DNA from: Acinetobacter sp. ANC 4204 | GTDB taxonomy: Bacteria; Pseudomonadota; Gammaproteobacteria; Pseudomonadales; Moraxellaceae | Assembly (NCBI RefSeq): GCF_002135205.1 | Contig: NZ_NEFZ01000001.1 | Span: 434,001 to 498,000 of the forward strand | DNA: 64,000 bases | Direction: 5' to 3' | Shown here: positions 1-64,000 of the stretch, piece after piece | How the letters are laid out: every line of letters starts with the position of its first letter | How positions within the stretch are numbered: position 1 is the first letter of the stretch | Notes under the pieces: generated by a model | The model's database searches: none | Seen by the model: the letters and a program-made list of their open reading frames with translations, nothing else | Told to the model about the DNA's origin: nothing | Program-made: the position numbers and the translations under genes

Positions 1-172
1 TATCCCATGAATCAACAGAATATTGCCATGCAAGAAAAGAAAGGAATGAATCTGGAGCCTCATCAATCGAAGCCAATGATTTTATTTCAACAGGCAAAGC
101 ACAATTTTGTGCTGCAACCTCAGTGACATTCCTTTCAAAAGTGGTGCTATTGGGGGGAAGTAATTGGCTCAT
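1..172 (-). CDS. I: Phage tail protein I (P2 gpI-like), 5' part only
   Basis: The first 57 codons of a gene running off the left edge. The ATG overlaps the TGA of the J gene by four bases, the usual coupling in this tail operon. The N-terminus begins MSQLLPPNSTTFER and continues with an acidic stretch and FLAWQYSVDSWD, matching the start of P2-type gpI proteins, which have a similar LPWLAWAFSVDRWD segment. In P2, gpI is a baseplate wedge component acting with gpJ and gpW. Gene order and sequence agree, so the identity is fairly secure; the length cannot be judged. Confidence 0.82.
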   Translation of the reverse strand, partial: MSQLLPPNSTTFERNVTEVAAQNCALPVEIKSLASIDEAPDSFLSFLAWQYSVDSWD

Positions 173-1074
173 TCAATCCCCCCAATAGAAATTTCAATAT
201 TGGTGCAATAGGTTGCTTGAGCTGGAGTTAATACAACATCGGCTACAGGGCTCATTAATTCAACTCGGTTCACACCATCAACATGCAATGCCGCAAAAAT
301 TGCAGACAACCGAATGGATCGACCCAGTCGTTTCTGTTTGGTCGCGTAGGTCGTCACATTATCAATCGACTGTTGTAAAAGCGTTGCTGCTTCAGGATCT
401 TTGCCAAGATAAAGTTTGGCTTGAATGGCGTAGGAAATGATTTCGGCTGATTGAACAGTGACACGATCTCCAATGGGACGAACGTCCTCTGCTGTGACAG
501 CATTTTCTACAATTTGCACCAACTCTGGAGATGCAGATCCTGTTAATGAATCCGCTTGTAAAATGGTTAAAGTGATATAAGCAGGTTGAGGTGAAACCAC
601 TGAGACATCACCAACACGACCATCGGCATCACGGGCAAATTTCTTATACGCTGCTTCAGGGCCTGCAACAGACAATGTGTCAAAAGCAAGTTGAATCCTT
701 TCTCGAAAGGCATCATCTGACTCCATTACAGCTAAGGTTGGTGGTGTAATAGAAAGGTCTGCAGACTTAATAGTTAAACGTTTGACATTAAAGTTTGCCC
801 CTACTTGATCAAGATCATTTTTTGTTGCGTAGGCGAGTAATAATGCCCGTGAAGCGGTATTAATTCGATTTCTTAAAACCATTTCACGATACGCATTTTC
901 CTCTAAAAACTTAGTCAAAGGCTCGCTTTCACGGTCTAGTGTTTCTGTTATTTGGGAAAGCTGATCTGCAGGGAATCTCGCAATAAGATCAGCTTTCCTT
1001 TCGGCAAGGATGTTTTCAAAATCTAATGTTTCGATAATGTCTGGCGGAGCAAGCTGACTAAAATCTACGCTCAT
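169..1074 (-). CDS. J: Baseplate assembly protein J (P2 gpJ-like)
   Basis: 301 residues, the usual length for P2 gpJ. The start MSVDFSQLAPPDIIETLDFENILAE and the acidic, soluble character fit the Baseplate_J family, which forms the wedge of the contractile-tail baseplate. It overlaps W upstream and I downstream by four bases each, so W-J-I is translationally coupled. No frameshift or internal stop is seen, so the morphogenesis module looks intact here. Confidence 0.9.
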   Translation of the reverse strand: MSVDFSQLAPPDIIETLDFENILAERKADLIARFPADQLSQITETLDRESEPLTKFLEENAYREMVLRNRINTASRALLLAYATKNDLDQVGANFNVKRLTIKSADLSITPPTLAVMESDDAFRERIQLAFDTLSVAGPEAAYKKFARDADGRVGDVSVVSPQPAYITLTILQADSLTGSASPELVQIVENAVTAEDVRPIGDRVTVQSAEIISYAIQAKLYLGKDPEAATLLQQSIDNVTTYATKQKRLGRSIRLSAIFAALHVDGVNRVELMSPVADVVLTPAQATYCTNIEISIGGIE

Positions 1075-1418
1075 GCTTGTGCTCCCATATTTAATGGAAT
1101 GCTTAAATTCATTTCTTGTCCTGAAACTTGATAGACCCCCTCAATGTCAAAAACCAAGCCATTTTCTTTCACACTGGAAAGTGTAATTTGACTAATGTTA
1201 ATGCGACTCTCCCAAGTTGAAATTGCAGTATAAATCGCGCTATAGCACTTCAAGACCAAGGCATCATTAATGGGCTGATCTATTAATTCAAACATCAGTG
1301 ATCCATAGGTTCGACGCATAATACGACTACCAATAGGGGTCGTAACGATGTCCTCTACTGAAAGTTGTATTGACTCTTGAACTGTATTAATTGTTTGGCC
1401 ATTATTTTTATTGATCAT
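1071..1418 (-). CDS. W: Baseplate assembly protein W (GpW/gp25 family)
   Basis: 115 residues, the same length as P2 gpW. The central IGSRIMRRTYGSLMFELIDQPIND is typical of the gpW/gp25 baseplate-wedge family, related to T4 gp25. The start codon overlaps the V stop codon (ATGA), and the stop overlaps the J start in the same way. It should act with J and I to join the baseplate to the tail tube and sheath. Confidence 0.92.
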   Translation of the reverse strand: MINKNNGQTINTVQESIQLSVEDIVTTPIGSRIMRRTYGSLMFELIDQPINDALVLKCYSAIYTAISTWESRINISQITLSSVKENGLVFDIEGVYQVSGQEMNLSIPLNMGAQA

Positions 1419-1966
1419 GGAACAGGTGCTCCTGAATTACTTCCACCTGATTGAACGCCAGAAGTTTTATGATTTTTCAAACTGATATTGCCAGCTTTTA
1501 CATCGGCATCTGTCGAGATGTCTTTACCTGCAGTAATCGTTTCTGAGACAGTAAGTTTTCCAGTAATGTTGACATCTGCTGTTAAATTACATGTGCCACC
1601 CTCTGGTAATACAGCGTCTAGATGATGAGTTTGTATGTCGTATGAAAGAATGCAGCCATCTGAAAAAAGTCGAATCACTTTATTGAGATCACTTGATGGT
1701 GCAGGGTTGGTTTCATTGTTCAAGCCCGCTATAGCAATACCCATGTCTAAAACACCTGAAGGGCTGAGAACGACAACTTCTTCATCAATGCTTGGAGGAT
1801 CCCACGTTCTATCAGCGCCAGCTCTTAAATTTAGGTAACGAATATTTCCAGTCGTAATCTCGCCTAAATTGACGGTGACTGTTGTATAAGGTTGAGACGG
1901 TTTAATGGTCTTGATTCGTCCAAAGCGGATAATATTTTCAAGACGACGAGCTAGATCTGCATTCAT
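1415..1966 (-). CDS. V: Baseplate spike protein V (P2 gpV-like)
   Basis: 183 residues, somewhat shorter than P2 gpV (about 211). An N-terminal OB-fold-like part (IKPSQPYTTVTVNLGEITTGNIRYLNLRAGADRTWDPPSIDEEVVVLSPSG in pieces) is followed by a beta-helical stretch rich in regular short strands (residues about 125-170, ITGKLTVSETITAGKDIS) and a small-residue C-terminus. This is the layout of the membrane-piercing tail spike. It begins a new transcription unit: a 21-bp dyad and a -10-like element lie just upstream, at the place of the P2 V late promoter. Confidence 0.88.
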   Translation of the reverse strand: MNADLARRLENIIRFGRIKTIKPSQPYTTVTVNLGEITTGNIRYLNLRAGADRTWDPPSIDEEVVVLSPSGVLDMGIAIAGLNNETNPAPSSDLNKVIRLFSDGCILSYDIQTHHLDAVLPEGGTCNLTADVNITGKLTVSETITAGKDISTDADVKAGNISLKNHKTSGVQSGGSNSGAPVP

Positions 1967-1991
1967 GATGCAATCGTTATTCAGTCCACCG

Positions 1992-2032
1992 TTTTATGCA
2001 TGTCATTATTTTTGTATGTGAGTTATATACAA
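1992..2032 (-). promoter_or_regulatory. Probable late promoter of the V-W-J-I operon with 21-bp activator element
   Basis: Positions 2012-2032 read, toward V, TTGTATAT-N5-ACATACAA, a near-perfect dyad. About 26 bp from its centre toward V is CATAAAA (complement of 1992-1998), a possible -10. The same 21 bases occur upstream of P at 8157-8177 in the matching orientation. In P2, V and P both have Ogr-activated late promoters, so an activator site is inferred. Confidence 0.6.
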
Positions 2033-2042
2033 ATGATTTAGA

Positions 2043-2489
2043 TTATTTAGAAAAATAGTCTAGAACATCAGATTCAATCATTTCCAACTCTGCAGGTGTA
2101 AAACCTAATATCTCTCGGCTGTCATATTTTACAGTCGGTCCACCTTTTTCAACTCGATCTCTTAAACCATATTGGTGAACCCGGGCAATGTTGGCCACTC
2201 TGTTCATAAAGCCAATAGCCACCCCTTCAGAGGTTCGTTCAATCTTCATATATTTTGAAGTTTTAATAAGATTGAACATTTTGTTTTTGATTTTATTTTT
2301 CTTGTCCCTTAGTCGTTTTTTTCTAGGCACAAAAGCACTGCCATCGGGATTTTGTTGTCGCGTTATCCTGGTCTTTTGTGATGCCCGAACTTTGCGGGCA
2401 ATACTCATTTCTAATTTTCGTCGCTCGGCATCGCTTAACTTGGTAAGCAATGGAGCAAGATAATCGTTTAGTGCCTGAAGCTCTGCCAT
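2043..2489 (-). CDS. S: Phage virion morphogenesis / tail completion protein S (P2 gpS-like)
   Basis: 148 residues from the ATG (a TTG codon directly upstream is less likely). The very basic centre (SIARKVRASQKTRI, RKKRLRDKKNKIKNK) followed by GLRDRVEKGG and a C-terminal ILGFTPAELEMIESDVLDYF are characteristic of the phage virion morphogenesis (gpS) family, which completes the head-proximal tail end with gpR. It starts almost immediately after the R stop codon. Confidence 0.87.
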   Translation of the reverse strand: MAELQALNDYLAPLLTKLSDAERRKLEMSIARKVRASQKTRITRQQNPDGSAFVPRKKRLRDKKNKIKNKMFNLIKTSKYMKIERTSEGVAIGFMNRVANIARVHQYGLRDRVEKGGPTVKYDSREILGFTPAELEMIESDVLDYFSK

Positions 2490-2492
2490 CAA

Positions 2493-3002
2493 TTAGGGCC
2501 CAAAGTAATGATTTTCAGGTGGCGCAGACATCCACTCAGCCAAGACTTCACCCGTCTTATGATCGATCATTTTGAATGGCTTAGGTTCAGTCGCAGTTTC
2601 ATATTGAGGTTCATCGGGAAAAGAAATATCGAGTGTGCCATCGCCTTGACGTTTCACAATCACCCGTTCAGTTAGAGGAAATGTTAAAGAAAGGTCGACT
2701 GTATGATTGCTCAGTATTTCAGTCTCAAACTTAAATGCCTCTTTCGATTTTTCAGTGTTCACCAACAGCTCATGTTGATGCGTGCGCACCCAATCGAACA
2801 AAGGCAGCATGACTGCATCAAGCTCCCCTGCAAAGTCGGTTAGGATTAAATTGATTTCATAGACATATTCAAATGAAAGGCCATTTGCCTTAGTGCAACG
2901 TACATTACCTTTGTCTGTAAAAATCAACAAACGATCAGGATCACGCTGGAGTTCTTTCACCGCACTGAGTAAGTGACTTTTTAAACTATTGGGCTTTCTC
3001 AT
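2493..3002 (-). CDS. R: Tail completion protein R (P2 gpR-like)
   Basis: 169 residues from the ATG at 3002 (MRKPNSLKSHLLSAVKELQRDPDRLLIFTDKG), which aligns with the normal gpR start; a longer reading adds 20 unlikely residues. The pattern of an N-terminal helix, PDRLLIFTDKG, then YEINLILTDFAGELDAVMLPLFDWVRTHQ matches P2 gpR. It acts with gpS at the head-tail interface. Its start overlaps the end of a 46-codon ORF lying between it and the endolysin. Confidence 0.87.
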   Translation of the reverse strand: MRKPNSLKSHLLSAVKELQRDPDRLLIFTDKGNVRCTKANGLSFEYVYEINLILTDFAGELDAVMLPLFDWVRTHQHELLVNTEKSKEAFKFETEILSNHTVDLSLTFPLTERVIVKRQGDGTLDISFPDEPQYETATEPKPFKMIDHKTGEVLAEWMSAPPENHYFGP

Positions 3003-3126
3003 TGTTTTGATCCTGAATTTTGATAATAGAATCCACCTTCGCTGAACACTGTGCTCGAGCAAGTTCCGTTTGCTCTAAAGCCAAGACCAAATCTAGATTT
3101 ATGCTTAGGCTAAATAGTGGCATCAT
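2986..3126 (-). CDS. Small ORF in the lysis-accessory position between endolysin and R
   Basis: 46 codons starting MMPLFSLSINLDLVLALE. Its ATG overlaps the endolysin TGA (ATGA), and its end overlaps the R start by 17 bases, so it fits exactly into the coupled chain. In P2 this position is held by lysB/lysC, the spanin-type genes. There is a short hydrophobic N-terminus, one Cys and a polar helical C-terminus, but no convincing lipobox or full membrane anchor. Overlap architecture supports it being translated; its function is unknown. Confidence 0.5.
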   Translation of the reverse strand: MMPLFSLSINLDLVLALEQTELARAQCSAKVDSIIKIQDQNNEKAQ

Positions 3127-3977
3127 GCGACTTGCTTTGCTCCATAAATTGGCTCAAGGTGATCCCATTCTTTTTGGAACTTGGCTTGGTAACCGAGCTT
3201 TTTGTAGTTTGGACCGTTATAAAGCGTGAAAACTGCTGTCCACTCTTCTGCACGTAAGGCTTCTAATAATGAAACTTTTTTTCCGCCAACTGTGCCAGTT
3301 TTCCATTCAATAAAGCGGATAAAGGCTTCAAGCTGTAAGGATTCACTGGTTTGCATTTGTTTCTCGAAATCGAAAACGGATTCGTATCCTAATTCTTTCC
3401 AGTTTTCACCCATAATTTGGAACTGCCCCCAACTACATGACATCAAGGCAGACTCAGGATGAATGTTTTGAGCTAACCGCAAGCGGGTGTATTCCGCTTC
3501 ATTTCCCTTATAGCCACCCGTTTTAGGATTTACGATGCTTGGGCATGTTTGTGCTTGTAAACTGGCAAAGGACTTGCCTTTAAACTGCCCTAAGTAGAAG
3601 TACATGCGATGACGTTCAAATAGGATTTTGGCTTTACCATTTTTTAAAAAACCTACCCCACGTCCTTCCACAGCACCAAAGACACGGATGGTCAATTCAG
3701 ATACTTTTAGACGTTTTGCTGCGTCAATATAGTCGCTGTCTTTGAGCAACTTACTAACATCAGAACCTGCAAGTGCAGCGCGGGTTTTATCCCCGACTTT
3801 TCCGTCGACCAAAATGCCTTTGCTTTTTTGGAATTGAATGACGGCAAACTCTGTACTTTCACCAAAAATGCCGTCGGTACTGAGAGGCTTACCTGTTTGG
3901 CCTTTATAACCAAGCTCTTTCAGTTTTTTCTGAACTAAGACGACTTCATCGCCTCGAGCACCATATTTAAGAATCAT
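3123..3977 (-). CDS. Phage endolysin: N-acetylmuramidase with peptidoglycan-binding domain
   Basis: 284 residues from the ATG at 3977, chosen because a GGAG lies nine bases upstream and the ATG overlaps the holin stop. Residues about 1-70 form a PG_binding_1 domain (LKYGARGDEVVLVQKKLKEL, then STDGIFGESTEFAVIQFQ, DGKVGDKTRAAL). Residues about 90-280 match the N-acetylmuramidase DUF3380 family, with VEGRGVGF carrying the likely catalytic Glu, ILFERHRMY, and SCSWGQFQIMGENW. It cleaves the glycan strands of peptidoglycan at host lysis. It replaces the P2 K endolysin type. Confidence 0.88.
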   Translation of the reverse strand: MILKYGARGDEVVLVQKKLKELGYKGQTGKPLSTDGIFGESTEFAVIQFQKSKGILVDGKVGDKTRAALAGSDVSKLLKDSDYIDAAKRLKVSELTIRVFGAVEGRGVGFLKNGKAKILFERHRMYFYLGQFKGKSFASLQAQTCPSIVNPKTGGYKGNEAEYTRLRLAQNIHPESALMSCSWGQFQIMGENWKELGYESVFDFEKQMQTSESLQLEAFIRFIEWKTGTVGGKKVSLLEALRAEEWTAVFTLYNGPNYKKLGYQAKFQKEWDHLEPIYGAKQVA

Positions 3978-4246
3978 TGAGTCGTACTCCAAATAAGTTT
4001 GGCCACATTACCTTTGGATCTCCAGATGAGTACCCCAAGAAGTACTGCAAAGATGGCATCCCACAAGGTCACAGGGTCTTTGAAAAATAAAATGTGAATG
4101 GACTGGCCTAAAAATGATCCGATTAAAACAGTTGCTAACCATGAATAACCACGATGGAAGTTTCCACCGTGGCTGAAGCAAGCAATACGAAATCCGCATA
4201 ATAAATAGGCTAAGACTGCGATCCATTGAAAGATAAGTTCGATCAT
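3974..4246 (-). CDS. Phage holin-family membrane protein (90 aa)
   Basis: 90 residues with three hydrophobic segments (about 4-20, 37-54 and 62-78), short loops and a basic C-terminus. This fits the three-helix phage holin families. It is coupled by ATGA overlaps both to the upstream 115-residue membrane protein and to the downstream endolysin. It would form inner-membrane lesions that release or trigger the endolysin. Which of the two adjacent membrane proteins is the holin and which an antiholin or second holin cannot be told from sequence. Confidence 0.72.
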   Translation of the reverse strand: MIELIFQWIAVLAYLLCGFRIACFSHGGNFHRGYSWLATVLIGSFLGQSIHILFFKDPVTLWDAIFAVLLGVLIWRSKGNVAKLIWSTTQ

Positions 4247-4590
4247 GGTTTCCCACCTCGGAAAATGCTCAGAATGTCAGACAGCTTGGCTGACTTAACC
4301 CAATCCACCACTTTGATTAGAATGAACAAGCAAAGGGTCGAGGTAATAAGCGCTGCGACTGCATCTGTTTTTAAAAATGTGTGTTCAGTAATTAATGGAG
4401 CACTGATATAACCAATACCCGTTGCAAGAAGCATGTTTCGGATACGTTGATAAGGATTTAAATCTTTTTCAAATGTGGCAATAAATGCTGCCCCAAGTAC
4501 TGCCCCTAACAATGCGTTGCCATTGATAAATGGAAATAATGAAACCGCACTCAAAGTTGCAATAGTTACTGGTGTTGTTGGTTCTGCCAT
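4243..4590 (-). CDS. Second holin-like phage membrane protein (115 aa)
   Basis: 115 residues. Hydrophobic stretches lie near residues 8-38 (IATLSAVSLFPFINGNALLG and AVLGAAFIAT) and 50-65, with a strong helix near 77-94 (AAVALITSTLCLFILIKVV); the C-terminus is basic. It resembles putative holins of P2-like phages of this group. It lies directly after X and just before the 90-residue holin-family protein, so two membrane proteins precede the endolysin. Function is inferred from position and hydropathy. Confidence 0.68.
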   Translation of the reverse strand: MAEPTTPVTIATLSAVSLFPFINGNALLGAVLGAAFIATFEKDLNPYQRIRNMLLATGIGYISAPLITEHTFLKTDAVAALITSTLCLFILIKVVDWVKSAKLSDILSIFRGGKP

Positions 4591-4593
4591 TTT

Positions 4594-4806
4594 TTAATCC
4601 CATAGCTGGATGGTTTGTTTTGTTTGTTGTGGTGTTTCAATATCAGGCAGAATGACTTCCGTCCCCATCGGAATAAAAACGCCATGCTCGATTAGACTTG
4701 GATTGGCTTCGAGCACCATTTCCACAACACCAGCACTGCGTCCGTATTCACGCCAACAAATGCTGTCGACAGTGTCGTTTTGAATAGCGATGATGGTTTT
4801 GCTCAT
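4594..4806 (-). CDS. X: Tail protein X (P2 gpX-like, LysM-type fold)
   Basis: 70 residues, the usual size for gpX. The segment DTVDSICWREYGRSAGVVEMVLEANPSL followed by GVFIPMGTEVILPDI is the LysM-like pattern of gpX. It is part of the tail and lies, as in P2, directly after L with an ATGA overlap. Confidence 0.92.
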   Translation of the reverse strand: MSKTIIAIQNDTVDSICWREYGRSAGVVEMVLEANPSLIEHGVFIPMGTEVILPDIETPQQTKQTIQLWD

Positions 4807-5252
4807 ATCAGCTCCACGACTGTGTGGTTCTCACCTAATAAATGCTGAATCGCCCATTGCTTGTTACGACGATAATCATCGACTGTACATTCAACTTGCT
4901 CAGCTTTTTTTGCCCCAGAGTTTGAACTGTCATAGTTTCTATAATTCTCATTTACTTTTGCTGCGACACCGTTGGCCACTGCAGACAAATATAAAAAGTC
5001 TGTATCAGGTTGATCATTGATTTGGGTTGTCGATAGCTCAGACAAAGCCCCTGCTTTGGCTTTGAGTGATACTAATAATCGGTTGGTGTCGAGCACTTCT
5101 TCGACAATTGCTTGCTTGAGTCTTTCGTTCGTAACTGCGCTATCAATACGGACAATTTCTCGGATTTGATCCAAAACAATAATCGGATAAAACGGGTCAC
5201 TTTTGATTTGGATTTGGCTTGGTGTGTAATTGCCATTTGCGACGAATCCCAT
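4803..5252 (-). CDS. L: Head completion/stabilisation protein L (P2 gpL-like)
   Basis: 149 residues, close to P2 gpL (169). It contains FYPIIVLDQIREIVRIDSAVTNERL, TDFLYLSAVANGVAAKVNENYRNYD and a C-terminal VDDYRRNKQWAIQHLLG, the typical features of the GPL head-completion family that stabilises filled heads before tail joining. It is separated from M by 112 bp holding a large inverted repeat, the only sizeable gap within this morphogenetic block. Confidence 0.9.
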   Translation of the reverse strand: MGFVANGNYTPSQIQIKSDPFYPIIVLDQIREIVRIDSAVTNERLKQAIVEEVLDTNRLLVSLKAKAGALSELSTTQINDQPDTDFLYLSAVANGVAAKVNENYRNYDSSNSGAKKAEQVECTVDDYRRNKQWAIQHLLGENHTVVELI

Positions 5253-5280
5253 GCTATCCCCTGCCGTTGTTTTTGTTAGT

Positions 5281-5347
5281 GCATGGGTGGGAACAATGGT
5301 TTTAATGAGTATTACAGTGTAATGACATCACCATTGTTCGCCCATGC
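5281..5347 (-). repeat. Long imperfect inverted repeat between M and L
   Basis: The left arm (5281-5300) contains GCATGGG and GAACAATGGT; the right arm (5330-5347) contains ACCATTGTTC and CCCATGC. These give 17 paired bases around a short internal bulge and a 29-base loop that itself contains ATTAC-AGT-GTAAT. No T-run follows on either strand, so it is not a standard terminator. A transcript running from M into L would fold here. Confidence 0.7.
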
Positions 5348-5364
5348 GGTGCGTGGGCACTCGG

Positions 5365-6168
5365 TTATGTCGGTTTGAACTGCAGGTCGCCCTGGTCATC
5401 CACGACTTGTGAACCGTTTGCATTGAGCAAAGGTTCAGCTTGTTTTTCTACTTCTGGTGGGAACTTTTTCAACAATGTCTCCACTGTTTTTAAATCCTGT
5501 TTACCACCACACTTGTCATCCAGTTCAATTGCGCGTTCAAGATATGCTTGTGCTTCTTGAGCAAATGCAATATCTGACTGACTCGGTTCATCTTTGCTTT
5601 GGATCTGTTTAATCGTTGCTTTGCCTAAAGCAACCAAAAGCTTTGATTTAACTTGATCAGGCATGTCTGGAAGTTTTTCATCAAACTTTGTATGAAGGAC
5701 AAGTTGCTCAAGCTGCTGCAGTACCCCAATTTCAACTTCAACATTGGTTTTCAACTGCTTCAAAAATGCGTTAGCAATTTCTTCAGTCACCAAAGTAGCC
5801 GTCTTCCGCTCAAAACGATCAGGCATGATCATGTTGTGCCATAGCGCAAATTCTGCCATTTCTAGTGCTTTGGCATAATTCCCAGTGTCGATACACCAAA
5901 CCAAAAGTGTCATAAAAACTTCATCTTGGACGCCAGTATTGGCTTCTATAATTCCATCTACATAAGGTAAGTAAGTTGGAACCAACCCTTGCTTGAGCTG
6001 AATTTTTGCTTCGGTGGACTGAATTTGTTTAAGTCGTCGACGGTCATTATTAAGCTGCGTTAATTGCAACTCATAAGCCGTTTGCGACTCCATAGTGCCA
6101 AACTCAGCAGCCGTTTCGGCTGCCGCTTTAGCACTATGTTTAAGAAAATGTTGACGTGCTAGATTCAT
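5365..6168 (-). CDS. M: Terminase small (endonuclease) subunit M (P2 gpM-like)
   Basis: 267 residues, near P2 gpM (247). The start NLARQHFLKHSAKAAAETAAEFG and the following YELQLTQLNNDRRRLKQIQSTEAKIQLKQGLVPTYLPYVDG segment are typical of gpM. The C-terminal third contains a TPR-like helical stretch ending with a basic and acidic mix. In P2-like phages gpM and the ATPase gpP form the terminase that cuts at cos. M lies right after the capsid gene N. Confidence 0.9.
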   Translation of the reverse strand: MNLARQHFLKHSAKAAAETAAEFGTMESQTAYELQLTQLNNDRRRLKQIQSTEAKIQLKQGLVPTYLPYVDGIIEANTGVQDEVFMTLLVWCIDTGNYAKALEMAEFALWHNMIMPDRFERKTATLVTEEIANAFLKQLKTNVEVEIGVLQQLEQLVLHTKFDEKLPDMPDQVKSKLLVALGKATIKQIQSKDEPSQSDIAFAQEAQAYLERAIELDDKCGGKQDLKTVETLLKKFPPEVEKQAEPLLNANGSQVVDDQGDLQFKPT

Positions 6169-6174
6169 TCAACA

Positions 6175-7185
6175 TTACCCCGCCAAGATTTCGATGTTTT
6201 CAACCATCGCAGCAAGGCCTAAATCTTCGATGTAGTAATCTTCATTTGAAGACTCGTAGTTCTCGATTTGGTCACGCTTCGGGTTATCGATGACGGTACG
6301 TCGACGAGATCCTTCTTGCACATAAATCGATAAGTTATCGAAAGTGGTGACTAAGATGGTATCTTCAGGGAAGTACGGCACTGCATAGACTGGTAAGTTG
6401 CCCATACGTTTTTGACTGATAATGATGTCTGCAGCCAGCTTTTCAGAGTTCGGCTGATCTTGGTTGACCAATGGGAAGTATTTATCCGCTACAGTTTTAC
6501 GGTTACAAAGCACCACAAGATCAGGGTTGTCCTGGTGTACTTCATCGATCATTTCATCAACTAAGGTCATCACCAAAGCGTCTACATTTTTGTAGTCACC
6601 TAATTTGCCAATAGTAATTTTGCCCTGTGCTGCACCTGAAGAAAGGACACGTGCCACATTTTCTTCACGCATTTTTTGCAGCCAGCCTTTGTTGACATCC
6701 TGCAATTTTGGATTGGCCACAATGTCTGTGGTCGCGGCAAAAGACGTACCATTAAAACCAATCATGATGCGGTCAAGACCTTGACGCTTATGGATTTGAC
6801 CCGAAAAACGTGCATAGAAGTCTGGGAACTTCGCCCATTGATCTAACTTCTGATATTTGATGGCAGTATCAAAATCGGTTTTACGACAGAAGTATACTCG
6901 CTCATCCATACTGGTCGGATCTTTGGCCTGACGATCCGTTGTATCTGTGTTGGTACGTGAAGCAATTGGACGAGAAATACCAAGACCAACAGCAGATGAT
7001 GATTGTTCTAAAACAGGGAAAATATTGATTCGTTGCAAAAATGCTGAAGAGAGCTGAATTTTATCTTCCAGTGTTTGTTGCACAGTTGGCGCAACTGTGA
7101 ATTTTTGGGAGACAGACTCAACACCATTTTTTGCAGCCAATTTCTGCATTGCAGCATTAAATTTTAATCGAGTTTCTTTACGCAT
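6175..7185 (-). CDS. N: Major capsid protein N (P2 gpN-like)
   Basis: 336 residues, close to P2 gpN (357). The start MRKETRLKFNAAMQKLAAKNGV, the P2-family signatures FQSSAFLQRINIFPV-like stretch (LSSAFLQRINIFPVLEQ), DQWAKFPDFYARFSG, RQGLDRIMIGFNGTS and the C-terminal EDLGLAAMVENI are all present. It forms the icosahedral shell and is normally trimmed by the protease/scaffold gpO, encoded just upstream. Confidence 0.95.
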   Translation of the reverse strand: MRKETRLKFNAAMQKLAAKNGVESVSQKFTVAPTVQQTLEDKIQLSSAFLQRINIFPVLEQSSSAVGLGISRPIASRTNTDTTDRQAKDPTSMDERVYFCRKTDFDTAIKYQKLDQWAKFPDFYARFSGQIHKRQGLDRIMIGFNGTSFAATTDIVANPKLQDVNKGWLQKMREENVARVLSSGAAQGKITIGKLGDYKNVDALVMTLVDEMIDEVHQDNPDLVVLCNRKTVADKYFPLVNQDQPNSEKLAADIIISQKRMGNLPVYAVPYFPEDTILVTTFDNLSIYVQEGSRRRTVIDNPKRDQIENYESSNEDYYIEDLGLAAMVENIEILAG

Positions 7186-7215
7186 AATTTGTGCTCTTAT
7201 ATTTATAAAGTTGAA

Positions 7216-8058
7216 TTAGCAGTCAACTTCTTCTGTGAATTTTGAATTGCCAGATTTTGGACGAGATTCATCGTTTGGCTCACTATCGAGCTTGGTTTTC
7301 AGCTCTTTGAAATCATTTTTCAATTGCTCATGTTCTTGATTCAAAGTGCCGTATTTCTCTTCCAAATCAGAGACAACCTCACCTTGCTTTGCAGTTTCTG
7401 TTGCGATTTCCAAAATGGCTTCTTCCTGTTCTGAAAAAGACTCCGCAGACTTTTTCTCGCCTTTTTCTTGTTTTTTAAACATTTCTTTTACTTTTTGGAT
7501 CAAGCCTGCGGAATAGGATTGCTGCTCTTTGACCTCTTCAAATTCGATTTTGGTCTCAACAGAAGCGGTAAATAAGTTTTCAGGTCGTAACTTACGTTCA
7601 TTGAATGGATTGACTGTAGCACCAGAAGCAAAACTCAACATTTCTGTGCCTAATGATGCAGGGCTGTCAGTCACAGCAAGCCCAATTAGATATGCAGAAC
7701 CAGTTTTAGCAAAGTTCTCATCTACTTCAATGGAGGTATAGACTTTTTGCTTTTTCTGATTGAGGGCAATCAAACTATCTGTTGGTTCGATTTGTGCAAA
7801 TAGTGCATCCTTTTCTTCACCGTTGATGGTGACTTTTTCTGTTTTGAGTGCAATGACATCACCATACGCACCAAAGGTACCATCTGGTAAATAGCTACGA
7901 ATGTGCTCGACATTGATACGGGCACCATAGGTGTTTGGATCATAGTTTTCAGCCATTTGGATAATCCAATCGGCTTGAATTTCACGTCCATCCGTAGTGT
8001 CCCCTGCTACAGCGATGCGGAACCACTTGGATTTATATTTTTTATCTTCTTTGCCCAT
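7216..8058 (-). CDS. O: Capsid scaffolding protease O (P2 gpO-like)
   Basis: 280 residues from the ATG at 8058, which has an AGG seven bases upstream. The N-terminal serine-protease domain has a plausible triad at Asp20 (AVAGDTTDG), His52 (INVEHIRSY) and Ser109 (VYTSIEVDE), matching the spacing known for P2 gpO. The C-terminal third is a charged coiled coil (about 180-265) that would serve as scaffold. It cleaves N, L and itself during head maturation. It is divergent from P across a 154-bp control region. Confidence 0.92.
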   Translation of the reverse strand: MGKEDKKYKSKWFRIAVAGDTTDGREIQADWIIQMAENYDPNTYGARINVEHIRSYLPDGTFGAYGDVIALKTEKVTINGEEKDALFAQIEPTDSLIALNQKKQKVYTSIEVDENFAKTGSAYLIGLAVTDSPASLGTEMLSFASGATVNPFNERKLRPENLFTASVETKIEFEEVKEQQSYSAGLIQKVKEMFKKQEKGEKKSAESFSEQEEAILEIATETAKQGEVVSDLEEKYGTLNQEHEQLKNDFKELKTKLDSEPNDESRPKSGNSKFTEEVDC

Positions 8059-8156
8059 TTGCAAACCTATTCAGTAAATTGATTGTCGGATATAAATCAC
8101 GTTTTCGAATAGGTGCAGAATGGGCAATCTTGCATGCCATCTGCAATCCGAATTCC

Positions 8157-8196
8157 TTGTATATAACTCACATACAAATTAATCAGACTGCTAAAA
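8157..8196 (+). promoter_or_regulatory. Probable late promoter of P-Q with 21-bp activator element
   Basis: Positions 8157-8177 carry TTGTATAT-N5-ACATACAA, identical over 21 bases to the element before V (2012-2032, opposite strand) and in the same orientation relative to the gene. GCTAAAA at 8190-8196 lies about 26 bp from the dyad centre, as the -10-like element does at V, and the flanking AGAC-TGC context is also shared. No -35 is evident, consistent with activator dependence. Activator identity is inferred. Confidence 0.62.
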
Positions 8197-8212
8197 AGAC
8201 ACGGTACTGCCA

Positions 8213-10015
8213 ATGTTTGCACATGAAAGCAAACAGCCCTTGGCAATGAATGATTTATCTCCAATAGCAAACTTACATCTGATTATGGACAACAAACTGA
8301 AAGCCAAATTCCTATATTGGCTTGGATGGAAAATTGTCGATATTGCAGAAGTACTGAACGAAAATGAGCGAACAGTTCAGGCATGGAAAACACGTGAAGA
8401 TTGGGAAAAAGAAAAGCCCGAAAATCGTGTAGAAAATGCTTTGTCTCTTCGCCTGATGATGCTCATTCTTAAAAATAAAAAAACGTCAGGTGACATTAAA
8501 GAAATTGATGCATTGATGCGGGCATATAAAGAGTTTGCCCGAATTGAGAAGTATCGAAATGATGGTACTGAAGCAGACTTAAACCCTGAGATCCGTAAAC
8601 GAAATACCGCACCACGTAAAAAAATACCTAACCATTTTACCGAAGAACAAATCGAAGAATTGGTGCTGGCGTTTGAGGAAAACCTGTTTGATTACCAATG
8701 GAATTGGTATCGGGCAATGGATCAACGTTCCCGTGCAATTCTAAAAAGTCGGCAGATTGGTGCAACTTATTATTTTGCTCGTGAAGCTCTGATTGATGCT
8801 TTGAAAACTGGTCGAAATCAAATTTTCTTGTCGGCTTCAAAAGCCCAAGCGCATATTTTTAAGCATTACATCAAAGCCTTTGCAGCTGATGTTTGTGGGG
8901 TAGAACTCACGGGTGATCCTATTGTTCTTTCCAATGGTGCAGAGCTTTTGTTTTTAGGTACAAATTACCGTACAGCACAAGGACACCACGGTAACTTTTA
9001 TTTCGATGAATTTTTCTGGACTCATGGATTTAATGAGTTGGAAAAAGTTGCATCGGCAATGGCTTTGCATAAGAAATGGCGTAAAACCTATTTTTCTACA
9101 CCATCAACTATTACCCATGAAGCACATTCATTCTGGACGGGTGAACGATTCAACAAAGGTCGTCCGAAAAACAAGCAAGTTAAAATTGATGTCTCGCATT
9201 CTGCTCTGAAAAAAGGACGACTTTGCGAGGACAAGATTTGGCGACAAATTGTCACCATTTTGGATGCTGAAGAAGGCGGATGCGATCTATTCAATATTGA
9301 TGATCTTCGTTTTGAATACTCTGCAGATGACTTTCAAAACTTGTTGATGTGTGAATTCGTGGATGATGGTCAATCCATGTTCCCGCTAAACATGCTTCAG
9401 CACTGCATGGTGGACAGTTTAGAAACTTGGTCTGATTTCAAAGTTTGGCATTCACGCCCTTATGCTAACAAACCAGTGTGGGTTGGATACGATCCCGCTT
9501 TGACTGGAGATAATGCTGGCTTAGTTGTAGTTGCCCCTCCTGCTGTTGCGGGCGGTAAGTTCCGTGTATTAGAACGTCACCAGTTCAAAGGCGATGACTT
9601 TGCCCAACAAGCAGAACATATCAGAAGTATCACTTTACGCTACAACGTAACTTACATCGGTATTGATACAACAGGAATGGGCGTAGGTGTTGCAGAACTT
9701 GTCCGTCAGTTCTTTCCTGCTGTTCATTCATTTAAATATTCACCAGAAGTTAAAGCCCAACTTGTTTATAAGACCTTAGATGTCATCCGCAATGGACGAC
9801 TTGAATACGATGCAGGCGATAAGGATTTAACTCAGTCCCTTATGAGCATCAAAAAAACAATTACAGCTAGTCAAAAACAAATCACGTTTACTGCTGGTCG
9901 ATCAGAAGACATAGGACATGCCGATCTCGCTTGGGCGCTAATGCATGCAATCTATAACGAACCGTTGGCTGGCATTACAGAAACAAACACTTCCGTCTTG
10001 GAGATTTACTCATGA
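8213..10015 (+). CDS. P: Terminase large ATPase subunit P (P2 gpP-like)
   Basis: 600 residues, near P2 gpP (590). An N-terminal helix-turn-helix (residues about 30-60, LYWLGWKIVDIAEVLNENER then TVQAW) recognises DNA. The ATPase centre has KSRQIGAT as Walker A and FYFDEFFW as Walker B. The C-terminal nuclease-like fold starts at VWVGYDPALTGDNAGL with IGIDTTGMG. It drives DNA packaging with gpM. An alternative ATG lies 11 codons in; ribosome-binding sites are weak at both. Confidence 0.95.
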   Translation: MFAHESKQPLAMNDLSPIANLHLIMDNKLKAKFLYWLGWKIVDIAEVLNENERTVQAWKTREDWEKEKPENRVENALSLRLMMLILKNKKTSGDIKEIDALMRAYKEFARIEKYRNDGTEADLNPEIRKRNTAPRKKIPNHFTEEQIEELVLAFEENLFDYQWNWYRAMDQRSRAILKSRQIGATYYFAREALIDALKTGRNQIFLSASKAQAHIFKHYIKAFAADVCGVELTGDPIVLSNGAELLFLGTNYRTAQGHHGNFYFDEFFWTHGFNELEKVASAMALHKKWRKTYFSTPSTITHEAHSFWTGERFNKGRPKNKQVKIDVSHSALKKGRLCEDKIWRQIVTILDAEEGGCDLFNIDDLRFEYSADDFQNLLMCEFVDDGQSMFPLNMLQHCMVDSLETWSDFKVWHSRPYANKPVWVGYDPALTGDNAGLVVVAPPAVAGGKFRVLERHQFKGDDFAQQAEHIRSITLRYNVTYIGIDTTGMGVGVAELVRQFFPAVHSFKYSPEVKAQLVYKTLDVIRNGRLEYDAGDKDLTQSLMSIKKTITASQKQITFTAGRSEDIGHADLAWALMHAIYNEPLAGITETNTSVLEIYS

Positions 10016-11073
10016 ACCCATTTTCAACAGCCAAAAGTTTAATGACCTCAGCACTAAACTTATTACCGCAGCCATTACAACAAACAGTTTCTCAGAAAAC
10101 GGAAGCATTCTCCTTTGGTGATGCTGTTCCAGTATTGAATGGAAATGATTTATCAAACTACATGGAATGCTGGTTTAATGGTCGTTGGTACGAACCGCAA
10201 GTCAGTCTAGAAGGTCTATCAAAGAGCTGGAAATCAACACCGTATTTAAGCAGTGGGATTATTTTCAAACGGAATTTTTTAGCCAACTTATTTGTGCCAC
10301 ACACACGTATGAGCCGACAGTCTTTTGAACAAGTCGGATTGGATTTTATTTGGTGCGGAAATACTTATGTTGAAGACGTCCGCTCACGCCTGAACAATAC
10401 AATTGAGTTCAAACCTGCTTTAGCAAAATATACAAGAGCAGGGGAAAATAAAGGGCAATACTTTTATTTAGATCAAGGACATCGCGGATATACAGAGCAT
10501 GAATTTCCCCAAGACCGCATTTGTCAAATTCGGGAAACTGATGTTGATCAAGAAATTTATGGTACGCCTGAATATATTTCTGCTTTGCAAAGTGCTTGGC
10601 TGAATGAATCTGCTACTCTCTTTCGTCGTAAGTATTACAACAATGGTTCCCATGCTGGATTTATTCTTTATGTAAATGATCCTGCTAGCGATCCAAATGA
10701 CATTACTGCCCTACGTACAGCATTAAAAGAAAGTAAAGGACCAGGGAATTTCCGAAACTTGTTTTATTACAGTCCAAATGGGAAAAAGGATGGTATTCAA
10801 GTCATCCCAACTTCCGAGATTGCAGCAAAGGATGATTTCACTAATATTAAGTCAATTACACGTGATGATACTTTGGCTGCTTTACGTATTCCGCCACAGT
10901 TGATGGGTATCGTTCCAAGTAATGCTGGCGGATTTGGTGATATTAAATCTGCTACCGAAGTGTTTTATCACAATGAAATTGTGCCATTGCAATCGCGTCT
11001 ACTTCAGTTTAATGAATGGGCGGGTGATGAGGTGATTAAGTTCAAAGAGTATGGATTAATCAAATCAAAATAA
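10012..11073 (+). CDS. Q: Portal protein Q (P2 gpQ-like)
   Basis: 353 residues, close to P2 gpQ (344). The family pattern PVLNGNDLSNYMECWFNGRWYEPQVSLEGLSKSWKSTPYLSSGI (read in parts), FVWCGNTYVEDV-like FIWCGNTYVED, YGTPEYISALQSAWLNE and RIPPQLMGIVPSNAGGFGD is fully present. It forms the dodecameric ring through which DNA enters the head. It overlaps P by four bases and is followed by a strong terminator. Confidence 0.95.
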   Translation: MNPFSTAKSLMTSALNLLPQPLQQTVSQKTEAFSFGDAVPVLNGNDLSNYMECWFNGRWYEPQVSLEGLSKSWKSTPYLSSGIIFKRNFLANLFVPHTRMSRQSFEQVGLDFIWCGNTYVEDVRSRLNNTIEFKPALAKYTRAGENKGQYFYLDQGHRGYTEHEFPQDRICQIRETDVDQEIYGTPEYISALQSAWLNESATLFRRKYYNNGSHAGFILYVNDPASDPNDITALRTALKESKGPGNFRNLFYYSPNGKKDGIQVIPTSEIAAKDDFTNIKSITRDDTLAALRIPPQLMGIVPSNAGGFGDIKSATEVFYHNEIVPLQSRLLQFNEWAGDEVIKFKEYGLIKSK

Positions 11074-11091
11074 ATTGTAAACACTAAGACC

Positions 11092-11119
11092 TAAAAAAAG
11101 CCCTAAGGGCTTTTTTTTA
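11092..11119. terminator. Bidirectional terminator after Q
   Basis: GCCC-TA-GGGC stem preceded by a run of A and followed by eight T. It can stop the P-Q transcript on the plus strand and the convergent small gene on the minus strand. Confidence 0.85.
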
Positions 11120-11284
11120 TGGACTCATTCGTTCCAATATCACTTGTAAATCATAATTTACTTTTTCTATATCACCAGTTAAATAAGTATGCTCTTCTTC
11201 TTTAAGCATCATTAACAGTTCATTTAATTGCACAAGCTTGAGTTGAGCTTTCAAAATCTGTTCATTCATTAATTGATTTTTCAT
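11117..11284 (-). CDS. Small hypothetical protein convergent with Q
   Basis: 55 residues from the ATG at 11284 (MKNQLMNEQILKAQLKLVQLNELLMMLKEEE), predicted to be mostly amphipathic helix, with an acidic end. A longer reading to 11407 is possible but its extra residues look like non-coding AT-rich sequence and overlap the hicA operator. It sits where P2 carries non-essential cargo genes beyond Q. No family recognised; the coding status is uncertain. Confidence 0.4.
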   Translation of the reverse strand: MKNQLMNEQILKAQLKLVQLNELLMMLKEEEHTYLTGDIEKVNYDLQVILERMSP

Positions 11285-11366
11285 AATTAAAACATCCAAA
11301 AACAATAACTTAATTAACTTTACGACAGAGATTTTCGCTCCATATAGATAATATTGCAAGCAATAA

Positions 11367-11421
11367 ATAAGACAAAATTGTCTTAATTTAAGTAGACAAT
11401 AAGACAAATTTGTCTTATAAT
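11367..11421 (+). promoter_or_regulatory. hicAB promoter with two operator palindromes
   Basis: Two 16-bp palindromes, AAGACAA-N2-TTGTCTT, lie at 11369-11384 and 11401-11416, centres 32 bp (three helical turns) apart; the second extends to a perfect 20-bp palindrome. TAGACA (11393-11398), a 17-bp spacer and TATAAT (11416-11421) form a near-ideal promoter whose spacer is filled by the second palindrome. HicB-type antitoxins repress their own promoters, so these are likely its operators. Confidence 0.78.
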
Positions 11422-11449
11422 AAGTTATTGTTTAAACAAGGTGAAGCTT

Positions 11450-11629
11450 ATGAGCTACAACGAATTTAAACGATGGCTTCTAGCACAAGGTGTTGTTATT
11501 TTGCGCAAGGGAAAGGGTTCACACATGATTATTGAGTTAAACGGTAAGAAAAGTGTTTTCCCCAACCACGGCAAGAAAGAGATACCAGAGGGCACTCGTT
11601 TAAAGATCAAAAAGGATTTGGGGCTTTAG
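11450..11629 (+). CDS. hicA: HicA-family mRNA interferase toxin
   Basis: 59 residues from the ATG at 11450, which has AAGGTG as ribosome-binding site; a GTG three codons upstream overlaps that site and is less likely. The YcfA/HicA double-stranded-RNA-binding-like fold is evident: NEFKRWLLAQGVVILRKGKGSHMIIELNGKKSVFPNHGKKEIPEGTRLKIKKDLGL in pieces, with the key GSH histidine and the FPNHGKKEIPEGT motif. It cleaves mRNA when released from HicB. It lies just outside Q of the prophage. Confidence 0.93.
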   Translation: MSYNEFKRWLLAQGVVILRKGKGSHMIIELNGKKSVFPNHGKKEIPEGTRLKIKKDLGL

Positions 11630-11639
11630 CCTCAAATCC
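11614..11639 (+). other. Hairpin across the hicA stop codon
   Basis: GGATTTG (11614-11620) pairs with CAAATCC (11633-11639), with an inner GGCT/AGCC stem; the hicA TAG is inside it. Only a short T-run follows after a gap. It could reduce readthrough into hicB or protect the mRNA end; no function is shown. Confidence 0.5.
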
Positions 11640-11689
11640 TATGTAGCTTTTAGGTTTAAACTCGTACTATTAGTCGAGGTATTTATAAG

Positions 11690-12103
11690 ATGAAATATGC
11701 AGTGAAAATTGTGCAAGAAGGCGATGCCTTTCTTGTAAGTGCTCGTGATTTACCAGAATTAAATAGTGTTGGATATTCATTGGAAGAGGCTTTATCTGAA
11801 GCCTTGGAAGGTATCGAGACAGTATTTATGATGTATATGGATGATCGCAAGATGATTCCTTTACCAACAGATCAGGAGGATGGTGAGTATCTCATTCATG
11901 TGCCTGTTTTGGTTGCTTCAAAAATCTATCTATACAACGAAATGTTAGATCAGAAAGTGACTAAAGCAGAACTTGCTAGACGCTTAGGCGGTATACAGAA
12001 AAATGCCGATAGATTGTTATCATTAAAACATGGTACCAAAATTGAAGCAGTTGAAGATGCATTCAAAGCATTAGGCAAAGAATTGAAAATTCAAATCGCA
12101 TAA
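11690..12103 (+). CDS. hicB: HicB-family antitoxin
   Basis: 137 residues. The N-terminal RNase-H-like HicB fold (KYAVKIVQEGDAFLVSARDLPELNSVGYSLEEALSEALEGIETV, read in parts) is followed by a C-terminal helix-turn-helix (KAELARRLGGIQKNADRLLSLKHGTKIEAVEDAFKALG). It binds and blocks HicA and, by family knowledge, represses the operon promoter. It starts 60 bp after hicA with a GAGG ribosome-binding site, and a terminator follows. Confidence 0.93.
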   Translation: MKYAVKIVQEGDAFLVSARDLPELNSVGYSLEEALSEALEGIETVFMMYMDDRKMIPLPTDQEDGEYLIHVPVLVASKIYLYNEMLDQKVTKAELARRLGGIQKNADRLLSLKHGTKIEAVEDAFKALGKELKIQIA

Positions 12104-12121
12104 CCACTCCTCAATAAAAAT

Positions 12122-12146
12122 GCCCGCGTACATCGCGGGTTTTTTT
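12122..12146 (+). terminator. Terminator after hicB
   Basis: CCCGCG-TACAT-CGCGGG stem followed by seven T. Confidence 0.85.
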
Positions 12147-12186
12147 GACCCCAAGAACAAACGAGAATAATTCTCACCTATATCCA

Positions 12187-12230
12187 CCCCACACCTTGCC
12201 CCGCGCAGTTGCCCCACCCCACCTGCCCTC
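12187..12230 (+). other. C-rich cos-like candidate
   Basis: A patch very rich in C within AT-rich DNA, containing CACCTTGCCCCGCGCAG and CCCCACCCCACC. In P2 the cohesive-end site lies just beyond Q and is similarly C-rich on the Q-sense strand, with a TTTCCCCGC core. Position and composition fit; the exact cut sites are unknown. Confidence 0.35.
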
Positions 12231-12918
12231 TCTAAATGTGGCTGTTTTACTGCAAGGCCAGACATAAGAAAAAATCAGGCAAACATAGGGCGTGATTAGG
12301 GCATTTCAAACTTCGAGAAGCTTTTTTAATACTGCATTTCACTACAGATAAACATGTTTGACTGTTTGGATAAAAGTTGAGCTAAGACAAGAGAGAATAA
12401 ATATTCAGTCTTATAACTATTGCGAACATAATCTAATGCATTCCCATCTATTGAGCACAAATAAATGTGTTTTCTAGGTCATAGATTTTTTTTTGAAGTA
12501 ATAAAGTAATTTTAAAATTTAAGTTACTGAAATATATAAATAAACATGATTACATTAAAGTGTAATTTTTTGTAATATTCTAGGTAATATTTTATAAGTT
12601 ATTGATTTTATTAGCATGGTATCAGGTTAAATCTAACTAATTTTTACAGTAATTAATTACTAACATATTACCTCTAAATTACATCTTAAAAATACTATAA
12701 GTTATTGTATTAAATATAATTATAAGAAAATATTACTTTATTACTTCAAAAAAACGATAGTCCCCGAATATTTTCAATTTTACCTAAATTTAGGCTTTTG
12801 AATGTTTTTCATACTGTTTTTTTAATTTTGATGGGAATGATATGGGAATTTTCACCCTCAAAAACCCATTTAAATACACATGTATAAAAATGTAAGTCAT
12901 TGATAAATAACAATAAAT
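12231..12918. other. AT-rich stretch with no supported gene (prophage edge)
   Basis: About 690 bp of very AT-rich DNA between the cos-like patch and tRNA-Arg. No ORF with good start signals was found on either strand. It probably holds the prophage/chromosome junction; no direct repeat could be identified because the other end lies outside the window. Confidence 0.5.
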
Positions 12919-12994
12919 TGGTGCGCTCAGCGGGACTCGAACCCACGCCACAGGCTTCGGAGACCTGTACTCTATCCAGTTGAGCTATGAGCGC
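12919..12994 (-). tRNA. tRNA-Arg (anticodon CCG)
   Basis: Acceptor stem GCGCTCA/TGAGCGC, D-loop AGCTCAACTGGATAGAG, anticodon loop CTCCGAA, T-arm GGGTTCGAGTCCC and encoded ACCA end; 76 bases. Its 3' end points toward the prophage, the usual geometry for a tRNA used as an integration site. Confidence 0.96.
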
Positions 12995-13172
12995 GCGAGC
13001 ACATCATATCAAAAAAAATCACAAGGTAAAGCATCTATATAGCTTAGAGTGATTTTCCTGCTTATGCTTTATACAATGTTCCATATCTGCAACACAGAAT
13101 TGCGAGTAGATTACTTGGTTTATTAGGCATAATCGCTCACAATAGTGCCACTATTAATCATTCGAGAATTTC

Positions 13173-14108
13173 ATGACTGATGCATTGACGTTAAGAGATT
13201 TGTCCAAAACCTATAAAAATGGGTTTCAGGCCTTAAAAGGCATCAATCTAACTGTTCCTGAAGGTGAGTTCTATGCCCTTCTTGGACCAAATGGTGCAGG
13301 CAAATCTACAACGATTGGTATTATCAGCTCATTGACCAAGAAAACCGCAGGTACTGTCGAAATTTTTGGACATAATCTCGACACCCACCCTTCTCAAGCC
13401 AAACAGTGCTTAGGAGTTGTACCTCAAGAGTTTAACTTCGGTCAGTTTGAAAAAACCTTCGATATCTTAGTCACACAAGCGGGCTATTATGGTATTCCTA
13501 AAAAAATTGCAGAAGTTCGTGCCGAAGAATATTTAGAAAAACTCGGCTTATGGGAAAAACGTGGTGTTCAAGCTCGCATGCTTTCAGGTGGTATGAAGCG
13601 TCGCCTGATGATTGCCCGTGCCATGATGCATGAACCAAAACTCCTTATTTTAGATGAACCTACCGCAGGGGTTGACATTGAACTGCGTCGTTCGATGTGG
13701 GACTTCCTCACAGAAATGAACAGTAAAGGTACCTCGATCATTTTAACGACACACTATTTAGAAGAAGCGGAAATGCTATGTCGTCGAATTGCCATTATTG
13801 ACCGTGGTGTGATTAAAGAAGACACCAGCATGAAAAATTTCCTCAATCAGCTCAATGAGGAAACCTTTATTTTTGATTTGGCCACACCGATTGAGCCGAT
13901 TCATATCGACATTATTGGGGTTCGTTTCCACTTAGTCGACGCCGTGACTCTAGAAGTGACTATGGATAGAGCACATACTCTCAATGACTTATTTCAATTG
14001 CTCGAATCGCAAGGGATCCAAGTTCGTAGTATGCGGAACAAATCCAACCGTTTAGAAGAACTGTTTGTGAAGATGGTCGAAAAAAATCTCGAAGGAACTA
14101 CGCCATGA
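13173..14108 (+). CDS. yadG: ABC transporter ATP-binding protein (YadG-like)
   Basis: 311 residues. Walker A GPNGAGKST (38-46), signature LSGGMKRRL (137-145), Walker B LLILDEPTAG (157-166), and H-loop TTHYLEEAE are all intact. It is the ABC-2 exporter class close to E. coli YadG. It overlaps the permease gene by four bases, so the two form one transporter. The substrate is unknown. It is the first chromosomal protein gene beyond the tRNA-Arg. Confidence 0.9.
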   Translation: MTDALTLRDLSKTYKNGFQALKGINLTVPEGEFYALLGPNGAGKSTTIGIISSLTKKTAGTVEIFGHNLDTHPSQAKQCLGVVPQEFNFGQFEKTFDILVTQAGYYGIPKKIAEVRAEEYLEKLGLWEKRGVQARMLSGGMKRRLMIARAMMHEPKLLILDEPTAGVDIELRRSMWDFLTEMNSKGTSIILTTHYLEEAEMLCRRIAIIDRGVIKEDTSMKNFLNQLNEETFIFDLATPIEPIHIDIIGVRFHLVDAVTLEVTMDRAHTLNDLFQLLESQGIQVRSMRNKSNRLEELFVKMVEKNLEGTTP

Positions 14109-14878
14109 ACTTAAATCAACTTAGCGTAGCTTTATATACTCTGGTGCATAAAGAAATTCGCCGCTTTATGCGTATCTGGCCGCAAACCTTACTTCCACCT
14201 GCCATTACCATGAGTTTGTACTTTGTGATATTTGGTAATTTGGTCGGTTCTCGTATTGGTGAGATGGGCGGTTTTAGCTATATGCAGTTCATCGTCCCTG
14301 GACTGATTATGATGGCGGTGATTACCAACAGTTATGCTAACGTTTCTTCGAGCTTTTTTAGTGCCAAATTTCAAAAAAGTATTGAAGAGCTGATCATGAG
14401 TCCTGTACCTTTGCATGCCATTTTATGGGGCTTTGTCTTAGGCGGTGTCTGTCGTGGGGTCTTGGTCGGTATTATAGTAACGGCTATGAGTTTATTTTTT
14501 ACTGACCTGTATATTACCAATTGGTTTGTTACCATTTACACCGTCTTGGTCACCTCGTTCTTATTTTCACTGGGTGGTTTTATCAATGCTGTGTATGCGA
14601 AATCTTTTGATGACATCTCCATCATCCCAACCTTTGTGCTGACGCCTTTAACTTATTTAGGCGGCGTATTTTATGCCATTTCAGCACTCAGCCCTTTTTG
14701 GCAAAATTTATCGTTGATCAATCCGATTGTATATATGGTCAATGCTTTTCGTTTCGGTATTTTAGGTCATAGCGATGTTAACGTCGTCGTCTCCCTATCC
14801 GTTATGACTATATGTTGTGCAGTGCTTTATGGCATTGCTTACTATTTACTTTCTCGTGGTTCAGGAATGCGTGAATAA
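14105..14878 (+). CDS. yadH: ABC-2 type permease (YadH-like)
   Basis: 257 residues, the normal length. Six hydrophobic segments are visible, with the ABC-2 signature region SFDDISIIPTFVLTPLTYLGGVFY near residues 172-195. It is coupled to the YadG-like ATPase upstream and shares one base with queF downstream (TAATG). It should form a homodimeric inner-membrane channel with the ATPase. Confidence 0.9.
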   Translation: MNLNQLSVALYTLVHKEIRRFMRIWPQTLLPPAITMSLYFVIFGNLVGSRIGEMGGFSYMQFIVPGLIMMAVITNSYANVSSSFFSAKFQKSIEELIMSPVPLHAILWGFVLGGVCRGVLVGIIVTAMSLFFTDLYITNWFVTIYTVLVTSFLFSLGGFINAVYAKSFDDISIIPTFVLTPLTYLGGVFYAISALSPFWQNLSLINPIVYMVNAFRFGILGHSDVNVVVSLSVMTICCAVLYGIAYYLLSRGSGMRE

Positions 14879-15690
14879 TGAGTGTAGAACATTCTCTTTT
14901 GGGTAAAGACACCAATTACCCAACAACTTATCAACCCGACATTCTTTTTCCTATTGCCCGTGCCACTGCACGTGAGCACTATGCGCATGTTGAAGGTATT
15001 CAACAAGGTAAAGACTGGTGGCATGTTTTTGAAATTTCTTGGCTAAATCACCACGGTGTTCCGCAAGTTGCTATTGGTCGCATCAGTCTGCCTGCCACCT
15101 CGCCCAATCTCATTGAGTCAAAGTCATTAAAACTCTACTTTAATAGCATGAACTTTACTCAGTTTGAGTCTAAAGCTGCATTTAAAGCAACGGTTGAACA
15201 GGATTTATCGGCGGCGGCTGGTGCAGATGTGAGTATTGAGTTGTTTCATGTTGATGATGTGCAAGTTAGTCAGCCTGAAGGCATCTGTATTGATGAACTG
15301 ATTCCAACCCAACTGGAAAATCATCCCAATGCAAATCTGTTGGCATTGGATAGCGCTGCTGAAGATGTTGAAGTACAGATTTACTCGCATTTACTCAGAA
15401 GTAACTGCCCAGTCACTGGACAACCAGATTGGGGTACGGTATTTATCAGATATAAAGGTAAAAAGCCTTGTTATAACAGCATACTGGCTTATATTATCTC
15501 TTACCGTCAGCACAACGGCTTCCACGAACAATGTGTGGAACAAATATTTGCCGATATTTGGCAAAATTTGAAACCTGAAAAGCTGATGGTGTACGCAGCT
15601 TATACACGCCGTGGTGGTTTAGATATTAATCCGTGTCGTGTGTCTGATGTGTCATGGATGCCCCGCCCAATTCGATTGGCGCGACAATAA
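14878..15690 (+). CDS. queF: NADPH-dependent 7-cyano-7-deazaguanine reductase
   Basis: 270 residues, the long two-half (YqeK/QueF type II) form as in E. coli. It reduces preQ0 to preQ1 in queuosine synthesis for tRNA. The catalytic Cys177 (RSNCPVTGQPDWG) and Asp184 are present, as is the QueF motif ESKSLKLYFNSMN (80-92), which binds NADPH. It overlaps the permease stop by one base and is probably co-transcribed with the ABC genes, though no functional link is known. Confidence 0.96.
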   Translation: MSVEHSLLGKDTNYPTTYQPDILFPIARATAREHYAHVEGIQQGKDWWHVFEISWLNHHGVPQVAIGRISLPATSPNLIESKSLKLYFNSMNFTQFESKAAFKATVEQDLSAAAGADVSIELFHVDDVQVSQPEGICIDELIPTQLENHPNANLLALDSAAEDVEVQIYSHLLRSNCPVTGQPDWGTVFIRYKGKKPCYNSILAYIISYRQHNGFHEQCVEQIFADIWQNLKPEKLMVYAAYTRRGGLDINPCRVSDVSWMPRPIRLARQ

Positions 15691-15717
15691 AATAAAGAAC
15701 ATTGAGGTTAATACACG

Positions 15718-16368
15718 ATGCCATTTTTTGGTTTTATTCCATCGACTGAACTTTTACAGACTATTCAAACTGCTCAGCAGAAGAAAGACTCAAGTGAACC
15801 TTTATATCCACTTCGAGACAAAACAGCACTACTGATCAATGATGAAATTATTGATGCCATTTTAACTGAGTTAGTACGCCGTTTTCCACCGAGTGATAAA
15901 CGAGATACAGCGGAAAAACTGGCTGGCTATATTAAGTCAACAGTTGCGGTTTTGTTGAAGCAACTCTTAGGCAAAGCATCAAACGACGTAGTGCAAGCTT
16001 CAATTCAGTTTTCTGAAAAAAGCTTGTTTAAAGATGCTGAAGGTCAGTTCCGTGTGGGTGAAGCTTTAGATGCAAGCTTAGTGACCAGCCTCAAATATAA
16101 TTTTGCTGAAATTAAAGCAGGCAATGAAGTAGATAAAGCCGCGTTAACCGAACTGTATAAACAGTTTGCTGAAGCGACTGTACGCCACTTTATGAATGAC
16201 TTTAATAAAACCCTCGATTTGGGCATGATCAAGCGTAAAGCAGCCGATATCGGTTCTGCGGCTGTCATTAAAGCGGTTCATATTGCAGCGAATAAAATCA
16301 TCCCAAATTTAACCAAAGATGAACTTTTAGCTTTAGCTGAGTATCACGACACTTTATTTCATGCTTAA
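15718..16368 (+). CDS. Conserved hypothetical protein
   Basis: 216 residues, largely helical and soluble. No signal peptide or recognisable domain. Features visible: an N-terminal FFGFIPSTELLQTIQTAQQKKDSS, a LTELVRRFPPSDKRDTAEKLAGYIKSTVAVLLKQLLG helical stretch and a C-terminal KAVHIAANKIIPNLTKDELLALAEYHDTLF. It follows queF by 27 bases and likely shares its transcript; a terminator follows. Function unknown. Confidence 0.78.
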   Translation: MPFFGFIPSTELLQTIQTAQQKKDSSEPLYPLRDKTALLINDEIIDAILTELVRRFPPSDKRDTAEKLAGYIKSTVAVLLKQLLGKASNDVVQASIQFSEKSLFKDAEGQFRVGEALDASLVTSLKYNFAEIKAGNEVDKAALTELYKQFAEATVRHFMNDFNKTLDLGMIKRKAADIGSAAVIKAVHIAANKIIPNLTKDELLALAEYHDTLFHA

Positions 16369-16400
16369 AGACTAAAAGCCTTTCGCGACTTTTCAGATCA

Positions 16401-16429
16401 AATGACTCTATTTATATAGGGTCATTTTT
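16401..16429 (+). terminator. Terminator after the queF operon
   Basis: AATGACTCTAT-TTAT-ATAGGGTCATT stem (one G-T pair) followed by a T-run. Confidence 0.8.
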
Positions 16430-16796
16430 GTTTCTAAGCTGTAATTCCTTACGTTTTGTATAAATGCATACTTTTGCCATAAAGTCTTCAATAAAAAATG
16501 GGCTTACATGTAGATACCGAGCTTTTTATATCAATGAGTAAAACTTGACTTATACCGTCACACTAAAAAATCTATGAAGCTCTATCCTGTTTTCCTTGAT
16601 CTGCCTTATATATAGGCTGAGTTTGTCTTTTTTTGTATCCCTATTTGCCCGCTTTAGTACAGACAGTGTTATCTTAAAGCCTGTCCAAACTAGACTCTGT
16701 TCACAAGAATTTCGACATAATATAAATGCGTAGTTTAGAGCTTCGCTCTATTCGCTTTGGTCCACGGCCCATCATGACTCTGGAAATTAGACTTCT
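16430..16796. other. Intergenic region before mltB
   Basis: About 370 bp without a credible gene. A TAGAG-CTTCG-CTCTA hairpin lies near 16735-16750. No clear promoter could be fixed. Confidence 0.4.
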
Positions 16797-17798
16797 ATGT
16801 TAAATTTAAACTTTTATAACAAAGTTAAACGTTTACCTTTATTGATTGGCGCTTTGTCAATCACCAGCTTTTGCCAAGCCAACGATTTCGCTTCTCATCC
16901 TGACTATATCAGCTTCAAGCAAAAAACCATGCAAAACTATGGACTGTCTGCTGAACAAGTCGATTGGGCCATGAATGGCTCTAAAAACTTGCCCAATATT
17001 ATTAACATTATGAATCGTCCAGGTGAAAGCAAACCGTGGTACGAATATAAAACCAACTTTATGGCTGAAAGCACCATTCAACGTGGTGTCCGCTTTAAAG
17101 AACAATATGCTGATACCCTAAACCGTGCCGAACAACAATTTGGTGTACCCCAGTCCGTCATTCTCGGCATTTTAGGGGTAGAAACAGGTTTTGGGAGCAA
17201 TAAAGGTAATTTTGTGACTCGTGATGCCTTAGCGACTTTAGGTTTTGGTTACGAACGCCGTAAGCAATATTTCCAAGATGAACTCAGTGCTTTAATCGCA
17301 TGGAGCTATAAAGATGGCGTGCCAACCAACTCGGTTGTAGGTTCATACGCGGGTGCGGTGGGCTACCCACAATTTATGCCAAGCAACATTCCAAAGTTTG
17401 GGGTGGATTATGACGGTAACGGTCATGTCGATTTACGAAATTCAGCAGTGGATGCTATCGGCTCAATTGCCAACTATTTAGCAAATCATGGCTGGCAACG
17501 TAATCAGCCAATTGGATTCGCAGCACGCTATAGTGGTTCTAATCCTGAATCTGTGATTGCCAAAGATTTAACCTTACCGACACCTTATGGTGTGCTGAAA
17601 AATCAGGGCATTCAACCCACCAATCCGATTGTGAAAATTGATGATTTAGATATGGTGAATGTGATCCAACTACAGGAAAACTATGGGCAAAGTTATTACA
17701 TTACCTACCCTAATTTTCAGGTGATCACAACCTACAATAAGAGTCGTATGTATGCGACTGCGGTGTGGCAGTTAGGGGCTGAAATTGCTAGCCGATAA
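16797..17798 (+). CDS. mltB: Membrane-bound lytic murein transglycosylase B
   Basis: 333 residues. An N-terminal signal sequence (about 1-28, KRLPLLIGALSITSFCQA) is followed by the SLT_2 domain. The catalytic Glu129 is in GILGVETGFGSNKG, followed by RDALATLGFGYERR, SYAGAVGYPQFMPSN and DYDGNGHVDLRNSAVDAIGS, all typical of MltB. It cleaves peptidoglycan between MurNAc and GlcNAc, forming 1,6-anhydro ends. A Cys at 26 is present but the lipobox is poor, so lipid attachment is uncertain. Confidence 0.92.
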   Translation: MLNLNFYNKVKRLPLLIGALSITSFCQANDFASHPDYISFKQKTMQNYGLSAEQVDWAMNGSKNLPNIINIMNRPGESKPWYEYKTNFMAESTIQRGVRFKEQYADTLNRAEQQFGVPQSVILGILGVETGFGSNKGNFVTRDALATLGFGYERRKQYFQDELSALIAWSYKDGVPTNSVVGSYAGAVGYPQFMPSNIPKFGVDYDGNGHVDLRNSAVDAIGSIANYLANHGWQRNQPIGFAARYSGSNPESVIAKDLTLPTPYGVLKNQGIQPTNPIVKIDDLDMVNVIQLQENYGQSYYITYPNFQVITTYNKSRMYATAVWQLGAEIASR

Positions 17799-17810
17799 GG
17801 CTAGATTTTT
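17788..17810 (+). terminator. Terminator overlapping the mltB stop
   Basis: CTAGCC-GATAA-GGCTAG stem followed by ATTTTTA; the mltB TAA is in the loop. Confidence 0.65.
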
Positions 17811-18085
17811 ACTCAAGATTAAAATGTCAACAAAAAAATATTTAAAAATGATGTAAAATTCGGCATTTTTAATATTATGTTACAATATTGATTATTTTTT
17901 AATCAAAAAACGTTCAGTTTATGTAGTTTTTATCATTATTTTAATTAAACACTAGACATGCTTATGACTGCATGAATATTATCCATTTCGTCAAATGCTG
18001 TTGCAAAAGTGAATTAACAGGCAAGTTTTTTTATCTTTCAGCCACTTAGTTTAAAGAAAAAAGCGTTGTCTTTTGGAGTTTATAA

Positions 18086-18694
18086 ATGCAGTCATCACTT
18101 AAATATATACTGGCCATTGCCTCGACCATCGTGCTGAGCCAATCGCAAGCAGAGATGGTTCAGTCATCATTTACCAATGATAATGATAACTCTCGTCTAG
18201 CTGCACGTGTCTTAAATAAAGATGCTCAAGGCTTCAACTCACACTTCTCAAATTTAAATAGCCTTTCAATCACTGAACGTTCAGGCGATAAAATTCGCCG
18301 CGAAACAATCGCTGCAAAAATTGAAATCCCTGAAGAAGAGCCTTCAGTGATTGAAAAGTTAAATACTGTTGCATCAAATACAGTACGTAAGTTTAGCCAA
18401 ACCGGTATGGCCTCTTGGTATGGTCGTCAGTTCCATGGTCGTAAAACTGCAAGTGGTGAGACATTCGATATGAATGCATTAACTGCTGCACACCGTAGCC
18501 TGCCACTAAACTGCTATATCCGCGTAACGAATAAAACCAATGGTAAGAGCGTTGTGGTTAAAGTTAACGACCGCGGTCCTTTCCACGGTAACCGTGTACT
18601 TGATTTATCTTACGGCGCAGCAAAACAATTGGGTATTACCAATTCAGGTACTGCGAAAGTTAGCATTGAACGTATTGATGGACCAAACTCTTAA
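18086..18694 (+). CDS. RlpA-like septal ring lytic transglycosylase / DPBB protein
   Basis: 202 residues. A signal peptide (about 1-23, cut after SQA) is followed by a linker and a double-psi beta-barrel from about residue 107: GMASWYGRQFHGRKTASGE, LTAAHRSLPLNCYIRVTN, VVVKVNDRGPFHGNRVLDLSYGAAKQLG. These are RlpA family signatures. There is no SPOR domain and no lipobox, so it is the short form. It probably acts on glycan strands in the periplasm, in keeping with mltB next door. Confidence 0.88.
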   Translation: MQSSLKYILAIASTIVLSQSQAEMVQSSFTNDNDNSRLAARVLNKDAQGFNSHFSNLNSLSITERSGDKIRRETIAAKIEIPEEEPSVIEKLNTVASNTVRKFSQTGMASWYGRQFHGRKTASGETFDMNALTAAHRSLPLNCYIRVTNKTNGKSVVVKVNDRGPFHGNRVLDLSYGAAKQLGITNSGTAKVSIERIDGPNS

Positions 18695-18724
18695 GATTCA
18701 GACCTACAACACGTATTTGACAGT

Positions 18725-18749
18725 AAAGCCACAGTAATGTGGCTTTTTT
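18725..18749 (+). terminator. Terminator after the rlpA-like gene
   Basis: AAAGCCACA-GTAA-TGTGGCTTT stem with a T-run. Confidence 0.85.
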
Positions 18750-19338
18750 AATACCTAGTCTTTATACAAATGACTGCAGATGATCCTTAGCCGTTCTATC
18801 TCGATGCTTTAACATCGCTCAAAACCATGTTTACATCGAATAAAAAAATCCAATCGCTCCAGTTTTTGAGTTGGCTGTGCTCACAATCTTGGTAACTTTG
18901 TAGGTTTAGCCGAGCTAATGTGTTCTTAATTCATTTTTTGTATATTCAAAGCTATTTTTCATCCACTTTGAAGCGTGATTTTATCTATTCTCGAATTCAG
19001 AGCTATTTGACAAATTCGCATGTGAATTCAGCTTCTTTTTTACGATATGGCAGGTGTTAGAGCTCTACTGATTTTTGTATAAATAGAAGCATTTTATGCT
19101 TACAAATGCTAAAGAAAATGCTGTTCTTTCTTCAAAGTTCTCAAACAACCCCTCATTTGCTCAATTTTCAATATTTTCATATTCCCAATCAAAGCTACGT
19201 CAAATTGCTAAACAGTGTAAAAATCGCAAACAGTGCGCATTTAGAACAATATAAATTTAAAAGCGATGAAAAAGATCAAACTCTTGCACTTTTTCATCCT
19301 TTTTTCGGTCTTTTATGGGTCTATTTGCTCATGAAATG
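18750..19338. other. Gene-free stretch
   Basis: About 590 bp. A 78-codon plus-strand reading at 19106-19342 has no ribosome-binding site, an AT-driven composition and overlaps the end of azlD, so it is not called. Nothing else was recognised. Confidence 0.4.
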
Positions 19339-19665
19339 CTAAAAATCGAATAACAGATTCAGACCATAAAAAAATCCTAAACTGAGTAAAATACTGAGCA
19401 ATAACTTTCTGGTCAAAAGGGTGATCAACAAGGTAAAAATTGCCCCATAAAAATAGCTATTTTGAAATATCCCTTTCCACTGTGAATCCTCAAAAAAAAC
19501 CAGTGGCAAACAAATCGAAACCATGAGACAAGGCGCTGCATATTTCAGCATGCGTGTCGCAAATTTAGGCAGTCGAATTTGAGTTTTAGGCTCTAAAAAT
19601 AAATACCGATTAAAAAAAGTCACACAAGTTAAGCTAAAAACAAATAACCAAGTCATCTTCAGCAC
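19339..19665 (-). CDS. azlD: AzlD-family branched-chain amino acid transport protein
   Basis: 108 residues with three to four hydrophobic segments and the family start TWLFVFSLTCVTFFNRYLFL, then RMLKYAAPCLMVSICLPLVFF. AzlD is the small partner of AzlC in an exporter of branched-chain amino acids and analogues. Its start overlaps azlC by seven bases. Confidence 0.86.
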   Translation of the reverse strand: MLKMTWLFVFSLTCVTFFNRYLFLEPKTQIRLPKFATRMLKYAAPCLMVSICLPLVFFEDSQWKGIFQNSYFYGAIFTLLITLLTRKLLLSILLSLGFFYGLNLLFDF

Positions 19666-20348
19666 TCCGAACGATCAAACATCGCAGCAACCCACATACC
19701 TGTAAAACCGGCTAACAAGATGGCTGATTTCACACCCAACCAACTCAACAGCAAAACAGAGAGTGATGATGCAATGACACCGTAAATTGCAGCTCTATTT
19801 TGGATCAGCATTACCGCCATCACCAAGAACACCACCACTATTGAAAACTCCAAATGTAGATTTGAAAGATCAGGCACTGTATTTGCAAGCAGTATGCCGA
19901 CTAAACTAAACCCTACCCAACAGACATAAAAACTGAATCCTGCCCCCAACATATAAGCATAAGATGGCTTTTGTTTTAGCATTGCGGTGGCGTAGAGTTC
20001 ATCGGTCAGCAAAAAACCAATACTGAGTCTCCGGCTTAATGACCATGGCTTCACATCTTCTCTTAAACTCAACGCATAAATAAAATGCTGACTAGTCAGA
20101 AAAAATACCGTCAAAATAATGCTCAGCAAAGATGCACCTGTCATCAGCATACTCAAGCTGACCAATTGAGCAGCACCAGCAAATACCAAAGCTGACATTC
20201 CCACAGCTTGCATCACACTCAATCCCGCATTAATCGCAGCTGAGCCAGCCAATATTCCCCATGGAATCACAGCAACAGACAGAGGTAGCATGTCCTGTAC
20301 GCCCCGAAGAAAACTTAGACTTTGTGGTTGTATCGCTTGTTGTTGCAT
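19659..20348 (-). CDS. azlC: AzlC-family branched-chain amino acid permease
   Basis: 229 residues. The AzlC signatures RGVQDMLPLSVAVIPWGILAGSAAINAGLSVMQAV (in part), FAGAAQLVSL and FLLTDELYAT are present with about six to seven membrane segments. It forms an inner-membrane exporter with AzlD. It follows an AraC-type regulator on the same strand 81 bp away, which may regulate it. Confidence 0.92.
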   Translation of the reverse strand: MQQQAIQPQSLSFLRGVQDMLPLSVAVIPWGILAGSAAINAGLSVMQAVGMSALVFAGAAQLVSLSMLMTGASLLSIILTVFFLTSQHFIYALSLREDVKPWSLSRRLSIGFLLTDELYATAMLKQKPSYAYMLGAGFSFYVCWVGFSLVGILLANTVPDLSNLHLEFSIVVVFLVMAVMLIQNRAAIYGVIASSLSVLLLSWLGVKSAILLAGFTGMWVAAMFDRSEC

Positions 20349-20429
20349 GAAAAACCCTATGATTTCTATCCATAGGAATTAATATGCAAGATTGAGGAAA
20401 TGACTTTCTTGTATGAAATTGCTGTTATT

Positions 20430-21263
20430 TTAGATTTTATGTGCCATATATTGTGCTGGTGTACAGCCCAATGCCTTTTTAAAATGACGTGTGTAATGAC
20501 TCTGATCGGAGAAGCCACACAATTGTGCTACTGTCGCAATCTCACAACCTTGTTTTAGCAAAGATAATGATTTACGTAAACGAAACTGTATCAACCATGC
20601 GTGAGGTGGAAGTCCAGTAAACTTTTTAAATTGACGTAGCAAATGCCAAGGGCTCATCCCCACCACAGCCGCCAACTCAGTAAGTTGGTGCTCTTTTTCT
20701 GGTTCGGCTTCGAGTAACTCCTGAATCAGCACGACCTTACGCTGCGCTTCAGGTAAATCTTTTAATGTTTTCCTAGACTGGCTATAACGACTTAATAAAT
20801 ATGCTAAAGTTGAAATATACAAACTCTGCTTGAACAGTATATTTTTAGGCTGCAATAACAAATCAAACAGTAAATTCAACTGCTCTGCCAGTCCCTCATC
20901 ATGCACCACAGCTTGTGGAAACCACGGCATAGTACCAGCTTCATGAAAAAAATCCTGACTAATAGCTTGAATCATTTCAGGGGTCGGATAAATTGCTCGG
21001 TAACACCAACCTGTTTCAACAGCAGATGAACCCGTATGCACCTCATCCGCATTGACTAAAATAATATCGCCTTGCGGTGCAATATGCTGATTTCCTGTGC
21101 GTAAAAAAGATTGCGCACCTTCATCAATCAAACCAATGCAGTAGCCTTCGTGCGTGTGTTTTGAAAACTGAGTATGTTGATAGGAGGCTTTTAACATCTC
21201 AAGACCACCAAGTTCTTGAACATGATGATAATTTACAAATTCACTGGATCTGATTTTGTGCAT
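20430..21263 (-). CDS. AraC-family transcriptional regulator (cupin + HTH)
   Basis: 277 residues. An N-terminal AraC_binding cupin (about 25-90, FSKHTHEGYCIGLIDEGAQSF, INADEVHTG-like VNADEVHTG) and a C-terminal double HTH (about 180-275, LTELAAVVGMSPWHLLRQFKKFTGLPPHAWL then CGFSDQSHYTRHFKKALGCTPAQY). This layout is common for regulators of AzlCD-type exporters and other amino-acid efflux genes. Control of azlCD is inferred from adjacency. Confidence 0.9.
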   Translation of the reverse strand: MHKIRSSEFVNYHHVQELGGLEMLKASYQHTQFSKHTHEGYCIGLIDEGAQSFLRTGNQHIAPQGDIILVNADEVHTGSSAVETGWCYRAIYPTPEMIQAISQDFFHEAGTMPWFPQAVVHDEGLAEQLNLLFDLLLQPKNILFKQSLYISTLAYLLSRYSQSRKTLKDLPEAQRKVVLIQELLEAEPEKEHQLTELAAVVGMSPWHLLRQFKKFTGLPPHAWLIQFRLRKSLSLLKQGCEIATVAQLCGFSDQSHYTRHFKKALGCTPAQYMAHKI

Positions 21264-21331
21264 GAGTTAGCTTCTCCTGAACCACTCAGCATACTGTGAT
21301 TCAGTAAAACGTATAGAACAAAATTGCTCTA

Positions 21332-21826
21332 TTACTGATAGATTTTTCCTTGATGCTTTAACCAGCCATCCACATGACGTTGCTGTGGATCCCGATGCGT
21401 CCAGTGAATGACCCCACCTTTTTCACTATATTCATATTCCCCATTAAAACTGACCGTATCCCCTTTTTGCAAACGATCAATTCTTGGAGCTAGATCAATA
21501 TTATGCACAACTAAAACTGTCATATTATTCGGCAACGCTAAAATAAACTTTTGATGACGAGAGCCATCATTGTCATCTTTCAGTACAGCCACCACTCGCC
21601 CTTGAGATTGAACTTGAACATTACTTTTTTGGTTTTGAAAGGCTTGAGCAATTTTTGCAGCATCATCAGACCCAGAGTTTTGCACTTCCCGATGTGTAGC
21701 CGATCTTTCTAGATTGGATGATGAAGTTGAAGTATTAAGCTGTTTTTCTTGAAGATCAATCCCAAAATATGCAGCAACCAAAACCACGATCACTGCACCA
21801 ATACCTAGATTTGTTTTATTTGCCAT
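21332..21826 (-). CDS. DUF3465-family protein
   Basis: 164 residues from the ATG at 21826, which has AAGGAAA upstream; a longer reading of 15 residues is unlikely. An N-terminal signal anchor (IGAVIVVLVAAYFGIDL) leads to a low-complexity linker and a C-terminal domain (about 80-164, GRVVAVLKDDNDGSRHQKFIL, DTVSFNGEYEYSEKGGVIHWTHRDP, HVDGWLKHQGKIY). This is the DUF3465 pattern, which resembles an OB fold. It probably faces the periplasm. Biological role unknown. Confidence 0.8.
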   Translation of the reverse strand: MANKTNLGIGAVIVVLVAAYFGIDLQEKQLNTSTSSSNLERSATHREVQNSGSDDAAKIAQAFQNQKSNVQVQSQGRVVAVLKDDNDGSRHQKFILALPNNMTVLVVHNIDLAPRIDRLQKGDTVSFNGEYEYSEKGGVIHWTHRDPQQRHVDGWLKHQGKIYQ

Positions 21827-21858
21827 GTATTTTTCCTTTATTTCGTTTTTATTGTATA

Positions 21859-21884
21859 AAAAAAGCCCCAATGGGGCTTTTTTT
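21859..21884 (-). terminator. Terminator after tsf
   Basis: AAAGCCCC-AAT-GGGGCTTT stem with T-runs on both strands; it ends the rpsB-tsf transcript. Confidence 0.85.
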
Positions 21885-21903
21885 ACTCAAAATAATTTTT
21901 CAA

Positions 21904-22779
21904 TTATTTTGCAGCAGCTTGAGCAGCAGCAACTTCTTCAGCGAAAGAAAGTTCAGCTTTCTTCTCAATACCTTCACCCACTTCAAAGCGAACGAATTGA
22001 GCAACTGTAGTACCAGTTGACTTAAGCACATCAGAAACTTTTTTGTCGTTGTCGATAACGTACATTTGGTTCTCAAGTACAACTTCATTTAAGTACTTTT
22101 GAACTGAACCAGTGACCATTTTCTCAACGATGTTTGCAGGCTTACCAGATTCAATTGCTTTTGCTTCAGCAATTTCTTTTTCTTTAGCAATAAGCTCAGC
22201 AGATACGTCAGCTTCTGTTACAGCCACTGGGTTGAATGCAGCAACGTGCATTGCAATACCTTTACCAGTTGCAGCATCACCTGCGTAAGATACAACAACA
22301 CCGATTCTTAGACCGTGTTTGTATACTGCAAGGTTGTCGCCTTCAACGATTGTTGCACGACGAACTTGGATGTTTTCACCGATTTTTTGAACAAGAGCGA
22401 TACGCGCTTCTTCTACAGTTACGCCATCTGCAAGTTTCAATTCAGCAATTTTAGCAGCATCAGTTTCACCAGCAGCTAACGCAGCAGCAGCAACTTGAGC
22501 AGAGAAACCAGCAAAGTTTTCGTCTTTAGCAACGAAGTCAGTTTGACAGTTTACTTCCAAAAGGATTGCTTTATTGCCTTCTTGAGCAATTGTGATTGCA
22601 CCGTCAGCTGCAATGTTACCTGCTTTTTTAGCCGCTTTAGCTTGACCAGATTTACGAAGGTTATCAATCGCTAGCTCGATGTCACCATTCGCTTCTGTTA
22701 ATGCTTTTTTACATTCCATCATTGCAAGACCAGTACGATCGCGCAATTCTTTAACCATGCTTGCTGTAACTGCAGTCAT
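21904..22779 (-). CDS. tsf: Elongation factor Ts
   Basis: 291 residues. The N-terminal UBA-like region VKELRDRTGLAMMECKKALTEANGDIELAIDNLR, and the TDFVAKDENF core motif that contacts EF-Tu, are intact. It catalyses GDP release from EF-Tu. It lies downstream of rpsB in the usual order. Confidence 0.98.
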   Translation of the reverse strand: MTAVTASMVKELRDRTGLAMMECKKALTEANGDIELAIDNLRKSGQAKAAKKAGNIAADGAITIAQEGNKAILLEVNCQTDFVAKDENFAGFSAQVAAAALAAGETDAAKIAELKLADGVTVEEARIALVQKIGENIQVRRATIVEGDNLAVYKHGLRIGVVVSYAGDAATGKGIAMHVAAFNPVAVTEADVSAELIAKEKEIAEAKAIESGKPANIVEKMVTGSVQKYLNEVVLENQMYVIDNDKKVSDVLKSTGTTVAQFVRFEVGEGIEKKAELSFAEEVAAAQAAAK

Positions 22780-22827
22780 GTCAATCTCCTAAAATACGGT
22801 AGAAAATGAATTCTTTTTAGAACAGAA

Positions 22828-22854
22828 ACGGCCCAGAGCTATCTCTTGGGCCGT
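22828..22854 (-). other. Hairpin between rpsB and tsf
   Basis: ACGGCCCA and TGGGCCGT form an 8-bp GC-rich stem with further GAG/CTC pairing inside. On the coding strand it is followed by TTTCTGTT, a weak T-tract, so it may attenuate transcription into tsf. Confidence 0.6.
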
Positions 22855-22921
22855 CTGCATACATGACGCTTACTTTGCCACCATCACATGTCGCAAAAAT
22901 GACAAGCTTACGTCAAACGCA

Positions 22922-23668
22922 TTAAGCCTCAGAAGCAGGTGCTTCTTCGCCTTTAGCTTGTGCATTTGCTTGTGATTGAGCATATTCTTTACCAGCAAGA
23001 ATCGCATCAGCCATAGCAGAAGCATAAAGAGTAACTGCACGGATCGCATCGTCGTTACCCGGAATAACGTAATCTACGTTGTCTGGGTTAGAGTTTGTAT
23101 CAACGATACCGATTACAGGAATACCAAGGTTTTTAGCTTCTTTGATTGCAATAGCTTCGTGATCAACGTCGATTACGAATAATGCGTCAGGTAAACCACC
23201 CATGTTCTTAACACCGCCTAAAGCGCGTTCAAGTTTTTCCATCTCACGAGTACGCTCTAAAGCTTCACGTTTAGTAAGCTTAGCGAAAGTACCATCTTGA
23301 GATTGAGTTTGAAGGTCTTTAAGACGGTTGATAGATTGGCGAAGTGTTTTCCAGTTCGTCAACATACCACCTAACCAACGGTGATCAACATAAGGTTGAC
23401 CAGCACGTTGTGCTTGTTCACGGATGATGTTAGAAGCAGCACGTTTAGTACCAACAAACAATACTTTATTCTTTTTGCTAGCAAGGTTGTTAACAAAGTT
23501 CAAAGCATCATTTAACGCAGGAACAGTGTGCTCAAGGTTGATGATGTGAATTTTGTTACGCGCACCAAAGATGTATTGACGCATCTTTGGATTCCAGAAA
23601 CGTGTTTGGTGACCGAAGTGTGCGCCTGCTTGAAGAAGGTCGCGCATGCTTACGTTGTAATCTGCCAT
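22922..23668 (-). CDS. rpsB: 30S ribosomal protein S2
   Basis: 248 residues from the ATG at 23668 ([29 protein letters not shown]), with AAGGTAAAG upstream; a 21-residue longer reading runs into the leader. [32 protein letters not shown] and [19 protein letters not shown] are characteristic S2 stretches. It is divergent from map. Confidence 0.98.
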
Positions 23669-23704
23669 TTTCTTTACCTTAAAGTTTGGGTTAGGCCTCC
23701 ATAT

Positions 23705-23761
23705 ATCCGCATCCTCCACCCCAAAGGGCACCCAGAGAAATGTGTCGATATATGTGCGGAT
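23705..23761 (-). promoter_or_regulatory. Probable ribosomal protein S2 leader (rpsB 5' UTR)
   Basis: On the minus strand ATCCGCA (from 23761) can pair with TGCGGAT (to 23705), enclosing GGGTGCCCTTTGGGGTGG. A structured leader directly before rpsB, between rpsB and map, fits the S2 autoregulatory (t44-type) element known in gammaproteobacteria. Base pairing is seen; regulation by S2 is inferred. Confidence 0.6.
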
Positions 23762-23875
23762 TTTTAAAGCCCATTCATCACTTTGACATAAATATATTCA
23801 CGAAAAAGCATTTGATAAAATGGGCGGCTATTTATACCATAGTCACACACAAATTTCCAAAAGTTTTTAGAGATC

Positions 23876-24703
23876 ATGAACAGTACTTACGAAGCACCCC
23901 GTCGACTCATCAAAAGCGCTGAAGACATCGAAAAGATGCGTGTCGCTGGACGACTGGCGGCTGAAGTCTTGGATATGATCAAGCCACATATTAAACCAGG
24001 TGTAACTACACTTGAGTTAGATACGATTTGTCACGATTATATTGTCAATAAACAAGACGCTATTCCAGCATGTTTAGGTTACGGCGCAGCGCCGGGTCGC
24101 CCTGCGTTCCAACATGTGATTTGTACTTCAGTAAACCATGTGGTCTGTCACGGCATTCCGTCAGATGCAAAAGTGTTGAAAAAAGGCGATATTTTAAATA
24201 TTGATGTGACGGTTATTAAAGATGGTTTCCACGGCGATACCAACATGATGTACATCGTGGGTGGTGAAACCTCTATTCTTGCGAATCGGTTATGTAAAGT
24301 AGCACAAGAAGCGATGTACCGTGGAATAGCGACAGTGAAGCCCGGTTCGACCATTGGGGATATTGGTCATGCCATTCAACAATATGTCGAATCAGAGCGT
24401 TTTGGCGTGGTGCGTGAATACTGTGGTCACGGTATTGGGACTGTGTTCCATGACGAACCTCAAGTCTTACACTATGGTCAACCCAACTCAGGCATGATTT
24501 TAGAAGAAGGCATGACCTTTACCATTGAACCTATGGTCAATGGTGGTGACTGGAAAACCAAACTATTGGGCGATAAATGGACAGTCGTCACCAAAGATCA
24601 TAGTTTGTCAGCACAATACGAGCATACCATTTTAGTGACTAAAACAGGCGCTGAAATCTTAACAGCGCGTCCTGAAGAAGATTTATCTCGTTTTCAAGCT
24701 TAA
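23876..24703 (+). CDS. map: Methionine aminopeptidase, type I
   Basis: 275 residues. Type I features: HVVCHGIPSDAKVLKKGDILNIDVTVIKDGFHGDTNMMY carries the two metal-binding Asp residues, EYCGHGIGTVFHDEPQVLHY the His ligand, and GMTFTIEPMV and QYEHTILVT the Glu ligands. It removes the N-terminal Met from nascent proteins. It is divergent from rpsB, as in many gammaproteobacteria. Confidence 0.98.
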   Translation: MNSTYEAPRRLIKSAEDIEKMRVAGRLAAEVLDMIKPHIKPGVTTLELDTICHDYIVNKQDAIPACLGYGAAPGRPAFQHVICTSVNHVVCHGIPSDAKVLKKGDILNIDVTVIKDGFHGDTNMMYIVGGETSILANRLCKVAQEAMYRGIATVKPGSTIGDIGHAIQQYVESERFGVVREYCGHGIGTVFHDEPQVLHYGQPNSGMILEEGMTFTIEPMVNGGDWKTKLLGDKWTVVTKDHSLSAQYEHTILVTKTGAEILTARPEEDLSRFQA

Positions 24704-24739
24704 ATGCTGTCATTGGCATGAAATACAATGCCGACTGTC

Positions 24740-24768
24740 AAAAAGACCACCACATGGTGGTCTTTTTT
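24740..24768 (+). terminator. Terminator after map
   Basis: AAAGACCACC-ACAT-GGTGGTCTTT stem (partly overlapping centre) followed by a T-run. Confidence 0.85.
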
Positions 24769-24911
24769 ATGGTGGGTTAAACATTTTACTTTACATTTAT
24801 TTCTTAATTTACAGCTAGCTAGTTGCTGTAATACCTGAATATCCATGTTCAAACAGGATCAGTTTTCTGTAACAAAGCGTGCAACTAAGTAACACGATCA
24901 CACAAATCTCA

Positions 24912-24935
24912 TTTTGACATTCACAAATGTCAAAA
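24912..24935 (+). promoter_or_regulatory. Perfect dyad (possible operator) upstream of the ompW-like gene
   Basis: TTTTGACATT-CACA-AATGTCAAAA, a perfect 10-4-10 palindrome 95 bp before the start codon. TGACA-N8-TGTCA dyads of this size are typical of repressor operators. No regulator gene is next to it. Confidence 0.5.
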
Positions 24936-25030
24936 ACACATATCCTTTAAAAACAACAGCTTTATTCTAATTTCAAGCTTAATAATACGCTCTATAAAAA
25001 CGAATAGCTCATTGGACATGGAGTCCCAAA

Positions 25031-26089
25031 ATGAAAAAAACATTGCTTTGCGTAGCAACGTCTATTGCTACCTTACCTATACTCACGCATGCAGATTCAC
25101 CTTATTTTAGTCTACAAGATGGTGATGGATTTAAACGTTTCTCTGTATCTGTCGGTGCTTTACATGTTATGCCGCAAGGTAAAGCCCAACCCTTCCGTGT
25201 CAATACAGCCGTTAAACAAGGTGAGACAGCAACGGTCGGAGATGTCCAATCCCAAACGGTAAAAGACAATTTAAAAGAGGGCTTTACCCCCTCACCAGTC
25301 TTACAAGTCGCTCTGAATACTTTAGATACCATTCCAAGTGCCTTGAGTGGCACAGCCGAAATTCACGGCCTAGAAAGTTGGGATAATCCGGGTACTGGTT
25401 TAGAAGCTGATGATGTTACAACGCTTGGCATCATGACCAACTACTTCTTTACCGATAATATTTCTTTTGAAATGAAAGCTGGGATTCCACCTAAAGTTGA
25501 CTTACAAGGTAAAGGGAAAATTTATGCACCTTTTTCTGCGATAGCGAAACCCTTAGGCGGAGTGTTTGGAAACCTAGAACTTGAAAATGATATTTTCATT
25601 ACTGACTTAGAAGCAAATGGTCCAGCAGCATCAGCACGTGCATGGACACCTGCTTTCGAGTTCCAATATCACTTTGGTAAAACGGGGGTAAATAAATTCC
25701 GCCCCTATGTTGGTGTTGGGTTGATGTACGCTTACTTTAATGAGTTGGAAATTAACCCGCAAACAGAGAAAGATCTCATTGCAGCAGGTCATATGATTGC
25801 CAATATTAAAGAAGGTAATGCAGGCGCATCACTTGAGGGTAAAACCAGTTCAGCGGACCCTAAAGTGGAGTTGGAAGCAACCGATGCTTTTGCTCCCATT
25901 GCAACCGTTGGTTTCACTTATGACTTTAATGATAAATGGTTTGCAGTGGGTTCTGTATCTTATGCCCATCTTAAAAATGAAACGACTATTACAGTAAAAG
26001 ATGCCACGCATGGCGAGTTGATTAAATCAAAAGCAGATATCGAAATTAACCCGATTCTTGCCTATGCAGGCCTAGGTTATCGCTTCTAA
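25031..26089 (+). CDS. OmpW-family outer membrane protein, long form
   Basis: 352 residues with a clean signal peptide (1-21, cut after THA). OmpW features: an N-terminal strand RFSVSVGALHVMP, the LGIMTNYFFTDNISFEMKAGIPP motif, FEFQYHFG, FRPYVGVGLMYAYF, IATVGFTYDFNDKWFAVGSVSYAHL and the terminal YAGLGYRF. Normal OmpW proteins have about 210 residues; here extra loops occupy roughly residues 45-110, 155-190 and 240-285. It should be an eight-stranded barrel admitting small hydrophobic molecules. Substrate unknown. Confidence 0.85.
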   Translation: MKKTLLCVATSIATLPILTHADSPYFSLQDGDGFKRFSVSVGALHVMPQGKAQPFRVNTAVKQGETATVGDVQSQTVKDNLKEGFTPSPVLQVALNTLDTIPSALSGTAEIHGLESWDNPGTGLEADDVTTLGIMTNYFFTDNISFEMKAGIPPKVDLQGKGKIYAPFSAIAKPLGGVFGNLELENDIFITDLEANGPAASARAWTPAFEFQYHFGKTGVNKFRPYVGVGLMYAYFNELEINPQTEKDLIAAGHMIANIKEGNAGASLEGKTSSADPKVELEATDAFAPIATVGFTYDFNDKWFAVGSVSYAHLKNETTITVKDATHGELIKSKADIEINPILAYAGLGYRF

Positions 26090-26358
26090 GCTTACATATT
26101 TGAACCTCAAATGCTCCATGAGGATTATGATGAATCATGGAGTGTTATGAAGATGTACATCATCAAATTATTTTAGAATATGCATTTTTATGATGCATTT
26201 TTATTGACCATTTTTTCATACGAATTATTTTTGATCATTAAATCACATCCACAAACTGTGATTAAGACACTCCCTTCCCCCAACGAAAATGTTTAAACAT
26301 CCCACTAAAAACACGTTCTATCGCCAATAAAGCCGATTTTTTTCATTTATTTTATGTG
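26090..26358. other. Intergenic region between the ompW-like gene and the nitrate transporter promoter
   Basis: About 270 bp. A CTCCATGA/TCATGGAG inverted repeat at about 26113-26142 may end the ompW-like transcript, although its T-run is weak. No gene recognised. Confidence 0.4.
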
Positions 26359-26359
26359 T

Positions 26360-26375
26360 TGGCATACTGTTTGCT
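26360..26375 (+). promoter_or_regulatory. Sigma-54-type promoter of the nitrate transporter
   Basis: TGGCATACTGTTTGCT matches the -24/-12 consensus TGGCAC-N5-TTGC with correct GG-to-GC spacing; only the bases after TGGCA differ. Transcription would start near 26386, about 118 bases before the ATG. Sigma-54 with NtrC is the usual control of nitrogen assimilation genes, which fits a nitrate transporter. Confidence 0.72.
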
Positions 26376-26390
26376 TTTTAGACAACATGA

Positions 26391-26438
26391 GAAATCAACG
26401 TAGATTCCTCAACTATATAGACGGCCAAAGATGTCCGT
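26391..26438 (+). promoter_or_regulatory. Two-hexaloop ANTAR-type (NasT-like) leader motif
   Basis: Hairpin 1 (26391-26408) is GAAATC-AACGTA-GATTCC and hairpin 2 (26421-26438) is ACGGCC-AAAGAT-GTCCGT. Each has a six-base loop with A in position 1 and G in position 4, separated by a 12-base linker. This is the known RNA target of ANTAR antiterminators such as NasR, NasT and EutV. Each stem has one internal mismatch. Confidence 0.68.
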
Positions 26439-26448
26439 TCTGATCGGT

Positions 26449-26480
26449 TTGCAAATTATCTTTTATTTGCAATCACTTTT
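26449..26480 (+). terminator. Possible leader attenuator hairpin
   Basis: TTGCAAAT-N8-ATTTGCAA, a perfect 8-bp stem, followed by TCACTTTT. It lies between the twin hexaloop hairpins and the nitrate transporter start, where an ANTAR-controlled terminator is expected. It is AT-rich, with an imperfect T-run. Confidence 0.5.
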
Positions 26481-26503
26481 ACGTTCAGTTCAGGGGATGG
26501 CTT

Positions 26504-27853
26504 ATGTCTTCAACAATTAATCGCGAAGCAAAAAAAGCAACACAAATAAAACTCTTTAGTTTCTCCACGCCAGCAATGCGCGCTTTCCATATGACTTGGC
26601 TCGCATTCTTTGTTTGTTTCTTCGCATGGTTTGCCTGTGCACCGCTGATGCCTGTGATTAAAGGCGAATTTAATTTAACCAAAGACCAAATCGCGAATAT
26701 TAATATTGCTGCGGTTGCCATTACCATTCTAATCCGTCTTATTGTTGGTCCATTATGTGATAAATATGGCCCTAGAAAAACGTATACAGCACTTCTAATA
26801 TTAGGCAGCATTCCTGTGTTTGGTGTTGCTTCTGCCAATACCTATGAATCATTTTTATTCTTCCGCTTGCTGATTGGTGCAATTGGAGCAAGTTTTGTTA
26901 TTACCCAATACCATACTAGTGTGATGTTTGCACCCAACGTAGTAGGTACTGCAAATGCTGCGGCTGCTGGCTGGGGCAATGCAGGTGGAGGCGCAACTCA
27001 AGCATTAATGCCACTTATTCTGGGTGCAATCCTAATGTTTGGTGTTGAACAAGCAATGGGCTGGCGTATTGCCCTCCTTGTACCAGGGATCATGATGGTG
27101 ATCGTTGGGATGCTGTATTGGAAATTTACTCAAGACTGTCCACAAGGGAACTTTAAAGAACTTCGCGCTCAAGGAATTGAAGTGGGTAGCGGTAAAAAAG
27201 GTGGAACAGCAATTTTACTTCAAGCTGCTCGTAACTACCGTGTATGGATCCTATTTGTATCGTATGGAGCATGTTTCGGTATTGAGATTTTCATCCACAA
27301 TATTGCAGCAATGTACTATACCGATCACTTTAACATGGGCTTAAAAGAAGCAGGCTTAGCTGCTGGTATCTTTGGTTTACTTGCATTATTTGCACGCGCT
27401 TTAGGGGGTATCGTATCTGACAAAGTTGCTATCTCTAAAGGCCTAGATGGTCGCACTAAAGTACTATTCTTATTGGTTTTACTTGAAGGCTTATTCTTAA
27501 TCGTATTCTCACAGATGAATACAGCAATGCTTGCCATTATTAGCATGACCGTTTTCGCCCTGTTTACCCACATGGCATGTGGTGCAACCTACGCTCTGGT
27601 TCCTTTCATTGATCGTGATGCTCTAGGTGGTGTAGCAGGCATTATTGGTGCTGGTGGTAACGTGGGTGCTGTTGCTGCAGGCTTCTTACTTAAAGGTGTA
27701 TTAGATGTTCAGACTTGCCTGTTTATTTTAGGTGGTTTGGTCACTGTAGCTGCATTTAGCGTAATTCTAATTCGCTTCTCAGTTGAACATAAAGCAAAAG
27801 AAAAACAATTATTTGAACAAGCTGTCTTAGAACGCAACAGCCTCGCCTCTTAA
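26504..27853 (+). CDS. narK: MFS nitrate/nitrite transporter (NarK/NasA family)
   Basis: 449 residues with about 12 membrane segments. NarK-family signatures: TWLAFFVCFFAWFACAPLMPVI in helix 1, the FLFFRLLIGAIGASFVITQYHTSVMFAPNVVGTANAAAAGWGNAGGG stretch (read in parts, first nitrate signature), and the second GIIGAGGNVGAVAAGFLL in the C-terminal half. It imports nitrate, probably for assimilation in this aerobe. The ATG at 26504 has GGGGATGG upstream. The sigma-54-type promoter and ANTAR-type leader support nitrogen control. Confidence 0.93.
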   Translation: MSSTINREAKKATQIKLFSFSTPAMRAFHMTWLAFFVCFFAWFACAPLMPVIKGEFNLTKDQIANINIAAVAITILIRLIVGPLCDKYGPRKTYTALLILGSIPVFGVASANTYESFLFFRLLIGAIGASFVITQYHTSVMFAPNVVGTANAAAAGWGNAGGGATQALMPLILGAILMFGVEQAMGWRIALLVPGIMMVIVGMLYWKFTQDCPQGNFKELRAQGIEVGSGKKGGTAILLQAARNYRVWILFVSYGACFGIEIFIHNIAAMYYTDHFNMGLKEAGLAAGIFGLLALFARALGGIVSDKVAISKGLDGRTKVLFLLVLLEGLFLIVFSQMNTAMLAIISMTVFALFTHMACGATYALVPFIDRDALGGVAGIIGAGGNVGAVAAGFLLKGVLDVQTCLFILGGLVTVAAFSVILIRFSVEHKAKEKQLFEQAVLERNSLAS

Positions 27854-27870
27854 ACTTTCATGCCTTTTCT

Positions 27871-27900
27871 AGGGTGATGGTGAAGACACACCATCCCCCT
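27871..27900 (+). other. Intercistronic hairpin between the nitrate transporter and porin genes
   Basis: AGGGTGATGGTG pairs with CACCATCCCCCT (one mismatch) around a six-base loop. No strong T-run follows, so it may stabilise or process the mRNA rather than terminate it. Confidence 0.6.
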
Positions 27901-27942
27901 AACTTTCTAAACTTATCTTTAAAAAAAATCAGGGGAATTTCT

Positions 27943-29157
27943 ATGAAATTGCGTACTCTCTCTGCGCTTTCACTTGCCTGCATTTCAGCAACGACATCCT
28001 ATGCAGCCGATAACTTTTTATCACAAACCAAGTTTTCACTAGACACGCGCTTACGCTATGAAATGGTAGATCAAGATAATAAACTTGATAACGCAGAAGC
28101 TTTTACTCTCCGCATTCGTCCTGCACTACAAACAGGCAGTTGGCATGGATTAAGCGGCTTTGTGCAAGGTGAAGGAACACTTGAACTTAATGATCATTTT
28201 AACAGTACACGTAATGCTGAAACAGGTTATAGCAGTGTACCTGACCCTGAAAACCTACAATTAAATCAGCTTTATTTAAAGTACGTTTATAGTCCTAAGG
28301 CCGATTTAACAGTTGGTCGTCAAGTAATTAATCTAGATAATCAACGTTTTGTGGGTTCTGTTGCATGGCGTCAAAACGACCAAACTTTCGATGCAGTCAG
28401 TTTAAATATTAAGCCAACACAGCAGTTGGGCTTGTATTATGCATACATAGATCAGGTCAATACCATTTTTGGAAGCGAAGAGCCAAAGCCCAAATATGTA
28501 GCCGCTCAAGATGGCGAACAAGACAGTGAAATTCACTTAATTCAAGCCAAATTTAATTACAATCCACTATTGAATGCTACAGCTTATGGTTATTTCATGG
28601 ATTTTGAAGACTTACCAGCGTGGTCAAATCAAACCTATGGTCTACGTTTAACAGGCAAAAATAAAAATTTACGTTATGTGGCTGAATATGCCAAACAATC
28701 TGAATATGCTGACCAACCAACATCTTATGATGCAGACTATTATACCTTCGAACTTGGCTATAACGTAGGTGCAGCTAAACCATTAGGTGAAATTGCAATT
28801 GGCTACGAAGTCCTCGGAAGTGATGACGGAAAAATTGGCTTTCAAACCCCTTTAGCAACGAAACATAAATTTAATGGTTGGACAGATGTTTTTCTCAATA
28901 CACCTGCAAATGGTCTAACTGATTTGTACCTCAGCTCAAACCTTAATATTTTAAAGCAAGGCAAGCTAGGTACGGAATATCACCATTATCGTAGCGATGA
29001 AAAAAATATGGATTATGGACAAGAGTTTGCTGTGTCATTTACCCACCCTCTTCCACTCAAAGGTTTGTCCGCACTCGGCAAATTTTCAAGCTATCAAGCT
29101 GAAGACTATGGCGTAAATACCGATAAATTCTGGTTACAACTCGATTATAAATACTAA
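27943..29157 (+). CDS. Alginate-export-family outer membrane porin
   Basis: 404 residues from the ATG at 27943, which has AGGGGAA upstream. A signal peptide (about 1-22, cut after SYA) is followed by many amphipathic beta strands ending in the Phe/Tyr-type barrel end WLQLDYKY. The FSLDTRLRYEMVDQDN start and LYLKYVYSPKADLTVGRQVINLDNQRFVGSVAWRQNDQTFDAV region are typical of the Alginate_exp family, whose members are often general porins. It follows the nitrate transporter by 89 bp and may help nitrate cross the outer membrane, which is an inference. Confidence 0.8.
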   Translation: MKLRTLSALSLACISATTSYAADNFLSQTKFSLDTRLRYEMVDQDNKLDNAEAFTLRIRPALQTGSWHGLSGFVQGEGTLELNDHFNSTRNAETGYSSVPDPENLQLNQLYLKYVYSPKADLTVGRQVINLDNQRFVGSVAWRQNDQTFDAVSLNIKPTQQLGLYYAYIDQVNTIFGSEEPKPKYVAAQDGEQDSEIHLIQAKFNYNPLLNATAYGYFMDFEDLPAWSNQTYGLRLTGKNKNLRYVAEYAKQSEYADQPTSYDADYYTFELGYNVGAAKPLGEIAIGYEVLGSDDGKIGFQTPLATKHKFNGWTDVFLNTPANGLTDLYLSSNLNILKQGKLGTEYHHYRSDEKNMDYGQEFAVSFTHPLPLKGLSALGKFSSYQAEDYGVNTDKFWLQLDYKY

Positions 29158-29193
29158 TTTCATCTGAATATCGAGTTCTCATTCAATTTAATC

Positions 29194-29229
29194 CTTTGCC
29201 TACTTTTGTTTAGCCCAAAGTAGGCAAAG
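29194..29229 (+). terminator. Terminator-like hairpin after the porin gene
   Basis: CTTTGCCTACTTT pairs perfectly (13 bp) with AAAGTAGGCAAAG around a ten-base loop. The T-run after it is broken (TCTCTGTTT). Confidence 0.65.
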
Positions 29230-29420
29230 TCTCTGTTTAAACATGCACTACACATCTCATTTTCCTTTCGATGCACCACAGTTCTGTCTGGCTCAGTTTA
29301 CAAATGAGATATGTAAGCATCTTTTCCCTTTGGAAGCAGGCTAATTGATACATTCAGGTCTGGGCAACTTCTGCCTAATGACCCAAATTTTTTATAACAC
29401 TTTTCAAATAATTCATTCAA
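29230..29420. other. Intergenic region before the second MFS gene
   Basis: About 190 bp between the hairpin after the porin gene and the 29421 dyad; together they make a gap of 330 bp. No gene or repeat was recognised. Confidence 0.4.
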
Positions 29421-29440
29421 ATATCGAATTACTTCGATAT
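29421..29440 (+). promoter_or_regulatory. Perfect dyad upstream of MFS gene (possible operator)
   Basis: ATATCGAA-TTAC-TTCGATAT, a perfect 8-4-8 palindrome 47 bp before the MFS start; TACAAT at 29447-29452 could be its -10. The binding regulator is unknown. Confidence 0.5.
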
Positions 29441-29487
29441 ATTACGTACAATAGCGACTATTCTTATCTTCATTGCGCATCTAACGT

Positions 29488-30696
29488 ATGTCTCAGAGTC
29501 AATTTTCCAAACCTTTGATTTATATGCTCATTGGCAGTGCCATGATTTTGGCACTTTCACTCGGTGTTCGGCATGGTTTTGGACTCTACCTTGTTCCTAT
29601 GAGCAATGAATTTGGTTGGGGACATAATGTTTTTAGTTTGGCTATTGCCATGCAAAACCTGATTTGGGGCGCTGCACAACCCTTTACAGGGGCCTTAGCT
29701 GATAAGTACGGGTCTAAAATTGTCGTAGCTATTGGTGGTGTTCTGTATACCATCGGATTACTCCTGATGGCGATCAGCTCCACAGGTTGGCTACTCAACC
29801 TAAGTGTCGGCCTTATTTTAGGTTTAGCATTATCTGCCACCTCTTTTTCGGTACTCTTGTCTGCGGTGGGGCGTGCTGCACCACCTGAAAAACGTAGCCT
29901 TGCTATGGGGGTTGCCAGTGCAGCAGGTTCGTTTGGTCAGTTCATTATGCTGCCCTCCACTCTGCTTCTACTACAAAACTATGGCTGGTCGGCGGCATTG
30001 GTCGTGAGTGCCATTTTGATCGCATTTATTGTGCCCTTAGCCTGGATGCTCAAAGCCCCTGCTTTTGTTGTAGCCAATGCACCAACCAACCAAGTTCAAC
30101 TCAGCTTTAAAGATATCCTCATCATTGCTAAAAACCATAAACCGTTTTGGTTTTTAGCACTCGGTTTTTTAGTATGTGGTTTCCAAGTTGTGTTTATTGG
30201 TATCCATTTACCTGGGTATTTGATTGATCATGGTTTTAATGCCACCACAGGAACAGTGTTCTTGGCATTGGTCGGTTTATTCAATATTGTCGGCACATAT
30301 ACCGCAGGTTGGCTAGGCGGTAAATATTCCAAACCGAAGTTACTCATGGGTTTATATGGGCTCCGTGGCATTGCGATTATTGCCTTCTTGTTGCTACCGC
30401 TGAGCACACTCACCATCTATAGCTTTGGCGTCGTGATGGGTTTATTATGGTTATCTACCGTACCTTTAACTAACGGTATTGTGGCCAATATGTTTGGCAT
30501 TAAGTACCTGAGCATGTTGAGTGGTATTGTGTTCTTTACCCATCAAGTCGGTTCATTTTTCGGTGGCTGGCTGGGTGGTGTGAATCATGACGTTACAGGT
30601 AATTATGACTTGATTTGGTTGTTCTCTATCGCCCTGAGTGTATTGGGTGTACTGGTACATTTCTTTGTCGATGAAAAGGCGGTTGTCCATGACTAA
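29488..30696 (+). CDS. MFS transporter
   Basis: 402 residues with 12 hydrophobic segments. The start LIYMLIGSAMILALSLGVRHGFGLYLVPMSNEFGWGHNVFSLAIAMQNLIWGAAQPFTGALADKYG (read in parts) contains the RxGFGLYL-x-P motif of the oxalate/monocarboxylate-like and CynX-like MFS branch, with the loop DKYGSK. Substrate unknown; the nearby TauD-type enzyme might act on what it imports. A very small membrane ORF overlaps its end. Confidence 0.88.
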   Translation: MSQSQFSKPLIYMLIGSAMILALSLGVRHGFGLYLVPMSNEFGWGHNVFSLAIAMQNLIWGAAQPFTGALADKYGSKIVVAIGGVLYTIGLLLMAISSTGWLLNLSVGLILGLALSATSFSVLLSAVGRAAPPEKRSLAMGVASAAGSFGQFIMLPSTLLLLQNYGWSAALVVSAILIAFIVPLAWMLKAPAFVVANAPTNQVQLSFKDILIIAKNHKPFWFLALGFLVCGFQVVFIGIHLPGYLIDHGFNATTGTVFLALVGLFNIVGTYTAGWLGGKYSKPKLLMGLYGLRGIAIIAFLLLPLSTLTIYSFGVVMGLLWLSTVPLTNGIVANMFGIKYLSMLSGIVFFTHQVGSFFGGWLGGVNHDVTGNYDLIWLFSIALSVLGVLVHFFVDEKAVVHD

Positions 30697-30823
30697 TTCA
30701 TTTTTATGGCTGAAGTGTAGTATTGGTCTTTCAATGGTTGCACTATTCGGCTTATCCATTGCTCTTTGGTTCAATACGCCAGACCTGTTTGAGTATTTTA
30801 ATCAGGCATTTTGCGCACATTAA
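30689..30823 (+). CDS. Small single-span membrane protein
   Basis: 44 codons: MTNSFLWLKCSIGLSMVALFGLSIALWFNTPDLFEYF then a short tail. One clear transmembrane helix (about 7-28). The ATG overlaps the MFS stop by eight bases and has AAGGCGG upstream, so translational coupling is likely. It is too short for most gene callers. Possible transporter accessory protein; function unknown. Confidence 0.5.
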   Translation: MTNSFLWLKCSIGLSMVALFGLSIALWFNTPDLFEYFNQAFCAH

Positions 30824-30982
30824 ATCTGCACATTTTGAACTACATATTTCGTTTTAAATAAAAAGTAAAATAATCATTGCCTTAGCATTTTTCTCATAAG
30901 CTTAGAATTTCTTTTAATTTTAAGCTTGTACATATATTGACTACATTTTCTCTAGACCCCATATCTAGAGAAAATAATCAAC

Positions 30983-31939
30983 ATGACCGCATTAACCCAA
31001 CTTTCACAAGCAATTCATGATGCCCCACGTTGGCATCAACCAGAACAATTTCAAAACCCAGAAGAAATACACATTATCCCACTTGCGAAAGAAGCCTTAG
31101 GCGCGGTGGTTTTGGGTTTAGATGCCCGTAAAGCCCAAGCAGGAGAAACCATCTATCGCTTAAAACAAGCTTTGGCTGAACACCTGATTTTAATTTTTAA
31201 AAATCAAACTCTGGATGATCTACAATATTTAGCCTTTGCCAGTTATTTTGGCTCTATTTTTCGCCCAAGTGCCGACAATCCGGTACTCGCCAGCCAGTCC
31301 GACACAGGCGTCCCCCCCGATGTGGTTCCTGTCTCTAATGCAGTTGGGCAAGGCGACTACACAGGTCACGGCGAACTCACCCCACATGCGGATCACCAGT
31401 GGACACCTCTTCCCTCTTTTGGCTCTCTGCTCTATGCCCTTGAGCTTCCTCAAGATGGCGGACAAACATCATGGTTCAATACCATCAAAGCCTATGATGC
31501 GCTTTCCGATGATGTCAAAAAACAAATCGACCAGCTACAGCTGATTACTTATAACCCATTCGTCCGTGCGCAGAGCAATACAGGCAATTCGGGTTATGCA
31601 GACTCACCTTATTATCGTTTTAAAGATCAACCGATTTTAGGGCATGCCTATCCACATCCTTTAGTCCGCACACATCCAGAATCTGGGCGAAAAGCACTTT
31701 GGTTAAATACGCGTTCGGAAGTTGAATTGGTCAATGTCGATGATACGACAGGCAGTGAATTGATTGCTGAACTTCGTGCGCACATATTGAAACCAGAGTT
31801 TCGTTATGAGCATCATTGGGAAACAGGTGATATTGTTTTTTGGGATAATCAAGTGACTTTGCACTCACGCCGCCCCTTTCCCGTCGATCAACGTCGCTTA
31901 CTGAAACGGATTAGTCTTGCTGGTGGACGTCCGTACTAG
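30983..31939 (+). CDS. TauD/TfdA-family Fe(II)/2-oxoglutarate dioxygenase
   Basis: 318 residues, the usual length. The iron triad is visible as HAD in LTPHADHQWTPLPSFGSLLYALELP and the distal His in VTLHSRRPF; the 2-oxoglutarate-binding Arg is in the following PVDQRRLLKRI. The N-terminal half has LAEHLILIFKNQTLDDLQYLAFASYFG. Family members hydroxylate taurine, alkylsulfates, chlorophenoxyacetate and related acids. The MFS gene upstream suggests a small catabolic unit, but the substrate is unknown. Confidence 0.88.
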   Translation: MTALTQLSQAIHDAPRWHQPEQFQNPEEIHIIPLAKEALGAVVLGLDARKAQAGETIYRLKQALAEHLILIFKNQTLDDLQYLAFASYFGSIFRPSADNPVLASQSDTGVPPDVVPVSNAVGQGDYTGHGELTPHADHQWTPLPSFGSLLYALELPQDGGQTSWFNTIKAYDALSDDVKKQIDQLQLITYNPFVRAQSNTGNSGYADSPYYRFKDQPILGHAYPHPLVRTHPESGRKALWLNTRSEVELVNVDDTTGSELIAELRAHILKPEFRYEHHWETGDIVFWDNQVTLHSRRPFPVDQRRLLKRISLAGGRPY

Positions 31940-32175
31940 GCAATACCTAAAAGGAATCATTCATTGGCATGACACTAAAATGTCACGATTCTTTTAGATA
32001 ATGTGTGAAAAAACCAATAAAAAAAGCCCATCAAGCGATGTACGGCTGATCAGTAAATGCATTTACTGTTGGGCTATTCTCAACGGAGTCTTACTGTTCT
32101 AAATCAATTTTTGGGAGTTCGTTCTGTTCTTTTGTTTAGCCAAATGAGAAGCGAAGCTTCGCAAGGAAAACATTT

Positions 32176-32266
32176 GTCATCCGCAAAACCTGTTCACTTG
32201 CGTCGTTTGAACAACTTTTGTTAAAAAAAACAGCCCAAGCTAAAAGTTAGACAGGTTGCGGATGAC
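32176..32266. repeat. Nested imperfect inverted repeat
   Basis: GTCATCCGCAAAACCTGT (32176-32193) matches ACAGGTTGCGGATGAC (32251-32266) as an inverted repeat with two extra A; inside lies AACTTTT (32213-32219) with AAAAGTT (32242-32248). It sits in a 424-bp gap with no gene (31940-32363). It could be the remnant of a small repeat element. Confidence 0.55.
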
Positions 32267-32297
32267 GCTTCCGCATATCTGATAAAGTCTAAAAGAA

Positions 32298-32329
32298 AAT
32301 GCCAGTCAGTTTCTGAACTGACTGGCATT
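32298..32329 (-). terminator. Terminator after serC
   Basis: AATGCCAGTCAGTT paired with AACTGACTGGCATT, a perfect 14-bp stem, followed on the minus strand by TTCTTTT. Confidence 0.85.
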
Positions 32330-32363
32330 ACAACTTTTAAGTTGGCTTTAATGGCTCTATGGC

Positions 32364-33443
32364 TTAAGCATTGCGTTTCGCAAAGTCATCCATAAAGTTC
32401 ACAAGTGCTTGAACGCCTTCTAATGGAACCGCGTTATAAATACTTGCGCGCATCCCACCAACTGAGCGGTGACCTGCAAGATTCAACAAATGGTTTTCTT
32501 CTGCTTCTTTAAGGAATAACTTCTCTAGATCAGGATTCGCCAAAGTAAATGGTACGTTCATAATCGAACGGTTTTGCACAGCAATTGGATTTGCATAGAA
32601 ATCGCTTGAGTCAATATAACCATACAGCAGATTTGCTTTTGCAAGGTTCACTTTATGAATTGCTTCGACACCACCTTGTTCAAGCAACCACTCAAACACC
32701 AAACCAGATAAATACCATGCATAAGTTGATGGTGTATTCACCATTGAATCATTCTTCGCTTGTGAAGAATATTTCAAAATACTTGGAATTTCAGGTTTAG
32801 CTTGATCTAGCAGATCTTCACGAACAATCACTAAGGTTAAACCCGCAGGGCCAATGTTCTTCTGCGCACCTGCATAAATCATCCCAAATTGAGTAACATC
32901 AACTGGTGCAGACAAAATACTTGAAGAGAAATCTGAAACCAGTGGAGCATTAGCTTTTGGAACACTCGCAAACTGAAGACCGCCAATGGTTTCATTGTCT
33001 ACATAGTGCACATAAGCCGCATCTTGGGACAAATTCCAAGTGCTTGCGTCTGCAATCGCTAGTTTTCCATCAATCTGCGTGCCCGCTTCAACGACATTGA
33101 TATCACCATAGCGCTGCGCTTCTTTTAACGCTTTTTCAGACCAAATTCCCGTATGAATATAATCCGCTTTGCTGTTTTTACCCAACAAGTTTAAAGGAAT
33201 CGCAGAAAACTGAAGTGATGCTCCCCCTTGAAGGAACAATACCTTGTAATTTTCTGGAATGTTCATGAGTTTGCGTAAGTCTGCCTCTGCTTTTTCCGCA
33301 ACTGCAACATAGTCTTTACTACGGTGACTCATTTCCATGATGGAAAGACCCTTGCCTTGCCAATCAAGAATTTCAGCTTGAGCTTTTTCTAAAACGGCAG
33401 TAGGTAATGCAGCAGGACCAGCACAGAAGTTGTACGCGCGCAT
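32364..33443 (-). CDS. serC: Phosphoserine aminotransferase
   Basis: 359 residues from the ATG at 33443 (MRAYNFCAGPAALPTAVLEKAQ), which has AAAGGAA upstream. It contains GLSIMEMSHRSKDY, FLQGGASLQFSAIP, the PLP lysine in IYAGAQKNIGPAGLTLVIV, and VGGMRASIYNA near the end. It makes 3-phosphoserine for serine, and a related step in pyridoxal phosphate synthesis. It is divergent from the exporter operon. Confidence 0.97.
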   Translation of the reverse strand: MRAYNFCAGPAALPTAVLEKAQAEILDWQGKGLSIMEMSHRSKDYVAVAEKAEADLRKLMNIPENYKVLFLQGGASLQFSAIPLNLLGKNSKADYIHTGIWSEKALKEAQRYGDINVVEAGTQIDGKLAIADASTWNLSQDAAYVHYVDNETIGGLQFASVPKANAPLVSDFSSSILSAPVDVTQFGMIYAGAQKNIGPAGLTLVIVREDLLDQAKPEIPSILKYSSQAKNDSMVNTPSTYAWYLSGLVFEWLLEQGGVEAIHKVNLAKANLLYGYIDSSDFYANPIAVQNRSIMNVPFTLANPDLEKLFLKEAEENHLLNLAGHRSVGGMRASIYNAVPLEGVQALVNFMDDFAKRNA

Positions 33444-33784
33444 GATTTTTCCTTTCAAAGTGAAACACAATAAAATGATGGCATTTAACCACAGATAGAC
33501 GGGGCTTGCAGTAAATTCAACGGAAAAATTTCAATGTTGTCTCACCTTTACAGTCAAAAATTCAATCAAGATCAACACTCCAATTTTAACGAACCATAAG
33601 TCACATCCCCTACAGAAAGGTATCAGCCATTTATCTACGCCAAGGCAAATGCATTTATTTTGTGTAAAAATATCGCTAATCTATTGATATACATTTGCAA
33701 ATTAAACAATTCAATAACTGAGTCAACATTCAGCATAACTAGATTATGCGTATAATGTGCAAAACATAGAAAAGAGTCGTGTCC
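33444..33784. other. Divergent intergenic region serC / tolC-like
   Basis: About 340 bp. TATAAT at 33751-33756 is a good -10 for the exporter operon, 29 bases before its start; no clear -35 was found. Nothing else recognised. Confidence 0.45.
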
Positions 33785-35302
33785 ATGCCACAAAGACTAT
33801 CCAACATGCTTAACACACCGACCAACAAATTCTCATTGCGTATATCACTGCCATCAATCTTATCATTCAGCATGTTAGCTTTTAGTTTTGGCACTAACTC
33901 TACTGCTTTTGCAGCGCCCATCAGCTACCAGCAAGCTGAACAAAATGTGTTACAAGATTCTTATAGCACACAAGCCACTCAAGCCTTGCAGCAAGCGTCA
34001 AAACTTGAAGCTGAAGCAGTAAAAGGCTTGGGGTTGCCTCGTGTCGATCTGAACGTACGTGCTTATGCCTTTCATAATGAGCTTGATATACCGCTTGGAG
34101 CACTCAAAAATAATTTAGAACAAACACTGTCTGATGGTGTAGCCACACAAATTGATCAATGGCAAAATTCAAACCCTAATTTAGGCGATTTAAGCGGTCT
34201 ACAACAAGGTATTGATCAGACCATCCATCAAGGCGTAGGACTGATTCCAGACAGTTCACAGGTCACTTTAGAAGATCAAGTCATTCGCCCGAGCATTTCA
34301 GCAATGATGCCACTTTATACAGGTGGATTAACCTCAAGTGCAAAACAAGTCGCCAACATTAAGGCCAAACGTAGCGAACTCAATACAAAACAACAGCAAG
34401 ACCTACAACGCTTTGAATTGATTCAAGCCTATTTCAATGTTCAACTGCAACAGCAACTATTGAGCTCTAGTCAATATAATTTGCTGTCCATGCAAAAACA
34501 TTACAACAATGCACTCAAGCTTGAACAACAAGGTTTTATCAGTAAAGGGCAACGCATGCAGTTTGAAGTGGCAAAAAACAATGCCCAGCGGAGTGAACAA
34601 GCGAGCCAATCCAATTTAAAAGCCAGTTTATTTCAACTGAATAATCTCTTACAAAGCAGCCAAATTACAGAATTAACCACACCATTGTTCATTAACAGTA
34701 CACAAAATCAAGATTTGAATGCACTACTCAAATCGTATACAGATCACTCTGCTTTAGTACAGAAAATGCAAATGGATACGCAACTGGCTCAAGCCAATGT
34801 TAAGGTACAAAATGCCGCCAAAAAACCGCATATTTTTGCCTTCGGTGAATATAGTTTAGATGATAAAAACAACTGGATTATTGGTTTAGCCGCACAGTAC
34901 AATCTGTTCTCAGGCATTGATAAAAATAAAAATGTCCAAGCAGCAGAGTTACAACGCTATGCTTCTGAATTGATGACAGCACGAACCAAGCAAGAAATTG
35001 AAAATGTAATTTATAAATCGTATAGCGAAGCCACCACAGCGCAGCAAAGTGATCAGCTATTGCAGCAAAATATAAAAGCAGCGCAAGAAAATTTACGTAT
35101 ACAAGAACTGTCCTTTAAAGAAGATATGGGTACCGCCACTCAGGTGATTGATGCACAAAACATACTGAGTGCTCTAAAAGCAGAAACTGCACTCAATGCC
35201 TATAAATATGTCATGTCACTGGCAACATTATTACAGAGCCACGGTTCGATTGATCAATTTCAAACCTATCTTCTACAACCCAATACACGATTTATTCGTT
35301 AA
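33785..35302 (+). CDS. TolC-family outer membrane efflux protein
   Basis: 505 residues from the ATG at 33785 (a GTG two codons upstream is also possible). A signal peptide ends near residue 42 (SFGTNSTAFAA). The OEP pattern of two helical repeats is visible: LQQASKLEAEAVKGLGLPRVDLNV and RPSISAMMPLYTGG in the first half, AAKKPHIFAFGEYSL, GLAAQYNLFSGIDKNKNVQAAELQ and FKEDMGTATQVIDAQNILSALKAE in the second. It forms the outer-membrane channel of the tripartite exporter encoded downstream. Confidence 0.9.
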   Translation: MPQRLSNMLNTPTNKFSLRISLPSILSFSMLAFSFGTNSTAFAAPISYQQAEQNVLQDSYSTQATQALQQASKLEAEAVKGLGLPRVDLNVRAYAFHNELDIPLGALKNNLEQTLSDGVATQIDQWQNSNPNLGDLSGLQQGIDQTIHQGVGLIPDSSQVTLEDQVIRPSISAMMPLYTGGLTSSAKQVANIKAKRSELNTKQQQDLQRFELIQAYFNVQLQQQLLSSSQYNLLSMQKHYNNALKLEQQGFISKGQRMQFEVAKNNAQRSEQASQSNLKASLFQLNNLLQSSQITELTTPLFINSTQNQDLNALLKSYTDHSALVQKMQMDTQLAQANVKVQNAAKKPHIFAFGEYSLDDKNNWIIGLAAQYNLFSGIDKNKNVQAAELQRYASELMTARTKQEIENVIYKSYSEATTAQQSDQLLQQNIKAAQENLRIQELSFKEDMGTATQVIDAQNILSALKAETALNAYKYVMSLATLLQSHGSIDQFQTYLLQPNTRFIR

Positions 35303-35323
35303 TTCTTTGATGAGAGCCATTTA

Positions 35324-36475
35324 ATGAATCAAGATCAAAATCAGCCCGATCCACAAAAATCTGAAACAGTAGAAGATCAAATAGCGCCCTCACAAGATGA
35401 GTTAACAACAGAGCAACGAGAAGACCAAGCCCAGACTAAAATAAATCAGGATAATTCATCATCAGATACGACCGACACAAATCAAAAGTCAAAAAGAATT
35501 AAAGTCCTCGGCACAGTAGCACTCATCCTAGTTTTGGGCGTAATTGCTTTTGGTCTTTGGAAAGCCTATCAACAACCTAAAACTGTTGATATTCAAGGCC
35601 GTGTTGAAGCTGAAACGCTTCATATAAGCACCAAAGTACCAAGCCGAATCGAAGAAATTTATGTGCATGATGGACAAAAAGTCACTAAAAACCAAGAACT
35701 CGTTCGACTGTACAGCCCAGAAGTTGATGCAAAAAAACAACAAGCTCTTGCCAGTTTACAAGCCGCTTTAGCACTACAATCCACCGCTGACCGTGGTTCT
35801 CAGGAAGAAAATATTGCCAGTTTGTATGCCAACTGGCAAGCGCTCAAAGCACAGCAAAACTTAGCGCAAACCACCTATCAACGTGGGGCTAACTTATACC
35901 AACAAGGTGTTATTTCACGCCAACGTCGTGATGAAATGCATGCTGCTGCTCAGTCTGCGACTCAAATGACAGAAGCGGCATATCAACAATATGAACGTGC
36001 ACAGCGTGGCAGTACACCACAACAGAAAAGCTCAGCCGATGCACAAGTTCAAATTGCAAAAGCAGCAGTTGCAGAAGCGAATGCGCTTGAAGCCGAAACC
36101 AAACTACTCTCGCCAATTAATGGCACCGTATCTAAAACTTATGGTAAGCCCTCCGAGCTAGTAGCAATGGGTGTGCCGATTGTGAGTATTATTCAAGATC
36201 GCGAGCTTTGGGTGTCACTCAACGTTCGTGAAGACCAATATGCCAACATTTACCAAGCAAAACAAATTCAAGGCTTTATTCCAGCCTTAAACCTAAACGC
36301 CAACTTTGATATTAAAAGTATTGATGCCGAAGGTGAATTTGCAACCATTAAAACCACCCGTCAAACAGGGGGCTACGACATTCGCAGTTTTAAACTTCAT
36401 TTAACCCCTGCCCAAGACATTCCTGACTTAAAAGTCGGCATGAGTGTGCTGTTTAAAGTCAAAGAGAGCAAATAA
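35324..36475 (+). CDS. HlyD-family periplasmic adaptor (membrane fusion) protein
   Basis: 383 residues. A long, very polar N-terminal cytoplasmic tail (about 1-60, rich in Gln, Asp, Glu) precedes one transmembrane helix (about 63-84, VLGTVALILVLGVIAFGLW). Then come the lipoyl half (VKVPSRIEEIYVHDGQKVTKNQELVRLYSPEVDAKKQQAL in part), a coiled-coil hairpin (about 130-245), and LSPINGTVSKTYGKPSELVAMGVPIVSI. It links the inner-membrane permeases to the TolC-like channel. The long acidic tail is unusual. Confidence 0.9.
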   Translation: MNQDQNQPDPQKSETVEDQIAPSQDELTTEQREDQAQTKINQDNSSSDTTDTNQKSKRIKVLGTVALILVLGVIAFGLWKAYQQPKTVDIQGRVEAETLHISTKVPSRIEEIYVHDGQKVTKNQELVRLYSPEVDAKKQQALASLQAALALQSTADRGSQEENIASLYANWQALKAQQNLAQTTYQRGANLYQQGVISRQRRDEMHAAAQSATQMTEAAYQQYERAQRGSTPQQKSSADAQVQIAKAAVAEANALEAETKLLSPINGTVSKTYGKPSELVAMGVPIVSIIQDRELWVSLNVREDQYANIYQAKQIQGFIPALNLNANFDIKSIDAEGEFATIKTTRQTGGYDIRSFKLHLTPAQDIPDLKVGMSVLFKVKESK

Positions 36476-37605
36476 TGCTAATTGGGCTACTGCGGGAACT
36501 GAATTATTTACTTAAACATAAGTGGGATTTATGTTTAGTTACGCTTGCCCCACTGTTTATTATCGTGTTGTTTTCCAGCATGTTTGCCCAAGGCAAGCCT
36601 GAACATTTGCCTATTGCAATTATTGACCAAGACCAAAGTGAGCTAAGCCAAAATATACAACGCTACTTAAGACTCAACCATACTTTAGATGTAGTCATCA
36701 TCAGCGATCAAAACACAGAAGTCGAAAAGTTACTGAACCAAACCAAAATTTGGGGCTATGTCAGTATCCCCAATGGTGCCGAACAACGTTTTGTGCAAGC
36801 TAAAGATGCTGAAATCAGCATTGCCTATAACCAAAGTTACTTTAGTGTGGGTAACACCATTTCATCAGCCATGTTAGTCAGCACAGTTGAAGCCATGGCA
36901 GACTATGCTGGTGAAAGTTATTTAGAAAATATCACTCCTTACTTAGATATACCGACACCCCACGTTAAAGTCTCGACCTTATATAACCCAAACTTGAGTT
37001 ATGAGTTCTATTTAGAACCTTTTATGATTCCTGCGATTTTGCATTTACTGCTCTGTTGCTGTGTCGCATTCTCAGTTGGTCAGGAATTTAAGTTCCAGAC
37101 AGCACAAAATTGGCTAAACAAACAATCGGCTTTTACAGCTATTCTCTCTAAAAACCTGACCTATGTACTCATTTTTAGTCTTTGGACATGGGCTTGGATG
37201 TTTTGGTTAATCGAAATTCGTGGTTGGTTTGTTGCAGGTCAACTTTGGTTGATCATGCTGGCACAGCTTTTATTTTATAGTGCCTATGCCTTAATCAGTA
37301 GCAGCATTGTTTTAGCCACCAATAATTTATCTAAAACCTTTGGTTTAATTGCGGTCTATGGAGGCTCATCACTCAGTTTTGCAGGAGTGACCCTCCCCTT
37401 AAATAACGCGCCACTGTTTACCAAATTCTGGGCCAATATTATCCCTTATACACCCTATGCCAAACTACAAACCGAACAATGGGTCATTGGTAGCCCAATC
37501 AGCTCATCGCTGTTGCCTTTATTCATTCTGATCCTTTATGTGGTCTTTTACGCTGTGACCTCTGTCCTACTGCTCAAAAAACGGATCAAAGGAGTAGCGT
37601 CATGA
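36475..37605 (+). CDS. ABC-2 type permease, first subunit
   Basis: 376 residues. One N-terminal helix (about 18-38, LCLVTLAPLFIIVLFSSMF), a large periplasmic domain (about 40-180, starting PEHLPIAIIDQDQSELSQNI), and five C-terminal helices (from about 185). This is the YhhJ/YbhR-like ABC2_membrane_3 layout. It shares one base with the HlyD gene and overlaps the second permease by four. No ATPase gene is present beside it. Confidence 0.87.
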   Translation: MLIGLLRELNYLLKHKWDLCLVTLAPLFIIVLFSSMFAQGKPEHLPIAIIDQDQSELSQNIQRYLRLNHTLDVVIISDQNTEVEKLLNQTKIWGYVSIPNGAEQRFVQAKDAEISIAYNQSYFSVGNTISSAMLVSTVEAMADYAGESYLENITPYLDIPTPHVKVSTLYNPNLSYEFYLEPFMIPAILHLLLCCCVAFSVGQEFKFQTAQNWLNKQSAFTAILSKNLTYVLIFSLWTWAWMFWLIEIRGWFVAGQLWLIMLAQLLFYSAYALISSSIVLATNNLSKTFGLIAVYGGSSLSFAGVTLPLNNAPLFTKFWANIIPYTPYAKLQTEQWVIGSPISSSLLPLFILILYVVFYAVTSVLLLKKRIKGVAS

Positions 37606-38690
37606 AGTTATTTTTGCACTATTACCTCAAGACATTTAAAGACATCATTGCCAATCAGTCGATTCTAACCACACTCATCCTCTCGGTGATTTTTTATAGT
37701 GTTTTCTATCCAACTGCCTACAAAGCACAACAAGCAGAAGCTTTGCCCATTATAATTGTGGATGAAGAGCAAAGTATTGTGACGAATAACATTATTCAAC
37801 AGGTTTCGCTCAGTCCAAATGTTGAAGTTAAAGCTGTCACAGGCAATTTCCTTGAAGCTGAGAACATGATTAAACAGCAGCAAGCCGATGGCATTTTGCT
37901 TTTACCTGAGAATCTTTCCAATAGTCTTCAGCATGGAGAAGTCGGTGGAATTGGACTATATCTCAGTGCAGCAAATTTTTTAAAAACCAAGCAAATTGGA
38001 TTAGGGCTCGCGACCTCAATTGAAAATGCTGTACGCGAGCATGTGGAAAAATTTGGTAATATCGCACACTTCTCACCCGCTATTTCTATTCATCAAACAC
38101 CACTGTTTAACACCATGTCGGGCTACGGCAGCTATATTTTCCCAGCCATAGCCCCGTTGATTATTCATCAAACCATCGTGCTTGGTTTAGGCATGTTATT
38201 GGCTGGATATCGCGAACAAAAATGGCGACCAACGACAACTGAGTTTTTTGCTATTTTTTCAGCCATTTTGACCATTGGTATGCTCGGTTGTTTATATCTA
38301 TTCGGTTTTGTTTACTGGATCAATGACTACCCACATGGAGGGAATTTTAGCGGCATGCTACTGGCTGTACCGATTTTTATAGGCTGTATCGTGGCTTTAG
38401 GCATGTTGATTTCAACATTTTTCGATATGCCTGAGCGTGCAGGACATGTCATTGTATTTACGTCTATTCCGCTATTTCTACTCTCAGGTACAGCATGGCC
38501 ACATGCTGCAATGCCAACATGGATACAATATTTAGGTCACATTTTACCTTCCACCCAAGGGATTCAAATGTTTATCCAACTCAACCAAATGGGTGTACCA
38601 ACTGCTCTTGTTCTCCCCAAACTCCTATACCTATTTGTGTTTGGTCTGGTATGTTCAGGTCTTGCCTATTGGCGTCTAAGACACCGCTAA
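37602..38690 (+). CDS. ABC-2 type permease, second subunit
   Basis: 362 residues with the same layout as its upstream neighbour: a first helix near 20-38, PIIIVDEEQSIVTNNIIQQVSLSPN at the start of the periplasmic domain, and five helices from about residue 180. The two would form a heterodimer. The operon ends here without an ATP-binding subunit, so the pair either borrows one encoded elsewhere or uses another energy source. Confidence 0.87.
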   Translation: MKLFLHYYLKTFKDIIANQSILTTLILSVIFYSVFYPTAYKAQQAEALPIIIVDEEQSIVTNNIIQQVSLSPNVEVKAVTGNFLEAENMIKQQQADGILLLPENLSNSLQHGEVGGIGLYLSAANFLKTKQIGLGLATSIENAVREHVEKFGNIAHFSPAISIHQTPLFNTMSGYGSYIFPAIAPLIIHQTIVLGLGMLLAGYREQKWRPTTTEFFAIFSAILTIGMLGCLYLFGFVYWINDYPHGGNFSGMLLAVPIFIGCIVALGMLISTFFDMPERAGHVIVFTSIPLFLLSGTAWPHAAMPTWIQYLGHILPSTQGIQMFIQLNQMGVPTALVLPKLLYLFVFGLVCSGLAYWRLRHR

Positions 38691-38723
38691 ACACCGATGC
38701 CTCAAATACTCTAGTCTCAGTTG

Positions 38724-39167
38724 TTAATCCGTTGAAGCCCCATAAAGTTTCACGTCAAAACTACGAATTTTTGTACTTCCGCCTGCTTTGTCAAAACCAA
38801 CATCATACTGAACTAGGTTTTTATTGCTATAAGCATATTCATACGTTACAGCATATAAGCTCGGTTTTGCTGTGGATTTTTCAATGTGTTTCGATACAAT
38901 TTTTTGAGTCGTAATAGCTTGTTTAGGAATGGTTTTTGCGAACTTACGCATGTCTTTTTCATGAGTTTTAAATTCACGCTGTAACTCTGGCTCAAAATAA
39001 GTATAGAGCTGTGGAAAATCACCTCGAGTAAAAGCTTGATAGGCGTCTTGAGCCACTTTTTCCTGTACAGGACTCGGATTTGGAATTGAGTCTAATGCTT
39101 TTTGTCCCAATTTATCACAAGCTGTTAAAGCCAATGCACAGCCTAGTATCAATAATTTTAGCTTCAT
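38724..39167 (-). CDS. Putative lipoprotein, function unknown
   Basis: 147 residues from the ATG at 39167. The signal MKLKLLILGCALALTAC has a lipobox LTAC with Cys17, so it should be lipidated. The mature part (EKVAQDAYQAFTRGDFPQLYTYFEPELQREFKTHEKDMRKFAKTIP in part) suggests a small NTF2-like or DUF4019-like fold. It follows gyrA by 73 bp on the same strand. No family could be assigned with confidence. Confidence 0.78.
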   Translation of the reverse strand: MKLKLLILGCALALTACDKLGQKALDSIPNPSPVQEKVAQDAYQAFTRGDFPQLYTYFEPELQREFKTHEKDMRKFAKTIPKQAITTQKIVSKHIEKSTAKPSLYAVTYEYAYSNKNLVQYDVGFDKAGGSTKIRSFDVKLYGASTD

Positions 39168-39239
39168 AATCTTTCCCAACAATCGCTGTATTGTTTGTAT
39201 AAAAAAGGACGCCGAAGCGCCCTTTTCATTTTCATTCAC

Positions 39240-42212
39240 TTATTCTTCATTTGGTGTATTCAAATCACTTGAATTCTCAGGTACTTCTAGATTTGTGTCA
39301 TCAGCCACCATTTCTTCAACAGTATCTAAGGACTCGTCTAAAATTTCCTCTTCATCTTCAACTGCTTCAATCGCCTCAACACCTACCAGGGTTTCATTTT
39401 CACCTAAACGAATGAGACGAACACCTTGAGCGTTACGACCGGTCTGCGCAACTTCAGAAGCACGGGTACGTACTAAAGTGCCACCATCAGAAATCAGCAT
39501 CAATTCTTTGGTTTCATCAATCGCTACTGCACCCACAAGCTCGCCATTACGCTCAGAGGTCTTAATGGCGATTACGCCCTTACCACCACGTTTCTTGGTT
39601 GGGAAATCATCTACTGGTGTACGTTTACCATAGCCATTGGCAGAAGCACATAAAACTTCTCCAGTTTCAGGCACAACCACTAATGAAACAATACGACTAA
39701 TAAAGTTTGCATCTGAATCATCTTCTTCCGAATCAGACTCTTCCACTTCATCCGCTTGAGCAGAACCAATGGTCACTCGCATACCACGGACACCTTTAGC
39801 AGAACGCCCCATTGCACGAACATCAGTTTCAGCAAAACGGATAGCTTTACCTTCGTTCGAGAACAACATGATTTGTTGCTCGCCATCGGTAATAGCTACA
39901 CCAATTAAAGTATCTTCTTCATTGAGCTCTATTGCGCGTAAACCATTTGAACGAACATTACTAAACTGTTCAAGTTCAACACGTTTTACTGTACCAGATG
40001 CCGTTGCCATAAATACAAAGAAATTCTTACGCATTTTCTCTGCTAGATCAGCAAATTCCACCAACGTTTCATTGTCCAAATCCGATGTTGAAAGCTCAAC
40101 ACCTAACTCTTTCAATTGCTTACGCAGTGCATCAGATAGTTCATCCGCATCTTCTGCCAATTCATCAAATGACGCTTTCAGTGCTTCATAGTGCGCTTCA
40201 AAAACACTGTTTTCACGTAATGTCGCCACATTGCTACGAACAAAGTTTTTAAAGTCAGCTAAGCGCTCTTTAAATTTCTTCGGTGCATCAATCACAGGAA
40301 GAATCGCTGTAATCGTTTCATCTGCATCCAATGGAAGTAAGTTCACCATTGGGCGACCTTTTGAACCACGTGACGCTTGTGGCACCTCAAACACTTTCAG
40401 ACGGTAAACTTTACCTACATCGGTGAAACACAGCACAGTTGCGTGGTTCGATGTCACAATCAGGTGTTGAATGTAATCATCTTCTTTCATTGATGTCGCA
40501 GACTTACCACGACCACCACGACGCTGCGCAGCATAATCTGACAGCGGTTGAGTTTTTGCATAACCTGTTTTAGAAACAGTCAATACGACTTGTTCCTCAG
40601 GGATTAAATCTTCACGAGAGAAGTCAATACGCGACTCAACAATTGCGGTACGACGCGCATCGCCATATTGTTGCAAAATTAAAGCTAACTCTTCTTTAAT
40701 CACGCCCATCAATAAATTAAAGTCATTGAGAATCGCTGTAAGTTCAGTAATCTGACCTAAAATTTCAGTATATTCAGCTTGTAACTTGTCTTGTTCCAAA
40801 CCAGTTAAACGGTGTAAACGAAGTTCAAGAATCGCACCCACTTGTGCAGGTGACAAACGATAAATCTGGCCGTCCAAACCAAACGGACGACTTGGATCCT
40901 CACCTTCAATTTCATCTGGACGTACAGAAACTGAACCTGCTTTTTCAAGCAATGCAATTACATTGCCTGCTGCCCATTCACCTGCTTGCAAACGCTCACG
41001 TGCTTCAGATGGATTTGCTGATGTCTTGATAGTTTCGATGATTGCATCAATATTTGCAAGTGCAACAGTCAAACCTTCTAAGATATGACCACGTTCACGT
41101 GCTTTGCGTAACTCATACATCGTACGACGTGTCACCACTTCTTGGCGGTGACGAATAAATGCCGCAACAATGTCTTTCAAATTCATTAACTTTGGCTGAC
41201 CATTATCTAGGCAGACCATGTTAATGCTGAATGAGTTTTCAAGCTGTGTATTTTGGAACAGATTATTCACCACAACCTCAGCGTTTTCACCACGCTTCAA
41301 GTCAATGGCAATACGCATACCCTCTTTATCAGATTCGTCACGTAGCTCTGAAATACCTTCAAGTTTTTTCTCTTTTACCAGTTCAGCAATACGCTCAATG
41401 GTTTTCGCTTTGTTGACTTGATACGGAATCTCGGTAAACACGATCGTGGTACGACCTGTTTTTGGGTCTTCCTCAAAATGGTATTTACCACGAATGTGCA
41501 AACGACCTTTACCCGTACGGTAAGCATCTACAATACCCGCTTTACCGTAAATAATGCCACCTGTAGGAAAATCTGGGCCCGAAATATATTCCATCAACCC
41601 TTCGATTGAAATATTTGGGTTTTCAGCATAAGCCAAACAAGCGTTCACCACTTCAGTCATGTTGTGTGGCGCCATATTGGTCGCCATACCCACAGCAATA
41701 CCTGTCGTCCCATTAATCAATAAATTTGGAATACGCGTCGGCATGACTTGAGGAATACGCTCAGAACCGTCGTAGTTGTCTTCCCAATCCACCGTATCTT
41801 TTTCAAGATCGGCCAAGATTTCATGAGTCAACTTCCGCATACGCACTTCGGTATAACGCATCGCAGCTGCGCTATCACCATCGACCGAACCAAAGTTCCC
41901 CTGACCATCAACTAATTGATAACGCAAGCTAAAGTCTTGAGCCATACGAACGATGGTTTCATACACAGCAGAATCACCATGCGGGTGATATTTACCGATT
42001 ACATCACCAACCACACGGGCAGACTTTTTATAAGCTTTGTTGTAGTCATTGCCCAATTCGTGCATTGCATAAAGCACACGACGATGAACAGGCTTTAGAC
42101 CATCTCGAACATCGGGCAAAGCACGAGAAACAATCACGCTCATTGCATAGTCAAGATACGAGTTCTTGAGTTCATCCTCAATCGCAATCGGTCTGATTTC
42201 CGATACGCTCAT
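39240..42212 (-). CDS. gyrA: DNA gyrase subunit A, long form
   Basis: 990 residues; E. coli GyrA has 875. The catalytic Tyr120 ([11 protein letters not shown]) and GyrA box QRRGGRGK are intact. The quinolone region has Ser81 and Glu85 ([14 protein letters not shown]), the susceptible type. Two additions lie in the C-terminal beta-pinwheel: about 87 residues of mostly charged helix at about 641-727 (from [10 protein letters not shown] to LAEKMRK), and an acidic stretch ([13 protein letters not shown]). The C-terminal tail is also acidic. It introduces negative supercoils with GyrB. Confidence 0.97.
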
Positions 42213-42465
42213 GCATACTCCTTATTCTACAAACGTAAAGCCGCTTGCATTTATATGTCGTAAAACTTGCAAAATTATTAATTCAAAAGACTGAACTAAA
42301 AACTAAAATATAGCCGTAAATTATAGCATAAATACTCTGATTTTTGTGTCGCTTAGTCGTCGTTAATCTCGTTAATTTTCTTTAATTTAGGGGTTATTTT
42401 TTACACATGTATAGGATCTCATTTTCACGCTTACCACTATTGTCTTTTGGCATCATATAAAAAGT
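42213..42465. other. Upstream region of gyrA
   Basis: AT-rich stretch holding the gyrA promoter region. No gene recognised; no convincing -35/-10 pair could be fixed. Confidence 0.35.
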
Positions 42466-42494
42466 AAAAAAGCCCTCATTTTTGAGGGCTTTAG
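42466..42494 (-). terminator. Terminator after the 222-residue membrane protein gene
   Basis: AAAGCCCTCA-AAAA-TGAGGGCTTT stem on the minus strand followed by T-rich sequence. Confidence 0.85.
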
Positions 42495-42517
42495 ATCATA
42501 CATGTTGATAAAAGCTA

Positions 42518-43186
42518 TTATTTTAATACTTGCTTATCTTGCTGCATAATATTGAAAGCCATCATAAATAGACCAATAATCAAAGGAAACTCATACAGCT
42601 CCTCCATGAGGTCTTTATAGGCAACATAATGTAAAAAGATCCCACCATAAATACGACTATGCTCAATCCCATCTGAAATAATTAGCCCCATTAGAGTCAT
42701 TAACATAGCCCATGCTGGAATGGCCACATGCTTCATTTTAAACGCAATCTCTTTTCGTAACGGCTTTGCAAACAACATAAACACAACAGAGCCGATTAGA
42801 ATAATCGAGATACCTCGAAAATACATTTTAGGCACATCTGGAAAGTAATCACGCCCCCAACTAATACTACGACCGAATAAAAGTAACCACCACAGCACAG
42901 ACCATAGCCAAAAGTATTTTTTAGTCTCAGGCAGTTTCATCGGTTGCATATAGAAATAACTAATTGCTGCAAACGTCAACAAGAGTATGGCCTGAATATT
43001 TTCTACAGCACGAACAACGGCACCACCAATGAGTGGAAACTGAAAGTCTGCGAGAAAGGGAAAAAGTAAACACAAAAGAGTGATGATCAGAACAGACCAA
43101 GACACCCGAGTATCAATGAGCAAAACAGTGACCCCCAACTTAACAAAAGAGTTTTTGTATAAGTTAAGCTTAAAAATAGATGGCAA
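42518..43186 (-). CDS. Polytopic membrane protein, function unknown
   Basis: 222 residues with about six hydrophobic segments (near 28-50, 62-80, 88-105, 123-142, 153-172 and 195-215). No recognisable family. The start is uncertain: no ATG lies in the first stretch. TTG at 43186 and a TTG about 21 codons in, preceded by GGGGG, are candidates, so the first 20 residues may be wrong. Flanked by gyrA and etfA but with its own terminator. Confidence 0.72.
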   Translation of the reverse strand: MPSIFKLNLYKNSFVKLGVTVLLIDTRVSWSVLIITLLCLLFPFLADFQFPLIGGAVVRAVENIQAILLLTFAAISYFYMQPMKLPETKKYFWLWSVLWWLLLFGRSISWGRDYFPDVPKMYFRGISIILIGSVVFMLFAKPLRKEIAFKMKHVAIPAWAMLMTLMGLIISDGIEHSRIYGGIFLHYVAYKDLMEELYEFPLIIGLFMMAFNIMQQDKQVLK

Positions 43187-43351
43187 ATAATATCACAAAT
43201 ACAAAAATGAGCTAACACACCAATCTTAAAGAATTCTTAATTTTGATCACATTTTACAAAATACAATGGTTTAAAACGACAAACTTAAATGAGGGACATC
43301 AGGTCTTTTCACCTGAAAAATACAACTCAATCCATAAAATGACAAATAGAA

Positions 43352-43410
43352 AATGCCCCTGTGAATGCAGTTAAATTTTAGTTTAACTGCCTACACAGGG
43401 GCACTTTTTT
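43352..43410 (-). terminator. Terminator after etfA (nested long hairpin)
   Basis: GCCCCTGTG (43355-43363) pairs with CACAGGGGC (43394-43402), and inside it GCAGTTAAA pairs with TTTAACTGC. T-runs flank it on both strands. Confidence 0.8.
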
Positions 43411-43427
43411 GAAACGGTTATTCGTGA

Positions 43428-44363
43428 TTAGATTTTAGAAACTAACTCAGGAACAACGGTATTCAAATCACCTACCAACCAGTAATCTGCTACTGCATTG
43501 ATTGGTGCTTCTTCATCTTTGTTGATCGCAACGATCACTTTAGAATCTTTCATACCTGCCAAGTGCTGAATCGCACCAGAGATACCTACAGCGATATACA
43601 GATCAGGTGCAACGATTTTACCTGTTTGACCCACTTGCATGTCGTTTGGAACGAAACCAGCGTCAACCGCAGCGCGTGATGCACCTTGAGCAGCGCCCAA
43701 TTTGTCAGCCAATGGATCAAGAACAGTATGGTAGTTCTCACCTGAACCCACACCACGACCACCTGAAACTACAATACGCGCAGCAGTTAATTCTGGGCGT
43801 TCAGATTTCACGATCTCTTCAGCAACAAACTTAGAGATAGCTGCATCTTTTGCATCACTTACAGCTTCAACTGCAGCAGAACCACCTTCAGCAGCGACAG
43901 GGTCAAATGCTGTACCACGTACAGTACCAACAATGATTGCCTCATCAGACTGAACTGTTGCAATCGCATTACCTGCGTAGATTGGACGTTTGAACGTGTT
44001 TGCAGATTCAACAGCGATGATGTCTGTGATCATGCTTACGTCAAGAAGTGCAGCTACACGTGGAAGAATATTCTTACCTGTTGTAGTTGATGCAGCCAAT
44101 ACGTGTTTGTAACCGCCTTTCGCGATGTCTGCAACCAAAGCAGCAACGTTTTCAGCCAATTGGTTTGCATAAACTGCATTGTCAGCAAGTAATACTTTGC
44201 TTACACCCGCAACTTTTGCAGCAGCATCAGCAACTGCTTGTGCGCCAGAACCTGCAACTAATACAGTGATATCACCACCGATTTTTTGAGCTGCAGCAAC
44301 AACGTTTAAAGTTGCACCATTTAGTGCTTTGTTGTCGTGCTCAGCGATAACTAAAATACTCAT
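43428..44363 (-). CDS. etfA: Electron transfer flavoprotein subunit alpha
   Basis: 311 residues. The N-terminal ETF domain is followed by the C-terminal FAD-binding domain, with ARIVVSGGRGVGSGENY, LGAAQGASRAAVDAGFVPNDMQVGQTGKIVAPDLYIAVGISGAIQHLAGMKDSK (read in parts), and INKDEEAPI. It carries electrons from acyl-CoA dehydrogenases to ETF:quinone oxidoreductase. It follows etfB by 17 bases. Confidence 0.97.
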   Translation of the reverse strand: MSILVIAEHDNKALNGATLNVVAAAQKIGGDITVLVAGSGAQAVADAAAKVAGVSKVLLADNAVYANQLAENVAALVADIAKGGYKHVLAASTTTGKNILPRVAALLDVSMITDIIAVESANTFKRPIYAGNAIATVQSDEAIIVGTVRGTAFDPVAAEGGSAAVEAVSDAKDAAISKFVAEEIVKSERPELTAARIVVSGGRGVGSGENYHTVLDPLADKLGAAQGASRAAVDAGFVPNDMQVGQTGKIVAPDLYIAVGISGAIQHLAGMKDSKVIVAINKDEEAPINAVADYWLVGDLNTVVPELVSKI

Positions 44364-44380
44364 GATTTTATCCTTCTGTA

Positions 44381-45133
44381 TTAGATCACTTTCGCTTCAT
44401 TTTTTAGTTTTTCTACAAGCTCGTCTACAGACTTCACTTGTACACCAGCTTTACGTTCAGCAGGTGCTTCAACTTTAACTGTTTTCAGTTTAGTTGTTGT
44501 CGTAACACCAAAATCAGCAGGCGACTTTGTATCAAGCGGTTTTTTACGCGCTTTCATGATGTTTGGAAGAGCAGCATAGCGTGGCTCGTTCAAACGTAAG
44601 TCAGTCGTGATGATTGCTGGAAGTGTAAGCTCAACAGTTTGTAAACCACCGTCGATTTCACGCGTTACTTGTACTTTATCGCCATCAACTTTAACTTCAG
44701 AAGCAAAAGTACCTTGACCTGCACCTAGAAGTGCGCCAAGCATTTGACCCACTTGGTTAGAGTCATCATCAATTGCTTGCTTACCAAGAAGAATCAACTG
44801 AGGTTGTTCAGCGTCAACAACGCCTTTCAACACTTTCGCAATTTCTAAAGCACCCAGTTGGCTGTCATCAGCTTCAACCAAGATACCACGGTCAGCACCA
44901 AGCGCCATTGCAGAACGAATCTGTTCTTGCGCTTCTTTAGGACCAATAGAAACAACAACGATTTCTGAAACAGTTCCTTTTTCTTTTAAGCGAACCGCTT
45001 CTTCCACTGCGATTTCACAGAATGGGTTAATTGACATTTTAACGTTTGTTAAGTCAACACCACTGTTGTCCGGCTTAACGCGAACTTTAACGTTGGCATC
45101 AACCACACGTTTTACAGCAACAAGAGCCTTCAT
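44381..45133 (-). CDS. etfB: Electron transfer flavoprotein subunit beta
   Basis: 250 residues. The start [22 protein letters not shown], the [21 protein letters not shown] motif, [22 protein letters not shown] and the ETF-beta signature [33 protein letters not shown] (in part) are clear. It binds AMP and forms the ETF dimer with etfA directly downstream. Confidence 0.97.
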
Positions 45134-45581
45134 GTAATCCTCGGCTGTTTTAGCAAATGTAAATGTTGAGAAAAGTTAGTTTAACTCTTCACTTAAATTT
45201 TTTTAGGTGCCCTATCTTGCAATGTGTACGGCATTTCGGTCAAGTCACAATTCATCAAAGAGCTGTAAAAATGCGTAATTTTAGCTGAACGTCGCGTTCA
45301 TACTTTTTTATACGCAGTTTATTTGCACAAAATCATACATATATTAAGGATTGATTTTTATTATGTTTTTATTTGATTTGTATTATTGGCAGATCTGATT
45401 TCTTTTCTGCGAATTTGCTTCAACTACGAGTTATTGACTGTCTGTTCACATCTTTGTCTTGGTGTTGAAATTTGTCATTTAAGATAGAAATGCTTTCGAG
45501 TAAATTAAAGTCACACTCTCTGCATTTCCACATCACATCATATAAGCTATTTATGACGCTTTATTGAAAGCGCAATTAAAA
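45134..45581. other. Gene-free stretch upstream of etfB
   Basis: About 450 bp. Contains the etfBA promoter region; no gene or repeat was recognised. Confidence 0.35.
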
Positions 45582-45608
45582 AAAAGCATGTCATTCAGAC
45601 ATGCTTTT
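45582..45608 (-). terminator. Terminator after the lysE-family gene
   Basis: AAAAGCATGTC-ATTCA-GACATGCTTTT stem (27 bases) with a T-run on the minus strand. Confidence 0.85.
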
Positions 45609-45617
45609 GATCTCAGC

Positions 45618-46223
45618 TTAGTTCACAATGAGCCATGTTGCAGCCAAAGCCAACAAACTTCCAGAAGTGCCATCAATCCATTTTTGTTTACGCGCATCTA
45701 TTTGAGACTTCTGTGTGATTTTTGCAAAAACAAAGCTCAAACTACAGTACACCACAAAAATCATAGCAATAAACAGCAAAGAAAGGATCAGGCCTTGGCT
45801 AACTGTATGACCTGACTTATCTATAAATTGCGGTAAAATTGCAAAGTAAATCAACATTCCCTTAGGGTTTAATAGCGCGGTAAAAAAGCCTTTTTTGATT
45901 GGATTACGTTCCACTTGACGTTCCAGTTGCAGTTTTTTGCTACTAAACACTGACTTTAATAAACCAAAGGCCAAATACAATAAATAGCCAATTCCTAACC
46001 AACGAATAGTTTCAAACAAAACAGGAAACGATACAATAATGGCTGCAATACCCAAAGCCACTAAAATGGAATGGAGTAAGTAGCCTGTACACACGCCAAC
46101 TGTTGCCATCATGCCTGCTTTTGCATCTTTGCCCATGACTTGAGACAGAATAAATAACATATCTGGCCCAGGTGTAAAAATCAGTGGCAGCACTGTGAGT
46201 GCAAAGAGTACATATACAGACAT
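45618..46223 (-). CDS. LysE/RhtB-family amino acid exporter
   Basis: 201 residues with about six helices. Family signatures are LIFTPGPDMLFILSQVMGKDAKAGMMATVGVCTGYLLHSI (in part), IRWLGIGYLLYLAFGLL and FFTALLNPKGMLIYFAILPQFI. It exports amino acids or homoserine-type compounds. It is divergent from an Lrp-type regulator across 114 bp, the classic arrangement of an exporter with its regulator. Confidence 0.9.
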   Translation of the reverse strand: MSVYVLFALTVLPLIFTPGPDMLFILSQVMGKDAKAGMMATVGVCTGYLLHSILVALGIAAIIVSFPVLFETIRWLGIGYLLYLAFGLLKSVFSSKKLQLERQVERNPIKKGFFTALLNPKGMLIYFAILPQFIDKSGHTVSQGLILSLLFIAMIFVVYCSLSFVFAKITQKSQIDARKQKWIDGTSGSLLALAATWLIVN

Positions 46224-46337
46224 TTCCTTTCCCCTTTCATGTTTTAGAAAGTGAAAATTAGTATGTGCGAAATATTACAAAATTGGCTTTCAATTTATTC
46301 TATAATAAAACGTATTTTTCAAATTATATTCTAAGAT

Positions 46338-46832
46338 ATGAAACAATCACCAAAGTCTGTGCGTATAAAACTTGATCGTATTGATAAAAATATCATTCGC
46401 TATTTGCAAGACAATGGCCGTATTCAAAATAATGACCTAGCCCGTGAAATTGGCCTTTCACCCTCATCGTGTTTAAGACGTGTCAAACTTTTAGAAGAAG
46501 CAGGTGTCATTCAAAACTATACAACTGTGGTCGACCCGCAAAAAATTGGTCTGCAATTGATTCTGTTTTCACGTATTTGGTTGGTGGGACAGGATGCGGA
46601 AACCATTGATACTTTTATTGAGGCAATGAAAGAACTCCCTCAAGTTATGGAATGCTACATTATTTTAGGAGAATGCGATGCAATGCTGAAAGTCGTGGTA
46701 CCTGATTTAGAAAGCTATCGCAAATTTCAATCGACACATTTAACTAAAAAGAATGGCATTACCAGTGTCAAAACAGACCTGCCTAGCCAAATTATTAAGC
46801 AAAGTTTTCAACTCCCGCTTGATGAAATTTGA
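46338..46832 (+). CDS. Lrp/AsnC-family transcriptional regulator
   Basis: 164 residues. N-terminal HTH (about 10-60, KLDRIDKNIIRYLQDNGRIQNNDLAREIGLSPSSCLRRVKLLEEAGVI, read in parts) and C-terminal RAM domain (VMECYIILGECDAMLKVVVPDLESYRKFQ), which senses amino acids. It likely controls the divergent LysE-type gene. Its stop codon overlaps the start of a broken acetyltransferase gene. Confidence 0.92.
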   Translation: MKQSPKSVRIKLDRIDKNIIRYLQDNGRIQNNDLAREIGLSPSSCLRRVKLLEEAGVIQNYTTVVDPQKIGLQLILFSRIWLVGQDAETIDTFIEAMKELPQVMECYIILGECDAMLKVVVPDLESYRKFQSTHLTKKNGITSVKTDLPSQIIKQSFQLPLDEI

Positions 46833-47436
46833 TGACCAGGTCAAAACCTTTTAGCATTGAAACTCAGCGTTTACGCTGAAGATCATGGCATGCAAATGAT
46901 TTTGATGCGTTTGCAAAGTTAAATGCCGATGCCCAAGTGATAGGTTATTTTCCAAGTCCGCTCACGCAAACAGAAAACGATGCCCTTGCGCCAACATTTC
47001 AACAATTCATCAATCAAAATGGTTGGGCTTTTGAGCGGTTGAATTGAAGTACAAGCGAAAGTTTATTGGATATACAGGTTTACATATTCAACCTGAACGC
47101 TTTGATTTTTCACCTTGTATTAAAATCAGTTGGCAATTTGATCCAAAGTTTTGGCATCAAGGTTATGCAACTGAAGCGGCACAGGCTTGCTTATTTTTTG
47201 CTTTTTCTATTTTAAAATTAAATGAAATCGTTGCCTTTACCGCAGTTCAGGACATAGCTTCTGAAGCCATGATGAAACGTCTGGCCATGCAACATCGTGG
47301 CTATTTTAATCATCCAAAACTCGATCAAAACAGCCCGCTATTTGAGCATACACTCTATAGCATTAAGCCAACTGACTTTCTAAAAAATCACGATGAATAT
47401 GACTTAAATCAATCAATTCATATTGTTCAAGATTAA
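46832..47436 (+). pseudogene. GNAT acetyltransferase (RimJ/RimL-like), disrupted
   Basis: The reading frame from the ATG at 46832 gives SIETQRLR, then an in-frame TGA, then RSWHANDFDAFAKLNADAQVIGYFPSPLTQTENDALAPTFQQFINQNGW, all expected GNAT N-terminal features. After GWAF the frame is lost by a one-base deletion near 47030. A neighbouring frame continues AVELKYKRKFIGYTGLHIQ...WHQGYATEAAQACLFFAF, with the acetyl-CoA-binding GYATEA motif, to a stop at 47436. The last 74 bases overlap the opposite gene. Likely recently inactivated. Confidence 0.82.
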
Positions 47437-47734
47437 AAATTTTCCAGACTTCAAGAAAGTCCTCTTTCAAATCAATGCTATTTGATGGCTGAGTTGTTGC
47501 TTGCCACTGTAAATCAGAAATCCAAAGATAATATTGTCCAGTTTCTGGATTGAACGCCTGAACTTTACCCGCAGCATTAACCCCTTGAACAAATGCATTT
47601 TCAGGCAGTACTGGCTCAATATTGGCTAAACTAATTTCAACAAAGTGTTTAACTTGACGTAGTCCATAACCCGCAAAAATATCTTTTTGCGCTGAACTAA
47701 GTTGATCATACTTTGCTTGTATATCTGAAATCAT
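47363..47734 (-). CDS. Conserved hypothetical protein
   Basis: 123 residues, soluble, with no recognisable domain. It contains IQAKYDQLSSAQKDIFAGYGLRQVKHFVE and FVQGVNAAGKVQAFNPETGQYYLWISDLQW. Its 3' end overlaps the end of the GNAT pseudogene on the other strand by 74 bases. Function unknown. Confidence 0.75.
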   Translation of the reverse strand: MISDIQAKYDQLSSAQKDIFAGYGLRQVKHFVEISLANIEPVLPENAFVQGVNAAGKVQAFNPETGQYYLWISDLQWQATTQPSNSIDLKEDFLEVWKIFNLEQYELIDLSHIHRDFLESQLA

Positions 47735-48075
47735 CTACTGACCTATATTCACACTTGTCATTTTCAATATAAGCTTAAAGTCACCATTTTTCTGAACAGG
47801 GAACAACAAGCCAATCCTATTTTTAAGTTTATACTCTAATTTTTGCTAAATGATTATTCTACAAAAGTTCATAATAGTGTTTTTTCGAGTTAAGCGCAGT
47901 CACCAAATGGGTTTATTTCAATGATTACAAAGCAAAAATAATGCCGAATTTTTTATTAATATTCTGCTTTTTTTGTATCCACTTTATTCTTAGCTCACTT
48001 AAATCAACTTTTGGCTGAAAACATTCAACGAAATATTACCAAACTTTTGTGACTTTATTTTTAAAAACCAATGCA
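47735..48075. other. Gene-free stretch upstream of the 123-residue hypothetical gene
   Basis: About 340 bp of AT-rich sequence; no gene, repeat or clear terminator for xerC seen. Confidence 0.35.
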
Positions 48076-49002
48076 CTAATTTTTAGATTTCTGCTGTGCT
48101 CTGGGATGCGTCTGGTCATACACCTGCGCTAGGCGGTCAAAATCAACATGCGTATAAATTTGTGTAGTACTTAAATTACTATGCCCTAGCATTTCCTGCA
48201 CCGCGCGTAAGTCACCACTATTTGACAGCATGTGACTGGCAAAACAGTGCCTGAGTAAGTGCGGATGCAGATCAATATTTACCCCTGCACGCTGTGCTTG
48301 AAACTTGACCCGATTTTCAATCTGGCGCATCCCCAAAGGATTGCCCTTTTGTGTAATAAAAACTTGTGCATCAGGAACAAAGTCCCCATTCCACAGTGGA
48401 TAAATGCTTAGCCATTTCATCACTGCCTCTTTGGCTTTAGAACCAAATGGCACGACTCTAGTTTTATTCCCTTTACCTGTAATACGTAGTAACTGTCGAT
48501 TGAAATCAATATCTTTAATTCTTAAGCCTTGTACTTCTGCTAGGCGTAATCCACTGGCATAGAGCAACTCAAGCAATGCTTTGTCGCGGTACCACATTTG
48601 CTGTTCGACTTCTTTTTCAGGTAAAGCCTGATCCAAAATTTGATTGATGGTTTCAATATCGACCAAGCCCGGTAAAGGACGTGGTTTACGTTTAAGCTGA
48701 AAGTCATCACTAGGATTAAAAGCCAAATATTGCCCTTGCTCAGCCCATTTCATAAATTGACGAATCGCAGACAACATCCGCTGTAAACTGCTAGAACTAA
48801 GTTGTTGATGTTCAACTTTTTGTGCCACATATTCACGCAAATCGGTTGCTTCAACATCATTAAGTTGAAGTTTTTTCTGCTCACAGAACAGTAAAAAATC
48901 AGACACATCACGCTCATAAGCCTGCAAAGTATGCACAGACTGGTTTTGTATTTCTCGTTGTTTTAACCACATCGCGAGCAGTTGCATGGGCTCCAAGGTC
49001 AC
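48076..49002 (-). CDS. xerC: Tyrosine recombinase XerC
   Basis: 308 residues. The N-terminal SAM-like DNA-binding domain is followed by the catalytic domain with Arg in YASGLRLAEVQGL, Lys in ITGKGNKTRVVPFG, HxxR in HPHLLRHCFASHML, and the nucleophile Tyr in GHSNLSTTQIYTHVD. It resolves chromosome dimers at dif with XerD. Its place in the lptM-lysA-dapF-xerC cluster supports XerC over XerD. Confidence 0.95.
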   Translation of the reverse strand: MTLEPMQLLAMWLKQREIQNQSVHTLQAYERDVSDFLLFCEQKKLQLNDVEATDLREYVAQKVEHQQLSSSSLQRMLSAIRQFMKWAEQGQYLAFNPSDDFQLKRKPRPLPGLVDIETINQILDQALPEKEVEQQMWYRDKALLELLYASGLRLAEVQGLRIKDIDFNRQLLRITGKGNKTRVVPFGSKAKEAVMKWLSIYPLWNGDFVPDAQVFITQKGNPLGMRQIENRVKFQAQRAGVNIDLHPHLLRHCFASHMLSNSGDLRAVQEMLGHSNLSTTQIYTHVDFDRLAQVYDQTHPRAQQKSKN

Positions 49003-49096
49003 AAATCGCCTCTATTGTTCAGTCAAATAAAGAATGCTTATATTTTGCATAGTAACACTGTCTAAGCTTTTTAGATGTGTCTTTCATTTTGCATAA

Positions 49097-49122
49097 AAAA
49101 GCACTGACGAATCAGTGCTTCT
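49097..49122 (-). terminator. Terminator after dapF
   Basis: AAGCACTGA-TTCG-TCAGTGCTT stem with a T-run on the minus strand. Confidence 0.85.
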
Positions 49123-49136
49123 TATGTGAGTCTCAA

Positions 49137-49982
49137 TTAGTTTTGGTAATAACTCAGATCAATACGTCCTTCGTAGACATTTGCGGTTGGACCTGTCATC
49201 CAAACCACATCGCCGTCACGCCATTCGATATGTAACTTACCACCAGCTAGCTCGATCTCAACTGATGGGGCTAGTAAGCCACGGCGCATACCAGAAACTG
49301 CTGCGGCGCATGCCCCTGTACCACATGCAAGTGTTTCGCCTACGCCACGCTCGAACACACGCAAACGCGCATGTTTTTCATCAATAATCTGCATAAAACC
49401 AGCATTGACACGTTGTGGAAAACGCTCATGTGACTCCACCTGAGGACCAATCCTTGCAACATCAGCTCTAATCACATCAGGAACAATAGTGACTGCATGC
49501 GGATTACCCATGTTGACCACATCAATTGTAAGCTGTTCATCATTTGCCAAAGCAATGTCATACAAAGCTTCAGGCGCATCCGCAATAAATGGAATTTCCT
49601 GCGGCAAAAATTTTGGATAGCCCATGTTCACCCGCACCCAGCCATTTTGGCCGAGTTCAGGTTCCACAATTCCTGCTTTGGTTTGTACTTTAATCTTGGT
49701 TTTCGTGGTCAATTGACGCTCATGCACAAAGCGGGCAAAACAGCGAACCCCGTTACCACACTGTTCAACTTCAGAACCATCGGCATTAAAAATGCGATAT
49801 TTGAAGTCAACATTGGGTAAGTCAGGTGGTTCAACAATCAAAAGCTGATCAAACCCGATGCCAAAATGACGGTCAGCCAAACGTTGAATCGTTACCGTAT
49901 CCAAAAAAGCTCTTTGGCTAATGAGGTCAACCACCATAAAGTCATTGCCTAGACCATGCATTTTGGTAAATTCTAAAAACAT
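49137..49982 (-). CDS. dapF: Diaminopimelate epimerase
   Basis: 281 residues from the second ATG at 49982, which is well spaced from AAGGA and gives the usual [15 protein letters not shown] start. The two catalytic Cys are in [14 protein letters not shown] and [12 protein letters not shown]. It converts LL-DAP to meso-DAP for lysine and peptidoglycan. It follows lysA directly; its product is the LysA substrate. Confidence 0.97.
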
Positions 49983-49987
49983 CTGCA

Positions 49988-51238
49988 TTATCCTTCAGGC
50001 AATAAACGTTCTTTATCCCAAAGTGACTCAATGGTTTCACGCTCACGAATCAAATGCGCTTGATCACCATCCACCATCACCTCAGCAGCTCTGCCACGAC
50101 TGTTATAGTTTGAGCTCATGGCAAAACCATAGGCTCCGGCACCCAATACAGCAAGCAGGTCATTTTCTTTCAGTGCAAGCATGCGCTCTTTACCTAAGAA
50201 GTCACCCGTTTCACAAATCGCCCCAACCACATCCCACGCTTGTTCCTCAACATCCGAACGAGGTGTAACGGGCTGAATATCCATCCACGCCTCATACAAC
50301 GCAGGACGAATCAAGTCATTCATAGCTGCATCAATAATGGCAAAGTTACGATGCACAGTCGGCTTCAATAAATCAACTTTGGTCAGTAACACACCTGCAT
50401 TTGCAGAAATACTACGTCCTGGCTCCATATACACTTTCAAACCTAATTTTTCTAAAGCAGGCTTCATTGCATTGGCATATTCAAACACAGTTGGTGGGAC
50501 TTCATCTTTATAAGTCACGCCTAAACCACCACCAATGTCGATATGTTTCAACTGAATGCCCATCGCTTTCAGTTGATTGATCATCAAAATCATACGATCT
50601 AAGGCATCAACAAAAGGTTGTGTCTCAGTCAACTGTGAACCAATATGGCAGTCAATCCCAATAATCTCTAAATTCGGTAGGGTTGCAGCATAGGCATAGG
50701 TTTCAAAGACCGCATCAGACGGAATTCCAAATTTATTTTCTTTCAAGCCTGTTGAAATATAAGGATGCGTTTTCGCATCTACATCTGGATTAACGCGCAG
50801 TGAAATCGGTGCTTTTTTGCCGAGCTTGGCTGCAACTTTTTGAATCCGATCCAACTCTGCATAAGACTCGACATTGAAGCATGCAATACCCACTTCTAAG
50901 GCTTTTTGAACGTCTGCTTCAGTTTTACCTAAACCCGAAAATACGATTTTAGAAGCATCACCACCAGCTTTTAGCACTCGAGCCAGTTCCCCACCCGTCA
51001 CAATGTCAAAACCAGCACCCAGCTTCGCAAGAACATTCAATACTGCAATGTTTGAGTTCGACTTGACCGCAAAGCAAATTTGATGATCAATAAAATCAAA
51101 AGCACGATCCATTTCTGTGTAATGCTTTTCAAAAGTGGCCTTTGAATAAACATACAGTGGCGTACCAAATTGCTGCGCAAGCTGTTGCAGTGAGCATTGC
51201 TCGGCCTGCAAAACCCCATGATTGCGGGTAAAACTCAT
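49988..51238 (-). CDS. lysA: Diaminopimelate decarboxylase
   Basis: 416 residues. The PLP lysine is in [52 protein letters not shown] and [11 protein letters not shown] are typical of the type III-fold decarboxylases. It makes L-lysine from meso-DAP. Its gene order with lptM upstream and dapF downstream is common in gammaproteobacteria. Confidence 0.97.
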
Positions 51239-51270
51239 GAATGTATCCTTTCTATGAAGCGTTTAAGGGA

Positions 51271-51495
51271 TTAAGGTTGATTGGTTTCAACTAAAGGTGC
51301 AGCAAACTCTTGCTTAACGGATGTTGAGTCTTCCTTTTGTGCAACTGGTTTTTCAGCGGCATCTTTATAAAGCAAATATTTTGCCCGTTTGTCGTAGTTT
51401 GGATCATTTGGCATATGTAATGCACCAGATTGACCACAACCAATGAATGCAGTACTCATCACCAAGACACTGATGCAGCAAATGACAGAACGCAT
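51271..51495 (-). CDS. lptM: LptM-like small lipoprotein (YifL family)
   Basis: 74 residues. A signal peptide with Cys20 (STAFIGC) is followed by GQSGALHMPND, the short motif of YifL/LptM lipoproteins, which help the LPS translocon LptDE mature. The rest is low-complexity and polar. It starts the lysA-dapF cluster, as yifL does in E. coli. The lipobox is slightly off consensus (Phe at -3). Confidence 0.8.
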   Translation of the reverse strand: MRSVICCISVLVMSTAFIGCGQSGALHMPNDPNYDKRAKYLLYKDAAEKPVAQKEDSTSVKQEFAAPLVETNQP

Positions 51496-51586
51496 CTGAC
51501 CACCTATTTAATATTTTGAAGAAGTATAACCTGATCAAGAGACATGACCAAACCACTAAGCGCTAAAGATTATAGTGTGTGAAAAA

Positions 51587-51614
51587 AAAACACCAGTTAA
51601 AGACTGGTGTTTTT
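51587..51614 (-). terminator. Terminator after the amino acid permease gene
   Basis: AACACCAGT-TAAAG-ACTGGTGTT stem with long A and T runs on either side. Confidence 0.85.
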
Positions 51615-51628
51615 CTCAATCACAGTGA

Positions 51629-53044
51629 TTATTTATTTTTCGGTTTGTAAAAACCAAAATAACCAATAATTAAAATAATGAACCAAATTGGGCTCACCAT
51701 TAAAGCTTTCATGGTGTCGGCTTCTAAAGACAGCACATAAATCACACCAATGAAGAAAATAATCACAAACCAACAGGTAAATAAACCGCCTGGTAGTTTA
51801 AAGGTTGATTTTGCATGTAATTCTGGACGAGTTTTATAGTAAACAATGTAGCTCCAGATAATCATAATCCAAACACAGATAAACAAAATCGTCGAAAGTG
51901 TGGTTGCCAAAGTAAAGGCTTCAACTGTATTTGGAACAAAATATTGAAGCGCTGCGCCCAACAACAAACACACTGCAGAAAAATACAGTGCATTGGCAGG
52001 AACAGCACGTTTGTTTAAATGACCAAATGCTTTTGGACCTTGCTCTTCACGTGACAAACCAAACAACATGCGCGAAGTTGAAAACACACCACTGTTCATG
52101 GATGACATCACAGAAGACAGCACCACCAAATTCATGATGATGGCAGCAGCAGCAATCCCCGCTTGGCTAAACAAGTTCACAAATGGCGAGACTGTAGGGT
52201 CAATTGTGTTCCATGGAGTCACAGACATCACAATCACTAAAGCCAACACATAGAAAATGATGATACGGATTGGAATCGAGTTGACTGCTTTAGGCAAATT
52301 CTTTTCAGGATCTTTGGTTTCAGCAGCAGTCGTACCTACCAATTCCACCCCAACAAAGGCAAAAATAGCGATTTGGAAACCAGCAAGGAAGCCTGTCACG
52401 CCTGTAGGGAAAATCCCACCATGTGACCAAAGATGCGTAAAGGATGCGACCTCACCTGCTGTTGAGGTAAACCCTGTGAAGATCATCCACAAACCCACAG
52501 CGATGAGCACAACAATTGCAATAATTTTGATCAGTGCAAACCAAAATTCAAGCTCACCAAACAACTTCACCGTCACTAGGTTTAAACCCATGATAAAGAC
52601 TATGGCGGCAATACTGATCATCACCCCTTCACCCGGAGTGAAAGGCAAGCCTCCATTAAAGAACTGCAGGTAATAAATAATGGCTGATAAGTCAGCAATA
52701 CCAATGGTGATCCAACATAACCAGTATGTCCAACCGACAAAATAACCTGCCCACGGCCCAATCAAATCCGTTGAAAAGTCAATAAATGACTTATATTTCA
52801 AGTTCGATAGTAGTAATTCGCCAAGCGCACGCATGACCAAAAACACCATAAAACCAATAATCATGTAGATGATGAGAATAGACGGCCCAGCAAGGCTAAT
52901 GGTCTTCCCCGACCCCATAAAGAGACCTGTACCAATTGCACCGCCAATCGCAATTAATTGTAAATGCCTATTGGACAAACTCCGTTTTAAATCGCCTTGT
53001 TCAGAGGTCGATTCTGTATTTTCTAAACTCATTCTTGATGTCAT
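51629..53044 (-). CDS. cycA: Amino acid permease, D-serine/D-alanine/glycine (CycA) type
   Basis: 471 residues from the ATG at 53044. 12 helices with the APC family start LKRSLSNRHLQLIAIGGAIGTGLFMGSGKTISLAGPS (in part), FAFVGVELVGTTAAETKDPEKNLPKAVNSIPIRI (in part) and MSSMNSGVFSTSRMLFGLS. Closest in pattern to CycA; substrate range is inferred. It lies opposite the AgcS-type symporter, so two amino acid importers are divergently arranged. Confidence 0.87.
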   Translation of the reverse strand: MTSRMSLENTESTSEQGDLKRSLSNRHLQLIAIGGAIGTGLFMGSGKTISLAGPSILIIYMIIGFMVFLVMRALGELLLSNLKYKSFIDFSTDLIGPWAGYFVGWTYWLCWITIGIADLSAIIYYLQFFNGGLPFTPGEGVMISIAAIVFIMGLNLVTVKLFGELEFWFALIKIIAIVVLIAVGLWMIFTGFTSTAGEVASFTHLWSHGGIFPTGVTGFLAGFQIAIFAFVGVELVGTTAAETKDPEKNLPKAVNSIPIRIIIFYVLALVIVMSVTPWNTIDPTVSPFVNLFSQAGIAAAAIIMNLVVLSSVMSSMNSGVFSTSRMLFGLSREEQGPKAFGHLNKRAVPANALYFSAVCLLLGAALQYFVPNTVEAFTLATTLSTILFICVWIMIIWSYIVYYKTRPELHAKSTFKLPGGLFTCWFVIIFFIGVIYVLSLEADTMKALMVSPIWFIILIIGYFGFYKPKNK

Positions 53045-53364
53045 CTTATATATCCAACCGCCAAAATTACCCGAAAAAAACACAAAAATAAAAACAAAAT
53101 TGCATTAATCTATTTTTTCAACATATTTTGAAAAGTTAATTAATTTTTCTTATATTTCCCTTGAAATAAATCATGCTCCAAGGGCTGTTCAGAAAAAAAT
53201 CTCAAAATGCTTGTCAAAAAATAAATTCCATGCAACAAATAGACCAAGACTAAAAAAGACAAGAAATCGTGCAGGATGCATGACTATGGCATATCAATTG
53301 CTTAATAAAACTCAAATTTTTTATAGAAATTTCAAGTTTTAAAACATAGAGGATCAAAAGAAAA
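53045..53364. other. Divergent intergenic region between two amino acid transporters
   Basis: About 320 bp, AT-rich. It must hold promoters for both genes, but no clear -35/-10 pair or operator could be fixed. Confidence 0.35.
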
Positions 53365-54726
53365 ATGAATACAGAAAATTTACAAACATTTATGGAAATG
53401 ATTAGTGGCTGGGTCTGGGGGCCCTACATGCTGGTCCTCATTGTTGGGACAGGTATATTTCTCACCCTACGTTTATTTTTTTGGCAAATTCGCATGTTGC
53501 CTTTGGCCTTTAAACAAGTTTTTGGAAAACACGAGGATGCCAAATCACATGCAGGAGATATTTCTCATTTTGCGTCATTGATGACCGCGCTATCAGCGAC
53601 TATTGGTACAGGTAATATTGCAGGTGTGGCAACAGCCTGTGTTTTAGGTGGTCCAGGGGCTGTGTTTTGGATGTGGATGACTGCGCTGTTCGGTATGGCC
53701 ACCAAATATGGTGAAGGTGTACTGGCCGTAAAATACCGCATCAAAAATGAAAAAGGCGAAATGTCGGGTGGCCCAATGTACTACATTGAACGTGGCTTAA
53801 AATGGAAATGGTTGGCACTAATTTTCGCCCTTTTTGGCACATTGGCTTCATTTGGTATTGGTAGTTCCGTACAGTCCAACACCGTTGCACTGGCTATAGA
53901 AAACAGCACAGGAGTTGCAACATGGATCACAGGCATCGTCATTACTGTATTTTCTGCCTTAGTGATTTTGGGTGGAATTAAGTCTATTTCCAAAGCAGCT
54001 TCTTTCATTGTTCCCATCATGGCTATCGGCTATGTCCTCGGCGGTCTGATCATTATCTTTAACCATCTTGAATTGGTTATGCCTGCACTTGAGCTAATTT
54101 TCCGGGATGCCTTTACTGGTGAAGCAGTAGCGGGTGGTGCGATTGGTGCGGTGATTCGTTATGGTGTTGCACGTGGCGTCTTCTCAAATGAAGCAGGTAT
54201 GGGCTCAGCACCAATTGCCGCCGCTGCTGCAAAAACAGATCACCCTGCGCGTCAAGGTTTGGTCTCTATGACAGGCACCTTCATTGACACTATTATTGTT
54301 TGTAGTATTACGGGGATTGTATTGGTCATGGGCTTTATCATGGCTGGCAATAGCTTTGGAGGAGAAACAGGCGCAGTTTTAACAACCCATGTTTTCGATA
54401 AGTTACTTCCTGGAGTCGGTGGTTGGATCGTGACTTTTGGTATTGTGTTCTTTGCTTATTCGACCATTTTAGGTTGGTGCTACTACGGTGAAAAATGCTG
54501 TACTTATTTACTGGGCGAAAAGTATGTCCTCTTGTACCGCATTATTTACATCGCATCCGTTTTCATTGGCTGCGTTGCATCTCTTGATCTCGTATGGTTA
54601 TTTGCAGACACCTTTAATGGTTTGATGGCCGTTCCAAACTTAATTGCTTTGCTATTACTCTCAACAGTCATTGTGAAAGAGTCACGTGATTTTATCGAAA
54701 AACGAAAATCAGGTGAGTTGTATTAG
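53365..54726 (+). CDS. Sodium:alanine/glycine symporter (AgcS/AlsT family)
   Basis: 453 residues with about 11 helices. Family signatures are FASLMTALSATIGTGNIAGVATACVLGGPGAVFWMWMTALFGMATKYGEGVLAVKYR (read in parts) and the RGVFSNEAGMGSAPIAAAAA motif. It takes up alanine or glycine with sodium. A terminator follows. Confidence 0.94.
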   Translation: MNTENLQTFMEMISGWVWGPYMLVLIVGTGIFLTLRLFFWQIRMLPLAFKQVFGKHEDAKSHAGDISHFASLMTALSATIGTGNIAGVATACVLGGPGAVFWMWMTALFGMATKYGEGVLAVKYRIKNEKGEMSGGPMYYIERGLKWKWLALIFALFGTLASFGIGSSVQSNTVALAIENSTGVATWITGIVITVFSALVILGGIKSISKAASFIVPIMAIGYVLGGLIIIFNHLELVMPALELIFRDAFTGEAVAGGAIGAVIRYGVARGVFSNEAGMGSAPIAAAAAKTDHPARQGLVSMTGTFIDTIIVCSITGIVLVMGFIMAGNSFGGETGAVLTTHVFDKLLPGVGGWIVTFGIVFFAYSTILGWCYYGEKCCTYLLGEKYVLLYRIIYIASVFIGCVASLDLVWLFADTFNGLMAVPNLIALLLLSTVIVKESRDFIEKRKSGELY

Positions 54727-54760
54727 TCTCTTTGAAAATTCCTTTGCAAGTCTGTATATC

Positions 54761-54784
54761 AAAGCCACCTTCGGGTGGCTTTTT
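54761..54784 (+). terminator. Terminator after the symporter gene
   Basis: AAAGCCACC-TTCG-GGTGGCTTT hairpin with T-run. Confidence 0.88.
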
Positions 54785-54864
54785 GATTTTGAGCATTCAT
54801 TTCAAATCCAATCCTCTGTATGCTGTGAAGCAGTCTAATCTTAAAATAGTGCACCCAATCGAGC

Positions 54865-56256
54865 ATGGCAAAAGTAAAAAGTGTATATCGTTGCGAACAA
54901 TGTGGCGCAGATCACCCAAAATGGGCAGGCCAATGTTCAGAGTGTGGTGAATGGAACAGCTTAAATGAAGTCAGTATTGCCCCTGCTGTCAGCCATCGCG
55001 CACAGCCTAAAATGGGCGGGGGTTATGCAGGTCAAGCCGCAGCAATTACCACATTAAACCAAATTTCAGTTTCGCATGAAACACGCCTAGCAACAGGGAT
55101 AGGCGAATTTGATCGGGTGTTAGGGGGGGGCTTAGTTACAGGTTCTGTCGTCCTAATCGGGGGGGATCCTGGTATTGGTAAATCGACCATTTTACTGCAA
55201 ACAGCAACCCATATGGCGGCAGCCAATAGCGCAGCCTTGTATGTCACTGGTGAAGAATCACTCTCTCAAGTTGCTTTACGTGCAAGCCGCCTCGACCTAC
55301 CAACAGATAAACTCAAAGTTATGGCAGAAACCTGTGTTGAGCGTATTTGTGAAGTACTTGCACATGAACGCCCTGCTGTGGCTATTCTGGATTCGATCCA
55401 AACACTGTATACCGAGACACTCCAATCTGCACCGGGTGGTGTATCTCAAATTCGTGAATCTGCAGCCTTACTGACACGTTTTGCTAAAAATAGTGGAACC
55501 GCACTGTTTATTGTAGGACACGTCACCAAAGAAGGTTCACTGGCAGGGCCCCGTGTACTTGAGCATATGGTGGACTGCGTGTTGTATTTTGAAGGTCAAT
55601 CCGACTCACGTTACCGAATGATTCGTGCTGTTAAAAACCGTTTTGGCGCAGTCAATGAACTCGGTGTTTTTGGCATGACAGATAAAGGCTTAAGAGAAGT
55701 AGCGAATCCATCGGCAATTTTTTTAAGCCGTTATGATGAGGCGATTCCCGGTTCAATCGTGATGATTAGCCGTGAAGGTACTCGCCCACTCTTGGTCGAA
55801 GTGCAAGCTTTGGTGGATGATGCGCATGGTCAACCACGTCGGGTCGCTTTAGGCTTAGAACAAAACCGTTTAAATATGCTTTTGGCAGTCATGCATCGTC
55901 ATGGTGGCGTGCAAACATCTGGACAAGATGTTTACGTGAACGTGGTTGGAGGGTTAAAGATCACCGAAACAGGCTCTGATTTAGCCGTCTTATTGGCCTG
56001 TGCCTCTAGTCTTCGAGCGAAAGCCTTGCCACAACAGTTAGCTGTTTTTGGTGAAGTCGGACTCTCAGGTGAAATTCGCCCTGTTCCTAATGGTCAAGAG
56101 CGTTTAAAAGAAGCCATTAAACATGGATTTAAGTACATTATTCTGCCTCGTGGTAATGCACCACAAAAAGATATTGCAGGTGTTACCGTCATTTCAGTTG
56201 CACGCTTACATGAAGCTTTAACCGAAGCAATGAGCTTAAGTGATGAACTCAACTAA
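54865..56256 (+). CDS. radA: DNA repair protein RadA
   Basis: 463 residues. Zinc finger Cys10, 13, 24, 27 (YRCEQCGADHPKWAGQCSECGEW, in part); Walker A GDPGIGKST near 100-108; the RadA motif VKNRFGAVNELG; and a C-terminal Lon-like domain (about 330-463, VNVVGGLKITETGSDLAV, GEVGLSGEIRPV). It is a branch-migration helicase in recombination. Confidence 0.97.
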   Translation: MAKVKSVYRCEQCGADHPKWAGQCSECGEWNSLNEVSIAPAVSHRAQPKMGGGYAGQAAAITTLNQISVSHETRLATGIGEFDRVLGGGLVTGSVVLIGGDPGIGKSTILLQTATHMAAANSAALYVTGEESLSQVALRASRLDLPTDKLKVMAETCVERICEVLAHERPAVAILDSIQTLYTETLQSAPGGVSQIRESAALLTRFAKNSGTALFIVGHVTKEGSLAGPRVLEHMVDCVLYFEGQSDSRYRMIRAVKNRFGAVNELGVFGMTDKGLREVANPSAIFLSRYDEAIPGSIVMISREGTRPLLVEVQALVDDAHGQPRRVALGLEQNRLNMLLAVMHRHGGVQTSGQDVYVNVVGGLKITETGSDLAVLLACASSLRAKALPQQLAVFGEVGLSGEIRPVPNGQERLKEAIKHGFKYIILPRGNAPQKDIAGVTVISVARLHEALTEAMSLSDELN

Positions 56257-56343
56257 AATATACACGTTTTTTATTGAAATTTAGGATAAAAGACTGCATA
56301 AAGGTAGAGTCAATATTTATTTTTTATAGAGTAGGAAAATTTG

Positions 56344-57306
56344 ATGGAAGTTCGACAGCGTGGCTTGATTGCTGGTTTATTAACAGCGGCTCTTTTAGTT
56401 GCACCTTTAGCTGCAGAAGCTAAACGTGCAGGTGGTGGTAAAAGCCACGGCATGAGCCGTCAAGCTGCACCAACTCAGTCTTATCAACAACCTCGTCAAG
56501 CAACTCCAGCTCAACAACCTACTGCGCCTGCAACGGCTCCAGCTAAATCTGGCCCAGGCGTAGGGGGTATGGTTGCAGCAGGTGTAGCGGGTGCTGCAAT
56601 TGGTGCTGTTGCTGCAAATGCATTGGCAGATGACAATTCTGCTTCTCAAGCGCAAGCACAGGAAGAAAAAGGTGGCATTCCAAGTTGGATTTGGATTTTA
56701 CTTGCCGCTGCTGTTGCTTTCTTCATTTTCCGTAAAATGGGCGCAAAAAAAAAAGTAGCGGCTAATCCTTATGCGCCAAACAGTGGTTCTAATCAATCAC
56801 CGTTTGGCCAACAAGCTGCACCACGTACATCTAACGACAGTACCAACATCTTTGGTCAATCCGTAGGTGGCTCAACTGCTGCTCCGCAGAACAATGCACC
56901 TTTTGGCGCAGCATATACCAACAGTGGCAGTCAGCTTCCTGATGGTACAGAGCCCGCTGCGTTCTTACGTATCGCGCGTCAACGTTTTAACCATATTCAA
57001 TCTATGAATACAGCAAGTAACATTTCTGAGATTCAGCGTTATTTAACACCAGATCTTTATCAGTCTATGTATCAAGATATCATGGCAAATCAAGATCAGG
57101 ATGTAGCTGAATTTTCAAACCTGAATGCGATGGTTGCAGATTCTGCAACTGAAAATGGTCAATACGTAGTAAGTGTACGTTTTACGGGCACAGTAAGTGA
57201 AGATCTTAACAGCTTACCTCAGCCGTTTACTGAAGTTTGGCATTTTGTAAAACCTGCGGGTTCTAGCCAAGACTGGTTAGTTGCAGGTATCCAACAAGAA
57301 GCTTAA
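56344..57306 (+). CDS. Tim44-like domain membrane protein
   Basis: 320 residues from the ATG at 56344, with AGGAAAAT upstream. A signal peptide (about 1-26) is followed by a Gln/Pro/Ala-rich segment (about 30-65), a Gly/Ala-rich hydrophobic stretch (about 70-90), a transmembrane helix (about 113-130, SWIWILLAAAVAFFIF), a Ser/Asn/Gln-rich linker and a C-terminal Tim44-like domain (about 205-315, FLRIARQRFNHIQSMN, then YLTPDLYQSMYQDI). Role unknown. Confidence 0.85.
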   Translation: MEVRQRGLIAGLLTAALLVAPLAAEAKRAGGGKSHGMSRQAAPTQSYQQPRQATPAQQPTAPATAPAKSGPGVGGMVAAGVAGAAIGAVAANALADDNSASQAQAQEEKGGIPSWIWILLAAAVAFFIFRKMGAKKKVAANPYAPNSGSNQSPFGQQAAPRTSNDSTNIFGQSVGGSTAAPQNNAPFGAAYTNSGSQLPDGTEPAAFLRIARQRFNHIQSMNTASNISEIQRYLTPDLYQSMYQDIMANQDQDVAEFSNLNAMVADSATENGQYVVSVRFTGTVSEDLNSLPQPFTEVWHFVKPAGSSQDWLVAGIQQEA

Positions 57307-57317
57307 TTTTTAAATAC

Positions 57318-57347
57318 AAAAATAGCGACTTCGGTCGCTATTTTTTT
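57318..57347 (+). terminator. Terminator after the Tim44-like gene
   Basis: AAATAGCGAC-TTCG-GTCGCTATTT stem with a T-run. Confidence 0.88.
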
Positions 57348-57994
57348 ACGCATCGTATCTCTAAAACAGGCTTGTCGATTCAAAACACCCTCCAACTTCA
57401 CTTATATAAAACACCTCATAAATAGCAATTCTCCAGAGACTGTTCTATCTAAAAATCGAGCCATAATTGCCTATAACGGAAACCATCCACTGTACTAACA
57501 AACTGAATTCGATGAAGAATATATTTAGAAAAGGCATATGTAACCTAAATATCTCCAAACTGTAACGTAGCTCAAGACACACAAAGGGATTCGTTTATGC
57601 TCAAGTATAGTTTTAGCCTTACCGTATGGCGAAGATGATTCATCATCATGATAAGTTGTTCAAATTTCAACTAAATCCAATAGAGCTAATGATAAATTGC
57701 ATGAAAATTTGATAAGTCTCCACCCAGACAATTTTTCAAAGAGCTTGAATTAATATTTCAGTCAACTACAAGTAAATAGACTGCTCTGTCTGTCACAGGC
57801 TCGTATAGATTTCACTATAAATTGCAGAAAGTATCCAAAGCATCTCGATCTTGTTAAGGACAACTCATACACAATGAGATAAAAAGTCAGTAAGTGTCTT
57901 CGATTCCTTAACTCTAAATAACCAAATGATTCTTAAGCCCAGAACCTGTACCCACCCGCAACTTTAATTACATTGATTCATAGCATCCATAAAA
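57348..57994. other. Gene-free stretch
   Basis: About 650 bp between two terminators pointing at each other. No ORF with start signals, repeat or RNA gene was recognised. The DNA could be a decayed gene; nothing supports any specific one. Confidence 0.4.
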
Positions 57995-58019
57995 AATGCC
58001 TCTGAGTACAGAGGCATTC
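57995..58019 (-). terminator. Terminator after the DegS-type protease gene
   Basis: AATGCCTCTG-AGTA-CAGAGGCATT stem with a T-run on the minus strand. Confidence 0.85.
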
Positions 58020-58039
58020 TAGTTTTATGGTTTACAGTA

Positions 58040-59218
58040 TTATTCAGGTAAGGGTATAAACTGTGAATCTTGACTTTGCTCTTTTCTCTCCCCCACGACC
58101 ACAGCAACATTCATTGGTTTTCCATCACGCTCAATCGAGATTTGAATGGTGCTATTGGGAGCTTGTAACGCAACAAAGTTAATTAAATGTGAAGTTGAAG
58201 TAATCACCTCTTCATTTACTTTAATAATTTTATCGCCTTTCTTTAAACCAGCATTGGCAGCTGGGCCATTTTTCAATACGTCCGCTACAACCACACCTGG
58301 TCCTTTCGGCTCTAAAATATTCACTTGCTCGACAGGAAGTAAGCTAATACCTAACCAGCCACGAACAACACGACCATCTTTGAGAATAGAATTTAGTACC
58401 TGTTGACAAATTTTTGCAGGAATCGCAAAACCAATGCCTAAAGAACCACCAGATTGCGAGAAAATTGCGGTATTGACCCCGATTAAATTCCCTGCAACAT
58501 CAATCAGCGCGCCACCTGAGTTACCTGGGTTAATCGCAGCATCGGTTTGAATAAAATCTTCATAGGTATTAATGCCTAAATCAGAGCGCCCAGTTGCCGA
58601 CACAATCCCCTGAGTTACTGTTTGACCCACACCAAAGGGATTACCAATCGCCAATACAACATCACCTACTTCATTACCACTCAACTTAAACGGTAAGACA
58701 GGCAAATCGGATAGTTCTATTTTAATCACAGCCAAATCCGTATCAGGATCTGTACCAATCACCTTTGCCACTGCACGGCGGCCATCATTCAGTGCGACCA
58801 CAATTTGATCTGCTTGAGCAATCACATGGTTATTTGTCAAAATATAACCATCTGGGCGAACAATTACTCCAGACCCCAAACTGTTTTCATTTTTATTTTG
58901 ACTAAACTGATCTGGAATTTGATTACCAAAAAACTCACGGAATGCAGGATCATTAAGTAGAGGATGATCGAGTTGTTTAACTTTCTGTGTAGTAAAAATA
59001 TTCACCACTGCTGGCGCAGCCACTTTCACCGCAGCACTATAAGAAACCACCCCACCCGTACGCGTCGTATTAATTAAAGGTTCGACCTTTTCAGCAGGCA
59101 TTTTGATACCGTCCGAAGCTACAGGCGCTTTTGGTTTTTGATACTGCTGCCACGCAAAAAATCCAGCAATGACTAAAATGAGTAATACCCAAGGTAACCA
59201 GGAAAAAGTCCTGCGCAC
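58040..59218 (-). CDS. degS: DegS/AlgW-type periplasmic serine protease
   Basis: 392 residues. An uncleaved N-terminal anchor (about 7-23, WLPWVLLILVIAGFFAW) precedes a trypsin-like domain with His131 (LTNNHVIAQ), Asp161 (DPDTDLAVIKI) and Ser234 (NPGNSGGALI), then a single PDZ domain (about 285-375, GWLGISL, GPAANAGLKKGDKII). One PDZ plus a membrane anchor is the DegS/AlgW pattern, the site-1 protease of the envelope stress response; DegP has two PDZ domains. Confidence 0.9.
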   Translation of the reverse strand: MRRTFSWLPWVLLILVIAGFFAWQQYQKPKAPVASDGIKMPAEKVEPLINTTRTGGVVSYSAAVKVAAPAVVNIFTTQKVKQLDHPLLNDPAFREFFGNQIPDQFSQNKNENSLGSGVIVRPDGYILTNNHVIAQADQIVVALNDGRRAVAKVIGTDPDTDLAVIKIELSDLPVLPFKLSGNEVGDVVLAIGNPFGVGQTVTQGIVSATGRSDLGINTYEDFIQTDAAINPGNSGGALIDVAGNLIGVNTAIFSQSGGSLGIGFAIPAKICQQVLNSILKDGRVVRGWLGISLLPVEQVNILEPKGPGVVVADVLKNGPAANAGLKKGDKIIKVNEEVITSTSHLINFVALQAPNSTIQISIERDGKPMNVAVVVGERKEQSQDSQFIPLPE

Positions 59219-59386
59219 GATTCCACCCTCTAAAATGTTTTAATTCATTGATGACTAAGTAATTTATGCCTATTGTAAAGCGAAATTCAACCTCTAGCAC
59301 AAAAATAAGCAAGAGTTTTGTCATGCTTTAGTTACAATAAACAATAAGTTCCGATCTAATCAATTTAAATGAGTTTTTAAGTCGAT

Positions 59387-60145
59387 ATGGCAAAATTAAA
59401 AGACATTATCCAATGGTGTGACCAAACCCTAAAATCTCCCGAATTTAAGGACTATGCACCCAATGGTCTGCAGATTGAGGGTAAGGCTGAAGTGCGTAAA
59501 ATTTTAGCTGCGGTTACAGCATCACAAGATGCGATTGATGCTGCAGTTCGAGAAAATGCGGATCTGTTACTGGTGCACCATGGCTATTTTTGGAAAGGTG
59601 AAGCTTACCCTATCACAGGGATGCGCGGTAAACGTATTAAGAGTCTCATTCAGCATGATCTTTCTTTAGTTGCGTATCACCTTCCACTCGATAGCCATCC
59701 AAGTCTTGGAAACAATGCAGCGATTGCTGATTTGCTCGATCTAGAACAGATTGAAGCGCTTGACCCCTCTGAACGTCATCCTATTGGCAATATCGGTTAT
59801 TTAAAACAACCGATGCCTGTGGAAGACTTTAAACAATTCATTTCTGAAAAATTAAAGTTTGATGTGACCCATCTTCCTGCAGACAAGACCATGATCCAAA
59901 AAGTCGGTTTTTGTACTGGTGGTGCGCAAGATTTTATTGTCAAAGCCGCTGAACAAGGCTGTGATGCCTATATTTCAGGTGAAGTCAGTGAACGTACTTT
60001 CTATGAAGCCAAAGAACTCGATGTGCATTATTTTGCTTGCGGACACCATGCGACTGAGCGCTATGGCGTGCAACGATTAGGTCAAGCCCTTGTAGCACAA
60101 TTTGATGTTGAGTATGTTTATTTCGAATTAAATAACCCGATTTAA
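59387..60145 (+). CDS. Nif3-family dinuclear metal-binding hexameric protein (YbgI-like)
   Basis: 252 residues. Metal-ligand motifs LLVHHGYFWKGE, LVAYHLPLDSHPSLGNNA and FACGHHATERYGVQRLG are intact. E. coli YbgI has this size and fold; the biochemical role is not settled for most members. It is divergent from the DegS-type protease. Confidence 0.93.
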   Translation: MAKLKDIIQWCDQTLKSPEFKDYAPNGLQIEGKAEVRKILAAVTASQDAIDAAVRENADLLLVHHGYFWKGEAYPITGMRGKRIKSLIQHDLSLVAYHLPLDSHPSLGNNAAIADLLDLEQIEALDPSERHPIGNIGYLKQPMPVEDFKQFISEKLKFDVTHLPADKTMIQKVGFCTGGAQDFIVKAAEQGCDAYISGEVSERTFYEAKELDVHYFACGHHATERYGVQRLGQALVAQFDVEYVYFELNNPI

Positions 60146-60384
60146 GCAATCACTGGGATGAAGCTCTTTTCATCCCGCTCTCCCATAAGCTTTTACTGAC
60201 CATATCAGCCCAAACCATAATTTAAACAAGCCATTAATTTAAAATACTATTTTCAATATTTTTATTCTTGTATCAGAGCATAGCATCAACTCAAAAAATC
60301 ATTGTTTCATATACGCTTAAGATTCAAACGAATATGAATCATAAAATTTATTTCAATTCATACCATAAAATTGTAAATAATAAA
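60146..60384. other. Intergenic region between the Nif3-family gene and sodA
   Basis: About 240 bp before the Fur-like site (330 bp in all to the sodA start). AT-rich; no gene, terminator hairpin or repeat was recognised. Confidence 0.35.
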
Positions 60385-60403
60385 CATATTGATTCTCATT
60401 TAC
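60385..60403 (+). promoter_or_regulatory. Possible Fur box upstream of sodA
   Basis: CATATTGATTCTCATTTAC matches the 19-bp Fur consensus at 13 positions, including the central TGAT and the TCATT half. It lies 72 bp before the sodA start. Fur repression of Mn-SOD genes under iron plenty is known in other bacteria; here it is inferred. Confidence 0.5.
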
Positions 60404-60475
60404 TTTTAAGCAGATAATAAAACTGCTTTGAAAAACATCCATAAACAATTTTGAATGATTAAAGGAATCAAACAC

Positions 60476-61096
60476 ATGGCATATTCTTTACCCACTCTTC
60501 CTTATGCATACGATGCGCTCGAACCTAATATTGATACAAAAACGATGGAAATTCACCACAGTAAACACCACCAAACTTATATCAATAACATTAATGGCGC
60601 GATTGCCGGCACAGAATGGGAGAAACTTTCAGTAGAGGAACTGGTTGCAAAAGTGAATGATGTTCCTACTGATCTTAAAAATATGGTGATCAATAATGCA
60701 GGTGGTCATGCCAACCACTCACTGTTTTGGACCGTCATGAGTCCACAAGGCGGTGGACAACCTACAGGAGCTGTGGCAACGGCTATTGATGAGCAACTCG
60801 ATGGTTTTGATGCGTTTAAAGATGCATTTACCAAAGCAGCGATTAGCCGTTTTGGCAGTGGCTGGGCATGGCTGAGCGTGACCCCTACAAACAAACTCAT
60901 TGTTGAAAGTAGTGCAAATCAGGACTCCCCGATTATGTGGGGGCATACCCCCATTCTCGGTTTAGATGTATGGGAACATGCCTATTATCTGAAATATCAG
61001 AACCGTCGTCCTGAATATATCAATGCCTTTTATAATGTGGTCGATTGGGATGAAGTTAATCGTCGTTATGATATGGCTCTACAATCTAAAGATTAG
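60476..61096 (+). CDS. sodA: Superoxide dismutase, Mn type
   Basis: 206 residues from the ATG at 60476, preceded by AAAGGA; a reading seven codons longer is less likely. Metal ligands are in [20 protein letters not shown] and [29 protein letters not shown] carries the Gln that marks Mn enzymes, and the [10 protein letters not shown] site has Gly where Fe enzymes have Ala-Gln. It removes cytoplasmic superoxide. Confidence 0.93.
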
Positions 61097-61325
61097 TTAT
61101 TGATCGCAGTCTATTCAGATCAGTAAACCCATTAAAGTAACTTAGAGCCTGCTCAAATGCACATATTTCGTGCAAAAGGCTCTAACTACATCTTGTGTAT
61201 CCGATATGTCTCCTTGCGAAAATTTTTGCATATTTTGTGTATTAAAAGACTGCCCTATTGTCTCTAGAATCATTTACAATAAATGCACTTAAAGTAAAAC
61301 CCAGCAAATTTGCAAGGAATGAAAC

Positions 61326-61952
61326 ATGACAACCATTACTTTACCTGCACTTCCATATGGCTACGAAGATCTTGCTCCGCACATCAGCAAAGAAACTTTA
61401 GAATTCCACCACGACAAACACCACAATACTTACGTTGTTAACCTAAACAACCTAATCAAGGGTACTGACCTTGAAGGTAAAACTTTAGAAGAAATCATCA
61501 CAGCTTCTGCTAGCGATGCATCTAAAGCAGGTATCTTCAACAATGCAGCGCAAGTTTGGAACCACACATTCTACTGGAACTGTATGGCTAAAAACGGTGG
61601 TGGTAAAGCAACAGGTGCTTTAGCTGCTAAAATTGATGAAGCATTCGGTTCTTACGAAAAATTCGCTGAAGAATTTGCTGCTGCTGCTACAACTCAATTT
61701 GGTTCAGGTTGGGCTTGGTTAGTTGCTGACGAAGTAAATGGCAACCTTTCTATCCTTAAAACTTCAAATGCAGACACTCCACTTGCACACGGTAAAGTTG
61801 CAGTGTTAACCATTGACGTTTGGGAACATGCTTACTACATTGACTTCCGTAATGCACGTCCTGTTTACATCAAAACTTTCCTTGAAAGCCTTGTAAACTG
61901 GGATTATGCAAACGCGAAATATGCAGGTCAAGCTGCTGGCGTTGAAAAATAA
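61326..61952 (+). CDS. sodB: Superoxide dismutase, Fe type
   Basis: 208 residues. FNNAAQVWNHTFYWNCM carries the Fe-type Gln, and [18 protein letters not shown] the last ligands. It lies 229 bp after sodA with its own upstream region and a strong terminator, so Mn and Fe enzymes are side by side but separately expressed. Confidence 0.95.
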   Translation: MTTITLPALPYGYEDLAPHISKETLEFHHDKHHNTYVVNLNNLIKGTDLEGKTLEEIITASASDASKAGIFNNAAQVWNHTFYWNCMAKNGGGKATGALAAKIDEAFGSYEKFAEEFAAAATTQFGSGWAWLVADEVNGNLSILKTSNADTPLAHGKVAVLTIDVWEHAYYIDFRNARPVYIKTFLESLVNWDYANAKYAGQAAGVEK

Positions 61953-61967
61953 GATTCGTCTTATTTG

Positions 61968-61996
61968 AAAAAACCGCTCTTTTTGAGCGGTTTTTT
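61968..61996 (+). terminator. Terminator after sodB
   Basis: AAAACCGCTC-TTTTT-GAGCGGTTTT stem with T-run. Confidence 0.9.
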
Positions 61997-62056
61997 GTTT
62001 TTGATGCCTAAACGCATATTTATAAAGCAAACAATTCATTTCTTTATATTATTTAC

Positions 62057-62085
62057 TTGACCCATTTCCCTTTCCTCCCTAAAAT
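62057..62085 (+). promoter_or_regulatory. Promoter of tRNA-Asn 1 and 2
   Basis: TTGACC (62057-62062), 17-bp spacer, TAAAAT (62080-62085), 11 bases before the tRNA. Similar promoters precede the third and fourth copies. Confidence 0.8.
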
Positions 62086-62096
62086 GCGCATCAGAT

Positions 62097-62172
62097 TCTC
62101 CAATAGCTCAGTCGGTAGAGCGACGGACTGTTAATCCGCAGGTCCCTGGTTCGAGCCCAGGTTGGAGAGCCA
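62097..62172 (+). tRNA. tRNA-Asn (GTT), copy 1
   Basis: 76 bases: acceptor TCTCCAA/TTGGAGA, D-arm AGCTCAGTCGGTAGAG, anticodon loop CTGTTAA with GTT, T-arm TTCGAGC, encoded GCCA end. Followed four bases later by copy 2. Confidence 0.97.
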
Positions 62173-62176
62173 CTAT

Positions 62177-62252
62177 TCTTCCATAGCTCAGTCGGTAGAG
62201 CGACGGACTGTTAATCCGCAGGTCCCTGGTTCGAGCCCAGGTGGAAGAGCCA
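62177..62252 (+). tRNA. tRNA-Asn (GTT), copy 2
   Basis: 76 bases, identical to the other copies except for the acceptor stem TCTTCCA/TGGAAGA, where both strands changed together so pairing is kept. It shares the promoter of copy 1. Confidence 0.97.
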
Positions 62253-62258
62253 AGATTC

Positions 62259-62292
62259 TAAAAAGCCCAAGCATAATGACTTGGGCTTTTTT
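62259..62292 (+). terminator. Terminator after tRNA-Asn 2
   Basis: AAGCCCAAG-CATAATGA-CTTGGGCTT stem with T-run; nearly the same hairpin follows copy 3. Confidence 0.88.
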
Positions 62293-62413
62293 TATAGATC
62301 AACTTTTTCAAACATCAGCGCCTTCTCTTTTGCCTAAAAATGCAGATAAGCCTATCAATCTGCTTAGAAAAAAAACAATTAATCTAAAATTTAGCTTTTT
62401 TTGGCTTTGTAAC

Positions 62414-62441
62414 TTGACCCATGTATAAATTTCTCTATACT
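62414..62441 (+). promoter_or_regulatory. Promoter of tRNA-Asn 3
   Basis: TTGACC (62414-62419), 16-bp spacer, TATACT (62436-62441). Confidence 0.78.
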
Positions 62442-62452
62442 GCATTTCAGAT

Positions 62453-62528
62453 TCTCCAATAGCTCAGTCGGTAGAGCGACGGACTGTTAATCCGCAGGTC
62501 CCTGGTTCGAGCCCAGGTTGGAGAGCCA
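62453..62528 (+). tRNA. tRNA-Asn (GTT), copy 3
   Basis: 76 bases, identical to copy 1, with its own promoter and terminator. Confidence 0.97.
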
Positions 62529-62535
62529 AATTTTA

Positions 62536-62567
62536 AAAAGCCCAAGCACAATGCCTTGGGCTTTTTT
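62536..62567 (+). terminator. Terminator after tRNA-Asn 3
   Basis: AAGCCCAAG-CACAATGC-CTTGGGCTT stem with T-run. Confidence 0.88.
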
Positions 62568-62770
62568 CTTTTATATCATCAGTGTGCAATCAAGAAACCC
62601 ATATCTACTCCTTCTCAATCCATGTTTTCATAGAACTGACCAATACCATTAAATATTAAGCTAAGTTGATGACGCTAAAGATATAGTATTCAGCACAGCT
62701 TCGATAAAAGCTAAAGCGTTTATTTTTAAATCATTTAACGTAAATTTCATAAAAATATCAGCGCAAAGAC

Positions 62771-62799
62771 TTGACCCTGCGTGCTTTGGCACATAGAAT
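62771..62799 (+). promoter_or_regulatory. Promoter of tRNA-Asn 4
   Basis: TTGACC (62771-62776), 17-bp spacer, TAGAAT (62794-62799). Confidence 0.78.
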
Positions 62800-62809
62800 G
62801 CGTGCAGAT

Positions 62810-62885
62810 TCTCCAATAGCTCAGTCGGTAGAGCGACGGACTGTTAATCCGCAGGTCCCTGGTTCGAGCCCAGGTTGGAGAGCCA
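62810..62885 (+). tRNA. tRNA-Asn (GTT), copy 4
   Basis: 76 bases, identical to copies 1 and 3. Confidence 0.97.
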
Positions 62886-62892
62886 AAATTCT

Positions 62893-62922
62893 AAAAACCC
62901 ACTCCATTCGAGTGGGTTTTTT
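62893..62922 (+). terminator. Terminator after tRNA-Asn 4
   Basis: AAAACCCACTC-CATTC-GAGTGGGTTTT hairpin (27 bases) with T-run. Confidence 0.88.
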
Positions 62923-62941
62923 CTTTGCGATAGAAAATATT

Positions 62942-63409
62942 GTGTTCAATCTGAGTCAAATCATCTTTTTTATCATCGGCTGCTTCGCCACTATTATCTT
63001 AGTGATGATGGTCTACCCTGACCTGTTTCGCTCTAAGCAAAAATTTTATGCCAAACACGTCATTACGCCGTTTGAACGTAAAATGTTTATTCGCTTAAAA
63101 GAAGCCTTTCCGCGCTATCATATTCTCGCTCAAGTTTCATTTAGTTCGTTGATTACCAGTGATCACTATAAAATACGGGCCAAATTTAACCGTAAAGTTA
63201 CCGATTTTGTTTTATTGAATGAGCAATTGGATGTGGTGGTCATTATTGAGTTGGATGACCCTTCCCACCTAGGCAAAGAACAAGAAGATGCAGAGCGTGA
63301 TGCGATGTTGAATGAAGCAGGTTATATGGTTCTACGTTTTACTGAAATTCCCAGCATACGACAATTACACAAACAACTGGATTATTATGCTTCTGCAAAA
63401 AGCGCATAG
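62942..63409 (+). CDS. DUF2726-domain membrane-anchored protein
   Basis: 155 residues if it starts at GTG 62942, which gives one N-terminal helix (VFNLSQIIFFIIGCFATIILVMMV) then the DUF2726 domain: RLKEAFPRYHILAQVSFSSLI, FNRKVTDFVLLNEQLDVVVIIELDDPSH and AERDAMLNEAGYMVLRF. The D...E-x pattern resembles restriction-like nuclease folds. A longer reading enters the tRNA gene and is artefactual; ATG at 63005 would drop the helix. Function unknown. Confidence 0.75.
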   Translation: MFNLSQIIFFIIGCFATIILVMMVYPDLFRSKQKFYAKHVITPFERKMFIRLKEAFPRYHILAQVSFSSLITSDHYKIRAKFNRKVTDFVLLNEQLDVVVIIELDDPSHLGKEQEDAERDAMLNEAGYMVLRFTEIPSIRQLHKQLDYYASAKSA

Positions 63410-63410
63410 G

Positions 63411-63641
63411 CTAGCGCTCTACTGCTCCACTCGCCTTTTGTTCTGCTAATCGCTTTTCAGCCGCCATTTTTTCTTGAATGAGTTGCTGCTGCTTCTCTTT
63501 AATCCGTTGATATTCAGCCTGGTTTTTCGCATCACTTTTTACTGCTACATAGGCCATCGTCAAAATAAAAAGCGGGATCACAATTCCTAGACTTGCCACC
63601 AGTATGACTTTTGGGCTTAATTTATTTGCTGATTTCACCAT
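63411..63641 (-). CDS. Small membrane protein with coiled coil
   Basis: 76 residues from the ATG at 63641, with AGG six bases upstream. One transmembrane helix (about 12-32, VILVASLGIVIPLFILTMAYV) and a charged helical tail (NQAEYQRIKEKQQQLIQEKMAAEKRLAEQK) that likely forms a coiled coil. No family recognised. Convergent with the DUF2726 gene with one base between them. Confidence 0.7.
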   Translation of the reverse strand: MVKSANKLSPKVILVASLGIVIPLFILTMAYVAVKSDAKNQAEYQRIKEKQQQLIQEKMAAEKRLAEQKASGAVER

Positions 63642-63693
63642 AATAAGCCTATTTTTCACATATTAAAATTTCAATGGGCCAACACTATAACAA

Positions 63694-63719
63694 AAAGAGC
63701 CTTAATCATGAGGCTCTTT
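63694..63719 (-). terminator. Terminator after the edge-truncated gene
   Basis: AAAGAGCCT-CATGATTA-AGGCTCTTT stem, T-run on the minus strand. Confidence 0.8.
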
Positions 63720-63744
63720 CTACAATCAAATCATTCCATCTATA

Positions 63745-64000
63745 CTATGATGGCACGATACCTGTGCAATGTTGGTTGCTACTCGCATCTTTTTCTGCAT
63801 CAGTTAACACTATACCTGTCCCCGCAGACATATAAGTCTGTATAAAATCAACCGCATTTGCATTTTGACAAACAATAGCTTGGGTGTGACTCGCATTCGG
63901 TACAATCGTTAATTTATAACCATCAGCATAAGCCTGTTGTGGGAAGTAGCTGGTCGCGTTCGCTTTCATGTTTGCATATAAGGCTTGTGTTACCACAGGC
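63745..64000 (-). CDS. 3' end of a gene cut by the window edge, possible alpha/beta hydrolase
   Basis: The last 84 codons or so. The reading frame continues open to the edge, so the apparent GTG start is not the real one. TIVPNASHTQAIVCQNANAVDFIQTYMSAGTG looks like the region of a catalytic His in a secreted lipase or esterase, but the sequence is too short to be sure. Two Cys suggest a disulfide and export. Confidence 0.45.
   Translation of the reverse strand, partial: PVVTQALYANMKANATSYFPQQAYADGYKLTIVPNASHTQAIVCQNANAVDFIQTYMSAGTGIVLTDAEKDASSNQHCTGIVPS

Follow-up and report, generated by a model that had tools for sequence, protein, structure and literature searches.

ANTAR proteins are named for antitermination, and in NasST systems NasT is held by NasS as long as nitrate is absent. 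The closest described systems are NasR-nasF of Klebsiella and NasT-nas of Azotobacter, Pseudomonas putida, and Paracoccus, in which Ntr control is combined with nitrate control via an ANTAR protein and leader hairpins (PMC5424462). In Paracoccus, where Ntr and NasTS control act together, nitrate is proposed to work at translation as well (PMC5424462). The RNA target was defined by Ramesh et al. (2012) as a dual hexaloop, in which two stem-loops, both with A1 and G4 conserved in the loop, are joined by a linker that varies, and for matches lacking a terminator, control of translation initiation was already suggested there (PMC3369931). Six-base loops of ANTAR target RNA are also stated in PMC8164766, which further describes actinobacterial ANTAR RNAs with the ribosome-binding site or AUG inside the dual stem and translational repression in mycobacteria. 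A literature search covering mostly freely readable papers found none on translational activation by NasT or on the Acinetobacter leader presented here.

In the 64,000-nt stretch of Acinetobacter sp. ANC 4204 that was analyzed (the window), a gene for a narK-type nitrate/nitrite MFS transporter of 449 aa (26504-27853, + strand; PF07690; TIGR00886 with 304.6 bits, just below the cut-off of 311.7), whose closest named relatives are from Acinetobacter, is preceded by a leader that, judged from its sequence, is real, conserved, sigma-54-driven, and of the NasT type. As in the NasR-nasF and NasT-nas leaders, an Ntr-type promoter and ANTAR-type hairpins are located in front of nitrate assimilation genes (PMC5424462). 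Those systems are described as transcription antitermination (PMC5424462), whereas no leader terminator was found in Acinetobacter, where control is predicted to act on the start region. The two A1/G4 stems are shared with the dual-hexaloop RNA of EutV, AmiR, and NasR; there, the second stem (P2) competes with a terminator, while P2 of Acinetobacter is predicted to compete with the start codon and the Shine-Dalgarno sequence (PMC3369931). The dual hexaloop ANTAR RNA itself is already known; what is new about this variant is its output, apparently the start codon and not a terminator. The reading favored here, to which we give somewhat better than even odds, is a nitrate-assimilation leader where NasT activates translation, with the start codon as output.

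The promoter of the original prediction can be read directly as the -24/-12 element TGGCATACTGTTTGC (26360-26374, + strand), in which 10 nt separate GG from GC, with a predicted transcription start at ~26386. The window contains two matches to TGGCAYN5TTGC where 0.50 would be expected, and since 10 of 100 shuffled windows contain at least two matches, it is weak evidence when taken by itself. The second sigma-54-like site, TGGCATATCAATTGC at 53287-53301 (0.5 expected by chance), lies 63 nt before an ORF starting at 53365 (MNTENLQTFMEMISGWVWGP), which by eye looks like a sodium:amino-acid symporter. Upstream of the narK promoter, a palindrome of the NtrC type, TGCATTTTTATGATGCA (26181-26197, no strand assigned), starts 179 bp before the sigma-54 element and represents a predicted enhancer. 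Palindromes were scored against TGCACYANNNTRGTGCA, taken as the NtrC-site consensus; 11 of its 14 specified positions are matched by TGCATTTTTATGATGCA, a value that 2% of shuffled upstream regions attain (60 shuffles). Across the 67 leaders introduced below, the best NtrC-type site by this consensus (at least 10/14) falls at -185 to -150 in 51, compared with 9 of 335 shuffles. The host genome encodes both rpoN (505.9 bits, cut-off 277.35) and ntrC (741.6 bits, cut-off 558.6). The predicted sites, together with these genes, back the proposal of an NtrC-dependent promoter responding to nitrogen limitation.

Transcription from sigma-54 promoters starts ~12 nt after the GC. The 5-bp stem of the first hairpin (P1) begins 12 nt after the -12 TGC in 41/67 leaders, 13 nt in 7/67, and 15-19 nt in 19/67, so that P1 should be transcribed and, by this spacing, should open at or near the RNA 5' end. 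TGGCAY...TGC was found in 67/67 leaders, a count to be read with the caveat that a sigma-54-like match was required for entry to the set. This condition cost no Acinetobacter match; matches without such a site in the scanned 80 nt came from Herbaspirillum (L065, L068), where one is present farther upstream, and Janthinobacterium (L083).

Both hexaloop hairpins of the original prediction were recovered, and they recur across Acinetobacter narK leaders. P1, GAGAAATC-AACGTA-GATTCCTC (26389-26410, + strand; loop 26397-26402), contains one A.C mismatch and has a covarying stem; P2, ACGGCC-AAAGAT-GTCCGT (26421-26438, + strand; loop 26427-26432), contains one C.U mismatch. The segment AGACGGCCA (26419-26427, + strand), made up of the linker end and the P2 5' arm, is the alternative partner of the start region (26498-26509) in the minimum free energy fold. 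An outer stem P4, proposed by RNAalifold, is formed by CTGATCG (26440-26446) and CGTTCAG (26482-26488) on the + strand and encloses the previously noted 8-bp hairpin P3, TTGCAAAT...ATTTGCAA (26449-26472, + strand). P4 directly precedes the Shine-Dalgarno sequence GGGGA (26493-26497, + strand), which is predicted to pair with the P2 3' arm in the alternative fold and to be largely occupied by it in the OFF state; the narK ATG follows at 26504. The pyrimidine-pyrimidine mismatch one pair below the P2 loop (26425/26434) is conserved as C.U or U.C, whereas the last hexaloop of betaproteobacteria (GGAC...GTCC) has a standard pair at this position.

The host genome (3.9 Mb) encodes a single ANTAR protein, and this is NasT: the gene, coding for a receiver and an ANTAR domain, adjoins nasS, which encodes an NMT1-like sensor. 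The NasST-type pair that had been proposed is thus present. nasTS are divergent from an operon comprising a second narK, nirB, a FAD protein, and nitrate reductase (named from reading the translations), and this narK-nirB-nasA operon carries a leader of its own with the sigma-54 element TGGCACAATCATTGC, P1 GAGTC-AAAGAC-GACTC, and P2 ACGGCC-AACGAC-GTCCGT. A covariance model (R1, alignment A2), built from 27 hand-chosen sequences of the 67-leader set, detected in the host genome only these two leaders (E 3.7e-12 and 1.9e-9; next E 6.6); as both are among the training rows, this says only that no third site was found. An NtrC-sigma-54 plus NasST reading is well supported by these sequence features. 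The suggestion that nitrogen and nitrate are combined in AND logic is plausible, because sigma-54/NtrC sites, dual hexaloop leader, and NasST pair are all present; its restriction to one transporter was too narrow, as the second leader heads narK-nirB-nasA.

Conservation was assessed on leaders gathered with a P2 regex allowing two substitutions and additionally requiring a sigma-54-like match. Of 84 matches, 7 were set aside (three Alkanindiges; L065, L067, and L068; L083) and 10 identical duplicates removed, giving 67. In these, the alignment columns of G4 (both loops) and of the P2 A1 do not vary, with the caveat that the P2 letters are part of the gathering regex and that the regexes used for loop statistics themselves fix G4. 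The first position of the P1 loop is A in 61/67 and G in the remaining six (L050, L087, L094, L095, L115, L116), where the loop reads GAAGAC, a natural test of the A1 rule. With linkers of 10-21 nt between P1 and P2, the leaders show the layout of an ANTAR dual hexaloop, i.e. two hexaloop stems, A1/G4, and a short linker, the P2 letters being partly due to selection. The stem and loop conservation expected in orthologous leaders is seen, subject to the same caveat. P1 and P4 covary, whereas the paired bases of P2 are invariant. Paired cells amount to 96.7% (92.7% after shuffling) and the covariation score to 0.151 (shuffled 0.081), each reached in 0/500 shuffles; pairs changed on both sides, one of five measures, number 5 compared with 3.8 and do not exceed the shuffles (91/500 reach 5). 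The leaders are related, and these counts are hence not independent. RNAalifold picked P1, P2, and P4 unaided, and also a pairing within the promoter, a part that is not transcribed. Two-sided changes in P4 affect two pairs, A-U/U-G/U-A and G-C/A-U.

Within the genus, the 26-base P2 pattern (up to 3 mismatches) was found in 115/149 genomes, its reversed control in 0/149. ANTAR proteins are encoded in 124/149 genomes; the pattern occurs in 115 of these and in none of the 25 ANTAR-lacking genomes (20 listed, five by elimination). Nine ANTAR-bearing genomes lack the pattern, eight of which have narK, all with a diverged leader, while G098 is without narK. As narK (122/149 genomes) is likewise absent from all 25 ANTAR-less genomes, narK, nasT, and leader vanish together, and their co-loss, being inseparable from the loss of narK, was rejected as proof of leader function. 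R1 did not match the additional narK copies of G026 and G099 (L133, L136).

The original prediction placed nitrate control at elongation, and here the results point elsewhere: no U-tract terminator was found in the leader, and the folds suggest that the start codon and the ribosome-binding site are what is controlled. In the window leader, no terminator-like site was found on the + strand from P1 to the start codon, nor an intrinsic terminator overlapping P2. P3 was considered as a terminator and rejected, since it is followed by TCACTTTTACG, which is no U-tract, and no terminator was found in the leader. Leader terminator scores of at least 50 were obtained for 0/46 Acinetobacter/Moraxellaceae loci (29 score 0; the maximum, 31.7 in L027, is P1 itself) versus 16/23 betaproteobacterial/Sphingomonas loci; of these 16, L063 has no visible hexaloop. 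The script was limited to 45 nt, and longer terminators are visible in some of the seven low scorers (e.g. L061, L077, L079, L084); L070 and L074 score 0. As judged by eye, narK leaders of betaproteobacteria use their last hexaloop as the 5' arm of a terminator with a U-tract. Scores also stayed below 50 (maximum 49.9) in 12 further loci, from Alkanindiges, Nevskia, Solimonas, and others. A terminator-like hairpin within narK itself (e.g. GCGAGCC...GGCTCGC followed by T7), ~90-105 nt past the start and at or beyond the 5% level of synonymous recodings, was observed in L025, L028-L036, L038, L044, L046, and L050, and not in the narK of the window.

Folding of the free leaders yields a mean P2 probability of 0.007, i.e. 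P2 is almost never formed. In eight folds viewed individually, the start region is typically paired to the P2 5' arm or the linker, and in several the P2 3' arm pairs with the Shine-Dalgarno sequence. Opening of the region from -13 to +4 costs on average 10.45 kcal/mol, compared with 5.42 when start regions of other genes are grafted (67 leaders, 40 grafts each), and 40/67 leaders lie at or beyond the 5% level of their grafts. Locking P2 reduces the mean cost from 10.45 to 5.37 kcal/mol; the cost falls in 67/67 leaders, by at least 2 kcal/mol in 58, whereas grafted controls (every fourth leader, i.e. 17/67, with 12 grafts each; 204 grafts) change only from 5.29 to 4.84. Ten leaders fetched after the idea had been formed behaved alike, with a free cost above the graft mean in 10/10 (at the 5% level in 5) and a reduction on locking in 10/10, although three of them (L134, L139, L140) stem from contigs sampled before and two others (L131, L138) closely resemble previous leaders. 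The linker together with the P2 5' arm can pair with the start codon and the first few codons; this pairing, mutually exclusive with P2, has a mean energy of -12.3 vs. -6.6 kcal/mol and is in excess, with 51/72 leaders at or beyond 5%; compared with synonymous recodings, 31/72 are at the 5% level (67 leaders and five of the ten later ones; the test was formed after seeing folds). The pairing letters vary by lineage, e.g. AAATTTGTAAGAC with GTCTTCAAATTT in L006 and AAATTTATATGAC with GTCTATAAATTT in L132, L135, and L137, and in L045, L047, L138, and L139 the hexaloop itself pairs with GGGGACGCCATT before the ATG. Since the P2 arms are invariant, P2-to-start pairing is not provable by covariation.

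The effect in the window's own copy is modest and among the weaker ones in these models. Its opening cost is 8.2 vs. 5.8 kcal/mol grafted, with 12% of grafts as high, and locking P2 lowers it to 6.3 only. Its linker and P2 5' arm pair with gene positions -8 to +22 at -10.1 kcal/mol, compared with -6.0 for other genes (3.5% as strong), but show no excess over synonymous recodings (31% as strong). P2 alone against -25 to +12 did not exceed chance (4/67 at 5%) and was dropped as evidence. Forcing P2 did not raise the mean unpairedness of the Shine-Dalgarno sequence (0.44 to 0.42; up in 29/67), a test in which that sequence was probably misplaced in 10 rows: in 10/67 rows, all with ATGGCAATG-type starts, the fold, opening-cost, and locking tests took the first ATG, which is probably not the true start codon, while the linker test used the second. 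For the Alkanindiges, Nevskia, and Solimonas types, where strong terminators are absent as well, a start-region switch was considered and is not claimed, results from 10 leaders being mixed.

These features suggest the following course of events. Under nitrogen limitation, transcription would be switched on via NtrC and sigma-54, as the sites and genes imply, and the RNA would begin at or shortly before P1. If nitrate is missing, NasS would keep NasT bound, and once the gene start is made, the leader would fold into a long imperfect hairpin, with the start-codon region paired to the linker and P2 5' arm, and the Shine-Dalgarno sequence to the P2 3' arm; the end of this OFF fold would be closed by P4 with the inner P3, and ribosome entry would be blocked. 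When nitrate is present, freed NasT would bind P1 and P2 as they emerge and lock P2, so that the ribosome site would stay open. The proposed outcome is translational activation of narK, probably of the porin gene behind it, and likewise of the narK-nirB-nasA operon. NasT binding, the direction of control, and translation as the regulated step are what we infer from the folds and the gene context. Translation is also the proposed controlled step for the actinobacterial and mycobacterial ANTAR RNAs, but ANTAR binding is reported to repress in mycobacteria, whereas Acinetobacter NasT would activate (PMC8164766).

Other explanations have to be weighed against translational activation. In classic ANTAR antitermination, NasT would prevent a weak or non-canonical intrinsic terminator formed by P3/P4, as in Klebsiella nasF and betaproteobacterial narK; the conservation of P4 and the U-tract terminators overlapping the last hexaloop in many homologues speak in favor, but with no strong terminator in any of the 46 Acinetobacter/Moraxellaceae loci, none between P1 and the start codon on the + strand of the window, and a Shine-Dalgarno sequence directly after P4, we regard it as unlikely. 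That the hexaloops are no NasT sites and the leader is conserved for a role as sRNA or in RNase or Hfq action is very improbable, given the A1/G4 loops, their paired spacing, the gene context, and homologues of the Rfam narK type (RF03032) near an ANTAR gene. Chance hairpins in an AT-rich leader could be suspected, with half a sigma-54 match expected per window, but this idea is already contradicted by conservation, covariation, and genome-wide uniqueness and deserves practically no credence.

A further possibility, polarity, extends translational activation rather than opposing it. Here, with the ribosome site hidden, the beginning of narK would not be translated, and RNA synthesis would end inside the gene by Rho or at an in-gene terminator ~95-110 nt in; NasT would act on translation, with mRNA length as the read-out. 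In-gene terminator-like scores do exceed those of synonymous recodings on average (37.2 vs. 23.3), with 14/46 genes, some near-identical, at or beyond the 5% level, and in L087 and L094, where the nas-linked narK is cut to a short remnant frame before a nirB-like gene, leader and in-gene hairpin are both retained. Nevertheless, the hairpin of the window's narK does not surpass its recodings (38%), some of the 46 genes, which are all related, are near-duplicates, part of the motif is imposed by the encoded protein, and such hairpins score in betaproteobacteria too, which leaves this rather doubtful.

The Rfam narK RNA (RF03032), for which a literature search by name found no paper, has a consensus in which a sigma-54-like element can be read along with two six-base A1/G4 segments that have complementary bases on either side; only a single stem is modelled by Rfam, whereas the Acinetobacter leader has two hexaloop stems. 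The window leader stays below the family's gathering threshold (27.6 bits, E 0.0022 in a search of 411 bases; gathering 43.2 bits). The search of the whole host genome produced four weak matches only (best E 0.21, overlapping the nas-operon leader) and none at the window leader; 13/14 control genomes also match at that threshold, and these hits were discarded. At E 0.001, RF03032 matches 12/274 gammaproteobacterial genomes, two of them above gathering. ANTAR proteins are encoded in 11 of the 12, compared with 87/274 in the background, and in 9 of those 11 an ANTAR gene lies within ~1.5 kb of the match. Eight of the 12 loci (L117-L122, L124, L127) display a sigma-54-like element, hexaloops, and a U-tract hairpin, the last hexaloop of L124 being atypical, and are followed by narK-like, nrtA-like, nitrate reductase, FAD reductase, or porin genes (assigned by reading, except porin). 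L123, L126, and L128 have no sigma-54-like match near the RF03032 match under the regex used. L125, with a poor sigma-54-like match, no leader layout, and a genome without ANTAR protein, is probably a false match. Because the loci show these parts and ANTAR enrichment, RF03032 seems to combine sigma-54 and ANTAR elements, with a second stem that the Rfam model does not include. On the same sequence comparison, it appears to be a terminator-type relative of the Acinetobacter leader, which suggests a function for the motif.

If Acinetobacter NasT opens ribosome sites, a single RNA receptor is coupled to two kinds of output. The change, comparable to expression-platform swaps between riboswitch classes, could then be traced by comparing the terminator leaders of betaproteobacteria with the start-codon leaders that Acinetobacter has for the same transporter. 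We put at about an even chance the broader proposal that such a swap took place Acinetobacter-wide, with the antiterminator hairpin kept, the terminator replaced by pairing with Shine-Dalgarno sequence, start, and first codons, the ANTAR protein acting as translational activator, and a possible reinforcement by in-gene terminators on untranslated narK. It could also suggest a mechanism for Paracoccus, where nitrate is likewise proposed to act at translation (PMC5424462).

The gene downstream of narK encodes an outer-membrane porin of the Alginate_exp family (27943-29157, + strand; PF13372, searched from codon 2). It was suspected of sharing the leader's control, and it is probably co-transcribed with narK: it starts 89 nt past that gene, and no terminator-like site was found between the two on the + strand. 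A porin is also encoded close downstream of narK in L007, L008, L016-L019, and L048. In another gammaproteobacterium (L127, - strand), an RF03032-type leader directly precedes a porin gene whose product is 37.6% identical to the window porin, which suggests, at the sequence level, that the porin belongs to the nitrate regulon. Leaders were further observed in front of short frames elsewhere: at 2365-2432 (- strand) of L142, where the frame has 81 codons and precedes nitrate reductase, and at 950-1016 (+ strand) of L141, where the short frame precedes a nirB-like gene.
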